DNA from: a virus
IMG/VR virus record: IMGVR_UViG_3300035698_011883
Span: 1-41,357 of that record
Strand: one strand, 5' to 3'
Length of the DNA: 41,357 bases
Shown: piece after piece, positions 1-41,357 of the stretch
How the letters are laid out: each line of letters opens with the position of its first letter
Position numbering within the stretch: the first letter of the stretch is position 1
Program-made: the position numbers and the translations under genes
The notes under the pieces: generated by a model
Seen by the model: only the letters and a program-made list of their open reading frames with translations
Told to the model about the DNA's origin: nothing
The model's database searches: none

Positions 1-95
1 CTACAATCTTCTGCATATCCTCAACAGATATTTCTTTTTCCAAAGGGTTAAAGAAATAAACCTTCTCTAAGTAATTTTAAGTTAGCTATTTTCAT
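1..95 (-). CDS. 5' part of a small gene that runs off the window edge
   Basis: Leftward from ATG 95 the frame reads MKIANLKLLREGLFL and stops at 48-50. A second frame in the same stretch stays open to base 1 and reads (N)YLEKVYFFNPLEKEI...MQKIV. Joined to the partial frame at 41357-41244, with the two window ends sharing one C, it gives a smooth acidic protein of about 68 residues. This needs one base fewer near 70-80, so there is either a true frameshift or a base error close to the contig end. Product unknown. A 21-codon frame (162 to 97) ends 1 nt before ATG 95 and could be a minicistron. Confidence 0.3.
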
Positions 96-148
96 TTTAT
101 ACCTTTGTAATTTTTAATAACCCGTCTGACTCGCATATATCCCACAAA

Positions 149-277
149 CTAAACTCTCCCATTAAAAAGCCTTGAGTCTTTTAAAACATCTGTTTTAAGT
201 TTGTACTCAGTTTCGGTCTTTAAAACCATTCGTTGTATTGGACGATTTGAATAAACCTTAGCTTGTAGTTTTAGCAT
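149..277 (-). CDS. small hypothetical protein (42 aa)
   Basis: ATG at 277 lies 1 nt after the stop of the upstream gene. The last codons of that gene (GAGAGAG) sit where a ribosome binding site would be. The product is short and basic, with KTETEYKLKTDV in the middle. No family recognised. It is supported mainly by its tight place in a chain of overlapping leftward genes, so it could be non-coding. Confidence 0.4.
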   Translation of the reverse strand: MLKLQAKVYSNRPIQRMVLKTETEYKLKTDVLKDSRLFNGRV

Positions 278-278
278 T

Positions 279-629
279 TTAAAACTCTCTCGTTTCTGTT
301 TCTACTATCTCATAATCAAAGCTTATAGAGCCCGACATATCGTTTTCTGTGACATACCAAACTGTGCAGTAAAGGCATTTATTACGTGAATTTCTTAATC
401 TGTAAAACCCTCGGTAATAAGTATGTTTCTGCTTTGGCTCTATGCTTTCGTAATACTGTACATAATCGACCGAAGTTGAAAGGCTGACCTTATCTAAAAG
501 TTGTGTATAAATCACGCCATATTCATTCATGTAAATATAACAACCCTCTCCCCAGTGAGAAATTCTTAACTTCATTCCATTTACTAACGCAATCAATGCT
601 TCTTTACCTGAGTATGTTTTGTCGCCCAT
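279..629 (-). CDS. hypothetical protein, paralogue of its upstream neighbour
   Basis: A 116-residue protein. The N-terminal part (YSGKEALIALVNGMKLRISHW, then GCYIYMNEYG) follows the pattern of a widespread small phage domain: a short helix, 'G-x-K/L-x-R', an aromatic residue, and a Y-I-Y-x-D/E strand. The C terminus ETETREF is identical to that of the next gene upstream, and the middle also aligns (SVDYVQYYESIEPKQKHTYYR against SGVEYTEYIEPKTKKTYQR), so the two arose by tandem duplication. ATG 629 directly follows the upstream stop, with GAGGGAG as Shine-Dalgarno sequence inside the upstream ETREF codons. The N-terminal pattern faintly recalls DUF2829/Tad2 (anti-Thoeris) proteins, but that is only a resemblance. 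Function unknown. Confidence 0.75.
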   Translation of the reverse strand: MGDKTYSGKEALIALVNGMKLRISHWGEGCYIYMNEYGVIYTQLLDKVSLSTSVDYVQYYESIEPKQKHTYYRGFYRLRNSRNKCLYCTVWYVTENDMSGSISFDYEIVETETREF

Positions 630-1043
630 TTAAAACTCCCTCGTTTCTGTTTCTATCACTTCCCAGTTTGAACTTGCAGCGTGTGTATGTACAGCATGCC
701 AGTCCGAGGTGTAAATAGTATCGTTAGGCGAGTCTTTAAACTTGTAGAAATATCGTTGGTAAGTTTTTTTTGTTTTTGGTTCTATGTATTCTGTGTATTC
801 TACTCCCGAAAGAACTTCGCAGCCCTGTAAATTTTCGTCTAAAATAGAGCCATGAATTTCCATGTAAATAAATTCTTTTGGTCTAAAGCGTGAAGTTTTC
901 AACTTCAAACCACTGGCCAACGCTATCAATACCTCTCTACCTCTGTATGTTTCTGCTGACACTTTTACTCCTTGTTGAAAGTTATTTAAAACATCAATCA
1001 AGTCCTTATTTTCACGAATATCTATGTCATAATTGCTTGTCAT
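630..1043 (-). CDS. hypothetical protein, paralogue of its downstream neighbour
   Basis: A 137-residue protein with an N-terminal extension of about 30 residues, followed by the same domain as the 279-629 gene (YRGREVLIALASGLKLKTSRF, FIYMEIHG, EYIEPKTKKTYQR) and the same ETETREF tail. ATG 1043 overlaps the stop of the upstream membrane-protein gene in an ATGA arrangement, implying translational coupling. Its final codons carry the ribosome binding site of the next gene. Function unknown. Confidence 0.75.
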   Translation of the reverse strand: MTSNYDIDIRENKDLIDVLNNFQQGVKVSAETYRGREVLIALASGLKLKTSRFRPKEFIYMEIHGSILDENLQGCEVLSGVEYTEYIEPKTKKTYQRYFYKFKDSPNDTIYTSDWHAVHTHAASSNWEVIETETREF

Positions 1044-1213
1044 AATAACTTATCCCTTTCGACAATCGCACAAGCTGGCTCATAGCCAGCTATGCACATT
1101 TTAATAATTTCATTTCTGTAGTTAAGATTTAAAGATACGTGTAAAGTAACAAGTAAAATAATCACACCAAAGACGAAAAACATAACCGCCATAAACCCAT
1201 TGTCTATACGCAT
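1040..1213 (-). CDS. small single-pass membrane protein (57 aa)
   Basis: A short gene read from ATG 1213 to TGA 1040-1042. It begins MRIDNG and then has one strongly hydrophobic segment at about residues 8-28 (FMAVMFFVFGVIILLVTLHV). The tail that follows contains two cysteines (C40, C48) and ends KLL. Both ends overlap neighbours: 10 nt with the upstream gene and an ATGA with the downstream gene, which supports a real cistron in an operon. No strong Shine-Dalgarno sequence is visible, so coupling is likely. Function unknown; a small inner-membrane host-interaction protein is one possibility. Confidence 0.6.
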   Translation of the reverse strand: MRIDNGFMAVMFFVFGVIILLVTLHVSLNLNYRNEIIKMCIAGYEPACAIVERDKLL

Positions 1214-1377
1214 TTAGCCCAACCCATGCTTTTTGCCATCTGCCACGACTCAAACGTAAGCACTCTTTTGCCACCCATCTCTTTTAAATTAAAGATCCGC
1301 TCGCCTAGCGATTTAGAATAAAATCCCATAAAAAACTTTCTTTTAAACTTAGTCTTGTGTGTCCAATACTTTTTCAT
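1204..1377 (-). CDS. small basic protein (57 aa)
   Basis: Read from ATG 1377, with AAAAGGAA placed about 5 nt upstream as a good ribosome binding site. The product is very basic at its N terminus (MKKYWTHKTKFKRKFF) and ends SMGWAKCV. No family recognised. It lies between the 155-residue gene and the membrane-protein gene and overlaps the latter by 10 nt, as do most genes in this cluster. Confidence 0.6.
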   Translation of the reverse strand: MKKYWTHKTKFKRKFFMGFYSKSLGERIFNLKEMGGKRVLTFESWQMAKSMGWAKCV

Positions 1378-1387
1378 AAAGTTCCTT

Positions 1388-1855
1388 TTAAACGTGACGC
1401 TTAACCATATCTAGAAGATCTTTGTTAAGATCTTTGCTTTCGCCAAGTTCATCTACGATTATTCTTAAAGCCATCCATGTGCCATCAAAACCCTTCTCGT
1501 GCCTATCACTGATGCTACCTCCGCTACTCTCGATTTTATCTTTTAGGTTACGAAGCACACCATGACTTAAACCTACGGCTGCAATAACAGCATCGAGCAG
1601 GGAAAGACTTACGGTTACTTTCTTTTCATCCCCCTTATCATCTCTGTATTCGCTCTTCTTCTGACCTTCTTTAAGCTCTGACTCTATTTCTTTAAGCTCT
1701 GACTCTATTTCTTCTTTGGCCTCTTTTAAGGCTTGTGCAATTTCATCGGAATCTAAACCAAGAGTACCACCTAATTTACTCAAGGTACCTTCAAGACCCT
1801 TAAACAAAATATCACGAATCTCTTTCCTAGACTTTCTATTAGAACTTACTTGCAT
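1388..1855 (-). CDS. hypothetical helical protein with internal repeat
   Basis: A 155-residue, charged, mostly helical protein. Residues 50-66 contain a tandem peptide repeat (EIESELK twice) encoded by a 19-nt direct DNA repeat. The C-terminal half (SLSLLDAVIAAVGLSHGVLRNLKDKI, then FDGTWMALRIIVDEL) looks like a folded helical domain. ATG 1855 lies inside the end of the upstream XRE regulator gene (17-nt overlap), so the two are probably co-translated. This could be a partner of the regulator, as in two-gene control modules, but that rests on position alone. No family recognised. Confidence 0.7.
   Translation of the reverse strand: MQVSSNRKSRKEIRDILFKGLEGTLSKLGGTLGLDSDEIAQALKEAKEEIESELKEIESELKEGQKKSEYRDDKGDEKKVTVSLSLLDAVIAAVGLSHGVLRNLKDKIESSGGSISDRHEKGFDGTWMALRIIVDELGESKDLNKDLLDMVKRHV
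1677..1714 (-). repeat. 19-bp tandem direct repeat within a gene
   Basis: Two adjacent copies of a 19-bp unit (CTCTGACTCTATTTCTTTA and CTCTGACTCTATTTCTTCT on the + strand) encode the repeated EIESELK peptide. Copy number could vary by slippage, but the unit is not a multiple of three, so a change of one copy would shift the frame. Confidence 0.7.
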
Positions 1856-2087
1856 ACATCGCTCCTACATCTGCTTTATACGTTGCTACTATTTTAGCTT
1901 TAGCTACACCATGCTTAATCAAAGCCTTAGCTACACGAGGGGAAATACCACATATCTCTCGCTCTATGTTACTGATGTACTGGTTCTTTAAACCTAGTGC
2001 CGAGGCAAACATACCCTGACTCAAACCCTTCTTCTTTCTTAGTCTCTTAAGCAACAATGCTTGTTTTTTAAACGTAGCTTCTTTCAT
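1839..2087 (-). CDS. XRE/Cro-type helix-turn-helix regulator
   Basis: An 82-residue DNA-binding protein made almost entirely of one HTH_3-type domain: LLKRLRKKKGLSQGMFASAL, then LGLKNQYISNIEREICGIS, with 'SQ.MFA..LGL...YISNIER' as the helix-turn-helix. I chose ATG 2087 because AAGGAG lies 9 nt upstream. The longer frame from 2111 would start inside the ribosome-binding region. It directly follows the DNA polymerase gene and is probably made with the replication operon. Likely targets are the palindromic sites in the divergent control regions (around 6929-6944 or 12698-12719); this is inferred. It probably controls the early-to-late switch or autoregulates the operon. Confidence 0.85.
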   Translation of the reverse strand: MKEATFKKQALLLKRLRKKKGLSQGMFASALGLKNQYISNIEREICGISPRVAKALIKHGVAKAKIVATYKADVGAMYASKF

Positions 2088-2101
2088 GTGCGTACTCTCC
2101 T

Positions 2102-3907
2102 TTAAAAGCAATACCCCTTTCGGGTATCACCATAGTTATATTTACCATTTTCAACATCTACTTTTAATTTTAAACCTGACTCAGATATATAGGTATTCTC
2201 CATGATGTCAACCAATCTAGTTTGTAAACAAGCATCGGCAGCATCTATTTGAAAAATAATAGAATCATGTACTGAAAGGCTAATGAAGCTCTCATTTTCT
2301 GCGGAGTCTTTACTTAAGAATATATCGCAGGATACTATTTCCTCTTTAACAATGTCGGCCAAGCTTCCCTGGATATAGTGGTTTAATATCTTATAGTTAT
2401 CCGCTTTAGATAGCTCTATGATACGTCCCTTTATGTTTCTAACAGAACCCCATACAGCCAAGCCACTTTTAAGCTGCTGTTCTAGCGCCCATACTTTAGG
2501 TAAGCTTTGTTTAATTTTTAACACAACTTGTCTAGTTTTTTCTATCGGCATCTTAATTAAATTAGATATCCCACGAACACCCGACCCATAGATTAGTGCG
2601 AAGATAGCTGTCTTAGCTATAAACCTATCTACATTTACCATCTTAGCTAAGGTTTCATGCATGTCTTCATCTCTTTTAAATCTCTCAACCATATTCATTT
2701 GCTTTGAAATGTCGTAGGTCAACCTAAGTTCAGCCTGACTATGATCTATAACTAAAAACTCTTTACCTTCAAAGGGTATGAACGATTTTTTTACGTCATT
2801 CCCAGCTCTGGAAGGTAGGTTTAACAGTGAGGGATTTCGAGACGAGATACGACCTGTTTTAGCAGCGTACTGGTTAAAGTCTGTGTGAATGACCCCATCT
2901 TCGTGCATAGTCCAGAGTTTCAAGTAGAAAGACTTAAGTAGTTTGTGGTGATGACGGTACTCTAAGACCTGCTTGATCTCCTCGATCTCAGGGTACTTCT
3001 CTAAGATTGTAGACTTAAATAAAGGCTCGTGCGTTTTAGGATTGTACTCCACTGGCAAGCCATGCTTCTTAAAGACTGGGAGTAGGTAGGTTTTACCGTC
3101 CGTAAACCCTACACCTAAGTTGTTTATAGCCTCGGTTCTACCCTGTATATGGTGGTTTATTCTCTCTTCTACGTGCGCTAAATCGACCTTTATACCCCTT
3201 TTTTCCATCTTATATAGCACCTTGGTAAGCTTTACCTCGGTTCTAACTAGGTCAGCGGCTACTCTAGACTTCTGAAGGAAGTCGATTTGCTTTAAGCCTA
3301 TGGTCAGTGAGAGCCATGCATCTCTACAACCGTAAGGCTGGATAATACTAAACGGCACTAGGTCATAGTGTGCAAGCTTGCCCATCTCAAATCCAAATGC
3401 ATATTGTTTAGTGTATAGACCGTTCTTTTTTATATACTCTTCAACACGTTTATCTTTAGGGAAACCCCAATACACGCCTTGGCTTTCGAGTTTACAGTCT
3501 TCAGCTTGACCCACGATAAGTCTGTGCAGAGCATGGTTACAATATACATTATATTCGAGAGGATCTAAGCCTATCTGGTCGAGTCTAAGCATATCGAACT
3601 TAACGTTAGCTATAAAAACACGCTCGGCATCTTTTAAGTAATGACGTAGCACTTCTGCTACATCAATCACATTAGCTACACCCACCCATGGTGCATCTTT
3701 GTACGACTTCATATTAAAGTAGAGCGTGTACTTACCATCAGATAACTGATAGGCGAAAGCTCTGTCTTTAAACCTAACTCCGTATGTCTCAGTATCAAAA
3801 CCGAAGTTAGAGGACTCGCCAAAGTCTGGTGGGATATCACTCAAGAGAGGGTTTATGAATATATGGCCTGTTTCCATTGAGTTACTCGTCAACGCTATCG
3901 GCTTCAT
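2102..3907 (-). CDS. family A DNA polymerase with 3'-5' exonuclease domain
   Basis: A 601-residue replicative polymerase. The exonuclease motifs are present: DTE at 38-40 (Exo I), NVKFD at 101-105 (Exo II) and Y192-D196 (Exo III). The polymerase motifs are also complete: TGR at 351-353, motif A DHSQAELR starting at D388, motif B R428-xxx-K432-xxx-F436-xxx-YG, and motif C HDS at 547-549. There is no 5' nuclease domain, so the length matches short phage polymerases. Position 436 corresponds to E. coli Pol I residue 762 and is Phe. ATG 3907 overlaps the upstream SSB-like gene by 26 nt; an alternative ATG at 3877 would start 4 nt after it. Polymerase and exonuclease both look active. Confidence 0.95.
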   Translation of the reverse strand: MKPIALTSNSMETGHIFINPLLSDIPPDFGESSNFGFDTETYGVRFKDRAFAYQLSDGKYTLYFNMKSYKDAPWVGVANVIDVAEVLRHYLKDAERVFIANVKFDMLRLDQIGLDPLEYNVYCNHALHRLIVGQAEDCKLESQGVYWGFPKDKRVEEYIKKNGLYTKQYAFGFEMGKLAHYDLVPFSIIQPYGCRDAWLSLTIGLKQIDFLQKSRVAADLVRTEVKLTKVLYKMEKRGIKVDLAHVEERINHHIQGRTEAINNLGVGFTDGKTYLLPVFKKHGLPVEYNPKTHEPLFKSTILEKYPEIEEIKQVLEYRHHHKLLKSFYLKLWTMHEDGVIHTDFNQYAAKTGRISSRNPSLLNLPSRAGNDVKKSFIPFEGKEFLVIDHSQAELRLTYDISKQMNMVERFKRDEDMHETLAKMVNVDRFIAKTAIFALIYGSGVRGISNLIKMPIEKTRQVVLKIKQSLPKVWALEQQLKSGLAVWGSVRNIKGRIIELSKADNYKILNHYIQGSLADIVKEEIVSCDIFLSKDSAENESFISLSVHDSIIFQIDAADACLQTRLVDIMENTYISESGLKLKVDVENGKYNYGDTRKGYCF

Positions 3908-4676
3908 TGTAAATAACTTCTTCTTTCAAAGACTTAAGTAACTCAACACATTTAGCTGAGTCTAACTTCTCTTTTTCAGATGCAAGTCTTTCAAAGGCTA
4001 CGTCCCAGATGAACCACGAGCTTTTCTCGTTAGTAACTTTCTTGGTACCAAGACTAAAGACTAAATCAATAGGTAAATTACCTAGCTCTTTGTTCACGTG
4101 CTCCGTAACTTTTAAGATAAGTGGGTTGATCGCCTTCATTGAAGATGACTTAAAATCACATCGAGTCGGGAAGATACGCTGAAAACCTTCATCTAAAATA
4201 CATGCGAAAACAGACTTGGTTTGCTGTCTAATTTCATTCTCATCAATGTAAGCTAAATCCTTTGGTACTTCTCTAGCATTTACTGTCTGTATCCAAGGTC
4301 CCTTCTTAGCTAACTTGGGATCTGCGTTCTTACTTTCGTTTTGATAAATAACAACAAGCTTTTTAATATATAAAGGTATAAACAAAATTCTCTTACCTTT
4401 AGATACAGCCTTGATTCTACTTACAGATAGATAAGAATCTCCTTCAATCAAAGTTTCATTTTCTTCTCTAATCTTAGAATTGCTTTGCGTGATGACAAGC
4501 TTCTCAAGCTTAACATCTGTCATCTCTAAGCCGTCATCCATAAAATCACCCATGTCATAGCTAAAATCAGAATTAGCTAAGGGATTACTTTGGGTAACTG
4601 CTACTTGTTTATCTTCTACTACTTCCACTGTTTCTACTGACTGTTTTACTGACTGTTTTCCTGACTTGTTTTTCAT
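3882..4676 (-). CDS. putative phage ssDNA-binding / recombination-associated protein
   Basis: A 264-residue protein placed directly upstream of the polymerase gene. The core (VKLEKLVITQSNSK, EGDSYLSVSRIKAV, KRILFIPLYIKKLVVIY) follows a common phage pattern thought to be an OB-fold-like ssDNA binder: 'i.klklvQs.S ... GD ... iP....k'. The C terminus is acidic (NEADSVDE), as in SSB tails that bind partners. The first 30 residues are low-complexity (GKQSVKQSVETVEVVEDKQ). ATG 4676 has GAGGAAAAAC upstream. The gene overlaps the upstream small gene by 68 nt in another frame. The function is inferred from pattern and neighbourhood, not from a clear family match. Confidence 0.55.
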   Translation of the reverse strand: MKNKSGKQSVKQSVETVEVVEDKQVAVTQSNPLANSDFSYDMGDFMDDGLEMTDVKLEKLVITQSNSKIREENETLIEGDSYLSVSRIKAVSKGKRILFIPLYIKKLVVIYQNESKNADPKLAKKGPWIQTVNAREVPKDLAYIDENEIRQQTKSVFACILDEGFQRIFPTRCDFKSSSMKAINPLILKVTEHVNKELGNLPIDLVFSLGTKKVTNEKSSWFIWDVAFERLASEKEKLDSAKCVELLKSLKEEVIYNEADSVDE

Positions 4677-4836
4677 GTTTTTCCTCTGGTTCCTGTGGTT
4701 TATTTTCTTCGTCTTTGAAATAAATATTATTTGCGATGTACTGAATACCTGCGCATATGGTCGTATCTAGACCCCATGTATTACATTCAGCACCATTTAG
4801 TTTTTTATAAGCTATAACGTATTCTAAAAAAGTCAT
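4609..4836 (-). CDS. small hypothetical protein (75 aa)
   Basis: The first half (MTFLEYVIAYKKLNGAECNTWGLDT) looks like a folded domain. The second half is polar and repetitive (EENKPQEPEEKHEKQVRKTVSKTVSRNSGSSRR) and is read from the same DNA as the start of the SSB-like gene. The 68-nt overlap is unusually long. ATG 4836 has AGGAAGAA upstream and overlaps the preceding stop by 4 nt. Function unknown. Confidence 0.55.
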   Translation of the reverse strand: MTFLEYVIAYKKLNGAECNTWGLDTTICAGIQYIANNIYFKDEENKPQEPEEKHEKQVRKTVSKTVSRNSGSSRR

Positions 4837-5291
4837 TTCTTCTTCCTCATGTTTAAAGATTCTCGTTCAAAAGAAAGATCAACTCCAGGTAACTTAAATG
4901 TATCTAGGTCGCCTTCAAAACCTTCCATTTTCTGCTTAACATAACTCTTTAAAGTATTATGGTTTACACTCATGTACGACCATAGACCATCCTCGCCACC
5001 TTCGAGCAGCAAGTAGTCGGCGAAAGCTTTAACCTCTTGCGGATCTTTGCTGAGTTTTGGGTACCTTTCTTTCTTAAGAATTAACTGGTGACCATGCGCT
5101 TGCCAGTTAGTCTTAAGGTTTTCTTTCATAGCCTCAATAAGTTTCATTTCCATAGGACCCAAAGCATCATCAATCTCGCCTATGCCTTCTAATAACTTCT
5201 TTTTAGCTAACTTAAGCTCAATGAAGTCTTTAGACATTTGGTCTACTTCCTGCACTGTATATACTTTATCTATAAAATCATCCATATCCAT
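4833..5291 (-). CDS. hypothetical replication-operon protein (coiled coil)
   Basis: A 152-residue protein. Residues 10-60 form a long charged helix likely to be a coiled coil (VQEVDQMSKDFIELKLAKKK and onward). A segment around the tryptophan follows (NWQAHGHQLILKKERYPKLS), then an acidic helical tail ending in RKKK. It sits between the helicase gene and the SSB-like gene; TAAATG joins it to the helicase stop, with AGGAGA inside the helicase end as ribosome binding site. Proteins of this shape are common beside phage helicase/SSB genes, but I cannot name a family. Confidence 0.65.
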   Translation of the reverse strand: MDMDDFIDKVYTVQEVDQMSKDFIELKLAKKKLLEGIGEIDDALGPMEMKLIEAMKENLKTNWQAHGHQLILKKERYPKLSKDPQEVKAFADYLLLEGGEDGLWSYMSVNHNTLKSYVKQKMEGFEGDLDTFKLPGVDLSFERESLNMRKKK

Positions 5292-6776
5292 TTAATCGTC
5301 TCCTTCTAAGAATTTATCCAACACATCTCGTTTAAAGCTTTTGTCTTCCATATTTTGTGACTCTAAATTATCTAATATATATCCACTAAGCTGTCGCTTC
5401 TTTTCTAATGCGTCAATGACATCTTCTTCGACAGTATCTTGAGTTACAATATTATGTATCAGAACCTTGTCATGTAAATCTATGCTGCCACCTCTGTAAT
5501 TACGAGCCATAGCTTGTACATTGTGTATAAACGAAAAGTTACGAGAGTAAAACACAGCATGTTTGGCTTTCTGTAAGTTGACCCCTGTACTAGCAGAAGC
5601 AAGGTTGCATATAATTATTTTAAACCTAGCTGAGTTAGTAAACTCCCACTCACTTTCTGCCTTTTGGTCTGTGCTTTGCGCCCCTGTGATATAAAGTAAA
5701 TCATGTTGACCGATCTCTTTCATAGCCTTTGTCACTATATCTACATCAGCTCTAAAGCAGGTCCAGATAATGACTTTTTCGCTACGTGACATCATGTCAG
5801 AAACTAAAGTCTGAAGCAGCTTTACCTTCTCAAGATCTTTAAATACGATAGGTTTACCTTCGCTATCTGGAAGATGCCCACTTGTGATCTGCACTAACCT
5901 TAAAAGCTTAGTTAAGGCATGGTCCACAATCATCATCTCACTCTTAATTTCAGTGACCATAAGCTTCTTTAAATTACGATAATGAAACGCTTGCTCTTTA
6001 TTTAACTTAACAAAATAGGTCTGTACTTCTAACTCAGGTAAATCAACCATATCAGAGGTTTTCATCACAACACTTTTCTGCAACATGATTTCTTTGAATT
6101 GAAGAAGCATCTTAGGGTTAGGTACGTATTTAGGAAAGTAATTGTGTGAGCCTACAAAACCAGCGTTTAAATCTATCATGTAAATTCGTCTGAACACATG
6201 GAAGTTAGTACCAAAGCTTTCGCCTAAGTCCATAATTAAAAACTGCTGAAAGACATCTTCGATAGAGTTAGCGATGACGGTACCTGTCAATATAAAACAT
6301 TTCTTAGCTTGTTTGCGTAACCTAAAGAAATACTTAGACATTTTACTCTTAGGGTTTTTTACTTTATGCGATTCATCAATGATTAACGTATCAGGTCGGT
6401 ACGCTTCAACAAGAGGACCCATAGAGCTTGTAGCTACTTCATAATTTACTATAACTATGCTTTGTTTATGGGCCTTTGAAAAGGCATCTAACTCATCGAG
6501 TCTTTTTTTACCGTCTTTGGTCGAGGCTAAGACAGGGTACTTATTCTCAATAAAAAATCGTTTAATCTCTTTATCCCAGTTTTTTATAACTATAGATGGA
6601 CATACGACTAGGATTCTCTCAGAAGGGTTGTCTAAATTATTTATATGGTGCTTTAATATGTTGATAGCAATGGCGGTTTTACCCACTCCCATTTCTAGCA
6701 GCAACGCCCCCTCAGTTTCATTCTTAAATCTATCTACTATAAGGGCCTGCTCAGGCCATAACTCAATATTTGACAT
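5292..6776 (-). CDS. SF2 (SNF2/DEAD-like) helicase
   Basis: A 494-residue ATP-dependent DNA helicase or translocase. Visible motifs are Walker A GVGKT at 30-34, motif II DESH at 134-137, motif III region LTGTVIANS at about 163-171, and C-terminal helicase motifs including NLASASTGVNLQKA and QAMARNYRGG (motif VI with the arginine finger). 'LTGT.I.N' and 'ARNYRGG' favour the SNF2 branch. It is the first gene of the leftward replication operon, followed directly by a small gene, the SSB-like gene and the polymerase, so it probably unwinds or remodels DNA in replication or recombination. ATG 6776 has AAAGGGA upstream. A strong terminator-like hairpin lies about 50 nt before it. Confidence 0.92.
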   Translation of the reverse strand: MSNIELWPEQALIVDRFKNETEGALLLEMGVGKTAIAINILKHHINNLDNPSERILVVCPSIVIKNWDKEIKRFFIENKYPVLASTKDGKKRLDELDAFSKAHKQSIVIVNYEVATSSMGPLVEAYRPDTLIIDESHKVKNPKSKMSKYFFRLRKQAKKCFILTGTVIANSIEDVFQQFLIMDLGESFGTNFHVFRRIYMIDLNAGFVGSHNYFPKYVPNPKMLLQFKEIMLQKSVVMKTSDMVDLPELEVQTYFVKLNKEQAFHYRNLKKLMVTEIKSEMMIVDHALTKLLRLVQITSGHLPDSEGKPIVFKDLEKVKLLQTLVSDMMSRSEKVIIWTCFRADVDIVTKAMKEIGQHDLLYITGAQSTDQKAESEWEFTNSARFKIIICNLASASTGVNLQKAKHAVFYSRNFSFIHNVQAMARNYRGGSIDLHDKVLIHNIVTQDTVEEDVIDALEKKRQLSGYILDNLESQNMEDKSFKRDVLDKFLEGDD

Positions 6777-6821
6777 TAAAATCCCTTTCTAATAAATGAA
6801 GCGAATTGATAGCCTTAAATT

Positions 6822-6851
6822 AAAAACCCACGCAGTCAATGACTACGTGGG
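6822..6851 (-). terminator. rho-independent terminator-like hairpin, leftward
   Basis: On the minus strand a stem of about 10 bp (CCCACGTAGT paired with ACTGCGTGGG, loop CATTG, one G-T pair) is followed by TTTTTAATTT. It would stop leftward transcription before the helicase gene. It may block antisense transcripts coming from 10-12 kb, or act as an attenuator in the leader of the helicase operon. Confidence 0.7.
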
Positions 6852-6885
6852 CTATGAGACTTTCGCATCACTATTAAGTAGGGAA

Positions 6886-6900
6886 GCTCGTAGAACGAGC
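6886..6900. promoter_or_regulatory. short perfect hairpin in divergent control region
   Basis: GCTCGT-AGA-ACGAGC is a perfect 6-bp stem with a 3-nt loop. It is followed on the + strand by A+T-rich DNA with TATAAT at 6913-6918. No convincing -35 element is seen. It may be an RNA element in the leader of the primase transcript or a protein-binding site. Confidence 0.4.
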
Positions 6901-6928
6901 ATTTAAATAATATATAATATCTCGCAAT

Positions 6929-6944
6929 AACTATTTACATAGTT
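6929..6944. promoter_or_regulatory. operator-like inverted repeat upstream of primase gene
   Basis: AACTAT-TTAC-ATAGTT is a perfect 6+6 inverted repeat, with a further ATAGTT half-site at 6947-6952. It lies about 45 nt before the primase start and is a good candidate operator for the XRE regulator. The gap 6777-6986 otherwise holds only the two hairpins and A+T-rich promoter-like DNA. Confidence 0.4.
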
Positions 6945-6986
6945 AATATAGTTTGCCAAGCTTTTTAGTTCGCACAGGGGACATTA

Positions 6987-9575
6987 GTGAATAGCTACGT
7001 TAAAATACTCGGGTATAGAATATTCGAAGATAAAGCCGAGAAGAAATGGAAAACAAAGCAAGTCTTTTTTGACCAGCCTTATCACTTTGAAACTCACCAA
7101 GATTTGTTTAACGGCTTAGAAGGGTTCATTGCGACCTTAGACCCAAACCAAAGATACAACCTTCACTACACTTTGCACCACTTACCCAAAGAAGCTAAAA
7201 CAAAGAAAGACTTTTACGCATATAACGTCATACCTTTCGACTTAGATAATGTTGACCCCACGAAGCACGAGCTATACATAAAAATTGTTGAAGAGTGTTT
7301 GAAGATCAACCGTAGCGAAATGGCGGTTATATCTTCTGGCAATGGCCTTCACTTTATAATACAGCTTGCGACCCCTTTGATAAGCGAAGATGAAGTCAAC
7401 TCACTTAAAGCTTCGTACTCAAGTCAGTGCGAGTACATGCAAAGTCGTCTTAAAGACGAAAACCTAATCTATAAATCAACATTTCAAGGCGAAACTAGGT
7501 TCACTAACTTCGATGAACAAATTCTTAGGTTAGGAACCCTACGGCTTCCACTCACCCAAAACATTAAGTATGACAAAATATCAGGTCAGAATATATCGTC
7601 ATCGAAGTGTGAATTCTACACAAGATTTATGGTCCCTAAAACCCTAACACAAATAGGTTTAGTCGCTGAAAATAATATGGTCACAGAACCTTTTGATGCT
7701 GATAAGTATTGGGGAAAAACAGACTCTGAATATATCTTCGATAAATGCGGCGCTCTTCGAGAGTTTAAAGAAAAGCAGGGTAAGGTAAGCTACGCTGCAT
7801 GGTTTAGTAGTCTGTCTATCGTATCACGACTAAATGACGTTGACGGTACTGAACTTGCTCACACTATTTCATCAGGTCACCCAGGATACTCTAGAAGTGA
7901 AACCCAGACTGCAATCGAGAACACACTTAATGACGGTGGACCCCACTTATGTACTACGTTTAAACGTAGCTTTGACGCATGCAAAACCTGCACACTTGTA
8001 TGTAAAACCCCTCTTCAACTGCGCTCAAAGAAACATTTAAAGTATGAAGAAAAAGGATTCCACTTGTTTAAATCAGGTATATGGAATCCGTACTTTAAGG
8101 AAATGCTTGTCAAAGTAAATCAAGATTACAATTATAAAGTGAAAGGCAATAACCGAGAATTATGGATATATGACGAACCTGCTTATAAATGGAATATGTG
8201 GGAGTATAACGATTTTAGGTCTTACGTATCGTCTATAATGGACTTAAAGCCAGGTGACCTTGCAAAAACCACAACTAAGAACGAATTAGAGCACCAGGTC
8301 CTCGACAGGAATCCTCTGCCTGATAATTACTTCATGGATATGTCAGTAGGTAAAGTTAATTTCGAAAATGGGTTTATAAACATAAATAATTCTGTTGAGT
8401 CAGAAGGTAGTACACTAAATAGCTTTGAGTTTAAAGCGCATACTGCTGAGAGCTTCAAAGAAGGCTTTTTATACTGTTTGCCGTTTTCATATGATGCTAA
8501 TGCACTCGCACCTTTATTCGATCAATTTATAACGGATATATGTCTTGAGCGTGAAGATTTAAAGCTTCTGCTCTTAGAGTTTCTAGGTTACTGCCTTTCT
8601 AATGACGAAATATGGTCGCATAAAGCCATGATCTTAAAAGGCGAAGGTGCCAACGGTAAATCAGTGCTTTTAGAAGTCATAAAATCTATGATCGGCACAG
8701 GTGCATACTCAATTCTATCTCTAAAACAACTACAAGACGTTGAAAGTCGAGCTAAACTCATAGGTAGCATCGCTAACATATCAGATGAAACGCCAAAGGA
8801 TAGCTTGTTTGAAGCGGAAGAGTTTAAAAAACTCGTATCTGGTGGTGAATTTGAATACCGCATACTGTACAAAGGTAAAGGCATGGCAAGAAATAGAGCT
8901 AAGTTTCTATTCTCCAGTAACAATGATTTACATATTACTGATAAATCTTCAGGAGTCCTGCGAAGGCTTATAATAGCACCAATGGACGCTAACTTCGACC
9001 CCGACTTAGGACCTGTTACTCGACCACCAGATCCGTTTATAATCGGTAAACTAAAAGCTGAACGTGCAGGAATATTTAACCTATGCCTCAACGCCTACGT
9101 CAAAGCAAAAGCCGTAGGCTGTTTTACGGATTCCGTCGCCACCAAAGAAACACTACAAGAAGCGACAGAAGGCTCGAACCCACTTCTGACATACTTCAAT
9201 GACCATATAAACTTAGAACTTTTAAAGCCTTTGCAAGCAGCCAGTACATTTGACTCTGATGTGATGATAGAAGATATGAAAATGGGGCTGCCTGTCTTTA
9301 ATCAGGTCCCTAAATCCTTTGATGTGTTCTGTTTTGTCCCTGGCTCTAACATAAGAAAAGACTTTGATCTTTACTGTGAAGATAGCGGCTTTAAAACAAA
9401 ATATAGCAAGGTAGCTTTTGGTCGAGAGTTTAGTCGTATTCTTAAAAGACATTATGGCACGTTCAAAGCCGACAAACTATATACAAGAAATAAACGCACT
9501 GGCACTGAAGCAAGAGGCTGGATTTTACCTTGGCAGCCGTTTTCATATGACTCTGTCTCAGCCATTTGCCCATAA
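6987..9575 (+). CDS. AEP-type primase fused to SF3 (D5-like) helicase
   Basis: An 862-residue replication protein with primase and helicase on one chain. The N-terminal archaeo-eukaryotic primase motifs are visible: FDLD at 84-87 (metal-binding acidic pair) and SSGNGLHF at about 116-123. A cysteine/histidine cluster (HLCTTF...CKTCTLVC) at about 318-338 may bind zinc. The C-terminal third holds the SF3 helicase: Walker A GEGANGKS at about 552-559, then ISDETPKDSLFEAEEFKKL and FLFSSNNDL, then LRRLIIAP with the arginine finger near 658. It would prime and unwind at the origin. GTG 6987 is used, with AGGGGA about 8 nt upstream. Transcription diverges from the helicase operon. It replaces the T7 gp4-type primase-helicase. 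Confidence 0.93.
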   Translation: MNSYVKILGYRIFEDKAEKKWKTKQVFFDQPYHFETHQDLFNGLEGFIATLDPNQRYNLHYTLHHLPKEAKTKKDFYAYNVIPFDLDNVDPTKHELYIKIVEECLKINRSEMAVISSGNGLHFIIQLATPLISEDEVNSLKASYSSQCEYMQSRLKDENLIYKSTFQGETRFTNFDEQILRLGTLRLPLTQNIKYDKISGQNISSSKCEFYTRFMVPKTLTQIGLVAENNMVTEPFDADKYWGKTDSEYIFDKCGALREFKEKQGKVSYAAWFSSLSIVSRLNDVDGTELAHTISSGHPGYSRSETQTAIENTLNDGGPHLCTTFKRSFDACKTCTLVCKTPLQLRSKKHLKYEEKGFHLFKSGIWNPYFKEMLVKVNQDYNYKVKGNNRELWIYDEPAYKWNMWEYNDFRSYVSSIMDLKPGDLAKTTTKNELEHQVLDRNPLPDNYFMDMSVGKVNFENGFININNSVESEGSTLNSFEFKAHTAESFKEGFLYCLPFSYDANALAPLFDQFITDICLEREDLKLLLLEFLGYCLSNDEIWSHKAMILKGEGANGKSVLLEVIKSMIGTGAYSILSLKQLQDVESRAKLIGSIANISDETPKDSLFEAEEFKKLVSGGEFEYRILYKGKGMARNRAKFLFSSNNDLHITDKSSGVLRRLIIAPMDANFDPDLGPVTRPPDPFIIGKLKAERAGIFNLCLNAYVKAKAVGCFTDSVATKETLQEATEGSNPLLTYFNDHINLELLKPLQAASTFDSDVMIEDMKMGLPVFNQVPKSFDVFCFVPGSNIRKDFDLYCEDSGFKTKYSKVAFGREFSRILKRHYGTFKADKLYTRNKRTGTEARGWILPWQPFSYDSVSAICP

Positions 9576-9602
9576 CTGGTTTTAAAGCTACGCTATAAGC
9601 AT

Positions 9603-9818
9603 ATGGAAGCTGACTTCGTACATCACGACTATAAAGATTTAGCAGAGGGTATGACCACCCTTTTTAAAGACATAGATGAACTTATAGATGTCAAAGAACT
9701 TAAACTAAACAAAAAACAAAAAGACCTTATCATGGAAATGATAACACTCTTGATTTACACAGATTACACAGTGTTTTACACGCCTTACCTTATCGAAAAG
9801 TGCGAAGATGTTCAGTAG
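9603..9818 (+). CDS. small acidic hypothetical protein (71 aa)
   Basis: ATG 9603 lies 27 nt after the primase-helicase stop. The product is helical and acidic (LFKDIDELIDVKELKLNKKQ, then a hydrophobic helix MEMITLLIYTDYTVFYTPYL). The last codons overlap the start of the nuclease gene, which suggests coupling. No family recognised; position implies a replication-module accessory role. Confidence 0.65.
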   Translation: MEADFVHHDYKDLAEGMTTLFKDIDELIDVKELKLNKKQKDLIMEMITLLIYTDYTVFYTPYLIEKCEDVQ

Positions 9819-10128
9819 TAAATTAAACCCCACCCACAAAAGAAGTACACTGTCAGAATCCTCGTTTCAAAAAAAGATCCTCGACTGGCTCAAATCCCAA
9901 CCACAAACTTACGTCTTTAAAGTAATCAGAGCCAACAGGTCTGGCGTTCACGATATAATAGTGTGCCATAAAGGATTGTTTAAAAGCATCGAAGTAAAGT
10001 CAGACACTGGTCGTATGTCAGACTTACAAAAGCTTCACGCTATTGAAGTAAGACTCGCAGGTGGTCAGGCTTTTAATGTTAAGCCGTCAACTTTTGAGGT
10101 TTTCAAACATGACTTCCATGCTAATTAA
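9808..10128 (+). CDS. VRR-NUC family endonuclease
   Basis: A 106-residue single-domain nuclease of the PD-(D/E)XK superfamily. The motifs are E at the start of helix 1 (LSESSFQKKILDWL), SGVHDIIV with the catalytic Asp, and IEVKSDTGRMSDLQKLH with the E-x-K pair and the Q-K-x-H helix. This is the usual order for stand-alone phage VRR-NUC proteins. Such enzymes cut branched or flapped DNA; here it would resolve replication or recombination structures together with the upstream primase-helicase. ATG 9808 overlaps the previous gene by 11 nt. Its 3' end overlaps the convergent gene by 8 nt. Confidence 0.88.
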   Translation: MFSSKLNPTHKRSTLSESSFQKKILDWLKSQPQTYVFKVIRANRSGVHDIIVCHKGLFKSIEVKSDTGRMSDLQKLHAIEVRLAGGQAFNVKPSTFEVFKHDFHAN

Positions 10129-10438
10129 ACAAATCATTACCCTGAATGTTATTCTTTTCCTTAATGTTCGCTGCTAAAAGCCATAAGTAATAAGCAGTAA
10201 GTTCTTGGTCATCTTTAGCTTGTACGTCATCTATACCTATTTCATCTAAGTAATTTATGACCTTGTCTATTTCTTTGATCTCAAAGTATTTAACCGCAGC
10301 TTCTGTGTCTTCATCACATCGACCTTGGTGGTAACATGATTCAAGCATATCCCAATGGATCTCACTCATGTTTTTAGAAGTTAACTCGATGTCAGTGTCC
10401 ATGTCGCCAGTTAAATCATATTTAGTTATAGTGTTCAT
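10121..10438 (-). CDS. hypothetical acidic protein (105 aa)
   Basis: Last gene of the 12.6-10.1 kb leftward group, overlapping the convergent nuclease gene by 8 nt at the 3' end. The protein is acidic, with SEIHWDMLESCYHQGRCDEDTEA and KVINYLDEIGIDDVQAKDDQELTAYYLWLLA. ATG 10438 has GAGGGA upstream. No family recognised. Confidence 0.7.
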   Translation of the reverse strand: MNTITKYDLTGDMDTDIELTSKNMSEIHWDMLESCYHQGRCDEDTEAAVKYFEIKEIDKVINYLDEIGIDDVQAKDDQELTAYYLWLLAANIKEKNNIQGNDLFN

Positions 10439-10469
10439 ATGTCCCTCAATTAGTTAATTTGGTTTAAAT

Positions 10470-11102
10470 TTATATACGTTCGTGGCTTAGTTTCTCAGGC
10501 TTTTCATGCGAAAAACGCATGGGCATAATTATAAAATTCATAACTTTGCCTTTAAATAAAACCGCATTAGTAGGTGAAAAATTAGCGCCATGCTTGTAAT
10601 AGACATCTAATGTTTGCTCAACGTGAAGCGGTTCAAGCAAAGTCGGATTAAGATATAAGCCTTCTGGTTCTTCTTTCAACGTAAACCCATCTTTACATAT
10701 GCCTATCTGATAATTTTGAGGTGAAGCGAATCTCTGTTTTCCCTTTACGCCTTTTAACCATGACGGTGTATAAACGCTCGTAACGTAATCCCCTGAACTA
10801 AAGAGTCTAAATGCCGTCCATTTTGGGTATTCGCTTTTAGCATCGACCGACACTAAAAGACCCATGCCTACAAATTTAACGTCAACCATTCCACTTTTAG
10901 TAAGGTTACTGTTCTGTACACGACTTAAAAGTCTAGAAAATAGCTCGTAACTATATGCGCATATATGCCCATCAGTAGCTACCAAGCATTTTTCTTCAAA
11001 ATCAACGTAAATATTGTTTAGATAAGGTCTTGTATGATCTTTTGAAGCGCATTTAATCAGTGCTTTTAACTGTTCTTTTGTATCTTTGTCTAAATCTACC
11101 AT
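10470..11102 (-). CDS. DNA sliding-clamp-like protein (DnaN-related)
   Basis: A 210-residue protein with hallmarks of beta-clamp folds. Near the N terminus 'RPYLNNIYVDFEEKCLVATDGHICAY' fits the DnaN pattern 'R-x-x-L-...-V-ATDGH-L'. At the C terminus 'NAVLFKGKVMNFIIMPMRF' fits the clamp ending 'P-...-IMPMR'. Bacterial DnaN has three such domains (about 366 residues), so this protein would have two or less. I chose ATG 11102 because AAGGAAAG lies upstream and the alternative at 11156 overlaps the neighbouring gene. It could tether the phage polymerase or serve as a decoy for host clamp partners. The fold assignment rests on these two motifs. Confidence 0.6.
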   Translation of the reverse strand: MVDLDKDTKEQLKALIKCASKDHTRPYLNNIYVDFEEKCLVATDGHICAYSYELFSRLLSRVQNSNLTKSGMVDVKFVGMGLLVSVDAKSEYPKWTAFRLFSSGDYVTSVYTPSWLKGVKGKQRFASPQNYQIGICKDGFTLKEEPEGLYLNPTLLEPLHVEQTLDVYYKHGANFSPTNAVLFKGKVMNFIIMPMRFSHEKPEKLSHERI

Positions 11103-11118
11103 TGTATGCTTTCCTTTT

Positions 11119-11373
11119 TTAGTAGTTAATATGCTCGTAAACATTTCTTGTTTCATCTTTATCTAACCAGTAGACGTCAAAATCACCTTCATAACCTGTG
11201 TTGTCGCAAGCGTTACACTCTGCTGGGTTATCTACTGCGCCGAAAAAAGGCTTAAAATCCCTGCAAAAAGGACACTTGTTGGCTTTTAATACTGCATCAA
11301 CTTTTGATGACTTATAGTGACCTTTAAATAGCTCGTTTCCTGCCCAGTCAATTATCTCAATTTGATTTTTCAC
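11119..11373 (-). CDS. small zinc-ribbon protein
   Basis: An 84-residue protein with two CxxC pairs (CPFC at about 34-37 and CNAC at about 53-56, followed by NTGYEGD). This resembles one half of a DnaJ-type zinc finger and would bind one zinc ion. The start is GTG 11373, with AAGGAAAA upstream and a 17-nt overlap with the preceding gene. Function unknown; it could be an adaptor for a host protein or a nucleic-acid binder. Confidence 0.65.
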   Translation of the reverse strand: MKNQIEIIDWAGNELFKGHYKSSKVDAVLKANKCPFCRDFKPFFGAVDNPAECNACDNTGYEGDFDVYWLDKDETRNVYEHINY

Positions 11374-11683
11374 TTTGCTTTTCCTTTTTTGTTATGTTAT
11401 CTAATATAAATAAAGCTAGTTTAAGCGCATTGTCGGCGCTCAAACGAATTTCTTCCATATAAAGCTTGTTACCTCTAAATCTTACAGCAAATCTAATGCC
11501 GTCAATCGTAATAGATGTTTCAACCTTTTCATTACTCTGTACTTCCTCTATTAAGTTTTTCTTTTCAGTTTCAATGGCTTTAATAGCCCTGTTTATAATA
11601 TGTAAATTGTATTGATCGCCGTACAAACCGTAATTAAGAATTTCAGTTCTAAGCTCGATAAGCACCTTGTAAGCTTCATTCAT
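11357..11683 (-). CDS. hypothetical protein (108 aa)
   Basis: N-terminal helical half (YKVLIELRTEILNYGLY, INRAIKAIETEKKNLI), then a beta-rich segment (SITIDGIRFAVRFRGNKLYM) and a C-terminal helix. It overlaps the zinc-ribbon gene by 17 nt and lies 1 nt after the previous gene. No family recognised. Confidence 0.65.
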   Translation of the reverse strand: MNEAYKVLIELRTEILNYGLYGDQYNLHIINRAIKAIETEKKNLIEEVQSNEKVETSITIDGIRFAVRFRGNKLYMEEIRLSADNALKLALFILDNITKKEKQSEKSN

Positions 11684-11684
11684 T

Positions 11685-11930
11685 TTAATATACCTCTGTT
11701 ATCATCACGCAGATTGCACAGCGATTAAGGTCATACCTTAAAAAATCACCACAATCGGCAGTAAGTCGTAACTTAACACTTCCTAACTCAAGCTTTTCCC
11801 TGACTAATTTAAGTAATTGCCTGCGAGTATAATTGTCGGGTAATTCGTCGTTTTCAATTTCTTTCCTAGTTACCCAAGAGTAATTCGTCTCGCCGCCAAA
11901 AGTGTCTGTCATCTCAATCTGTAAACTCAT
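11685..11930 (-). CDS. hypothetical protein (81 aa)
   Basis: ATG 11930 with AAGGAAGG upstream. Contains a likely helix (DNYTRRQLLKLVREKLEL) and a C-terminal cysteine-containing strand region (LTADCGDFLRYDLNRCAICV). No family recognised. It is tightly packed between neighbours of the same leftward group. Confidence 0.65.
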   Translation of the reverse strand: MSLQIEMTDTFGGETNYSWVTRKEIENDELPDNYTRRQLLKLVREKLELGSVKLRLTADCGDFLRYDLNRCAICVMITEVY

Positions 11931-11943
11931 ATGCCTTCCTTTT

Positions 11944-12144
11944 TTAAATAGCTTTTAATCGCTCGAATCTATGTCTACCGCTCTTATAAACAATTTTATA
12001 TGTACTGTTCATAATTAGTGAAGGCTCACCATTTTTTAAAATCAAACTTGTATTTCTGTCTATCGTGTAATCACTGTAAAAATACTTCTGAATTAAAATC
12101 TCAAGTTGATCTAGCCCCTTCGCAGAACCTATTAGTTTTTTCAT
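11944..12144 (-). CDS. small basic hypothetical protein (66 aa)
   Basis: ATG 12144 with AAAGGAC upstream. A short protein with a helical N-terminal half (LDQLEILIQKYFYSDYTI) and strands (SLILKNGEPSLIMN, YKIVYKSGRHRF). No family recognised. Confidence 0.6.
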   Translation of the reverse strand: MKKLIGSAKGLDQLEILIQKYFYSDYTIDRNTSLILKNGEPSLIMNSTYKIVYKSGRHRFERLKAI

Positions 12145-12152
12145 AGTCGTTT

Positions 12153-12341
12153 TTAGTCCTTTTTTGCTTCTATAAGTTCAGCAGCTTTAAGTTCTTTCTG
12201 CATAAACGCAATCAAGAAGTCTAGTGAAGTCATATATAAAGACATCTGCTCTTTATCTTTAAATTCAATGGTGACATAAGCAAAAGCTTTTAAATGTTCT
12301 AACTCTTGTAATTTTAAAAATATACTTCTTGAATGTTTCAT
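12153..12341 (-). CDS. small hypothetical protein (62 aa)
   Basis: ATG 12341 with AAAGGAT about 12 nt upstream. The product is mostly helical (SIFLKLQELEHLKAFAYVTI, DKEQMSLYMTSLDFLIAFMQ). No family recognised. The leader 'TTAAACGACTATGAAA' resembles that of the next gene downstream, so the two share an initiation region. Confidence 0.6.
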   Translation of the reverse strand: MKHSRSIFLKLQELEHLKAFAYVTIEFKDKEQMSLYMTSLDFLIAFMQKELKAAELIEAKKD

Positions 12342-12356
12342 AGTCGTTTAATCCTT

Positions 12357-12653
12357 TTAAAAGTTAGTGTTAATTATTATGCCGCCGTCAAATTCAATGA
12401 CCTTTGTTGCATCTTGTAAGTCGTTAATCGAATCTATGTAAGCGTAGTCTTTCTTAACCTCTTCTATATCTAGGTACTCCGAGTAATCGCAGCAGAATGC
12501 GATTATATCGAATTCTATTTCTAGCTCTGTCTCGGCTTCTAAATCTGTAAAGTAAGTATATAGTGCGTTTAATCCTTCAAGAGTGAAACGCTCTTTTGTG
12601 TCCGCCTGTCTAAAAGCATCTCTGAACTCAAATCTATCTATTGTTCTGTACAT
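12357..12653 (-). CDS. conserved phage hypothetical protein (98 aa)
   Basis: First gene of the leftward group. The pattern 'F-x-D-A-F-...-RFTLEGLNALYTYFTDLE-...-EIEFDIIAFCCDYSEY' matches a small acidic protein often seen in phage early regions; its function is unknown to me. ATG 12653 has AAGGAC upstream. An operator-like palindrome at 12698-12719 lies about 45 nt before the start and probably controls the whole group. Confidence 0.7.
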   Translation of the reverse strand: MYRTIDRFEFRDAFRQADTKERFTLEGLNALYTYFTDLEAETELEIEFDIIAFCCDYSEYLDIEEVKKDYAYIDSINDLQDATKVIEFDGGIIINTNF

Positions 12654-12680
12654 TTAATTGTCCTTGGTTTGATGGTTAAA

Positions 12681-12719
12681 ATAGTATTTAAACTATATTA
12701 GTTGATGGCCGTCAACTAA
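12681..12719. promoter_or_regulatory. operator-like palindromes before the leftward small-gene group
   Basis: TTAGTTGA-TGGCCG-TCAACTAA (12698-12719) is a perfect 8+8 inverted repeat, and ATAGT-ATTTAA-ACTAT (12681-12696) is a second one beside it. Both lie just upstream of the first leftward gene. The TTAGTTGA half-site also occurs at 15318-15325 over the -35 element of the candidate late promoter. Confidence 0.5.
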
Positions 12720-12770
12720 ATTCAATTAAAATTGAAGAAATATTTTGAAGCCTTACAATCGCTGGGTTTT

Positions 12771-12960
12771 AAATTATGAAAATTTGAGGGAAAATTTGAA
12801 AATTTTGAAAATTTTTGGATTTTTTAGATTCGCCGCCCACGAAGTCTGTATGTCTGTCTGTCTGTGTAACATAATATTTTTGGAATGAAACATAATATTT
12901 TCAAAATTTTTGTGTAACATAATATTTCCGATTTTAAAATGAAACATAATAATAGTGACC
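12771..12960. other. candidate replication origin or regulatory array (A+T-rich DNA plus iterons)
   Basis: The stretch 12774-12830 is very A+T-rich, with phased A and T runs and repeated GAAAATTTG/GAAAATTTT. It is followed by TCTG repeats (12855-12863) and the four-copy repeat array. The whole gap 12654-13203 has no convincing gene. An A+T-rich block beside iterons is the classical layout of a replication origin, but an array of operators would look similar. Confidence 0.4.
12865..12954. repeat. four iteron-like direct repeats (TGWAACATAATAWTW)
   Basis: Copies start at 12865, 12886, 12913 and 12940: TGTAACATAATATTTT, TGAAACATAATATTTT, TGTAACATAATATTTC and TGAAACATAATAATAG. The T and A variants alternate. 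Spacings are 21, 27 and 27 bp. Confidence 0.75.
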
Positions 12961-13074
12961 ATTTTGGGCCTACTGACTATTAGTTCTACGATTTTAAAAA
13001 AGATCAAAGTTTTCACAGCTTTATTGTCTGGTTGAATAGATATATTTGCACGTATATTGTAAATATAACTTATA

Positions 13075-13135
13075 GTGTCACTACTATTAGTTTCTAAACG
13101 CCTTTAGTTTAGTTCTGAACTAGTTTAGTTGTTGG
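13075..13135. promoter_or_regulatory. cluster of short palindromes and TTTAGTT motifs
   Basis: TAGTG-T-CACTA (near 13074-13084) and AGTTC-T-GAACT (near 13111-13121) are perfect short palindromes. They are surrounded by several TTAGTT or TTTAGTT copies up to about 13130. This is probably the control region of the exported-protein genes that start at 13204. A weak promoter candidate is TTGGCA near 13132 with TATTAG 16 bp further on. Confidence 0.35.
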
Positions 13136-13203
13136 CACAAGTATTGAATAAGGTATTAGACAATAAGACAATTAAGTTTTATTGAAAACATGAGAGGCAT
13201 AAC

Positions 13204-13488
13204 ATGAGAGCATTATCAAAAATAGTAGTAGTAGTAGTAGGTTTACTTATAAGTATATCAGTTTCGGCCGTTTCTGTTGAGACACTAGACTTTAGTGGTA
13301 ACCATCGCTCTAAGCTAATTGAATTAGAGGCTGCTAAACAAAAAATACAAGACACTATAAGTATATACAATAAATCAATGTCTAAGGCGCAAAAAGATCA
13401 ACTAAGAGCTGATTTAAAAGCTCTTCGCAAGTGTAAATTTACTCAACCATGTCTTGAAGAGATGACCAACAGACCTGTTAAAAATTAG
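13204..13488 (+). CDS. small periplasmic protein with signal peptide
   Basis: A 94-residue precursor. Residues 1-22 form a typical Sec signal peptide (MRALSK, then IVVVVVGLLISISVSA, with an SVSA-like cleavage site). The mature part is short and charged, with a helical middle (RSKLIELEAAKQKIQDTISI) and two cysteines (CKFTQPC) that could form a disulphide in the periplasm. ATG 13204 has GAGAGG 6 nt upstream. It is followed by a terminator-like hairpin and then two lipoprotein genes. A phage-made periplasmic protein may alter the envelope or block superinfection; this is inferred. Confidence 0.75.
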   Translation: MRALSKIVVVVVGLLISISVSAVSVETLDFSGNHRSKLIELEAAKQKIQDTISIYNKSMSKAQKDQLRADLKALRKCKFTQPCLEEMTNRPVKN

Positions 13489-13517
13489 TCTCATGGTTTT
13501 TAGGGGAACTGTTATGT

Positions 13518-13546
13518 GGCGGTCTTAAGTGACCGTCACAATTTTT
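13518..13546 (+). terminator. rho-independent terminator-like hairpin
   Basis: GGCGGTC-TTAAGT-GACCGTC (7-bp stem with one G-T pair) is followed by ACAATTTTT. It lies between the periplasmic-protein gene and the first lipoprotein gene and would at least partly separate their expression. Confidence 0.6.
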
Positions 13547-13579
13547 AAAAACAAAAAAACAATTAAAAAAGGACATAAC

Positions 13580-14035
13580 ATGAGACACTTAATTTTTTTA
13601 ATTATTATTAGTTTTTGCACTACTGCTTGCACGACTGTTTTAAAAATTGAAACTGACATGGCAACAGCAAGCGAAATTGATCGGGAAGACCAAGTCGAAG
13701 CCGAAATGGTTGGTAATGGTACTTGCATAACTATAGTAGATCGAGCGAACTATACCATGTGGCTCTCAACTTATAAGAACTTAAGTTACGAGACTATACA
13801 AAATTTAGTCGGACCATGGGTGCGAAATGCTGACGTCAGCGAAATACATTTGGCTGGACTAACTAGTCTACTTATAGGGACATACGGCACCATTGAAGAC
13901 GGCAAATTGTGGGGCATCCAGCAAGCTGGTGGTGGTGATCTGTTATGCGAAGGTGCAGCGACACACAATATAATTATATCTTTAAAACCTGAAGGAATGG
14001 TGTGTGTTGAGGATAATGGCGGTCGTGATGATTAG
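13580..14035 (+). CDS. putative lipoprotein
   Basis: A 151-residue precursor starting at ATG 13580 with AAAAAAGGA upstream; the frame is open further upstream but without a ribosome binding site. Residues 1-17 form a lipoprotein signal (MRHLIFLIIISFCTTAC) with the likely lipidated Cys at 17. The mature domain contains GNGTCITIVDRANYTMWLS, LAGLTSLLIGTYGT and GEGAATHNIIISLKP-type segments and four further cysteines. No family recognised. The leader (GGACATAACATGAGA) nearly repeats that of the preceding gene (GGCATAACATGAGA), so the initiation region was duplicated. Likely anchored in the outer or inner membrane. Confidence 0.75.
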   Translation: MRHLIFLIIISFCTTACTTVLKIETDMATASEIDREDQVEAEMVGNGTCITIVDRANYTMWLSTYKNLSYETIQNLVGPWVRNADVSEIHLAGLTSLLIGTYGTIEDGKLWGIQQAGGGDLLCEGAATHNIIISLKPEGMVCVEDNGGRDD

Positions 14036-14372
14036 ACTTATATATATACTGACAATAATACTTATTATGGGTGCGTGTAGCACAATAAATAAAATCAGGG
14101 GCATCCAGACTTATAGTCTAATAAGTGTAGCGTACGACTCATGCTCGATTAGACCTAATCGCATTTACAGAGACACACTGAAAACTAATCTTAATTTCGA
14201 TCAAGCAACTCAAGCCATTGAAGTAGATATAAATGAGTCCCTGTCAATGGGATATACTGAACTTGATACAAAAATATATATCAGTGTTTTTGATAATGTT
14301 TTAAATGGTGTCTCTCATTTTTGTGATCAAGACAAAAATATACTTTATATCTTATACGCAAGGGCTAATTAA
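14028..14372 (+). CDS. putative lipoprotein (small)
   Basis: The start overlaps the end of the previous gene. I chose ATG 14028; ATG 14016 in the same frame is an alternative. The N terminus (MIRLIYILTIILIMGAC) is a lipoprotein signal with Cys 17 as lipidation site. The mature part of about 98 residues has two further cysteines (SCSIRPNR and HFCDQDKN) and a helical region (TNLNFDQATQAIEVDI). Overlap with the upstream lipoprotein gene suggests the two products act together. No family recognised. Confidence 0.7.
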   Translation: MIRLIYILTIILIMGACSTINKIRGIQTYSLISVAYDSCSIRPNRIYRDTLKTNLNFDQATQAIEVDINESLSMGYTELDTKIYISVFDNVLNGVSHFCDQDKNILYILYARAN

Positions 14373-14373
14373 G

Positions 14374-14658
14374 ATGAAGAGACCACTAAGACCGAAAACA
14401 AGACAGGACTACTCTAATCTAGTAGATCAATTCAATATTGTGTCAAGAGACCTTGATTTTTTGACTAATGATATAAACGAACTAAAACGACTTCATGTTA
14501 TGGACAGTGTCGCAAGTGATGTCGTGGATAACCTCATCCATGAACTTAAGTCTAGGTATAGCCTAATCAAGGACCACTGGAATCTAATTCAATACCTATT
14601 AGATGATACAAAAACACAATTCAATATTATTGAACTTAAGGCCAAAAAAGCTAATTGA
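14374..14658 (+). CDS. small coiled-coil protein
   Basis: A 94-residue protein starting at ATG 14374, 1 nt after the previous stop, with AAGGG about 9 nt upstream. Highly helical and charged (NLVDQFNIVSRDLDFLTNDI, then SVASDVVDNLIHELKSRYSL), with no signal peptide, so it is cytoplasmic. Last gene of the exported-protein group. Function unknown. Confidence 0.65.
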   Translation: MKRPLRPKTRQDYSNLVDQFNIVSRDLDFLTNDINELKRLHVMDSVASDVVDNLIHELKSRYSLIKDHWNLIQYLLDDTKTQFNIIELKAKKAN

Positions 14659-14696
14659 ATTTAAGGTAATTTAAGAATTGTAGGGGCATGGTGGTC

Positions 14697-14739
14697 CATG
14701 GTTATCTGTCGCCATGGTTATGGTTATCTGTCGCCATGG
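14697..14739 (+). repeat. tandem repeat GTTATCTGTCGCCATGG x2
   Basis: Two exact 17-bp copies at 14701-14717 and 14723-14739, 22 bp apart. Each is flanked by CCATGG or CATGG, so the unit is also an inverted repeat of CCATGG. Confidence 0.8.
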
Positions 14740-15047
14740 GACAGTGTGTTGATGACAGATGAGAGACAGATGAGAGACTTTAAAATTGTATCTGTCGCCT
14801 TAATTAATTCAATGTTTCTAGGGATTTAGAGATTTTAAGACAGTATAAGACAGATAATATTTGGTTTCGAAAAACAGTAGTAGAAAAAAACCCAGATGCA
14901 ATACAATAGACATGAGTGAATAATGCCCAGAATAGGGATATATCTTATATCTCTCTCACCGATTATTCTTGGCGGACATTTTATCTGTCGTCATCTGACA
15001 TTATACTCTTAAGCCCTTGATTTAATTGAGTTATATCAGCGACAGAT
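14704..15047. repeat. eight copies of GACAGAT / ATCTGTC in both orientations
   Basis: ATCTGTC begins at 14704, 14726, 14790 and 14983. GACAGAT begins at 14754, 14765, 14849 and 15041. The extended form is ATCTGTCGCC or its complement in several copies. Such a dense two-strand array suggests protein-binding sites. Confidence 0.7.
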
Positions 15048-15099
15048 GCCTTTTTTCATCCGACGCCACTGTCACACGAGCACACCACAATCCAAAGGA

Positions 15100-15155
15100 C
15101 CACTGCTGCTTAATTAAGCTTAATTAAGAGATCCACTGCTGATTTAATTAGCAGT
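15100..15155. repeat. 20-bp palindrome and direct repeats
   Basis: CTTAATTAAG occurs twice back to back (15109-15128), forming a perfect 20-bp palindrome. It is preceded and followed by direct copies of CCACTGCTG (15100-15108, 15133-15141). The second copy starts another inverted repeat (ACTGCT...AGCAGT, 15135-15155). Confidence 0.75.
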
Positions 15156-15204
15156 ATATATAAGACCACACTTCATGGAGCCATGGTTTCGTGGCAAGCC
15201 CACT

Positions 15205-15311
15205 AATAGATATATACAATTCAAAGGACCATGGAGCCAAAGGTTAACTATTAAATAGATATATATACTTCAATGGGCCAAAGGATAACTGTTATCATTT
15301 AAATAGATATA
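15205..15311. repeat. imperfect tandem repeats of about 49 bp
   Basis: AATAGATATA starts at 15205, 15254 and 15302. The stretches between share AATTCAAAGGACC/ACTTCAATGGGCC, CCAAAGG and a TAACT element. Two full units and a partial third are visible. Confidence 0.65.
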
Positions 15312-15321
15312 ATAATATTAG

Positions 15322-15350
15322 TTGACTTATCAATTAGTTTAGTTCATAGT
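15322..15350 (+). promoter_or_regulatory. candidate sigma70-type late promoter
   Basis: TTGACT (15322-15327), a 17-bp spacer, then CATAGT (15345-15350). It lies about 320 nt upstream of the first late gene, and TTAGTTGA (15318-15325) overlaps its -35 element. With no phage RNA polymerase gene visible, host-type promoters are expected. Confidence 0.4.
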
Positions 15351-15376
15351 ATTTAAATAAACATTGAATTAAAACC

Positions 15377-15418
15377 AAGGAGGTCAAAGAAACATAACAT
15401 TATTAAAACAAAAAGATT
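15377..15418 (+). promoter_or_regulatory. orphan perfect Shine-Dalgarno with no usual start codon
   Basis: AAGGAGGTC at 15377-15385 is the strongest ribosome binding sequence in the window, yet no ATG, GTG or TTG follows at a useful distance. The sequence ACATAACATTATTAAA resembles the leaders at 13198 and 13573 (CATAACATGAGA) but with ATT in place of ATG. From that ATT the frame has seven codons and a stop. Confidence 0.55.
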
Positions 15419-15426
15419 TTAAAGAG

Positions 15427-15469
15427 CCTTGATTTTTATTGATCAAGGTGGAGGGGGACCCCCATTTTT
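15427..15469 (+). terminator. double hairpin with T-run in the late leader
   Basis: CCTTGAT (15427-15433) pairs with ATCAAGG (15442-15448). This is followed by GGGGGACCCCC (15453-15463) and ATTTTTATTT. The layout resembles an intrinsic terminator placed between the candidate late promoter and the terminase genes, so it could be a regulated terminator or a structured element near the packaging start. Confidence 0.45.
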
Positions 15470-15669
15470 ATTTCTCGTCCACTGCGTAAAGGCTCCCCCG
15501 AACCGAGGACCAAAACAAACCAATGATTTAACGCTTCGCATTGCACGAGCTCGTTTTTCCTCTGCACCAAAATTTTCATTCCCCGCCCACACACGAACGC
15601 CACAAAATAAATCAAGAATTGACGCAGCTCAAGAAGCATTATATTCTAGGTTGATATTACAATTTGAGT

Positions 15670-16050
15670 ATGAATATAGAATTGCCGCAGGAATATGAAA
15701 CGAGTCCAGAGTCCAGATTATGGGCTGCATATTTGTTGTCTATACTTAGAGACATGGTTCCTCGGTACGTGACCAGGAAGGACCCTTTAGACTCTTCGGT
15801 GCGCACTTATTCTATATCAAGGATGGGTGCCCAAGAGTTCGATAGGTTAACAACTTCTCATGTGTTTGAGTTAGGTTGTGAGGCGTGTAATTTAGCGCCT
15901 AGTTTTGTAAGGGGTAAGATGTCTAAGTTGAGATTACTAGACCCTTCGGTTGACTTTATAGAAGAGCACAATTTGAAGTATCCAGAAGGAGGGCTTACGC
16001 CACTTATAAGGGTGCATCAGTATTTTGTAGAGGATTTCTTTGATGCCTGA
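15670..16050 (+). CDS. hypothetical protein upstream of terminase
   Basis: First gene of the late block; 126 residues from ATG 15670, with a possible TTG start at 15664. It has no clear ribosome binding site. Contains helical segments (SRLWAAYLLSILRDMVPRYV, FDRLTTSHVFELGCEACNLA). It overlaps the small terminase gene by 8 nt, so it is likely co-translated. A packaging-related or regulatory role is inferred from position only. Confidence 0.7.
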   Translation: MNIELPQEYETSPESRLWAAYLLSILRDMVPRYVTRKDPLDSSVRTYSISRMGAQEFDRLTTSHVFELGCEACNLAPSFVRGKMSKLRLLDPSVDFIEEHNLKYPEGGLTPLIRVHQYFVEDFFDA

Positions 16051-16579
16051 CGATTCGAATTTGCTTGCAAAGAGTTTGGTGCTTCCAGACATTGATGAAG
16101 CTGAGGATATGGTCCCCATACCTATAGATATACCGTATAGCTATGATATAGCGAGCTACATTATAGGTCAAATCTTCGAGCAGCAGAAGTTATCAGTCAT
16201 ATCAGCAAGGTCAGGCATGCCGAACCTATCAACAATATTTGGTTGGATGCGAAAGTACCCTGATTTCAGAGAGGCATATGACGTAGCCTTAAAGGCGCAA
16301 GCGATGTTAGCGGCGGAGGACATCTTAGAATTGTCTCGCAAAGCCAGTGGTTTAGATAAAGACCAGGTACAAGCGCATAAGTTTAAGTTTGACGTCCTTA
16401 AATTCATTGCAGAAAGAAACGACAAAGCCAGGTATGCGCTCAGTCCACCGAAAGAGAACGCTGACAGCGGAACTACTATAATAATAAACACAGGAATCGT
16501 CAAGAACCACGACGACAAACGCACAGTTGAAGACTTAATACTTGACATGAAGACAAACATAGATGGGTTTTCGAGATGA
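16043..16579 (+). CDS. terS: terminase small subunit
   Basis: A 178-residue protein. The N-terminal third contains a helix-turn-helix region (IIGQIFEQQKLSVISARSGM, then PNLSTIFGWMRKYPDFREAY), followed by 'DVALKAQAMLAAEDILELSRKA', the usual small-terminase pattern. The central part is an oligomerisation helix region (HKFKFDVLKFIAERN) and the tail is polar. It recognises phage DNA at the packaging start and passes it to the large subunit. I chose ATG 16043 with GAGG 8 nt upstream. Its stop overlaps the large-subunit start (ATGA). Confidence 0.88.
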   Translation: MPDDSNLLAKSLVLPDIDEAEDMVPIPIDIPYSYDIASYIIGQIFEQQKLSVISARSGMPNLSTIFGWMRKYPDFREAYDVALKAQAMLAAEDILELSRKASGLDKDQVQAHKFKFDVLKFIAERNDKARYALSPPKENADSGTTIIINTGIVKNHDDKRTVEDLILDMKTNIDGFSR

Positions 16580-17901
16580 CAGGACACATAAAAGAGATAC
16601 GGATACCATTTGCTCCTCGTGTATGGCAGCAGTACGTCATCAACAAACTTACACGTTTTAATCTGTGGGTAATACATCGCCGAGGTGGTAAAACCTTTGT
16701 GTTGATAGGTGCGAGTATAGATACGCTCCTTAACTGTCCTCACAAGAATCCGCAAGGTGCATATATAGGTATAACCTACTCAGCGGCGAAGAGGGTAGCA
16801 TGGCAGTACGTGAAGGAATTCTTAAAAGATTACCCTGGGGTTCAGTTTTACGAGAATGAATTAAAGGCAGTGTTTCCTCGGCAGAATGATGTATGTACTT
16901 TTTATTTACTAGGTAGCGAAGACCCTGATACTATCAGGGGTATGTACCTCGATATAGTTGGTTTAGATGAAAGAGCGTTTATGCGAGCGAGCATAGACAA
17001 GGTTATCATGCCGACTGTGACAGACAGGAAGGGTAAGGTCGTACAGATCTCTTCGGTCAACGGAAGGAATAGTTTCTATAAACAATATTTAAAGTACAGA
17101 AAGTACATGGAAGATGGCGACACTGATTTCTTTGCATTGTCTTTGACAGCAGAGGACACAGGGGTGTTGCCTCCTGAAGAGTTAGAGTTAATCAAGAAGA
17201 TGTTAACAGACGAAGAGTACAGGCAGGAGTATTTAAACGATTTTAGTGCTGGTGACAGTGCTACGTATTATGGGGCGCAAGTTGAGAAGATGTACGACGA
17301 CGGTCGTATCACATCAGTGCCGTATGACCCTATGTATCCTTTGGATGTGTACTTTGATTTAGGTATGAATGACATGACTAGCATGTGGTTTAGACAGACG
17401 GTAGGGCGTGAGTTTAGGTATGTGGACTATTATCAAAACAATGGCGAGGCTATACCGTTTTATGTAAATCTAATGAGAGACAAGTACCCTAAAGCTAGGT
17501 GGGGCAGGGTGGTATTGCCGCATGACGCTTCTGTCAGAGAGCTATCATCGGGTAACACTAGACAAGAAACATTTACAGCGATGGGTGTTAGGACTGAGAT
17601 ACAGCCGAGGCAAGCCAGATCCGAGAGGGTTAATGCTGTAAGGACTCACTTACCTAAGTGTGTGATAGATGCGGATAACTGTGCCGAAGGTATTGAGTGT
17701 TTGCAGAACTACAGAAAGAAGAAAGACGACAAGAACGATATATATTCAAACACTCCAGTGCATGACAAGTTCTCGCATGGTGCTGATGCGTTCGGATACT
17801 CGGCGCTAGATGAACGTCCTAGTATTGATGACATCAAACGCAAGATTGAATCTTTCCCAGATAAAGCGCAAGATGAATATGATGTATATGGGGGTTGGTA
17901 A
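16576..17901 (+). CDS. terL: terminase large subunit
   Basis: A 441-residue packaging motor. The ATPase domain has a Walker A variant HRRGGKT at 34-40 and Walker B/coupling residues DIVGLDE at about 126-132. The nuclease domain is RNase H-like, with acidic residues in FDLGMND (about 260), the IDADNCAEGIECLQNY segment, and the final Asp in HDKFSHGADAFGY (about 395-407). It cuts the concatemer and drives DNA into the prohead through the portal. Coupled to the small subunit by an ATGA overlap; its stop overlaps the next ATG (TAATG). Confidence 0.95.
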   Translation: MTGHIKEIRIPFAPRVWQQYVINKLTRFNLWVIHRRGGKTFVLIGASIDTLLNCPHKNPQGAYIGITYSAAKRVAWQYVKEFLKDYPGVQFYENELKAVFPRQNDVCTFYLLGSEDPDTIRGMYLDIVGLDERAFMRASIDKVIMPTVTDRKGKVVQISSVNGRNSFYKQYLKYRKYMEDGDTDFFALSLTAEDTGVLPPEELELIKKMLTDEEYRQEYLNDFSAGDSATYYGAQVEKMYDDGRITSVPYDPMYPLDVYFDLGMNDMTSMWFRQTVGREFRYVDYYQNNGEAIPFYVNLMRDKYPKARWGRVVLPHDASVRELSSGNTRQETFTAMGVRTEIQPRQARSERVNAVRTHLPKCVIDADNCAEGIECLQNYRKKKDDKNDIYSNTPVHDKFSHGADAFGYSALDERPSIDDIKRKIESFPDKAQDEYDVYGGW

Positions 17902-18476
17902 TGGAAGATGATATAGTATTTTTAAGTCAAAGACCGAGGTCAAATAGCACTGGCTTTGGTAGTCAGATGCAAAACAGCTTTTTGAATTCACTGCCTAGTA
18001 GTATGCGACCTGTCTCAGGTCAAAGAGTAAGCGAGCAAGAAACAGCATTGATTGCTAACCAAGATTTCAAGTTCGACAATAGAAGACGTAGTGTTCTTAG
18101 ACGTATTAGTCCAATTTTATTAGCTGCGGATGCGTTATCAAATAAAAATCGTGGGAAAAAAGATGTAAGTAGAGCACTGAGTTTAACGGCTGTATCGCAA
18201 GACGATTACACGAGTTTAGCTAACATGGATTTGTTTAGGGGTGGAAGTTTAAAGGACGTATTAGATACGAAGGTTACGACTTCTCAGTTCCAGCAAAACC
18301 AAAGCGGAAATGTCGCAAGGACTAAAGGAAAAGAATTATCTTTACTTTCGCAATCCGACTTGGAAGGATTAGCTAAAGTAGTTTCAGCTCGTCAAGGTGA
18401 CATTACAAGTCGGGCGCTTAGTCCAGGTTTACAAGCACAGAGTTTTAGTTTATTAGGTGGAAATTTCGGGAGATAA
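17901..18476 (+). CDS. hypothetical late protein (191 aa)
   Basis: Lies between the terminase and connector genes and is coupled to the terminase by TAATG, with GGGGG upstream. The protein is polar and Ser/Gln/Arg-rich (LSQRPRSNSTGFGSQMQNSF, RRRSVLRRI, SARQGDITSRALSPGLQAQS), with one helical segment (SPILLAADALSNKN). It looks partly disordered. A virion-associated or head-assembly role is possible; no family recognised. Confidence 0.75.
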   Translation: MEDDIVFLSQRPRSNSTGFGSQMQNSFLNSLPSSMRPVSGQRVSEQETALIANQDFKFDNRRRSVLRRISPILLAADALSNKNRGKKDVSRALSLTAVSQDDYTSLANMDLFRGGSLKDVLDTKVTTSQFQQNQSGNVARTKGKELSLLSQSDLEGLAKVVSARQGDITSRALSPGLQAQSFSLLGGNFGR

Positions 18477-18478
18477 GT

Positions 18479-20182
18479 ATGGATTATGGGGATATGCCAG
18501 AGGGTAAATCATCAGATGAGATTAAGAAAGAGAAGTCCAAGAAGATGGCCATGTTTGTTCGTGACTTTCATCAAGAGCTTGAGACTGAGAGCGATGAGTG
18601 GCGTCCTAAATGGGAAGAGCTTCTTAGTTTAATTTTGCCTCGTAAGGGTAACGTCTATGACTCCACCATGCGTGGTGAGAAGCGTGTGCGCTTGTACGAC
18701 ATCACAGGTCTCCTAGCTAACGAAGAGCTTGCGTCAGCCTTACACACGAACCTCACGAACCCTACAGTGCAGTTCTGTGAGTATTCCACAGGAGAGAGTG
18801 ACATTGACACTAAGCCTAACGTCGCTGCTTACCTTCAGAAGAGAACAGAAGTATTACATAGCGTACTTAACGGTTCTAACTATCAGACTGAAATACATGA
18901 GAGCTATCTAGACTTAGGTGCTATGGGTACACGAGTAATGCGTATTGAGGAAGATACAGAGGAAGTCGTAAGATTTTCATGTCGACCAGTGCATGAATTT
19001 GCGTGTAGCGAAAATCAGTACGGAATTATTGACGTAGTCAGTAGAAAGAAAGAATACACAGTCAGGCAGTTCCTTGAGAAGTATGGTGAAGATGTTTTTA
19101 AGAACAGTCATTATACAGACGAAGAAAAAGAGCAGAAGATGCGTTCTTTCGCAAACAATCCATTAGAGAAATGCAAAGTCTTTGAGATGTTTATACCCAC
19201 AACTATATTAAAGAGAAAAGGTTTTGGTAGAGCTGCACGACCTTTTGTGATGTTAAGCGTACTAGAGAATGGGTGCGTATTACTAAAGAAAGACTTTTAC
19301 AATGAATCTATTTATGCAGTATCGAGATGGAGTAAAGCCAGCGGTGAAGTATATGGTCGTGGACCTGGGAGTAAATCCTTACCTGTTTTGTTAATGTTAA
19401 ATGAACTTAGAAAACTAATACTTCAAGGCAACCAGCTCTCGATTAAGCCACCAGTCATGGTTCCAGACGACGGTACATACCCAGGGTTTAAAATATATCC
19501 TGGAGCCGTAAACTATTACAGAAGCGGAACCAGAGATGAAATTAAACCATTTATATCAGGAGCAAGAGTAGATGTAAGTGAGTGGTTATATAACAGCTTA
19601 GTTGAAGATGTTAGACGAGCTTTCTTTATAGATAAAATTCGTTTACCTGACATCAACAGAATGACCAGAGAAGAAACTGTAGTTAGGCGTGATGAAAACT
19701 TAAGAGCATGGGCACCTATTTTGGGACGCCAAGAGCGTGAAGATTTAATGCCAACAATTAAACGTGTTGATGCTATTATTGAAAGAGCCAAGCTGTTTCC
19801 AGAGTTTCCAGAAGAACTTGTAGGTAAGAATTTAGAAATTAAATATTCGTCTCAAGTAGCACGAGTACAGAAAGCCACTCTCGCAGATAATGCGGACACA
19901 TGGGTAAATAGTCAGGTTACTTTATCTAATATGGCGCAGAAGCCTGAGATTTTAGACACTGTTAATTTTGCTAATTACAGTCGTTACACAGCTTTTACGA
20001 GAAGCGTACCTGCATCGCTAGTTAACAGCGAAGAGGCTATAGCAGAAATGCAAGAGGGGAGAGCGCAGCAGCAGCAAGAGATGATGGAGATGCAGCAATC
20101 TCAGTCTGATGCCCAGGTCGCTAAAGATGCCAGTGGTGCAGCTTTAGATGCCTCTCAAGCTATCCCAGAAGAAGGAATGTAA
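18479..20182 (+). CDS. head-tail connector (portal) protein
   Basis: A 567-residue portal of the podovirus head-tail connecting family (T7 gp8 type). Typical features are the N-terminal helix with WRPKWEELLSLILPRKGN, the LYDITGLLANEELASALHTNLTNP region, the YLDLGAMGTRVMRIEED segment, YGRGPGSKSLPVLLMLNELR, and a Gln/Glu-rich C-terminal helix (EGRAQQQQEMMEMQQSQSDA) expected in the barrel. It forms the dodecameric ring for DNA entry and exit and joins head to tail. GGGAG precedes ATG 18479. Confidence 0.93.
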   Translation: MDYGDMPEGKSSDEIKKEKSKKMAMFVRDFHQELETESDEWRPKWEELLSLILPRKGNVYDSTMRGEKRVRLYDITGLLANEELASALHTNLTNPTVQFCEYSTGESDIDTKPNVAAYLQKRTEVLHSVLNGSNYQTEIHESYLDLGAMGTRVMRIEEDTEEVVRFSCRPVHEFACSENQYGIIDVVSRKKEYTVRQFLEKYGEDVFKNSHYTDEEKEQKMRSFANNPLEKCKVFEMFIPTTILKRKGFGRAARPFVMLSVLENGCVLLKKDFYNESIYAVSRWSKASGEVYGRGPGSKSLPVLLMLNELRKLILQGNQLSIKPPVMVPDDGTYPGFKIYPGAVNYYRSGTRDEIKPFISGARVDVSEWLYNSLVEDVRRAFFIDKIRLPDINRMTREETVVRRDENLRAWAPILGRQEREDLMPTIKRVDAIIERAKLFPEFPEELVGKNLEIKYSSQVARVQKATLADNADTWVNSQVTLSNMAQKPEILDTVNFANYSRYTAFTRSVPASLVNSEEAIAEMQEGRAQQQQEMMEMQQSQSDAQVAKDASGAALDASQAIPEEGM

Positions 20183-20211
20183 ACAAAAACCAATAACAAG
20201 GAGACACAAAA

Positions 20212-20562
20212 ATGAGTACAGAGAAGGAGCCTTTCGAGATAATCTCGGCAAGGCATTACGCCGCTACGTTTTCAGGTAGTAGTGGTGAGTTTGTAATGCA
20301 AGATATTATGAAGGCTTGCGGATTCCTGCAAGACGGTTACGACCCTGACAGACCAGGATTTTCTGAGTACATGGCAGGACGAAGGTCAGTGATGTTGTTT
20401 ATACTAGAGAAGATGCAGATGAATGAACTGCATGTTCTTTCTATGTCTAAAATAACGTCTGCGTTGAACGAAGCATTTAAAACTTCTAAAGAATTTGACA
20501 TGGTAAATGGCGATAACAGTCCTCAGTCAAGTGATTATGAAAAAGCAACATTTAGGGAGTAA
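20212..20562 (+). CDS. Bbp19-like small late protein
   Basis: A 116-residue protein. The 'DIMKACGFLQDGYDPDRPGF' region followed by 'AGRRSVMLFILEKMQM' resembles the small Bbp19-type proteins found between connector and scaffold genes in podoviruses. AAGGAG precedes ATG 20212. It may bind the connector or early head; the role of the family is uncertain. Confidence 0.65.
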   Translation: MSTEKEPFEIISARHYAATFSGSSGEFVMQDIMKACGFLQDGYDPDRPGFSEYMAGRRSVMLFILEKMQMNELHVLSMSKITSALNEAFKTSKEFDMVNGDNSPQSSDYEKATFRE

Positions 20563-20564
20563 TT

Positions 20565-21449
20565 ATGGGAGTAGAAGATTTTACATTAATGAATAACCAG
20601 GGATCTGGTGACGTAACCGATAACGAAGAGGTTCCTTTAGATGGTATGGAGGGAAGTCAAACTCCTGCACCAGTTGACCAGATTGAGAGCGCCGCAACAA
20701 CTAACCCTCACGAGTGGGCAAGCACTTTAGATGACGGTCTAAAGTCATCGACTTCATTACATAAATTTAAAGACGTTGGTGGTTTAGCAAAAGCTTATAT
20801 AGAGCTAGAGAAAAGCCAAGGTAAGAGTCCATTTCCGTCACCGAAGTCTACTGAAGAAGAGCGAACAGCCTTCTATAGAAAGTCAGGAATTCCAGCTCCA
20901 GACAAGTATGCTTTTGATGGTAAGAAATTGGGTTTATCAGATGACCTAGTTAAGAGTATGTCAGAGTTAGCGAGTAACAATGGTATTCATCCTTCGAGCT
21001 TAGAGAAGATCTTAGGCTTTGTGCAAGAGAAGTCTGTTGAGAGTCAGATGAATATGTCTGAGAAGCAGAAAGCTATTGTAGGTGAGCAGATTGATAGTCT
21101 ACAAAAAGAATATGGTAGTGCTTTTGAGAAGTACCTTGGTCTAGGTGTTGAAGTAGCAAAGAAAGTGTTTAGTAGCGACGAGCTTAGTTACATTAAGCAA
21201 AGAGGTTACAATGACGACCCTATATTTGTTAAGTTACTAATGGATAGAGCTAAGGGTATGTTTGGTGAAGAGCTTGTAGATGACGAGAATACTACAGGTA
21301 AAAATATTATTGCTACTCCTGATGCGCTTAAAAATCGTATTGACGAGATCATGAATGACAAAGATTACTCAGACCCGACAGCCGCACGACATGGTTCGTT
21401 GACAAGAGAAATGGAAAAATTATTTTTAGCGAAGTCAAAAAGTTCTTGA
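20565..21449 (+). CDS. capsid scaffolding protein
   Basis: A 294-residue acidic, helical protein directly before the capsid gene. The segment 'GKSPFPSPKSTEEERTAFYR' then 'KSGIPAPDKYAFD' is characteristic of podovirus scaffold-type proteins ('P.p.s.eE...F...GvP.s...Y'). The C-terminal part is a likely capsid-binding helix region (SLTREMEKLFLAKSK). It guides prohead assembly and leaves before DNA is packaged. GGGAG precedes ATG 20565. Confidence 0.8.
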   Translation: MGVEDFTLMNNQGSGDVTDNEEVPLDGMEGSQTPAPVDQIESAATTNPHEWASTLDDGLKSSTSLHKFKDVGGLAKAYIELEKSQGKSPFPSPKSTEEERTAFYRKSGIPAPDKYAFDGKKLGLSDDLVKSMSELASNNGIHPSSLEKILGFVQEKSVESQMNMSEKQKAIVGEQIDSLQKEYGSAFEKYLGLGVEVAKKVFSSDELSYIKQRGYNDDPIFVKLLMDRAKGMFGEELVDDENTTGKNIIATPDALKNRIDEIMNDKDYSDPTAARHGSLTREMEKLFLAKSKSS

Positions 21450-21668
21450 TTTATATTTAGAACTATATTTTACTTAAAGGTGAAGAGAGATAATCTTGTT
21501 ACAAGACCGAACTTCACCTTTCTTAATATAGGTCCGATTTCGGGTAACCTATACCAAGGTCACATAGGGACCCCTAGTGGATAATCCGACTTAGCGTTTA
21601 GAGTCTATTTAGACCCGACCAGAAGTTGGATAATCTAAGTTAAGACACAAAAGAAAAAACTTAACTTA
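21441..21668 (+). promoter_or_regulatory. chain of six hairpins in the capsid-gene leader
   Basis: Consecutive perfect or near-perfect inverted repeats on the + strand: AGTTCT/AGAACT (21441-21464); AAAGGTGAAG/CTTCACCTTT (21476-21521, with an inner CTTG/CAAG); TATAGGT/ACCTATA (21527-21553); CAC-TAGGG/CCCTA-GTG with a bulged A (21561-21579); GTCTA/TAGAC (21603-21614); TAAGTTAAG/CTTAACTTA (21636-21668). GGATAATC occurs twice (21579, 21628). The last stem ends 12 nt before the capsid Shine-Dalgarno sequence. Likely roles are termination of the scaffold transcript, RNA processing, or stabilising the capsid mRNA. Confidence 0.6.
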
Positions 21669-21690
21669 AACTTTTCATTAGGAGACTATG

Positions 21691-22662
21691 ATGTCTGATT
21701 TATTAAATATACCGAAACATTATGCCGATATGTTCATGGCGAATGTCTATCATAAAGTACAGCAAACACAAAGCGTATTAGGTTCTGGCGTTCGTAAAGA
21801 AAGTCATTCCACTGTTGCTGAGACTGTTTTTTATGATTGCTTCGACAAAACTCAAGCAAACCGCAGAACAGAGAGAGCGCAGAAAACAAAACTAGTTGAA
21901 GTTGGTCGTGACAGAAGAGCTGTTAGAGCTGACTGGTGGGATTGGGCTACTGTTATAGACAAGATGGATACAGCTAAAACTGTTCACTTGCCTGAATCTC
22001 CACTTGTTCAAGCGGCAACGTATGCATTTAACAGAACTAAAGACGAAGTTATTTATGAAGCTGGTCTTGGTGCTGCTTACGCAGGACAGAAGGGTACTAC
22101 TGTAATCGCTCTTCCTGTTACTCAAAAAATAGTAGCTCATGATGGTGCTATTACAGCGGCTATTTCTAACCTAAACATCAGAACTTTGGCTAGAATTAAA
22201 AGAATGTTCTGGGACAAAAACATCGGTACAGGTGCAGATCTTTACCCCAATGCAATGTTTCATATCGCTGTTAGAGGCGCTCAAATTGAGCAGATGTTGG
22301 TTGACCCAACTATCACTAGTGCTGACTATAACTCTCTAAGAGCTTTAGTTCGTGGTGATATTGATACATTTATGGGTTTTAAATTCCATATCTATAACGG
22401 TTTAGCGCAGGACGATACTCAGATTACTTATAGTAACCTTACTGGTGCTATCGGTTCAGGAACTAACACTGGAACTACTGTTTATGATAGATCTCTAGTT
22501 TGGTTTACAGATGGTATTGTTCTTTCTGCTGGGCAAGAGATGAGAGTTAAAATTTCTGAGCGTAGCGATTTGTCATACGTAAAACAGATTTACGCTGACA
22601 TGCATTTAGGTGCTACTCGAATGGAAGAAGAGAAAGTAATTGAGCTAATTGTTAAAGCTTAA
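21691..22662 (+). CDS. major capsid protein
   Basis: A 323-residue podovirus capsid protein. It is placed directly after the scaffold gene, and features fit HK97-fold capsids: an N-terminal arm (DLLNIPKHYADMFMANVYHK), KTVHLPESPLVQAATYAF, 'DEVIYEAGLGAAYAGQKG' and a C-terminal domain ending 'YADMHLGATRMEEEKVIELI'. It forms the icosahedral shell. ATG 21691 is preferred over the adjacent ATG 21688 because AGGAG then has 6-nt spacing. The long structured leader and strong ribosome binding site fit high expression. Confidence 0.9.
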   Translation: MSDLLNIPKHYADMFMANVYHKVQQTQSVLGSGVRKESHSTVAETVFYDCFDKTQANRRTERAQKTKLVEVGRDRRAVRADWWDWATVIDKMDTAKTVHLPESPLVQAATYAFNRTKDEVIYEAGLGAAYAGQKGTTVIALPVTQKIVAHDGAITAAISNLNIRTLARIKRMFWDKNIGTGADLYPNAMFHIAVRGAQIEQMLVDPTITSADYNSLRALVRGDIDTFMGFKFHIYNGLAQDDTQITYSNLTGAIGSGTNTGTTVYDRSLVWFTDGIVLSAGQEMRVKISERSDLSYVKQIYADMHLGATRMEEEKVIELIVKA

Positions 22663-22672
22663 TAAATGTTCT

Positions 22673-22704
22673 GTCCCAAATTAAATTTTGGGACTTAATT
22701 TATC
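22673..22704 (+). terminator. hairpin terminator after the capsid gene
   Basis: GTCCCAAA-TTAAAT-TTTGGGAC is a perfect 8-bp stem, followed by TTAATTTATC. The U-tract is weak, so it probably lets part of the transcripts through to the tail genes and sets the capsid-to-tail ratio. Confidence 0.6.
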
Positions 22705-22732
22705 TAAACCAAAATTATAGGAGAATTTCAAA

Positions 22733-23203
22733 ATGGCTATTTTTAAAGGTGTAAATCATTCAAAGGCATATGTTAATAAGCCTTCTGAGTTGATTAAAAA
22801 GAACGAAAAATCTGGCGAAGTGTGTTTTGCGTATGATAAAATCACAGTTCCTGTTGGTATTTTAGTGAATGACGTATTCTTATTGCAGGAGCTTCCAGCT
22901 CAAGCGAAGATTTTAAGAGTAAAGATTTTGACTAAAGGTGCTGCTGCTGGAGTATTAGACGTTGGATACTCTAACTCTTCTTTGCTTGGGGATAAAGACA
23001 ACCTTGTTGTTGGTGACCCTGATGCATTTATTGATGGTGGTGTTACAGGTGCGGCTATTTTTGAGCTAAACATGCCTGTTACACTTCCAGGATACTTAAT
23101 AGAATTCAGCAAACCTGTTTTCGCTACTGTTACTGTAATGACTTTACCTAATGGTTTTGCAGGAACAGTTGTTGAGTTACTGATAGAGTACGTAAATAAG
23201 TAA
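22733..23203 (+). CDS. putative head decoration / minor structural protein
   Basis: A 156-residue protein between the capsid and tail tubular A genes. Beta-rich, with repeated strand patterns (DKITVPVGILVNDVFLLQEL, AKILRVKILTKGAAAGVLDV, NMPVTLPGYLIEFSKPVFAT). AGGAGA precedes ATG 22733. Podoviruses often carry small capsid-stabilising or head-surface proteins here, which is the basis of the call. No family recognised. Confidence 0.6.
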   Translation: MAIFKGVNHSKAYVNKPSELIKKNEKSGEVCFAYDKITVPVGILVNDVFLLQELPAQAKILRVKILTKGAAAGVLDVGYSNSSLLGDKDNLVVGDPDAFIDGGVTGAAIFELNMPVTLPGYLIEFSKPVFATVTVMTLPNGFAGTVVELLIEYVNK

Positions 23204-23272
23204 AATTTAGTTATCCCTTTGGTACTTAGGTGTCTCCTTTTGCCATTGGGATTTTAAGATTGGGGTTCACCT

Positions 23273-23869
23273 ATGTCTATCTATACTGATGTTGCTATTG
23301 TAAACATGGCTTTAGCGGATATAGGAGAATCTCCTATTTCTGCGTTAGATCAAAATTCAAGTACAGCTAAAAAAGTAAGTTCTATGTACGATATTAAAAG
23401 AGATGAACTTCTCCGTATGCACCCTTGGGGATTCGCAAAGAGCAGAGTAAAGCTTGCATTAGCTGCGGTAGTTCCTTCATGGGGCTATACTAAATACTTT
23501 TTAATACCTCACGATAACTTAAGAATCTTAGAGCTAGATACTGGCCAGTTAAGATTTAATAAAGAAGGACGTTATATTGCTACAGATGCCTCGGATGTAG
23601 GTATGTTATATATCAGGCGTGAGACTGATACGAGCATTTATGATGCTAGTTTTGTATCCTTACTATCAAAATAACTAGCGGCTGACTTAGCACAAGCTAT
23701 TAAAGGCTCTCGAACACTTCGATTTGATTTAATGAACGAGTTTAACAAAGATTTAGCTTTAGCACGAGGTTATTCTGCTAACGAAGGTACACCTTTAAGC
23801 TCTATGGAGTTTGAGGGTGACGGAATTGTTGCTGCCTCTGCTTTGTCTGGACGAATGAGTAGTTACTAA
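23273..23869 (+). CDS. tail tubular protein A (T7 gp11-like), interrupted by in-frame TAA
   Basis: The frame runs 198 codons from ATG 23273 to TAA 23867-23869, close to the 196 residues of T7 gp11, but codon 134 (23672-23674) is TAA. Upstream sequence fits the family (ADIGESPISALD, LLRMHPWGFAKSRVKL, EGRYIATDA, LYIRRETD). The segment across the stop, FVSLLSK-[stop]-LAADLAQAIKGSR, aligns exactly with the family pattern 'F-x-x-L-x-x-x-LA-x-DLA'. Nothing else is damaged and the end still couples to the next gene (TAATG). Gp11-type proteins form the ring between connector and tail and are essential. Readthrough, a recent AAA-to-TAA mutation or a base error are the options. GGGG precedes the start. 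Confidence 0.85.
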
Positions 23870-26397
23870 TGTCTAAATTCACGAAGTCATTTACAGATTT
23901 TTCATTAGGAGAGATAGATAATAGAAATATTAACATAGCTATTAACTCTCAGAACGCAAAAGCGTGTTCACTGCTTGATAACATGAGTCTTACTTCTACT
24001 AGAGGACTTGAGAGACGTACTGGAACTTTAAAAGTAGGTAAACCTAAGTATCCTGTAGATGCAGATAACTTTAATGTCGTTACTAAGTCTTTGTTTATAG
24101 GTAAAGGTTTATCATTTGTAGGCATGATGTACGTTGTAGACACTGCGGATCTTTCTGCTGCTCAAATTCTTACTATGGCTGATGATTCAGGCTTTGGTTA
24201 CACACCTCCTGCGGCTAAGTGTTTAGTTGTAGATTGGTATAGGTCAGTTGGGTTTACAGATACATACTTAAATAGCAGTGCGATATACATGGACGCAGAT
24301 AATCCAATTCCAGATACTTGGATTGACCTTGTACCCAGGGTAAACAGTAATGGTTGGCTTGATTTATACGGTTTTAACTTTAGTTCATTTCAATCCTTTG
24401 TAGTTGTTACTCATAACACAGGTGCTTTTGAGCCATTTGTGTTTACTTACCTTTCAGCATCTAACGAGATGTTTTGGTTTCTACACAAATTCGGTTTAAC
24501 TGTATCTGACACTACTTACTGGCCTTCGATAACTACGAGTGGTGCGTTTGCTGTTCCTTTTGAGGAAGCTAACCGTAATCCTAACATGGCATTAAGGTTA
24601 GAGAGGCTTAATGATGTTTTTGTTAAGGTAATGCCTCAGTGGTATAACAAAGCAACGTCTGCGTATGGGACATGGCGAACTACATCTAACATAGGGGACC
24701 AGTCCCCGAAACCCCATCCGTTATCGAGGCGCATTGATTACTTAAGAGTAACTATCTTAAACAATACTTACATATTAAAGTACGTAGGCAGTGAGACGGC
24801 TAATGCTTCAGGTGTATATGTCAGGAATACTGTTTTAGATACACGAGATGCGCATATGTTTTCTATCGTGATAGAAGCACCTTCTACTAATGACCTATGG
24901 ACTGTCTTAAGTACCTTTAAAGTTACATCTGATTTTAACCTCGAGGCGTTTAATGTCGTAGACGGTTTCCCAGACAATAGTATTTTTTACGATCAACGTC
25001 TTATCTTGTCTAGAAATGGTCGTCTCTTTAATTCTGCTACAGGTAACGCATTTTTGTTTAATCAGTACAGATTCCCACAGACCACTATAGCAGAGTCATC
25101 TATTTACACGATAGCTCCACCAGCTACTCCTGGGCCACCAGCGTTGAGGACCTTACCTTTACTTATTAGTTACTCAGGTACCAAGGTCACTTCAGATCCG
25201 TTTGACTTCGTACCTTTATCAGATGCGCTTGTAGATATCTCTTGGTTAAGCAAGTCAGACAAAATTGAGTACGGTAATTACTCAGAGATTAACAACATAT
25301 CTGGTTTAGAGGATAGCTCATATTCATTTACATCTATTAAGTCTATTCAAGGGGCTAAATACGGTAGTAAAAAGTCTATAGCTATAAAAGCAGGTAACGA
25401 CACTATATTTATTGGTGGTTCAAACAAGACTGTACGTAATTACCATTACAATGGTCAGGTAAGAACTTTTGTATCGAACGATTTAAACGATTTAAACCCT
25501 TCTATTATCTCTCACCAGATAGCAGCGACAACAAACACTGATGATTTAGAAGTGGTTGAGTTATCTTACGACCAAGACAATACGATTATATACGCCATTC
25601 TAAAACCTACCAATGCTTTGATAGGGATTACTTACGACAGACTTGCTAACAGGTCTGCGTGGCATAGGGTTTCTTTAGGTAGTCAGGTGAGCACTAATGT
25701 AACTGTGCATAGCACATCATTCTTAAGAAACGATAAGTCTGATAGCTATGTGTATTTGACTACTCTTCGAGAAGGCGCATTTCATTTAGAGAAATTCGCA
25801 AAGAGATACAACAAAATAGAGATGAACGCATTTGCAGTTTTTGGGAGTGGGGTGCAAGTCGATGACTTGCCTTATTACTTAGATTTTAGTAAAGGATTTG
25901 TAGGTCCAACGAGTGATACTTGGGCCGTAGGAGATGATTATGCTAACAAGACAGTTGATGTGCTTGCTGATGGGTATTGGATTAGTGGCGTTGCCGTTAA
26001 TGGTAGTGGCGTACTTCAAATTGATAGGGCTGTTAGGACTTTAGTAGTAGGGTTTCCATACAAGCTTAGGTTTAGAAGCCTTGATGTAGAACCTGCTTTA
26101 GGTAACGAGCCAGGTAGCACACTGCACCATACTAAATCCATAAATTACATTCATTTAAGATTAAACAAGTCTTACGGCGGCGAGATATGTTCGCACGATT
26201 TAAGTTTACTAGAAAAAATCCCTTATGATGAAGACAACATGATAGTTGACGATACATTAAAGTTGTTTACAGGTAATATAGATATACATTTATCTCAAGA
26301 CTCTAGTCCTGAGAACTTCGTGTACATAGAAAGCAGTGCGCCATATCCTTTTGAGCTATTATCCATAAGCATTAAAGGTGAAGTTAATGAGAGGTAA
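23869..26397 (+). CDS. tail tubular protein B (T7 gp12-like)
   Basis: An 842-residue tail tube protein. The N terminus has the family signature: 'FTDFSLGEIDNR', then 'KACSLLDNMSLTSTRGLERRTGT', a form of 'F..GE..p...R.....y...c..l.N....p.Gg..rR.GT'. The remainder is beta-rich with SDKIEYGNYSEIN and RTLVVGFPYKLRF segments typical of the nozzle protein. It forms the tail nozzle below the gp11-type ring and carries the fibres. Translation is coupled to the interrupted gp11-like gene by TAATG with no separate ribosome binding site, so full synthesis may depend on ribosomes that finish that gene. Confidence 0.9.
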   Translation: MSKFTKSFTDFSLGEIDNRNINIAINSQNAKACSLLDNMSLTSTRGLERRTGTLKVGKPKYPVDADNFNVVTKSLFIGKGLSFVGMMYVVDTADLSAAQILTMADDSGFGYTPPAAKCLVVDWYRSVGFTDTYLNSSAIYMDADNPIPDTWIDLVPRVNSNGWLDLYGFNFSSFQSFVVVTHNTGAFEPFVFTYLSASNEMFWFLHKFGLTVSDTTYWPSITTSGAFAVPFEEANRNPNMALRLERLNDVFVKVMPQWYNKATSAYGTWRTTSNIGDQSPKPHPLSRRIDYLRVTILNNTYILKYVGSETANASGVYVRNTVLDTRDAHMFSIVIEAPSTNDLWTVLSTFKVTSDFNLEAFNVVDGFPDNSIFYDQRLILSRNGRLFNSATGNAFLFNQYRFPQTTIAESSIYTIAPPATPGPPALRTLPLLISYSGTKVTSDPFDFVPLSDALVDISWLSKSDKIEYGNYSEINNISGLEDSSYSFTSIKSIQGAKYGSKKSIAIKAGNDTIFIGGSNKTVRNYHYNGQVRTFVSNDLNDLNPSIISHQIAATTNTDDLEVVELSYDQDNTIIYAILKPTNALIGITYDRLANRSAWHRVSLGSQVSTNVTVHSTSFLRNDKSDSYVYLTTLREGAFHLEKFAKRYNKIEMNAFAVFGSGVQVDDLPYYLDFSKGFVGPTSDTWAVGDDYANKTVDVLADGYWISGVAVNGSGVLQIDRAVRTLVVGFPYKLRFRSLDVEPALGNEPGSTLHHTKSINYIHLRLNKSYGGEICSHDLSLLEKIPYDEDNMIVDDTLKLFTGNIDIHLSQDSSPENFVYIESSAPYPFELLSISIKGEVNER

Positions 26398-26400
26398 ACT

Positions 26401-26943
26401 ATGCCAGCAGTAACAACAGCGATAGCGGTAGGTTCAGCAATAACGAGTGCTGTATCTTCATTTAGAAAAGGTCGTGCTCAACAAAAACTCGCACAAGAGA
26501 GAGCACAACAGAAGAGGCTTCAGCAATTAGAAATACAGCGCAGAAACGAAAGCGAGATGATGCTCATACGAGAGCAAGCTTCGGGAGTTATATCTGATGC
26601 GATGGTTACATATGCTGGCAGTGGTATAGACATCGGTAGCGGAGCTAGTGGTCAAGCACGTATGCAGAGCTACGAGAATCTTGGTCGTGTGATCTTAAAC
26701 AAAGAGTTTGAGTCTAAATTTAGAATAGCGCAATTATCAGTTGAGGAAAGATGGGAGATTAAACAAGGTAACGCATTTAAAAACGCTTCCCTTATTGATG
26801 GGTTCTCAGCTTTAATAGGTGGAGCAGCTAAGTTAGGTGGTGGGTTTATGTCGAAGACTCCTTCTCTAGGTGTTCTTGAGACTGGAGATACTTTTAGAAA
26901 CTCTATGGATATCGACCCCAATGCTTCAATAGGTCAAGCGTAA
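26401..26943 (+). CDS. internal virion protein (T7 gp14-like)
   Basis: A 180-residue protein with a hydrophobic N terminus (AVTTAIAVGSAITSAVSSF), then a long Gln/Arg/Glu coiled-coil helix (RAQQKLAQERAQQKRLQQLE), 'GSGIDIGSGASGQARMQSYE' and a second hydrophobic segment near 138-150 (LIDGFSALIGGAAKLGGGF). This matches small internal core proteins that are ejected and insert into the outer membrane on infection. GAGAGG precedes ATG 26401. Confidence 0.8.
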   Translation: MPAVTTAIAVGSAITSAVSSFRKGRAQQKLAQERAQQKRLQQLEIQRRNESEMMLIREQASGVISDAMVTYAGSGIDIGSGASGQARMQSYENLGRVILNKEFESKFRIAQLSVEERWEIKQGNAFKNASLIDGFSALIGGAAKLGGGFMSKTPSLGVLETGDTFRNSMDIDPNASIGQA

Positions 26944-26953
26944 GGATAGAAAA

Positions 26954-28546
26954 ATGGCACGTATTAAAACATTCCAAGGAAGTGGTCCAAACCCCAATGT
27001 GCCATTTGCAGGTGATATACCGAGACCACAGTTTATAGGTCAGGAAGAGTCTGCAATACAGAGATTTGCAGGTAACATCAACAAAGAAGCGCAGAATTAT
27101 GCGACCATGCAGAAGAAGCAAAACGATACTGCTTCTATAGCTCAAGCTGATGCAGCAAAGATAATGTATAACGCAGAGTTAGACGGTCAACCAGATCTTT
27201 ATGACGAGAAGGGCAATCTTGATATAGCTCTTTACAAGAAACGTAACGATAAATTTTACGACACTATTAAAAATGAAATGTCAGGTGAAGCTTTCGATAA
27301 TTGGAGATCTACACAAACAGTATTAGATGCTAGACGTCTTAGTTCATTTATGTCCGAGAACATGAAGAGAACCAGAGAGGCTAACCGTACTAATACGTTA
27401 GAGTCTATGGAGCTTATGGCTAATAATTCTATTACAGGTACTTTTGATGACATGCAGGATTCTGTTATTTTAATTAAAAAGAATTTAGATCAGGCTATTG
27501 AATCAAGAGTTATTGAGCTTTCTGATGCCATTAAGGTTGAGAACACTTTATTTAAAACAGTATCTAAAAGTTATTTAGATACGAAAATTCAAGGTGTTAA
27601 AGCTAATGGGGATTTAGGTTCTGTTAACTTAGAGTTTGAGAATATGTTAACTTTTGTTGCGGCTGACCCTTATGGTGTTTATGCAAAAGATTCTGCGTTA
27701 AAAGAAGGTACACTTAATTATCTTGCCTCTAAGAGATTAGATGCTGTTGATGGTATTACAAGAAAAGAGATACAAGCTGAGACTCGTGCTAATAGTTTAG
27801 AGAGCAAAATGCAAAAAAGAACTGAGAGTGATTACGAGGTTAGTCTTCGTGGCTTATACGCTAAAGCACAAGCTTCAGGGGGGAGTATTGACCCAGTAGC
27901 TTTTAATGATCTCATATTAAAAGCAGGTGAGGATAGAGACTCAGGTAATATCTCGGAAAGAGGATATCACAATATTGTAAACTACTCGTCTAAACGTGCA
28001 GCGACAAATGATAGAACTAATTTTAGTTTATCTTTGACGTCTAATGAACCTGAAAAATACACTTCTAAAATTATAGATGATAACTTAAGATCTAAAGCTC
28101 GTCGCTATAGTACATTGACTTCTAACTCAGGTATCGAAGCTGATGAATTAAAAATTATAGCTGGTTACGATAAAAAGAATGAAGCCGCTATCATAATAGA
28201 TTACGCATCTAAGTCTAAGTCATTTGGTTTAATGGCTCAAGACCCTAGGTACGCATCTTTGAATTTAGGTAAAGAAGATTTATCGGCAATCATGGCGTTT
28301 AAATATTTACGTAATTCAAATCCGAGTAGATTCTATACCGATTTTGCAGGTGCTTATGGGCAGTATTTATCTGCTAAAGGTTTAGAACCAGCTACCGCAT
28401 TTGATAGGGTAAGACGAATCGAGCAATTTCTAGCTGATTTTGAAAGCAAGGTTAATGAAGAAGCTCGAGTGAAGATGCAGAATGAAGAACGTAACCAAGG
28501 GGTAGACAAAATGGCTAACCCAACTTTAAACAGAACAGGTAACTAA
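26954..28546 (+). CDS. internal virion protein (T7 gp15 position)
   Basis: A 530-residue, mostly helical, charged protein. The start has GSGPNPNVPF and RPQFIGQEESAIQRFAGNIN, common in ejected core proteins of podoviruses. Long helices with many Lys, Glu and Asn residues follow. Position between the gp14-like and the giant core protein gives the assignment. Such proteins line the DNA ejection channel in the periplasm. AAGGA precedes ATG 26954. Confidence 0.75.
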   Translation: MARIKTFQGSGPNPNVPFAGDIPRPQFIGQEESAIQRFAGNINKEAQNYATMQKKQNDTASIAQADAAKIMYNAELDGQPDLYDEKGNLDIALYKKRNDKFYDTIKNEMSGEAFDNWRSTQTVLDARRLSSFMSENMKRTREANRTNTLESMELMANNSITGTFDDMQDSVILIKKNLDQAIESRVIELSDAIKVENTLFKTVSKSYLDTKIQGVKANGDLGSVNLEFENMLTFVAADPYGVYAKDSALKEGTLNYLASKRLDAVDGITRKEIQAETRANSLESKMQKRTESDYEVSLRGLYAKAQASGGSIDPVAFNDLILKAGEDRDSGNISERGYHNIVNYSSKRAATNDRTNFSLSLTSNEPEKYTSKIIDDNLRSKARRYSTLTSNSGIEADELKIIAGYDKKNEAAIIIDYASKSKSFGLMAQDPRYASLNLGKEDLSAIMAFKYLRNSNPSRFYTDFAGAYGQYLSAKGLEPATAFDRVRRIEQFLADFESKVNEEARVKMQNEERNQGVDKMANPTLNRTGN

Positions 28547-28547
28547 T

Positions 28548-31500
28548 ATGCAAGACCCGAATGATTTTTCGACAGCAGACGAAAAAGCGCAAGTTGAAAT
28601 ACCCAAGACACAGGAAGCACCAGGTATGCCTGAGCAACCAGGTTTACCCGAACAGCCAGGCTTACCCGAAGACGAAAAGATAAAGACCAATGTCACTGCG
28701 GTAGCTACGTTAGATTCACCTTTAAATACAGGTTTACCTAAACTACCTTCGGACAAAGCTGATAAGATAGCGCCTGAAGATAGAGATGGTTTTACAGTAG
28801 ATGTAGGTAAAGCTTTGTTCAGGGGTGGTGCGAGAGCTGTTGAAGATATCAAGAACACTCTTGGTTGGGTTGGAGGATCATTAGCTAATAAAGTATTCTG
28901 GCCGCTTCTTAAGGAAGTTACAGGGATAGAACTAGAGACCAACACAGAGCCTTCCTCTGCTATATCTGATTTTGTTGGAACTTCTCAGACAGGTACAGGT
29001 AAGTTTGTTGAGGAAGCAGCTAGATTCGGTGCAGGATTCGTAGCGACAGGCGGAGGGGCTACAGTCTTAAAGGGTGTTGGTTTAGTGAGGTATGCGCCTA
29101 ATTTTTTGTTTAAATCTACTTTGCGTACACCGCAAGTTCTTGCTGCACGAGCTACTGCGTTTGCTAATGGTACGGCAGGTAAGCTGCTGGGTGTAGCGGC
29201 TGAAGGTGCAGCTAAGGGCGCTGTTGCTGATTTCATGCTTACCAATGAAGAAGACGAACTTCTTACAGATATGTTTTTAAATACTGGTCCTGCTACTCGT
29301 GATACTACACTAGAATATTTTGCTAGTGGTGAAGTTGACGAGGATGACGAAGAGTTCTCACTACTACGCCGTAAGCTTCAAGCTGCTGGTGAAGGTATTG
29401 TATTAGGTGCAGTGTTTAACGTAGCTCTAGACCAGCTCTTAATACCTTTAGCGAGAGGTATCAAAACCAAAGGTCTTTTAGGTTACGCTGTTAAGACTCC
29501 TGAAGAGCAAGCAGCGATTAAACTAGCTAAAGAAACAGCCAAAGGTAAAGACCCTATCGTAGGTAAATTATTTGAGGGTGAGGTTGTAGTTAAGGTTAAG
29601 AAGCCTGACGGTACTGAGATATATGTCAAAGAAAGCCAGGTAGCTACAGGTGGTAAAGTAGATTCTGATGTTGAGGGTATCGACCTTAAAGAACTTAAAA
29701 AGTTATTTCCAGAAGACGAGCAATTTAGAATTGACGAAATTCAAGATCAATTAAATTTCAGAAAGAATATAGAAAGAAAAATTGATGGCAGTGTTAAGAC
29801 TATGCAGAAACAAGCAGCTCAGCTCGGTGAAAACGGCGTAGAGGTTATGTCTTCTGTAGGTCTTCGAGCCGTAGCAAGACTTAAGAATCTTATGAGCATG
29901 AATGATGCTGAGATTAGAAAAGTCATTAAAGACAATTATGCGGATACGGCTGATTTTGTTAATTACAAAGAATATTTAAAAGAAGACTTAACCATGGAAG
30001 AGTTAAGTAAAATAGGTAAGAAGCTAGGCATGAAGGATGCAGGAGATGTAGAGAAACTATTTCCTGGTGTATCGCCTCAACAAATTGCGTTTAGATTTTT
30101 TAGAGCGCAAGAAGCTTTTAAAGCTCACGCAGAAGTATTAAAAGAAATAGTCTCAGACCCAGAGAACCCACTTCTTTTAAATTTAGCTAAAGACACTGGT
30201 GACATCATGGGTGAGATGTTAGCTGATTTTACAAATGCTGGTAGAAAGCAAGGTCAGGGCTTAAACTTTTATGGTGCATTTCAAAGACAGCTTTATTCTG
30301 AGCAGTATCAAGCTTTTCAAATGGCAAGACTTAAGGGCGTTGATCTTACAGGAATATTAGTAAGAGCTAATGCTTATAATGGACTCACCGAAGGTCAAAA
30401 AAGATTTATTCAGTTGTCTGGAGGCAGTAAACTAAATGAGATGTTATATAGTGTTTATGTATCTAACTTACTTGTAGGTACGACGACTCATGTTATAAAC
30501 GCTGTATCTACTACATTTTCAAGTTTCCATAAAATCATGGGGCGAGGTGCCGTATCTGGCTTTTCAAAAGATCTGGCCAGTAGACGAGGTGCTCAACAGT
30601 ATCTTAAGAAAATGGTTTCGCTTGGTAACTTTTATGATTCAGTTAAACAAGCAGGGCATACCTTCAGACAAGGTCCACCAGCTCACTTGATGACTCCTGG
30701 TGATTTACAGAAGGCTACTGATTTTAGAATTTTCAGACAGATGGCTAACGACATGACTAATCAAGATAGCTGGATGGTAAAGCATCTTGGTTTAGCTGAC
30801 AAAATAACAAGTGTACCTGGCAGAGTCCTTAACTCTGCCGATATATTTTTTAGAAACATGACATATAACGCTGCTGTTGCTGACACTATAACTGCGAAGA
30901 TGACTAGAGAGGGTATTTCTGAAGTTGATATTCAAAAAGTTTTAAAGGGTGTAGGTAATAAAGAATTTCCAGACGACCTACCTATTAACTTTGAAGAGAT
31001 GTTTGATAACGTACTTAAAGAGACTAAAGAAGTTACGTTTACTATGGACTCTAACGACACAATGAAAGCAGTAGAGAGATTCATAGATAAGATTGATGTA
31101 GGTGGTTTTAAACCTTTAAAGTTTGTTATGCCATTTCATAGAATCGGTTCTAACTTAGTCAGATACCACATTCAAAACACACCAGGGTTAAACAGGCTAT
31201 CGCCTACTGTATCTAAGATATTCGAGGAAGGTACTCAAGAGGCGCAAGAACGTAAAATGGGTGAGCTGCTAGCTACAAGCTCTATGATGCTTACTGGTGG
31301 TATGATGTTAGGTGAGGGTGTCCTTACAGGGAAGGGGCCAAGTGACCCTACCGAAAGATCACAGTTGATTGCAGGTGGTTGGAGACCGTACTCTATGAAG
31401 ATACCTGGCTTAGGTTATATAGAGCTTAAGAAGCTAGGTCCTGTAGGTGCGTTTTTTCAGATGGGTGGTCAGATTGTTGAGCTGATGGAGAATGTCAATG

Positions 31501-32396
31501 ACGACGATTACGGTCCTGGTGATGCTGCTACGGAGGCTTTAGTTGGCGGTATAGCCATGATGACAGATTTGTTTACGCCTGAATTTATCAGTCAAGGCTT
31601 ACCTGAGTTTTTAGGTATCTTTGAGGGTGGTGCTGATGCAGCAAAAACGAGTAAGAATATGCAGAAGTATTTTGGTAAGCTTTCTGTAAACTTAGTTCCT
31701 TATGTCGGTATATACACTCGTAACTCACGTTTAATAGACCAGATGTCGAAAGGTTCGAGCAATGTTATGGAGATATCTTACGACGAGAGTGCGTTTTTGT
31801 CTGAGTGGAAGAGAGCGTTTCCTTTTGCTGATACAGACCTAAAGCCGCAAGTAGATGTGTTTGGTAACGACAGGGATAAAAATATTTTTGGAGGCGTTAA
31901 AGATGCTGACCTTCTCGAAGAGTACGAGCGTTTAGCTGAAAGTGGTTTTACTGATACTGATATAGATGGCGAGAGGAAGTCTATACTACTTGCTCCACCT
32001 AGGAGATCTATTAATAAAGATATTTTAGGTGAAGATATGCGAGTGTATAAAATGACTAACGACGAATTTTATAGATATCAGAAATATGCTGCTGGGGTAT
32101 ATGAAGACAAGGATGTCACACCTCCTTTTGGAATGTCATTTAAAGAGAAGTGGAGATCAGAGAAAGATGCTGGTTATCCTGAAGCTAAAATGATGTTCGG
32201 TTCTAATTCAGACGAGGCTGTTGTTGCGTATGTTAGATTCGTGCATAAGACATACAAGGATTTAGCTGGTTCTCTTATTAAGAGTGAACAGAACGTGATG
32301 GAAGGTACATACAAAGGTATGGACGAGAAATTCAAAAACAGAAGTATGATGTTGAAAGATAAACAGGCTGGACGCAGAGGGCCTAGACTTATGTAA
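28548..32396 (+). CDS. large internal virion protein (T7 gp16 position)
   Basis: A 1282-residue core protein. The N terminus is Pro/Gln/Glu-rich, with a short repeat (PEQPGLPEQPGLPEDE). Hydrophobic Gly/Ala-rich segments (GAGFVATGGGATVLKGVGLV, KLLGVAAEGAAKGAVADFML) at about 165-230 could cross membranes, and long helical regions follow. I do not see a lytic transglycosylase motif, unlike T7 gp16, so cell-wall opening during entry must come from elsewhere. As the largest core protein it should form the ejection tube across the inner membrane. Confidence 0.75.
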   Translation: MQDPNDFSTADEKAQVEIPKTQEAPGMPEQPGLPEQPGLPEDEKIKTNVTAVATLDSPLNTGLPKLPSDKADKIAPEDRDGFTVDVGKALFRGGARAVEDIKNTLGWVGGSLANKVFWPLLKEVTGIELETNTEPSSAISDFVGTSQTGTGKFVEEAARFGAGFVATGGGATVLKGVGLVRYAPNFLFKSTLRTPQVLAARATAFANGTAGKLLGVAAEGAAKGAVADFMLTNEEDELLTDMFLNTGPATRDTTLEYFASGEVDEDDEEFSLLRRKLQAAGEGIVLGAVFNVALDQLLIPLARGIKTKGLLGYAVKTPEEQAAIKLAKETAKGKDPIVGKLFEGEVVVKVKKPDGTEIYVKESQVATGGKVDSDVEGIDLKELKKLFPEDEQFRIDEIQDQLNFRKNIERKIDGSVKTMQKQAAQLGENGVEVMSSVGLRAVARLKNLMSMNDAEIRKVIKDNYADTADFVNYKEYLKEDLTMEELSKIGKKLGMKDAGDVEKLFPGVSPQQIAFRFFRAQEAFKAHAEVLKEIVSDPENPLLLNLAKDTGDIMGEMLADFTNAGRKQGQGLNFYGAFQRQLYSEQYQAFQMARLKGVDLTGILVRANAYNGLTEGQKRFIQLSGGSKLNEMLYSVYVSNLLVGTTTHVINAVSTTFSSFHKIMGRGAVSGFSKDLASRRGAQQYLKKMVSLGNFYDSVKQAGHTFRQGPPAHLMTPGDLQKATDFRIFRQMANDMTNQDSWMVKHLGLADKITSVPGRVLNSADIFFRNMTYNAAVADTITAKMTREGISEVDIQKVLKGVGNKEFPDDLPINFEEMFDNVLKETKEVTFTMDSNDTMKAVERFIDKIDVGGFKPLKFVMPFHRIGSNLVRYHIQNTPGLNRLSPTVSKIFEEGTQEAQERKMGELLATSSMMLTGGMMLGEGVLTGKGPSDPTERSQLIAGGWRPYSMKIPGLGYIELKKLGPVGAFFQMGGQIVELMENVNDDDYGPGDAATEALVGGIAMMTDLFTPEFISQGLPEFLGIFEGGADAAKTSKNMQKYFGKLSVNLVPYVGIYTRNSRLIDQMSKGSSNVMEISYDESAFLSEWKRAFPFADTDLKPQVDVFGNDRDKNIFGGVKDADLLEEYERLAESGFTDTDIDGERKSILLAPPRRSINKDILGEDMRVYKMTNDEFYRYQKYAAGVYEDKDVTPPFGMSFKEKWRSEKDAGYPEAKMMFGSNSDEAVVAYVRFVHKTYKDLAGSLIKSEQNVMEGTYKGMDEKFKNRSMMLKDKQAGRRGPRLM

Positions 32397-32410
32397 TGCG
32401 CACAATCTTG

Positions 32411-32425
32411 CGTATAATAATACGT
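32411..32425 (+). promoter_or_regulatory. palindrome with TATAAT before first tail fibre gene
   Basis: CGTAT-AATA-ATACG is a perfect 5-bp inverted repeat containing TATAAT (32413-32418), 25-30 nt before the fibre start. The -35 region is poor. It may be a weak promoter or a leader hairpin. Confidence 0.3.
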
Positions 32426-32442
32426 AAGGAAAGGGGATTTTT

Positions 32443-33750
32443 GTGTCTACAACAAATGAGATTTCAAAAAATGATATAGTTGTAGGTAATGGTGTTCTCA
32501 CCATTATACCTTTTCAATTTAATTGGAATCATTTTGATAGTAATATTGAAATAGTAGTAACTACTATTAACACTGCTACTTTGGTGCAGACAGTATTAGC
32601 GGTAATTACCGATTACAGTATTGTAGTTGAGGACCCATTTTTAAGTATAACTTCACCAAGCATTGTACTAGTAGTTCCTTTACCTACAGGTACAAACTTA
32701 CTTATTGAAAGACGTATTTTGAACTTACAGAGTTTAGATTACAATACGAGTAGACCCTTTCCTGCTACTACTCATGAGCGTTTAGTTGACAGAATTTATA
32801 TGAGTTTGTCAGAGCTAAAAAATAAGTTAGCAAGGGTTCCACAGTTTGATACTTTCGCAGCAGGTATAACTCACGCTGCATTGCCAGCACCAGCAGACGG
32901 TATGTATTTAGCTTGGGATGGCCTTACAGGTAAACTAAAGAATACTGGGACTACTATAGACGCAATTTTCTTAACTGCTACGGGTATGACCTTTAGTACA
33001 GCGACATCAACTTTAACATCAACGAACGTGCAAGCTGCGATTGATGAAGCGGATGTTAAAATTGAAACTAACAGAACAAACATTGCTACGAACGTAACAA
33101 ATATCGCTACGAACGTAACGAACATCGCAACAAACGTAACGAACATTGCAACAAACGTAACAGACATTACGGCTTTAACAGCGATAGTTAATTCATTATT
33201 CCCTATCGGGAAAATAGATATGACTATATCTTTGGTAGCGCCAAACCCTTTGAACTGGTTGAGACTTAGTGGTGGCGGTGCTCAGACTTTTTCAAAAACA
33301 GGGGCGTACGCAAATTTATTTAATCACTTGAATGGCCTAGGATTTTTTGCACCTGCATCTCATGATATATTTACAGAGTCAGGCGCAGATTTTACTATCG
33401 CAGATTTTGCCGCTTTATCACCAAGAGGGACTGGAAGTAGTGTTGTCTTAGGCAACACAAAGTTTGGACCTTCACTGGCTTCTGTACAAGAAGATCAAAT
33501 GCAGAGAATTACTGGGCGTGCTGATATTGATGCCGCACGTTCTTTTAGTAGCAATAGTGGCTCTGCGGCAGGTGTGATGACTCTTACTAGTTCTGCTAAT
33601 GCGGGTCGAGTTGCTGGCACCATCAATAATGGGACACCGCTAGCGATATCTTTTAACTCCTCTGACTCCCCTAACGCGAGAGTATCAGGAACGACAGATG
33701 GTGAAACTCGTATCAACGCTTTTGGTGTTCATTACTGGATTAGGTTTTAA
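32443..33750 (+). CDS. tail fibre protein with T7-type anchor and collar-like tip
   Basis: A 435-residue protein starting at GTG 32443 with AAGGGG upstream. Residues 1-130 match the T7 gp17 N-terminal anchor (NGVLTIIPFQFNW, PLPTGTNLLIERRI, NTSRPFPA, DRIYMSLSELKNKL). A trimeric shaft follows, with four copies of NIATNVT at about 213-240. The C terminus begins FPIGKIDMTISLVAPNPLNW and resembles tail-collar or receptor-tip domains (GWL-type start, 'LFNHLNGLG', 'ADFAALSPRG', ending 'NAFGVHYWIRF'). It binds the tail by the anchor and the host by the tip. The next gene has the same anchor. Confidence 0.88.
   Translation: MSTTNEISKNDIVVGNGVLTIIPFQFNWNHFDSNIEIVVTTINTATLVQTVLAVITDYSIVVEDPFLSITSPSIVLVVPLPTGTNLLIERRILNLQSLDYNTSRPFPATTHERLVDRIYMSLSELKNKLARVPQFDTFAAGITHAALPAPADGMYLAWDGLTGKLKNTGTTIDAIFLTATGMTFSTATSTLTSTNVQAAIDEADVKIETNRTNIATNVTNIATNVTNIATNVTNIATNVTDITALTAIVNSLFPIGKIDMTISLVAPNPLNWLRLSGGGAQTFSKTGAYANLFNHLNGLGFFAPASHDIFTESGADFTIADFAALSPRGTGSSVVLGNTKFGPSLASVQEDQMQRITGRADIDAARSFSSNSGSAAGVMTLTSSANAGRVAGTINNGTPLAISFNSSDSPNARVSGTTDGETRINAFGVHYWIRF
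33079..33162 (+). repeat. four tandem 21-bp repeats in fibre shaft
   Basis: Four in-frame copies of a 21-bp unit encode NIATNVT four times. The codons vary at third positions (GCT/GCA, AAC/AAT, ACG/ACA), so the protein repeat has been kept by selection. Seven-residue periodicity fits a trimeric coiled coil or beta-helical stalk. Confidence 0.85.
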
Positions 33751-33763
33751 AGGAAATTAAATT

Positions 33764-35998
33764 ATGGCTACAACAAATGAAATTGCAAGAAACGTAATAG
33801 TTGTTGGTAATGGTATCGTCACTACTATCGCTTTTCAGTTTAATTACCTACAAGGTGACCCGAACGTAGAGATAGTAGTTACCAAGAAAGATACCACAAC
33901 TTTAATTGAGACAGTTTTAGTTTTAAACACTAATTACATTATCTCAGGTAGCTCAATTATTTTAAGTGTACCTTTACCTACAGGCACTAACCTACTTATC
34001 GAGAGAAGAACAAGAGGTCTTCAGGTTTTAGATTATGAGACATCACGACCATTTCCTGCTGAAGTTACAGAGGATAGCTCTGACCGTATTTACTTTCTTC
34101 TATGTGAACTTAGGTCTGTACTAACTAGAGCTGCTTTTGTAGGTAAGTTTGAGGACCCGAACTTAAGAGTGAATTTACCGACTCCAGTGAATGGTCAATA
34201 TCTAGCATGGGACGGAATCGGTGGTAACATAAAAAATGCCAACACAACAATAGATCCATTGTTACTGACTTCAGTTGACATGACATTTGATAATACAACT
34301 TCAACTTTAGCGTCTGCAAACGTGCAATCAGCTATTGATGAATTAGACGTTAAAGTTGAAGCGAACGAGCTAACACTACTTAGCAAAGTTGAGACGTCAT
34401 CTAACTCAGGCGCAGGTCAGGGATTAGCCTTACCAAAAGTAGGTGTGGACTTACCTTTTAAATCTATAGCCTCACAGACAGAACTTTTAGATGTCATAGC
34501 TACACCTACAGAAGTAAGATTTGATTTACCTACAGAGGGTGACGGCTTCGGGGATGTTGTAACTTTAAAGAGAATTGTAACTACAGGGGCATGGGCTTAT
34601 CAGACTGTTGTTGAAAAGAATAACTGGAGTATAGCTTTCGGTGACGGTGTGTTTGTTGCAGTTTCTAATGGCGGCACGAATAGATGTATGCGCTCTACAG
34701 ATCTTGGTCTTACCTGGGCCGCTGTAGTTATTCCTGTTCAGGATTATCTTACTCTTACTTTTGGTAGTGGTGTTTTCATAGCCGTAGCAAATAGTGGGAC
34801 TACACAGATTACAAGATCTACAGACTTAGGTTTAACATGGTCTACAGTTGTGACGACTAACTTGGCCTTTGCACAAATTGTGTTTAACAAGGAAGTAAAC
34901 AATTTTTATACAAGACATGCAGGGGTAGTAAGAGTTAGTGATGACTTAGGTCTCACATGGTCGGCTTTCACTACTACATTCTCAGCGACGAGCATTACTA
35001 CAGGGAAGGGTTTACTTCTATGCTTTAGGGCTAATAACGTAGAAGTTTTTGATTTAGTAAATGGTACACCAAGCTTTTCTGTCGTAACATCGGGAACCCT
35101 TAGTAATTGTTTTTATGGGAATGGGATTTTTGTAGCAAATAACTTCGGCAGTATTTCCACATCACCTGATGGGATTAACTGGACATTTAGAGCTTTCTTT
35201 ACACTTACTGGTTTTGATCAGGGCGTTTACGGTAATGGTCTTTTTGTAATGATGCGTGATGAGGATGCAGTAAGATGCGTAGTAAGTAGGGACGGCATAA
35301 CCTGGACCTCACTATCTATAGCAGCGACGACTTGGAAGACAATCGCTTTTGGTGAAGGTGTGTTTGTAAGTTTACCGAACACTGGTGCAGCCACAGAGTA
35401 CAGTGCAAGGTTAGTTCCTACTGTTGTAAAAGAATTAGGGACATCTACCAGGGAAGGTATTCAACTGCGTGGTCCTATCTTTTGTGTTGCAAGTCAAAGA
35501 ACTACAAACGGCACTGGCTCTAGTCAAGATATCCCTGCGGATGACGGTCAGTTTGTTGTTGGAGGCGCTTCTCGTTATAGAAGACTAAACAATTTTTGGG
35601 TATCAAAAGATTCGTCTGACTATTTTAGTTTTGTTGATTCAAATACAGAAACCGCAGGAATTGTAATAAATAAAACAGGTAACTATAGACTGGAATATGT
35701 TGGTAGTGTATCTCGAACAGGGCTTGTTACTAAAGAGGTAATAAGAGAAAGAACGGCTGTAGCTGATCTTAGAGTAGCACATTCTAAAACTATCCTTTCA
35801 ACAACGGGTGGGGCTATCGCCTCTGAAACGTCAATAAGTTGTGCAGGTGTAGCTCAACTAAACGCAGGAGATAAGGTTCGTGTGCGGAGCTTTTTAGTTA
35901 CGAAAACAGGTAACGTAGCTTACGGAAATATTTTTGTAGCGGATGGACAATCTTTGGATTTTTGTACGTTAACTATATCTTTAATAGAGGACCTGTAA
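33764..35998 (+). CDS. second tail fibre / receptor-binding protein with Asp-box repeats
   Basis: A 744-residue protein. Residues 1-130 repeat the anchor of the preceding fibre (TTNEIARNVIVVGNG, FQFNY, PLPTGTNLLIERRTRG, TSRPFPA). A middle region of about 270-540 contains five Asp-box or related motifs: STDLGLTW near 311 and 352, SDDLGLTW near 391, SPDGINW near 466 and SRDGITW near 507. Between them are repeated 'FG-x-G-VF-VAV-x-N' strands, a pattern of sialidase-like beta-propellers. The C terminus is beta-rich. The propeller would bind or cleave a surface glycan; no sialidase catalytic residues can be assigned. AAAGGA precedes the start. Confidence 0.85.
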   Translation: MATTNEIARNVIVVGNGIVTTIAFQFNYLQGDPNVEIVVTKKDTTTLIETVLVLNTNYIISGSSIILSVPLPTGTNLLIERRTRGLQVLDYETSRPFPAEVTEDSSDRIYFLLCELRSVLTRAAFVGKFEDPNLRVNLPTPVNGQYLAWDGIGGNIKNANTTIDPLLLTSVDMTFDNTTSTLASANVQSAIDELDVKVEANELTLLSKVETSSNSGAGQGLALPKVGVDLPFKSIASQTELLDVIATPTEVRFDLPTEGDGFGDVVTLKRIVTTGAWAYQTVVEKNNWSIAFGDGVFVAVSNGGTNRCMRSTDLGLTWAAVVIPVQDYLTLTFGSGVFIAVANSGTTQITRSTDLGLTWSTVVTTNLAFAQIVFNKEVNNFYTRHAGVVRVSDDLGLTWSAFTTTFSATSITTGKGLLLCFRANNVEVFDLVNGTPSFSVVTSGTLSNCFYGNGIFVANNFGSISTSPDGINWTFRAFFTLTGFDQGVYGNGLFVMMRDEDAVRCVVSRDGITWTSLSIAATTWKTIAFGEGVFVSLPNTGAATEYSARLVPTVVKELGTSTREGIQLRGPIFCVASQRTTNGTGSSQDIPADDGQFVVGGASRYRRLNNFWVSKDSSDYFSFVDSNTETAGIVINKTGNYRLEYVGSVSRTGLVTKEVIRERTAVADLRVAHSKTILSTTGGAIASETSISCAGVAQLNAGDKVRVRSFLVTKTGNVAYGNIFVADGQSLDFCTLTISLIEDL

Positions 35999-36001
35999 AC
36001 T

Positions 36002-36271
36002 ATGAAAGCTTTATTCGCAAAGTATTTTTCAGAATGGGTAGGTTCACACAAAGTAAGTCTAGGTTTAGTTGTTGGTGCTTTAGTTGTTCTAACGCCAAGC
36101 TACAATAATTATTTACAGTTAATTCATCAAGTTGAAGCACATGAAAAAAGATTTAATAGACTAGAAATAATTGATACCAAACTAAATCTTATCATGATTG
36201 AATTGGGAATAACTAAATTTAGAATTGAGAGCATAGAGAAAAGAAACTATACAAAACCAAAAGGGGAATAG
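36002..36271 (+). CDS. small membrane protein with coiled coil (holin or inner-spanin candidate)
   Basis: An 89-residue protein with one membrane segment at about 18-37 (SLGLVVGALVVLTPSYNNYL), followed by a charged helix (IHQVEAHEKRFNRLEIIDTK and onward). GAGG precedes ATG 36002. First gene after the fibres and part of the run leading to the endolysin. Topology (N-terminal anchor, long periplasmic helix) fits an inner-membrane spanin; a holin is also possible. Confidence 0.6.
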   Translation: MKALFAKYFSEWVGSHKVSLGLVVGALVVLTPSYNNYLQLIHQVEAHEKRFNRLEIIDTKLNLIMIELGITKFRIESIEKRNYTKPKGE

Positions 36272-36272
36272 C

Positions 36273-36527
36273 ATGGAATTTAAAGACGCATACAAGCAAG
36301 CATTTAAAGAAGAAGTTCAATCATTAGTGGATGCAGGTAAAATTACTTTACTTAATTCATTGGAAGATTCAGTGTCAGATTTAGCCGATGCTCTAGCAAA
36401 AGCTATTGAGAAAGGTGCTTTGCTTTCTGATACAAAAATTGATGATATGGCGGTGCCAGCTTTTCTTCCGTACTTAAAATCAATTATCGACAAACAGATT
36501 GATAAAATTGACGGCGAAGTCGGGTAA
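36273..36527 (+). CDS. small late protein (84 aa), lysis region
   Basis: Starts 1 nt after the previous gene, with AAGGGG upstream of ATG 36273. Helical and acidic (SVSDLADALAKAIEKGALLS, VPAFLPYLKSIIDKQIDKID). Similar small proteins, ending in 'DKIDGEVG'-like tails, are often found beside phage endolysins, but their role is unknown to me. Confidence 0.65.
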   Translation: MEFKDAYKQAFKEEVQSLVDAGKITLLNSLEDSVSDLADALAKAIEKGALLSDTKIDDMAVPAFLPYLKSIIDKQIDKIDGEVG

Positions 36528-36528
36528 C

Positions 36529-36909
36529 TTGAAAGAAAAAAAAGCTGCTAGAGCCATCTTAAAAAAGATTGTCTCTAGCATTTTCGAAGTGGCATTAAAA
36601 AACTCAAGTTCGAAAGTTCTTGGGTTTTTACTTACTGGCGTCCCTTCAATAATTATAATGGCCATTGCGATAAAAGCTTTAGAAGGGCTTGCCACGATAG
36701 GTGTGCAGCTAACAATGAATCAGATATTTTTTAATCAAGTCGATGAATTAGTTAAAAAAGATTTACACTTCTATAGCTACTCAATAAATGAAGCGTATGA
36801 AGTCGTATTTTCTAAAGATGATATTACAGACAAAAAGAAAGACGAAGTCATCAAACAAATTAAAGATGCCACAGACAGGTTAGTTTCAATGAAGGAATAT
36901 GTCTCATGA
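36529..36909 (+). CDS. membrane protein in lysis region (holin candidate), TTG start
   Basis: A 126-residue protein read from TTG 36529, one base after the previous stop; no ATG is available near the 5' end. The basic N terminus (KEKKAARAILKKIV) is followed by a hydrophobic stretch at about 30-60 (VLGFLLTGVPSIIIMAIAIK, then ALEGLATIGVQL) that could form one or two membrane segments. The tail is charged. Its place two genes before the endolysin makes it a holin candidate. Its stop overlaps the next start (ATGA). The TTG start predicts low expression. Confidence 0.6.
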   Translation: MKEKKAARAILKKIVSSIFEVALKNSSSKVLGFLLTGVPSIIIMAIAIKALEGLATIGVQLTMNQIFFNQVDELVKKDLHFYSYSINEAYEVVFSKDDITDKKKDEVIKQIKDATDRLVSMKEYVS

Positions 36910-37250
36910 GTGAATATCAGATATTCTCACTAAAAGTAATGATAGCTTTTTTTGTACTCCTTGCCATTTTCGGGTGCGCATCTATTCCAGACATTAAATT
37001 TGTTAAGCCTTTGCCTTGGGACAGAGGTGCGTATGAGACCTCTACTTTATCAGAGCACAAGAGAACATATTCACAGACAGAATGGGATGACATTTCATGG
37101 CGTTACTTATGTATTAGTCCAGAAGAGTACGCAAAGCTTAAGGCAAGCCAAATTAAGATGTGTAAAGCCGCAGGGCCAAGGTGCTCAAATAGTTTAGATA
37201 AGATAGATAAAACAAACAAAATTTTAGACAAAATAATGTTGGGGTTCTAA
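36906..37250 (+). CDS. putative lipoprotein (outer-spanin-like)
   Basis: A 114-residue precursor. Residues 8-24 are hydrophobic (SLKVMIAFFVLLAIFGC), ending in a lipobox-like Cys 24. The mature part contains WDDISWRYLCISPEEYAKLK and a helical end with further cysteines. Small lipoproteins with a 'CISPE-x-Y' motif are common in phage lysis regions. It could be the outer-membrane spanin, working with the 36002 gene product to disrupt the outer membrane. It lacks the proline-rich stretch of classical outer spanins. Confidence 0.6.
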   Translation: MSEYQIFSLKVMIAFFVLLAIFGCASIPDIKFVKPLPWDRGAYETSTLSEHKRTYSQTEWDDISWRYLCISPEEYAKLKASQIKMCKAAGPRCSNSLDKIDKTNKILDKIMLGF

Positions 37251-38129
37251 ATGGATTTACTAGAAAAAATAATTTTGTTTATAGAAAAGTTATTTTCAAC
37301 TCCTAATTCAGCGACGATACAAGGTCGGTGGAATATAACTTATATCCCACAACTTGGGGATAAATCGGATAACACGAAAGTGTTACAGATGGCATTAAAC
37401 GGACATAACTTCGGTATGCTAAAGGTAGACGGCAGCTTTGGGCCTTCAACTCTAAGAGTAGTTAAGGCTTTTCAGCGATATAAAGGCTTAAATGGAAGTG
37501 GGGTTTTAGGCGTTAAAACTATAACTTACTTAGGTTTAACTTTAAGTGAAACTCCAAAGCCGAAGCCAAAGCCTTCAAAGGCGAAAGCTCCTTGGTTTGC
37601 ATATCTAAAAAAGCACGAAGGTAAGAAAGAGACTGATGAACAGTTTCAAAGTTACATGAACAAATACTGGGTGCTTACTGGCCTACCTAATTTCAAAGGT
37701 CTAGTGGGTTCGCCTCGTGCATGGTGCGGCATCTTTGTAGTATCAGGTTTAGTTTATGCAGGCTATGTGTTTCCAGTAAATTCATTTAGAGCAAAGAGCT
37801 GGGATAATTTTGGTCATGCTATATTATGGAAGCAAGATGGTATTCCAATGGCAGCTTTTGTAAGATCAAATAGTAAAGGTGATTGCAATTCAGCGAGTAA
37901 CAACCATATCAATGTTGCGAACGGAAGTTGTACTGCAAAAACTTTAGCTAAGCCTGGGGCTACTTACGCAGGGTACGGTGGTAACCAGGCTAACAAAGCT
38001 AAGGTCTCTATATATAAGGTTTTAACGATATGTTATGTGGGCTGGCCGAAAGAAGAAGCAAAGCCTGGCAAGGTTTTGAAAGACAATAACTGTTCAGGTT
38101 TAGGGCCTACGGATGAATCTACAAGGTAA
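37251..38129 (+). CDS. endolysin: peptidoglycan-binding domain plus cysteine peptidase/amidase
   Basis: A 292-residue lysis enzyme. Residues 35-100 are a PG_binding_1 domain (DNTKVLQMALNGHNFGMLKV, then DGSFGPSTLRVVKAFQRYKG). A KPKPKPS linker is next. The catalytic domain of about 115-265 resembles TIGR02594-type (CHAP-related) peptidases, with PWFAYLKKHEGKKE, a nucleophile Cys in RAWCGIFV at about 159, and a His in NNHINVANG at about 219. There is no signal peptide, so release needs a holin. GGGG precedes ATG 37251. Its stop abuts the convergent gene's stop. Confidence 0.85.
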   Translation: MDLLEKIILFIEKLFSTPNSATIQGRWNITYIPQLGDKSDNTKVLQMALNGHNFGMLKVDGSFGPSTLRVVKAFQRYKGLNGSGVLGVKTITYLGLTLSETPKPKPKPSKAKAPWFAYLKKHEGKKETDEQFQSYMNKYWVLTGLPNFKGLVGSPRAWCGIFVVSGLVYAGYVFPVNSFRAKSWDNFGHAILWKQDGIPMAAFVRSNSKGDCNSASNNHINVANGSCTAKTLAKPGATYAGYGGNQANKAKVSIYKVLTICYVGWPKEEAKPGKVLKDNNCSGLGPTDESTR

Positions 38130-38426
38130 TTAGTTTTTAATCTTTAGCAATTCCATACAATCAAAAGTTACGTCTATACGAGCTGTAACCAAATATTGCT
38201 TTCCATCTTTAGTAATTACAACATCGCAAATATCGTTCGGGTCACCATTGTCGCTATCATATTTTTTTTCACAAAGTTTTTCAGCAGCTTTTTCTTCAGT
38301 CAATGCCCAGACTTCTTTAAACTCTTCATCATGATAATCTTCGATTCGAAGCTCAAACATTTCGCATCTACAAGGTGCGCCTGTACGACTAAAGTTGTAT
38401 TCACCGCACCTTACACAGTTAGTCAT
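38130..38426 (-). CDS. small zinc-ribbon-like protein
   Basis: A 98-residue protein from ATG 38426; the longer frame to 38453 overlaps the neighbour more. The N terminus has CVRC and then CRC (C-x2-C, about 13 residues, C-x-C), a possible zinc site. The rest is acidic with a beta-rich end (DVVITKDGKQYLVTARIDVT). Last gene of the right-end leftward group, with its stop directly against that of the endolysin gene. No family recognised. Confidence 0.65.
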   Translation of the reverse strand: MTNCVRCGEYNFSRTGAPCRCEMFELRIEDYHDEEFKEVWALTEEKAAEKLCEKKYDSDNGDPNDICDVVITKDGKQYLVTARIDVTFDCMELLKIKN

Positions 38427-38601
38427 AAGCTTCAAATTCCCTTTCAATAGCAAGGTTTAAATAGTCTAAAATCAATTTTAATTTATTTTTATCTAAAAGA
38501 GATTTATCGGATCTTTGGATAAAAGTATGAATTAGTACGGCAATTTCTTGTGCAGGGAGCGAAGTCAAATTTTTATGAAGTCTATCAACATCAACGCTCA
38601 T
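38419..38601 (-). CDS. small helical protein (60 aa)
   Basis: ATGA overlap with the upstream gene and an 8-nt overlap with the downstream gene; GAGGAA upstream. Helical throughout (SLPAQEIAVLIHTFIQRSDK, KLKLILDYLNLAIEREFEAY). No family recognised. Confidence 0.6.
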   Translation of the reverse strand: MSVDVDRLHKNLTSLPAQEIAVLIHTFIQRSDKSLLDKNKLKLILDYLNLAIEREFEAYD

Positions 38602-38903
38602 TTCATTTCCTCTACTTTTTTTAAAGCTTCTTTGGCTTCTTTAACGCATCTTAAAAGATTAAAGAAGTTAGCGTTGTTCGACTCATTGTCATAAATATTA
38701 TCTAAAACTATCGTGTGAGCGTTCCAAACAAGCGCAGCATGCATCAACTCAATCAGTGGCCAAAGAATTTCAAAGCACTCGTGAGAGCCATAACGATAAC
38801 CCCTCAACAGGTCTTTATTTTCCGCTCCCATAACTCCCATTCTTTTTAGTAATTTTCTATCTAACCACAAAGGTATTGGTTCGTACTTTTTTCCTTCGTT
38901 CAT
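38598..38903 (-). CDS. hypothetical protein, paralogue of upstream neighbour
   Basis: A 101-residue helical protein. The core 'YGSHECFEILWPLIELMHAAL' and tail 'CVKEAKEALKKVEEMK' align with the next gene upstream ('FGFDQCFEILAPQIKVMKETL', 'IFVANKALKEVETME'), so the pair comes from tandem duplication. ATGA overlaps join it to both neighbours. Function unknown. Confidence 0.7.
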   Translation of the reverse strand: MNEGKKYEPIPLWLDRKLLKRMGVMGAENKDLLRGYRYGSHECFEILWPLIELMHAALVWNAHTIVLDNIYDNESNNANFFNLLRCVKEAKEALKKVEEMK

Positions 38904-39199
38904 TCCATTGTCTCCACTTCTTTTAAAGCTTTGTTGGCAACAAAGATTGCAAGTTGAATATTGCTTAAGTTTAGTTCGAAATTATCTTCTTCTTCATCAT
39001 ATTCCCAACCTTTCTTTTTAGCGATATATTCTAAAGTTTCTTTCATGACTTTAATTTGCGGCGCAAGGATTTCAAAGCATTGATCAAACCCAAATGAAAT
39101 GCTGTCGTTTACAAGATTTATTTGTACATCATTACTATCTAGAAAAAGTTTTTCACATTTTGCTTGTAACCACTCTGGCATTTTTTTTTCTTGATTCAT
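38900..39199 (-). CDS. hypothetical protein, paralogue of downstream neighbour
   Basis: A 99-residue protein sharing the FEIL-x-P-x-I core and the EALKKVE-type end with the 38598-38903 product. ATG 39199 has a strong AGAGGAG site 7 nt upstream. It overlaps the upstream gene by 47 nt, spanning a run of nine A (minus strand), where slippage could occur. Function unknown. Confidence 0.7.
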   Translation of the reverse strand: MNQEKKMPEWLQAKCEKLFLDSNDVQINLVNDSISFGFDQCFEILAPQIKVMKETLEYIAKKKGWEYDEEEDNFELNLSNIQLAIFVANKALKEVETME

Positions 39200-39497
39200 T
39201 TAAAAACTCCTCTAAGTCATGTTCCAGCTTTTGAACTACATAGTCAGTACTTACGTACAGACCTAACGTCCTTTTTATTTCTTTAAGCTTCTTTTCTAGT
39301 TTTTCGTTTTTTGTTAATAAATATCTTATGTCGCCACGAGCGTGAACAATGAAAGCGGCATCTTCTTCTTTATTAACGGACTCACAAACGTCCTCACCGT
39401 CCTTTGTAATTATATCAGTCGGGCTGTAATGAGCGAAACCCCAGTCACCTCTTGTCGTTTTATTAAGTCGTTCATTAATTTCTTGTTCTCTAGTCAT
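39153..39497 (-). CDS. hypothetical protein, MTREQEI family copy 1
   Basis: A 114-residue protein with the layout 'MTREQEINERLNKTTRGDWG', an ITKDGEDVCESVN strand region, 'DAAFIVHARGDIRYLLTKNE' and a coiled-coil end. This follows a widespread small phage pattern ('R..aT.G.W ... D..fI..aR.Di..LL'). The neighbour 39494-39766 has the same layout. GGAGGG precedes ATG 39497. The last 16 codons overlap the next gene. Function unknown. Confidence 0.7.
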   Translation of the reverse strand: MTREQEINERLNKTTRGDWGFAHYSPTDIITKDGEDVCESVNKEEDAAFIVHARGDIRYLLTKNEKLEKKLKEIKRTLGLYVSTDYVVQKLEHDLEEFLNESRKKNARVVTSKM

Positions 39498-39766
39498 ATC
39501 TTACCCTCCAAACGCATTTCTAATATCGCTACCTTTTCTAGTAAGTACCCAATGTCATCTTTTGAATTCGCAATAAATTCTGCATTATTTTTTTCCACTC
39601 CAAAACAATTAGTACCCCCTATCCTATTTCTATATAACCGATTAGTGCTGGGTGTAATGTCCACGCCGTCACAAGCTATGGCATAGAACGGTAAATCACT
39701 TACAATCTTCCACTTACCATGCGTAGTCGCAAGTAAACGCAATTCGATTTCTTGTTCTCTAGTCAT
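39494..39766 (-). CDS. hypothetical protein, MTREQEI family copy 2
   Basis: A 90-residue paralogue of the previous entry: 'MTREQEIELRLLATTHGKWK', then 'NNAEFIANSKDDIGYLLEKV'. I chose ATG 39766 because it gives the same N terminus as the paralogue; an upstream ATG at 39832 adds 22 residues. The middle differs (YAIACDGVDITPSTNRLYRN), as expected if the two copies have diverged. Function unknown. Confidence 0.65.
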   Translation of the reverse strand: MTREQEIELRLLATTHGKWKIVSDLPFYAIACDGVDITPSTNRLYRNRIGGTNCFGVEKNNAEFIANSKDDIGYLLEKVAILEMRLEGKI

Positions 39767-39845
39767 TTTATTCTCTTTGGGTTGCTTAAATTTATTTAAA
39801 AAATTAATTACAAATCTTTCATCGCTATTCATTTTTCATCTCTAT

Positions 39846-39892
39846 CGTTACTAAGAAATATTTAAGTAACGAAAATCTTCTAATTCGTTACT
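39846..39892. promoter_or_regulatory. CGTTACT inverted repeat with third half-site
   Basis: CGTTACT (39846-39852) and AGTAACG (39865-39871) form a perfect inverted repeat, and CGTTACT recurs at 39886-39892. It lies in the only sizeable gap of the right-end leftward group, so it may be an operator or promoter element for the genes below 39.8 kb. Confidence 0.45.
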
Positions 39893-39903
39893 TACATTAG
39901 TAG

Positions 39904-40413
39904 TTATTTTTCCTTCTCTTTACCAATAATATAATCAGGTCGTCGCTGACCAACTTGCGGAATAATCGCCAAAATTGACCAGCCTTCATCTAATCTATAT
40001 TGTAAGTCTTCAGTACAACAATTTGATAAACAATCTACATACTTAAAATGTATTATACTGTGGTCAATCCTAACTTGCGACGAACCCATAAACTCTTTCA
40101 AACTATCTGCTCGGAGTTTATATCCATCTTCACTTTTAATAACCAAAGGCTTTATGCGGTTCACATTTATAAACGTATGATATGTGTCTCCAACATATGC
40201 CCACAACGCTTCGGGCATATTTGCAAGGTCTGTAATTATTCTTTCACCTGTTTCATCTGGACCGAAGCTTACTTGCCAGCCACGCTTTTTTTCGTAATTA
40301 ACGCCACGATTAAATACAAGGACAATACCTAACGCTGACAGTAAGCGAAGCTCTTTCATGTGTTCTTTCTTTATGTTCGTCTTAGTATATATAGTAGATT
40401 TAAGTCTTAGCAT
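39904..40413 (-). CDS. hypothetical protein (169 aa)
   Basis: Starts at ATG 40413 in a TAATG overlap with the upstream gene; an internal ATG (residue 19) is an alternative. Residues 20-35 (KELRLLSALGIVLVFNRGVN) are moderately hydrophobic. A GWQVSFGPDETGERI segment, CLSNCC and a Lys/Glu-rich tail (IIGKEKEK) follow. No family recognised. Confidence 0.65.
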   Translation of the reverse strand: MLRLKSTIYTKTNIKKEHMKELRLLSALGIVLVFNRGVNYEKKRGWQVSFGPDETGERIITDLANMPEALWAYVGDTYHTFINVNRIKPLVIKSEDGYKLRADSLKEFMGSSQVRIDHSIIHFKYVDCLSNCCTEDLQYRLDEGWSILAIIPQVGQRRPDYIIGKEKEK

Positions 40414-40859
40414 TATCTATCCATTAAAATACCGCTTAAAGATTTGCGGTATTGAGAGGCTAAATGAGCACTGCCACTTTCTTCGTTTATTACTTTTACT
40501 AGAAACGCAGACCTTTTTCTTAACTCTTCCGCAAACAAATCTAAGTCTTGATTACAGTGATCTTTAAAACCCACCCATACCTGAGCACCTCTAATATTCA
40601 TCTCATTTAATCTTAAGATAGTATCCATACCATAAACATCAAGAATCCTAGTTAACACAGACAAAGCACCTATGTTTCCTTCAGCCATTTTTGTTATGAC
40701 TTGTTCCACCGTATCATCTAGTAATATATCTTCTCTATTTTCCACCTTGTTAACCTCACCTTTGTTTGCGTGTAGAACAGATTCAGTCCTACTGAATCTT
40801 TCATCCATTTTCTGTTTATAATATTCTAGCTCTGATTTAATACTAACTTTATTCTCCAT
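40413..40859 (-). CDS. conserved phage hypothetical protein (148 aa)
   Basis: ATG 40859 is chosen because it overlaps the Acb2-like gene by only 11 nt; ATG 40922 would overlap by 74 nt. After a charged coiled-coil start, the core 'VEQVITKMAEGNIGALSVLTRIL' and 'RLNEMNIRGAQVWVGFKDHC' matches a protein common in phages ('MaeGNpGALsvl ... Dd.nirG.qIw..fkd'), whose role I do not know. Confidence 0.7.
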   Translation of the reverse strand: MENKVSIKSELEYYKQKMDERFSRTESVLHANKGEVNKVENREDILLDDTVEQVITKMAEGNIGALSVLTRILDVYGMDTILRLNEMNIRGAQVWVGFKDHCNQDLDLFAEELRKRSAFLVKVINEESGSAHLASQYRKSLSGILMDR

Positions 40860-41085
40860 TTTTTCTTTCTTCTTTAAAGATATTATTTCTTGCAATCTGG
40901 TCATCACGAATCGCTTTACCAATCCACATATAGCACTCTTCTAATGCTGTCATAGCTAAAGCTTTTGGTCTTGATGAAACTAACGCTAACTCCATGATAT
41001 CTTCTAATCCAGCACACAGCGTTTTAAATAATTCTTGGTTAGCAATAGATGTTTCGTCGTACTTTGTGTAATCAAATCTACTCAT
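40849..41085 (-). CDS. acb2: Acb2/Tad1-domain anti-CBASS cyclic-nucleotide sponge
   Basis: A 78-residue protein. The C-terminal half, 'SSRPKALAMTALEECYMWIG' followed by 'KAIRDDQIAR', fits the Acb2 family pattern 'R-x-x-x-LA-x-T-x-LEE-x-x-MW-x-x-KAI'. The N-terminal helix (FDYTKYDETSIANQELFKTL) fits too. Known Acb2 proteins form hexamers that bind cyclic di- and trinucleotides and so stop CBASS (and, for relatives, Thoeris) immune signalling. Length is typical (about 80-90). ATG 41085 has AAGGAGAAAT upstream. It lies directly before the tRNA-like element in leftward order, at the start of a run of small accessory genes. Family call is by pattern only. Confidence 0.75.
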   Translation of the reverse strand: MSRFDYTKYDETSIANQELFKTLCAGLEDIMELALVSSRPKALAMTALEECYMWIGKAIRDDQIARNNIFKEERKNGE

Positions 41086-41112
41086 TTTATTTCTCCTTCG
41101 TTAAATTGTTAA

Positions 41113-41227
41113 TGGTGCCCAGCATTGGATTCAAACCAACGTCTACCTACAGTTTAGAGGTCGTCTTATCACACAAGTTACAGGGAGCAAACTACCACGC
41201 CTTCACACTTGTTCGGACCAACCAGGC
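41113..41227 (-). tRNA. tRNA-like gene (class II-like, 115 nt), degenerate or with an anticodon-loop insertion
   Basis: On the minus strand GCCTGGT (5') pairs over 7 bp with GCTGGGC, followed by A and an encoded CCA. The T arm is GTTGG-TTTGAAT-CCAAT. The D-arm region TGGTCCGAACAAGTGTGAAGG resembles serine/leucine tRNAs. The total of 115 nt is about 25 nt too long. The anticodon arm is unclear: AGTTT (35-39) pairs with AAACT (73-77) but encloses 33 nt, while AGTT/AACT encloses 10 nt. T56 replaces the usual C. It may be a tRNA remnant, an intron-bearing tRNA or a tRNA mimic; no amino acid can be assigned. Confidence 0.4.
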
Positions 41228-41243
41228 AAATAATAAAATTAAT

Positions 41244-41357
41244 CTAAAAAATATAGGCTTCGTCTTCTAACACCGTATCTACTTTTTCTCCGAAGCCTTT
41301 AGGAAAATGTTCATCCAAATATTTAAAATCCCCATCAAGAAAAACATCGAGCCTTGC
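41244..41357 (-). CDS. 3' part of a small gene truncated by the window edge
   Basis: Leftward frame open from the window end (ARLDVFLDGDFKYLDEHFPK, then GFGEKVDTVLEDEAYIF) to TAG 41244-41246; 37 codons. If base 41357 and base 1 are the same C, it joins in frame to ...EDMQKIV at the left end. Product acidic and unknown. It ends 16 nt before the tRNA-like element. Confidence 0.55.
   Translation of the reverse strand, partial: ARLDVFLDGDFKYLDEHFPKGFGEKVDTVLEDEAYIF

Follow-up and report, generated by a model that had tools for sequence, protein, structure and literature searches.

An in-frame TAA in the tail tubular protein A gene

How is a TAA to be understood when it lies inside the otherwise intact frame of a gp11-type tail adaptor gene, a kind of gene whose product, as established for T7, is required for tail assembly? 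The question is raised by a whole virus record of 41,357 bases, which is the stretch of DNA analysed here and is referred to as the window. Reading the frame from the ATG at 23273, we find 133 residues, a TAA, 64 further codons and a terminal stop that overlaps the start of the next gene (Table 1). The preliminary description had reported the TAA at codon 134 with the frame open beyond it, the TAATG coupling and the stop context AAA-TAA-CTA, all of which we confirm, with the surrounding codons being TCA AAA TAA CTA GCG. The neighbouring genes, which comprise a terminase-like gene, a portal, a major capsid protein, a tail tubular B-like protein and an internal virion protein, form a podovirus-type structural cluster.

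Table 1. Coordinates of the interrupted gene, its parts and the gene that follows
Feature	Position	Strand	Remarks
Tail adaptor / tail tubular protein A gene (T7 gp11-like)	23273..23869	+	198 codons with the internal stop read through
In-frame TAA	23672..23674	+	codon 134 of the tail tubular protein A gene
Codons past the TAA	23675..23866	+	64 codons with C-terminal family homology: second half of helix 125-144, helix 147-168, low-confidence tail
TAATG junction	23867..23871	+	stop of tail tubular A overlapping the ATG of tail tubular B
Tail tubular protein B-like tail protein	23869..26397	+	PHROG 376, intact

Next, we examined the identity of the gene. In profile searches the full read-through frame matched PHROG 394 (tail protein) with an E-value of 6.8e-42 across residues 5-173, whereas the part before the TAA by itself gave 3.7e-32; the Pfam family Tube (PF17212) was found above its cut-off over residues 10-102. 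An AlphaFold model of the read-through frame, built with 7 sequences, had a mean pLDDT of 79.7 and a pTM of 0.71, and Foldseek matched it with a probability of 1.00 to the connector or adaptor proteins 8ck1 (8ck1_E; Carin-1), 9efk (LME-1), 7box (T7 gp11) and 5mu4 (KP32 TTPA). Together with the PHROG 376 tail protein gene that follows directly, these matches uphold the earlier assignment of the gene to tail tubular protein A. The placement of codon 134 within the segment F-x-x-L-x-x-x-LAaDLA also stands, with F127, L130 and L135 occupying the conserved positions, the last of which is nearly invariant across the family. Coding on both sides of the TAA is indicated by the PHROG 394 match and by the alignment to the relative L002 (65% identity), which spans all 198 residues with no gaps.

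Among the records compared, the stop is confined to this one

The preliminary description had proposed an alignment with gp11-like homologues, which we carried out. We observe that the two nearest relatives found, L002 and L005 (49% identity), both carry TAT, encoding tyrosine, at the aligned codon 134, while in more distant members the position holds varied residues and in none of them a stop. A family-model search showed that the window is alone among 18 records in having an internal stop (0 of the 17 related records), the adaptor genes of the relatives all being single frames. With its TAA at codon 134, the gene of the window is therefore classified as an interrupted copy of the family gene. 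The same search found one copy of the gene per record in all 18, with no second copy in the window. Across the 54 ORFs of the window, which comprise 12,789 codons, the TAA at codon 134 is also the sole internal stop. Taken together, the uniqueness of this stop among the ORFs, the tyrosine codon in the nearest relatives and the absence of a stop from the 17 related records mark the TAA as a single, unshared change, and since both L002 and L005 carry TAT, one substitution suffices. The simplest history, judging from these sequences, would thus be one codon altered by one substitution.

We also searched more widely for the gene and for the phage itself. A survey of 299 genomes gave 15 matches, two of which contained one TGA each. 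In G006 this TGA is probably the gene's own terminator, because the other model showed none in the same gene; the second case was G264. A scan of genome contigs returned one distant relative. The same phage was not matched in other virus records, from which very near ones may have been withheld, by a pattern that spanned the site and left the third codon base open, nor did blastn of phage genomes with 21600-26400 yield a match.

An isolated nonsense change as the most probable explanation

These observations point very strongly to an isolated point nonsense change. Either the consensus or assembly would contain a base error, or the population that was sampled would include a genome that is defective or a minority variant. 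Under this explanation, TAA would have arisen by one base substitution from a sense codon (one for tyrosine in the nearest relatives) in an ordinary gp11-type adaptor gene, the source being an error in the metagenomic consensus or a defective or minority genome. No special decoding would be involved, and the functional protein of the lineage would be an ordinary full-length adaptor. We infer that the ancestral codon 134 was a sense codon and that a viable population lacks the stop. The preliminary description had listed a base error and a defective genome among its possibilities, and this is the part of it that the comparison favours, with the stop present in only this one of the 18 records and a sense codon in the relatives.

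The expected frequency of such changes was also calculated. Of the single substitutions possible in these ORFs, about 4.9% would create a stop, which corresponds to about 0.19 nonsense codons per genome at 1e-4 errors per base and to 0.02 at 1e-5. At expected rates of about 0.02-0.19 per genome, one nonsense codon is therefore unsurprising in a large scan of metagenomic windows. On the other side, no further broken gene was found in the record that would independently point to poor quality.

Readthrough and suppression

Alternatively, programmed or tolerated readthrough, or a host suppressor tRNA, could let the gene yield a full-length adaptor despite its TAA. The frame past the TAA is intact with its homology kept, and the stop is followed by C, which can weaken termination. 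However, none of the 17 relatives conserves the stop, and the same context, AAAATAACTA, terminates the predicted ORF 39904-40413 (-), with TAAC ending further ORFs of the record too. In addition, compared with shuffled sequence the RNA 3' of the stop shows no better folding (z = -0.23), with no stable or unusual fold found downstream of the TAA, and the window contains neither a tRNA gene nor an Rfam match. The efficiency would also have to be high, as the T7 adaptor is present at about 12 copies per virion. With no other internal stop, 38 ORFs ending in TAA, AAAATAACTA serving as a terminator elsewhere and no tRNA, Rfam element or fold, programmed readthrough, suppression and recoding are left without positive support. 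Readthrough and suppression, both raised in the preliminary description, are thus improbable, and slightly more improbable again is a population in which the TAA is genuine and in which efficient readthrough or host suppression, recently gained in the lineage, supplies a working adaptor.

Synonymous-codon conservation was also compared with the two nearest relatives. After the stop it was apparently higher against L002 (29/44 versus 37/79, p = 0.06) and was not higher against L005 (11/35 versus 28/59). With conservation apparently raised against one relative and not the other, we do not claim an element embedded past the TAA.

Truncated or split products and reassignment of TAA

A functional split protein, in which the 133-residue product serves as adaptor by itself or together with a C-terminal piece that is initiated separately, had also been suggested, and an in-frame ATG is available downstream at codon 154. 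Nonetheless, no ribosome-binding site is evident by eye ahead of codon 154, the C-terminal 64 residues alone match no family in PHROG and Pfam profile searches, and all relatives are single frames. In the AlphaFold model, residue 134 falls in the middle of a high-confidence core helix (residues 125-144, pLDDT about 90) rather than at the edge of a domain. Since the TAA would halve this helix and remove the next one (147-168), a working 133-residue adaptor is unlikely on the predicted structure, and the truncation should destroy the protein. We consider a functional split very improbable, more so than readthrough.

Reassignment of TAA to an amino acid in the phage or its host, for which the one in-frame TAA could speak, has a negligible probability, as 38 of the 54 ORFs terminate in TAA, no other internal TAA occurs despite 478 tyrosine codons and a tRNA gene is absent from the window; stop usage refutes it in practice, in agreement with the earlier view that global recoding is unlikely.

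Other features of the record

Several further features were observed in the window. Between gene blocks, about 1 kb (14659-15663) has few or no convincing ORFs and contains an exact 20-base direct repeat (14698-14717 and 14720-14739, spacing 22 bases); this is possibly a regulatory or origin region. At 32443-35998, two consecutive genes of 435 and 744 aa share similar N-termini and a 39-base repeat at 85%. They look like paralogous tail fibre-like genes, and a run of TNIATNV-type repeats lies in the first. At 279-1043 (-), adjacent ORFs of 116 and 137 aa are alike in sequence and 3' ends, with a 50-base repeat at 76%, apparently reflecting a tandem duplication. A small ORF at 1839-2111 (-) resembles, by eye, a helix-turn-helix regulator. 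No end repeats of the record were found.

Comparison with known systems

Overall, the observation of an in-frame TAA is correct and its explanation is ordinary. Efficient UAA readthrough in an essential virion protein, were it real, would be a striking finding. As matters stand, the case is chiefly a caution: before recoding is deduced from a lone stop in the record of an uncultivated virus, that stop should be compared with reads and with relatives. We found no literature specific to this case.

The gene resembles the T7 gp11-type adaptors (PHROG 394, PF17212; 8ck1, 9efk, 7box, 5mu4) in length, fold and conserved residues across the whole frame, and like them it sits between the genes for the capsid and tail tubular B. 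What sets it apart is a single in-frame TAA, at codon 134. Programmed stop-codon readthrough is known in viruses, for example in the A1 extension of phage Q-beta, and the open frame after an in-frame stop is similar in the tail tubular A gene. In contrast to such readthrough, the stop here is not conserved in relatives, a stimulatory element was not found in the window, and the part past the TAA belongs to the core of one domain instead of forming an optional extension.
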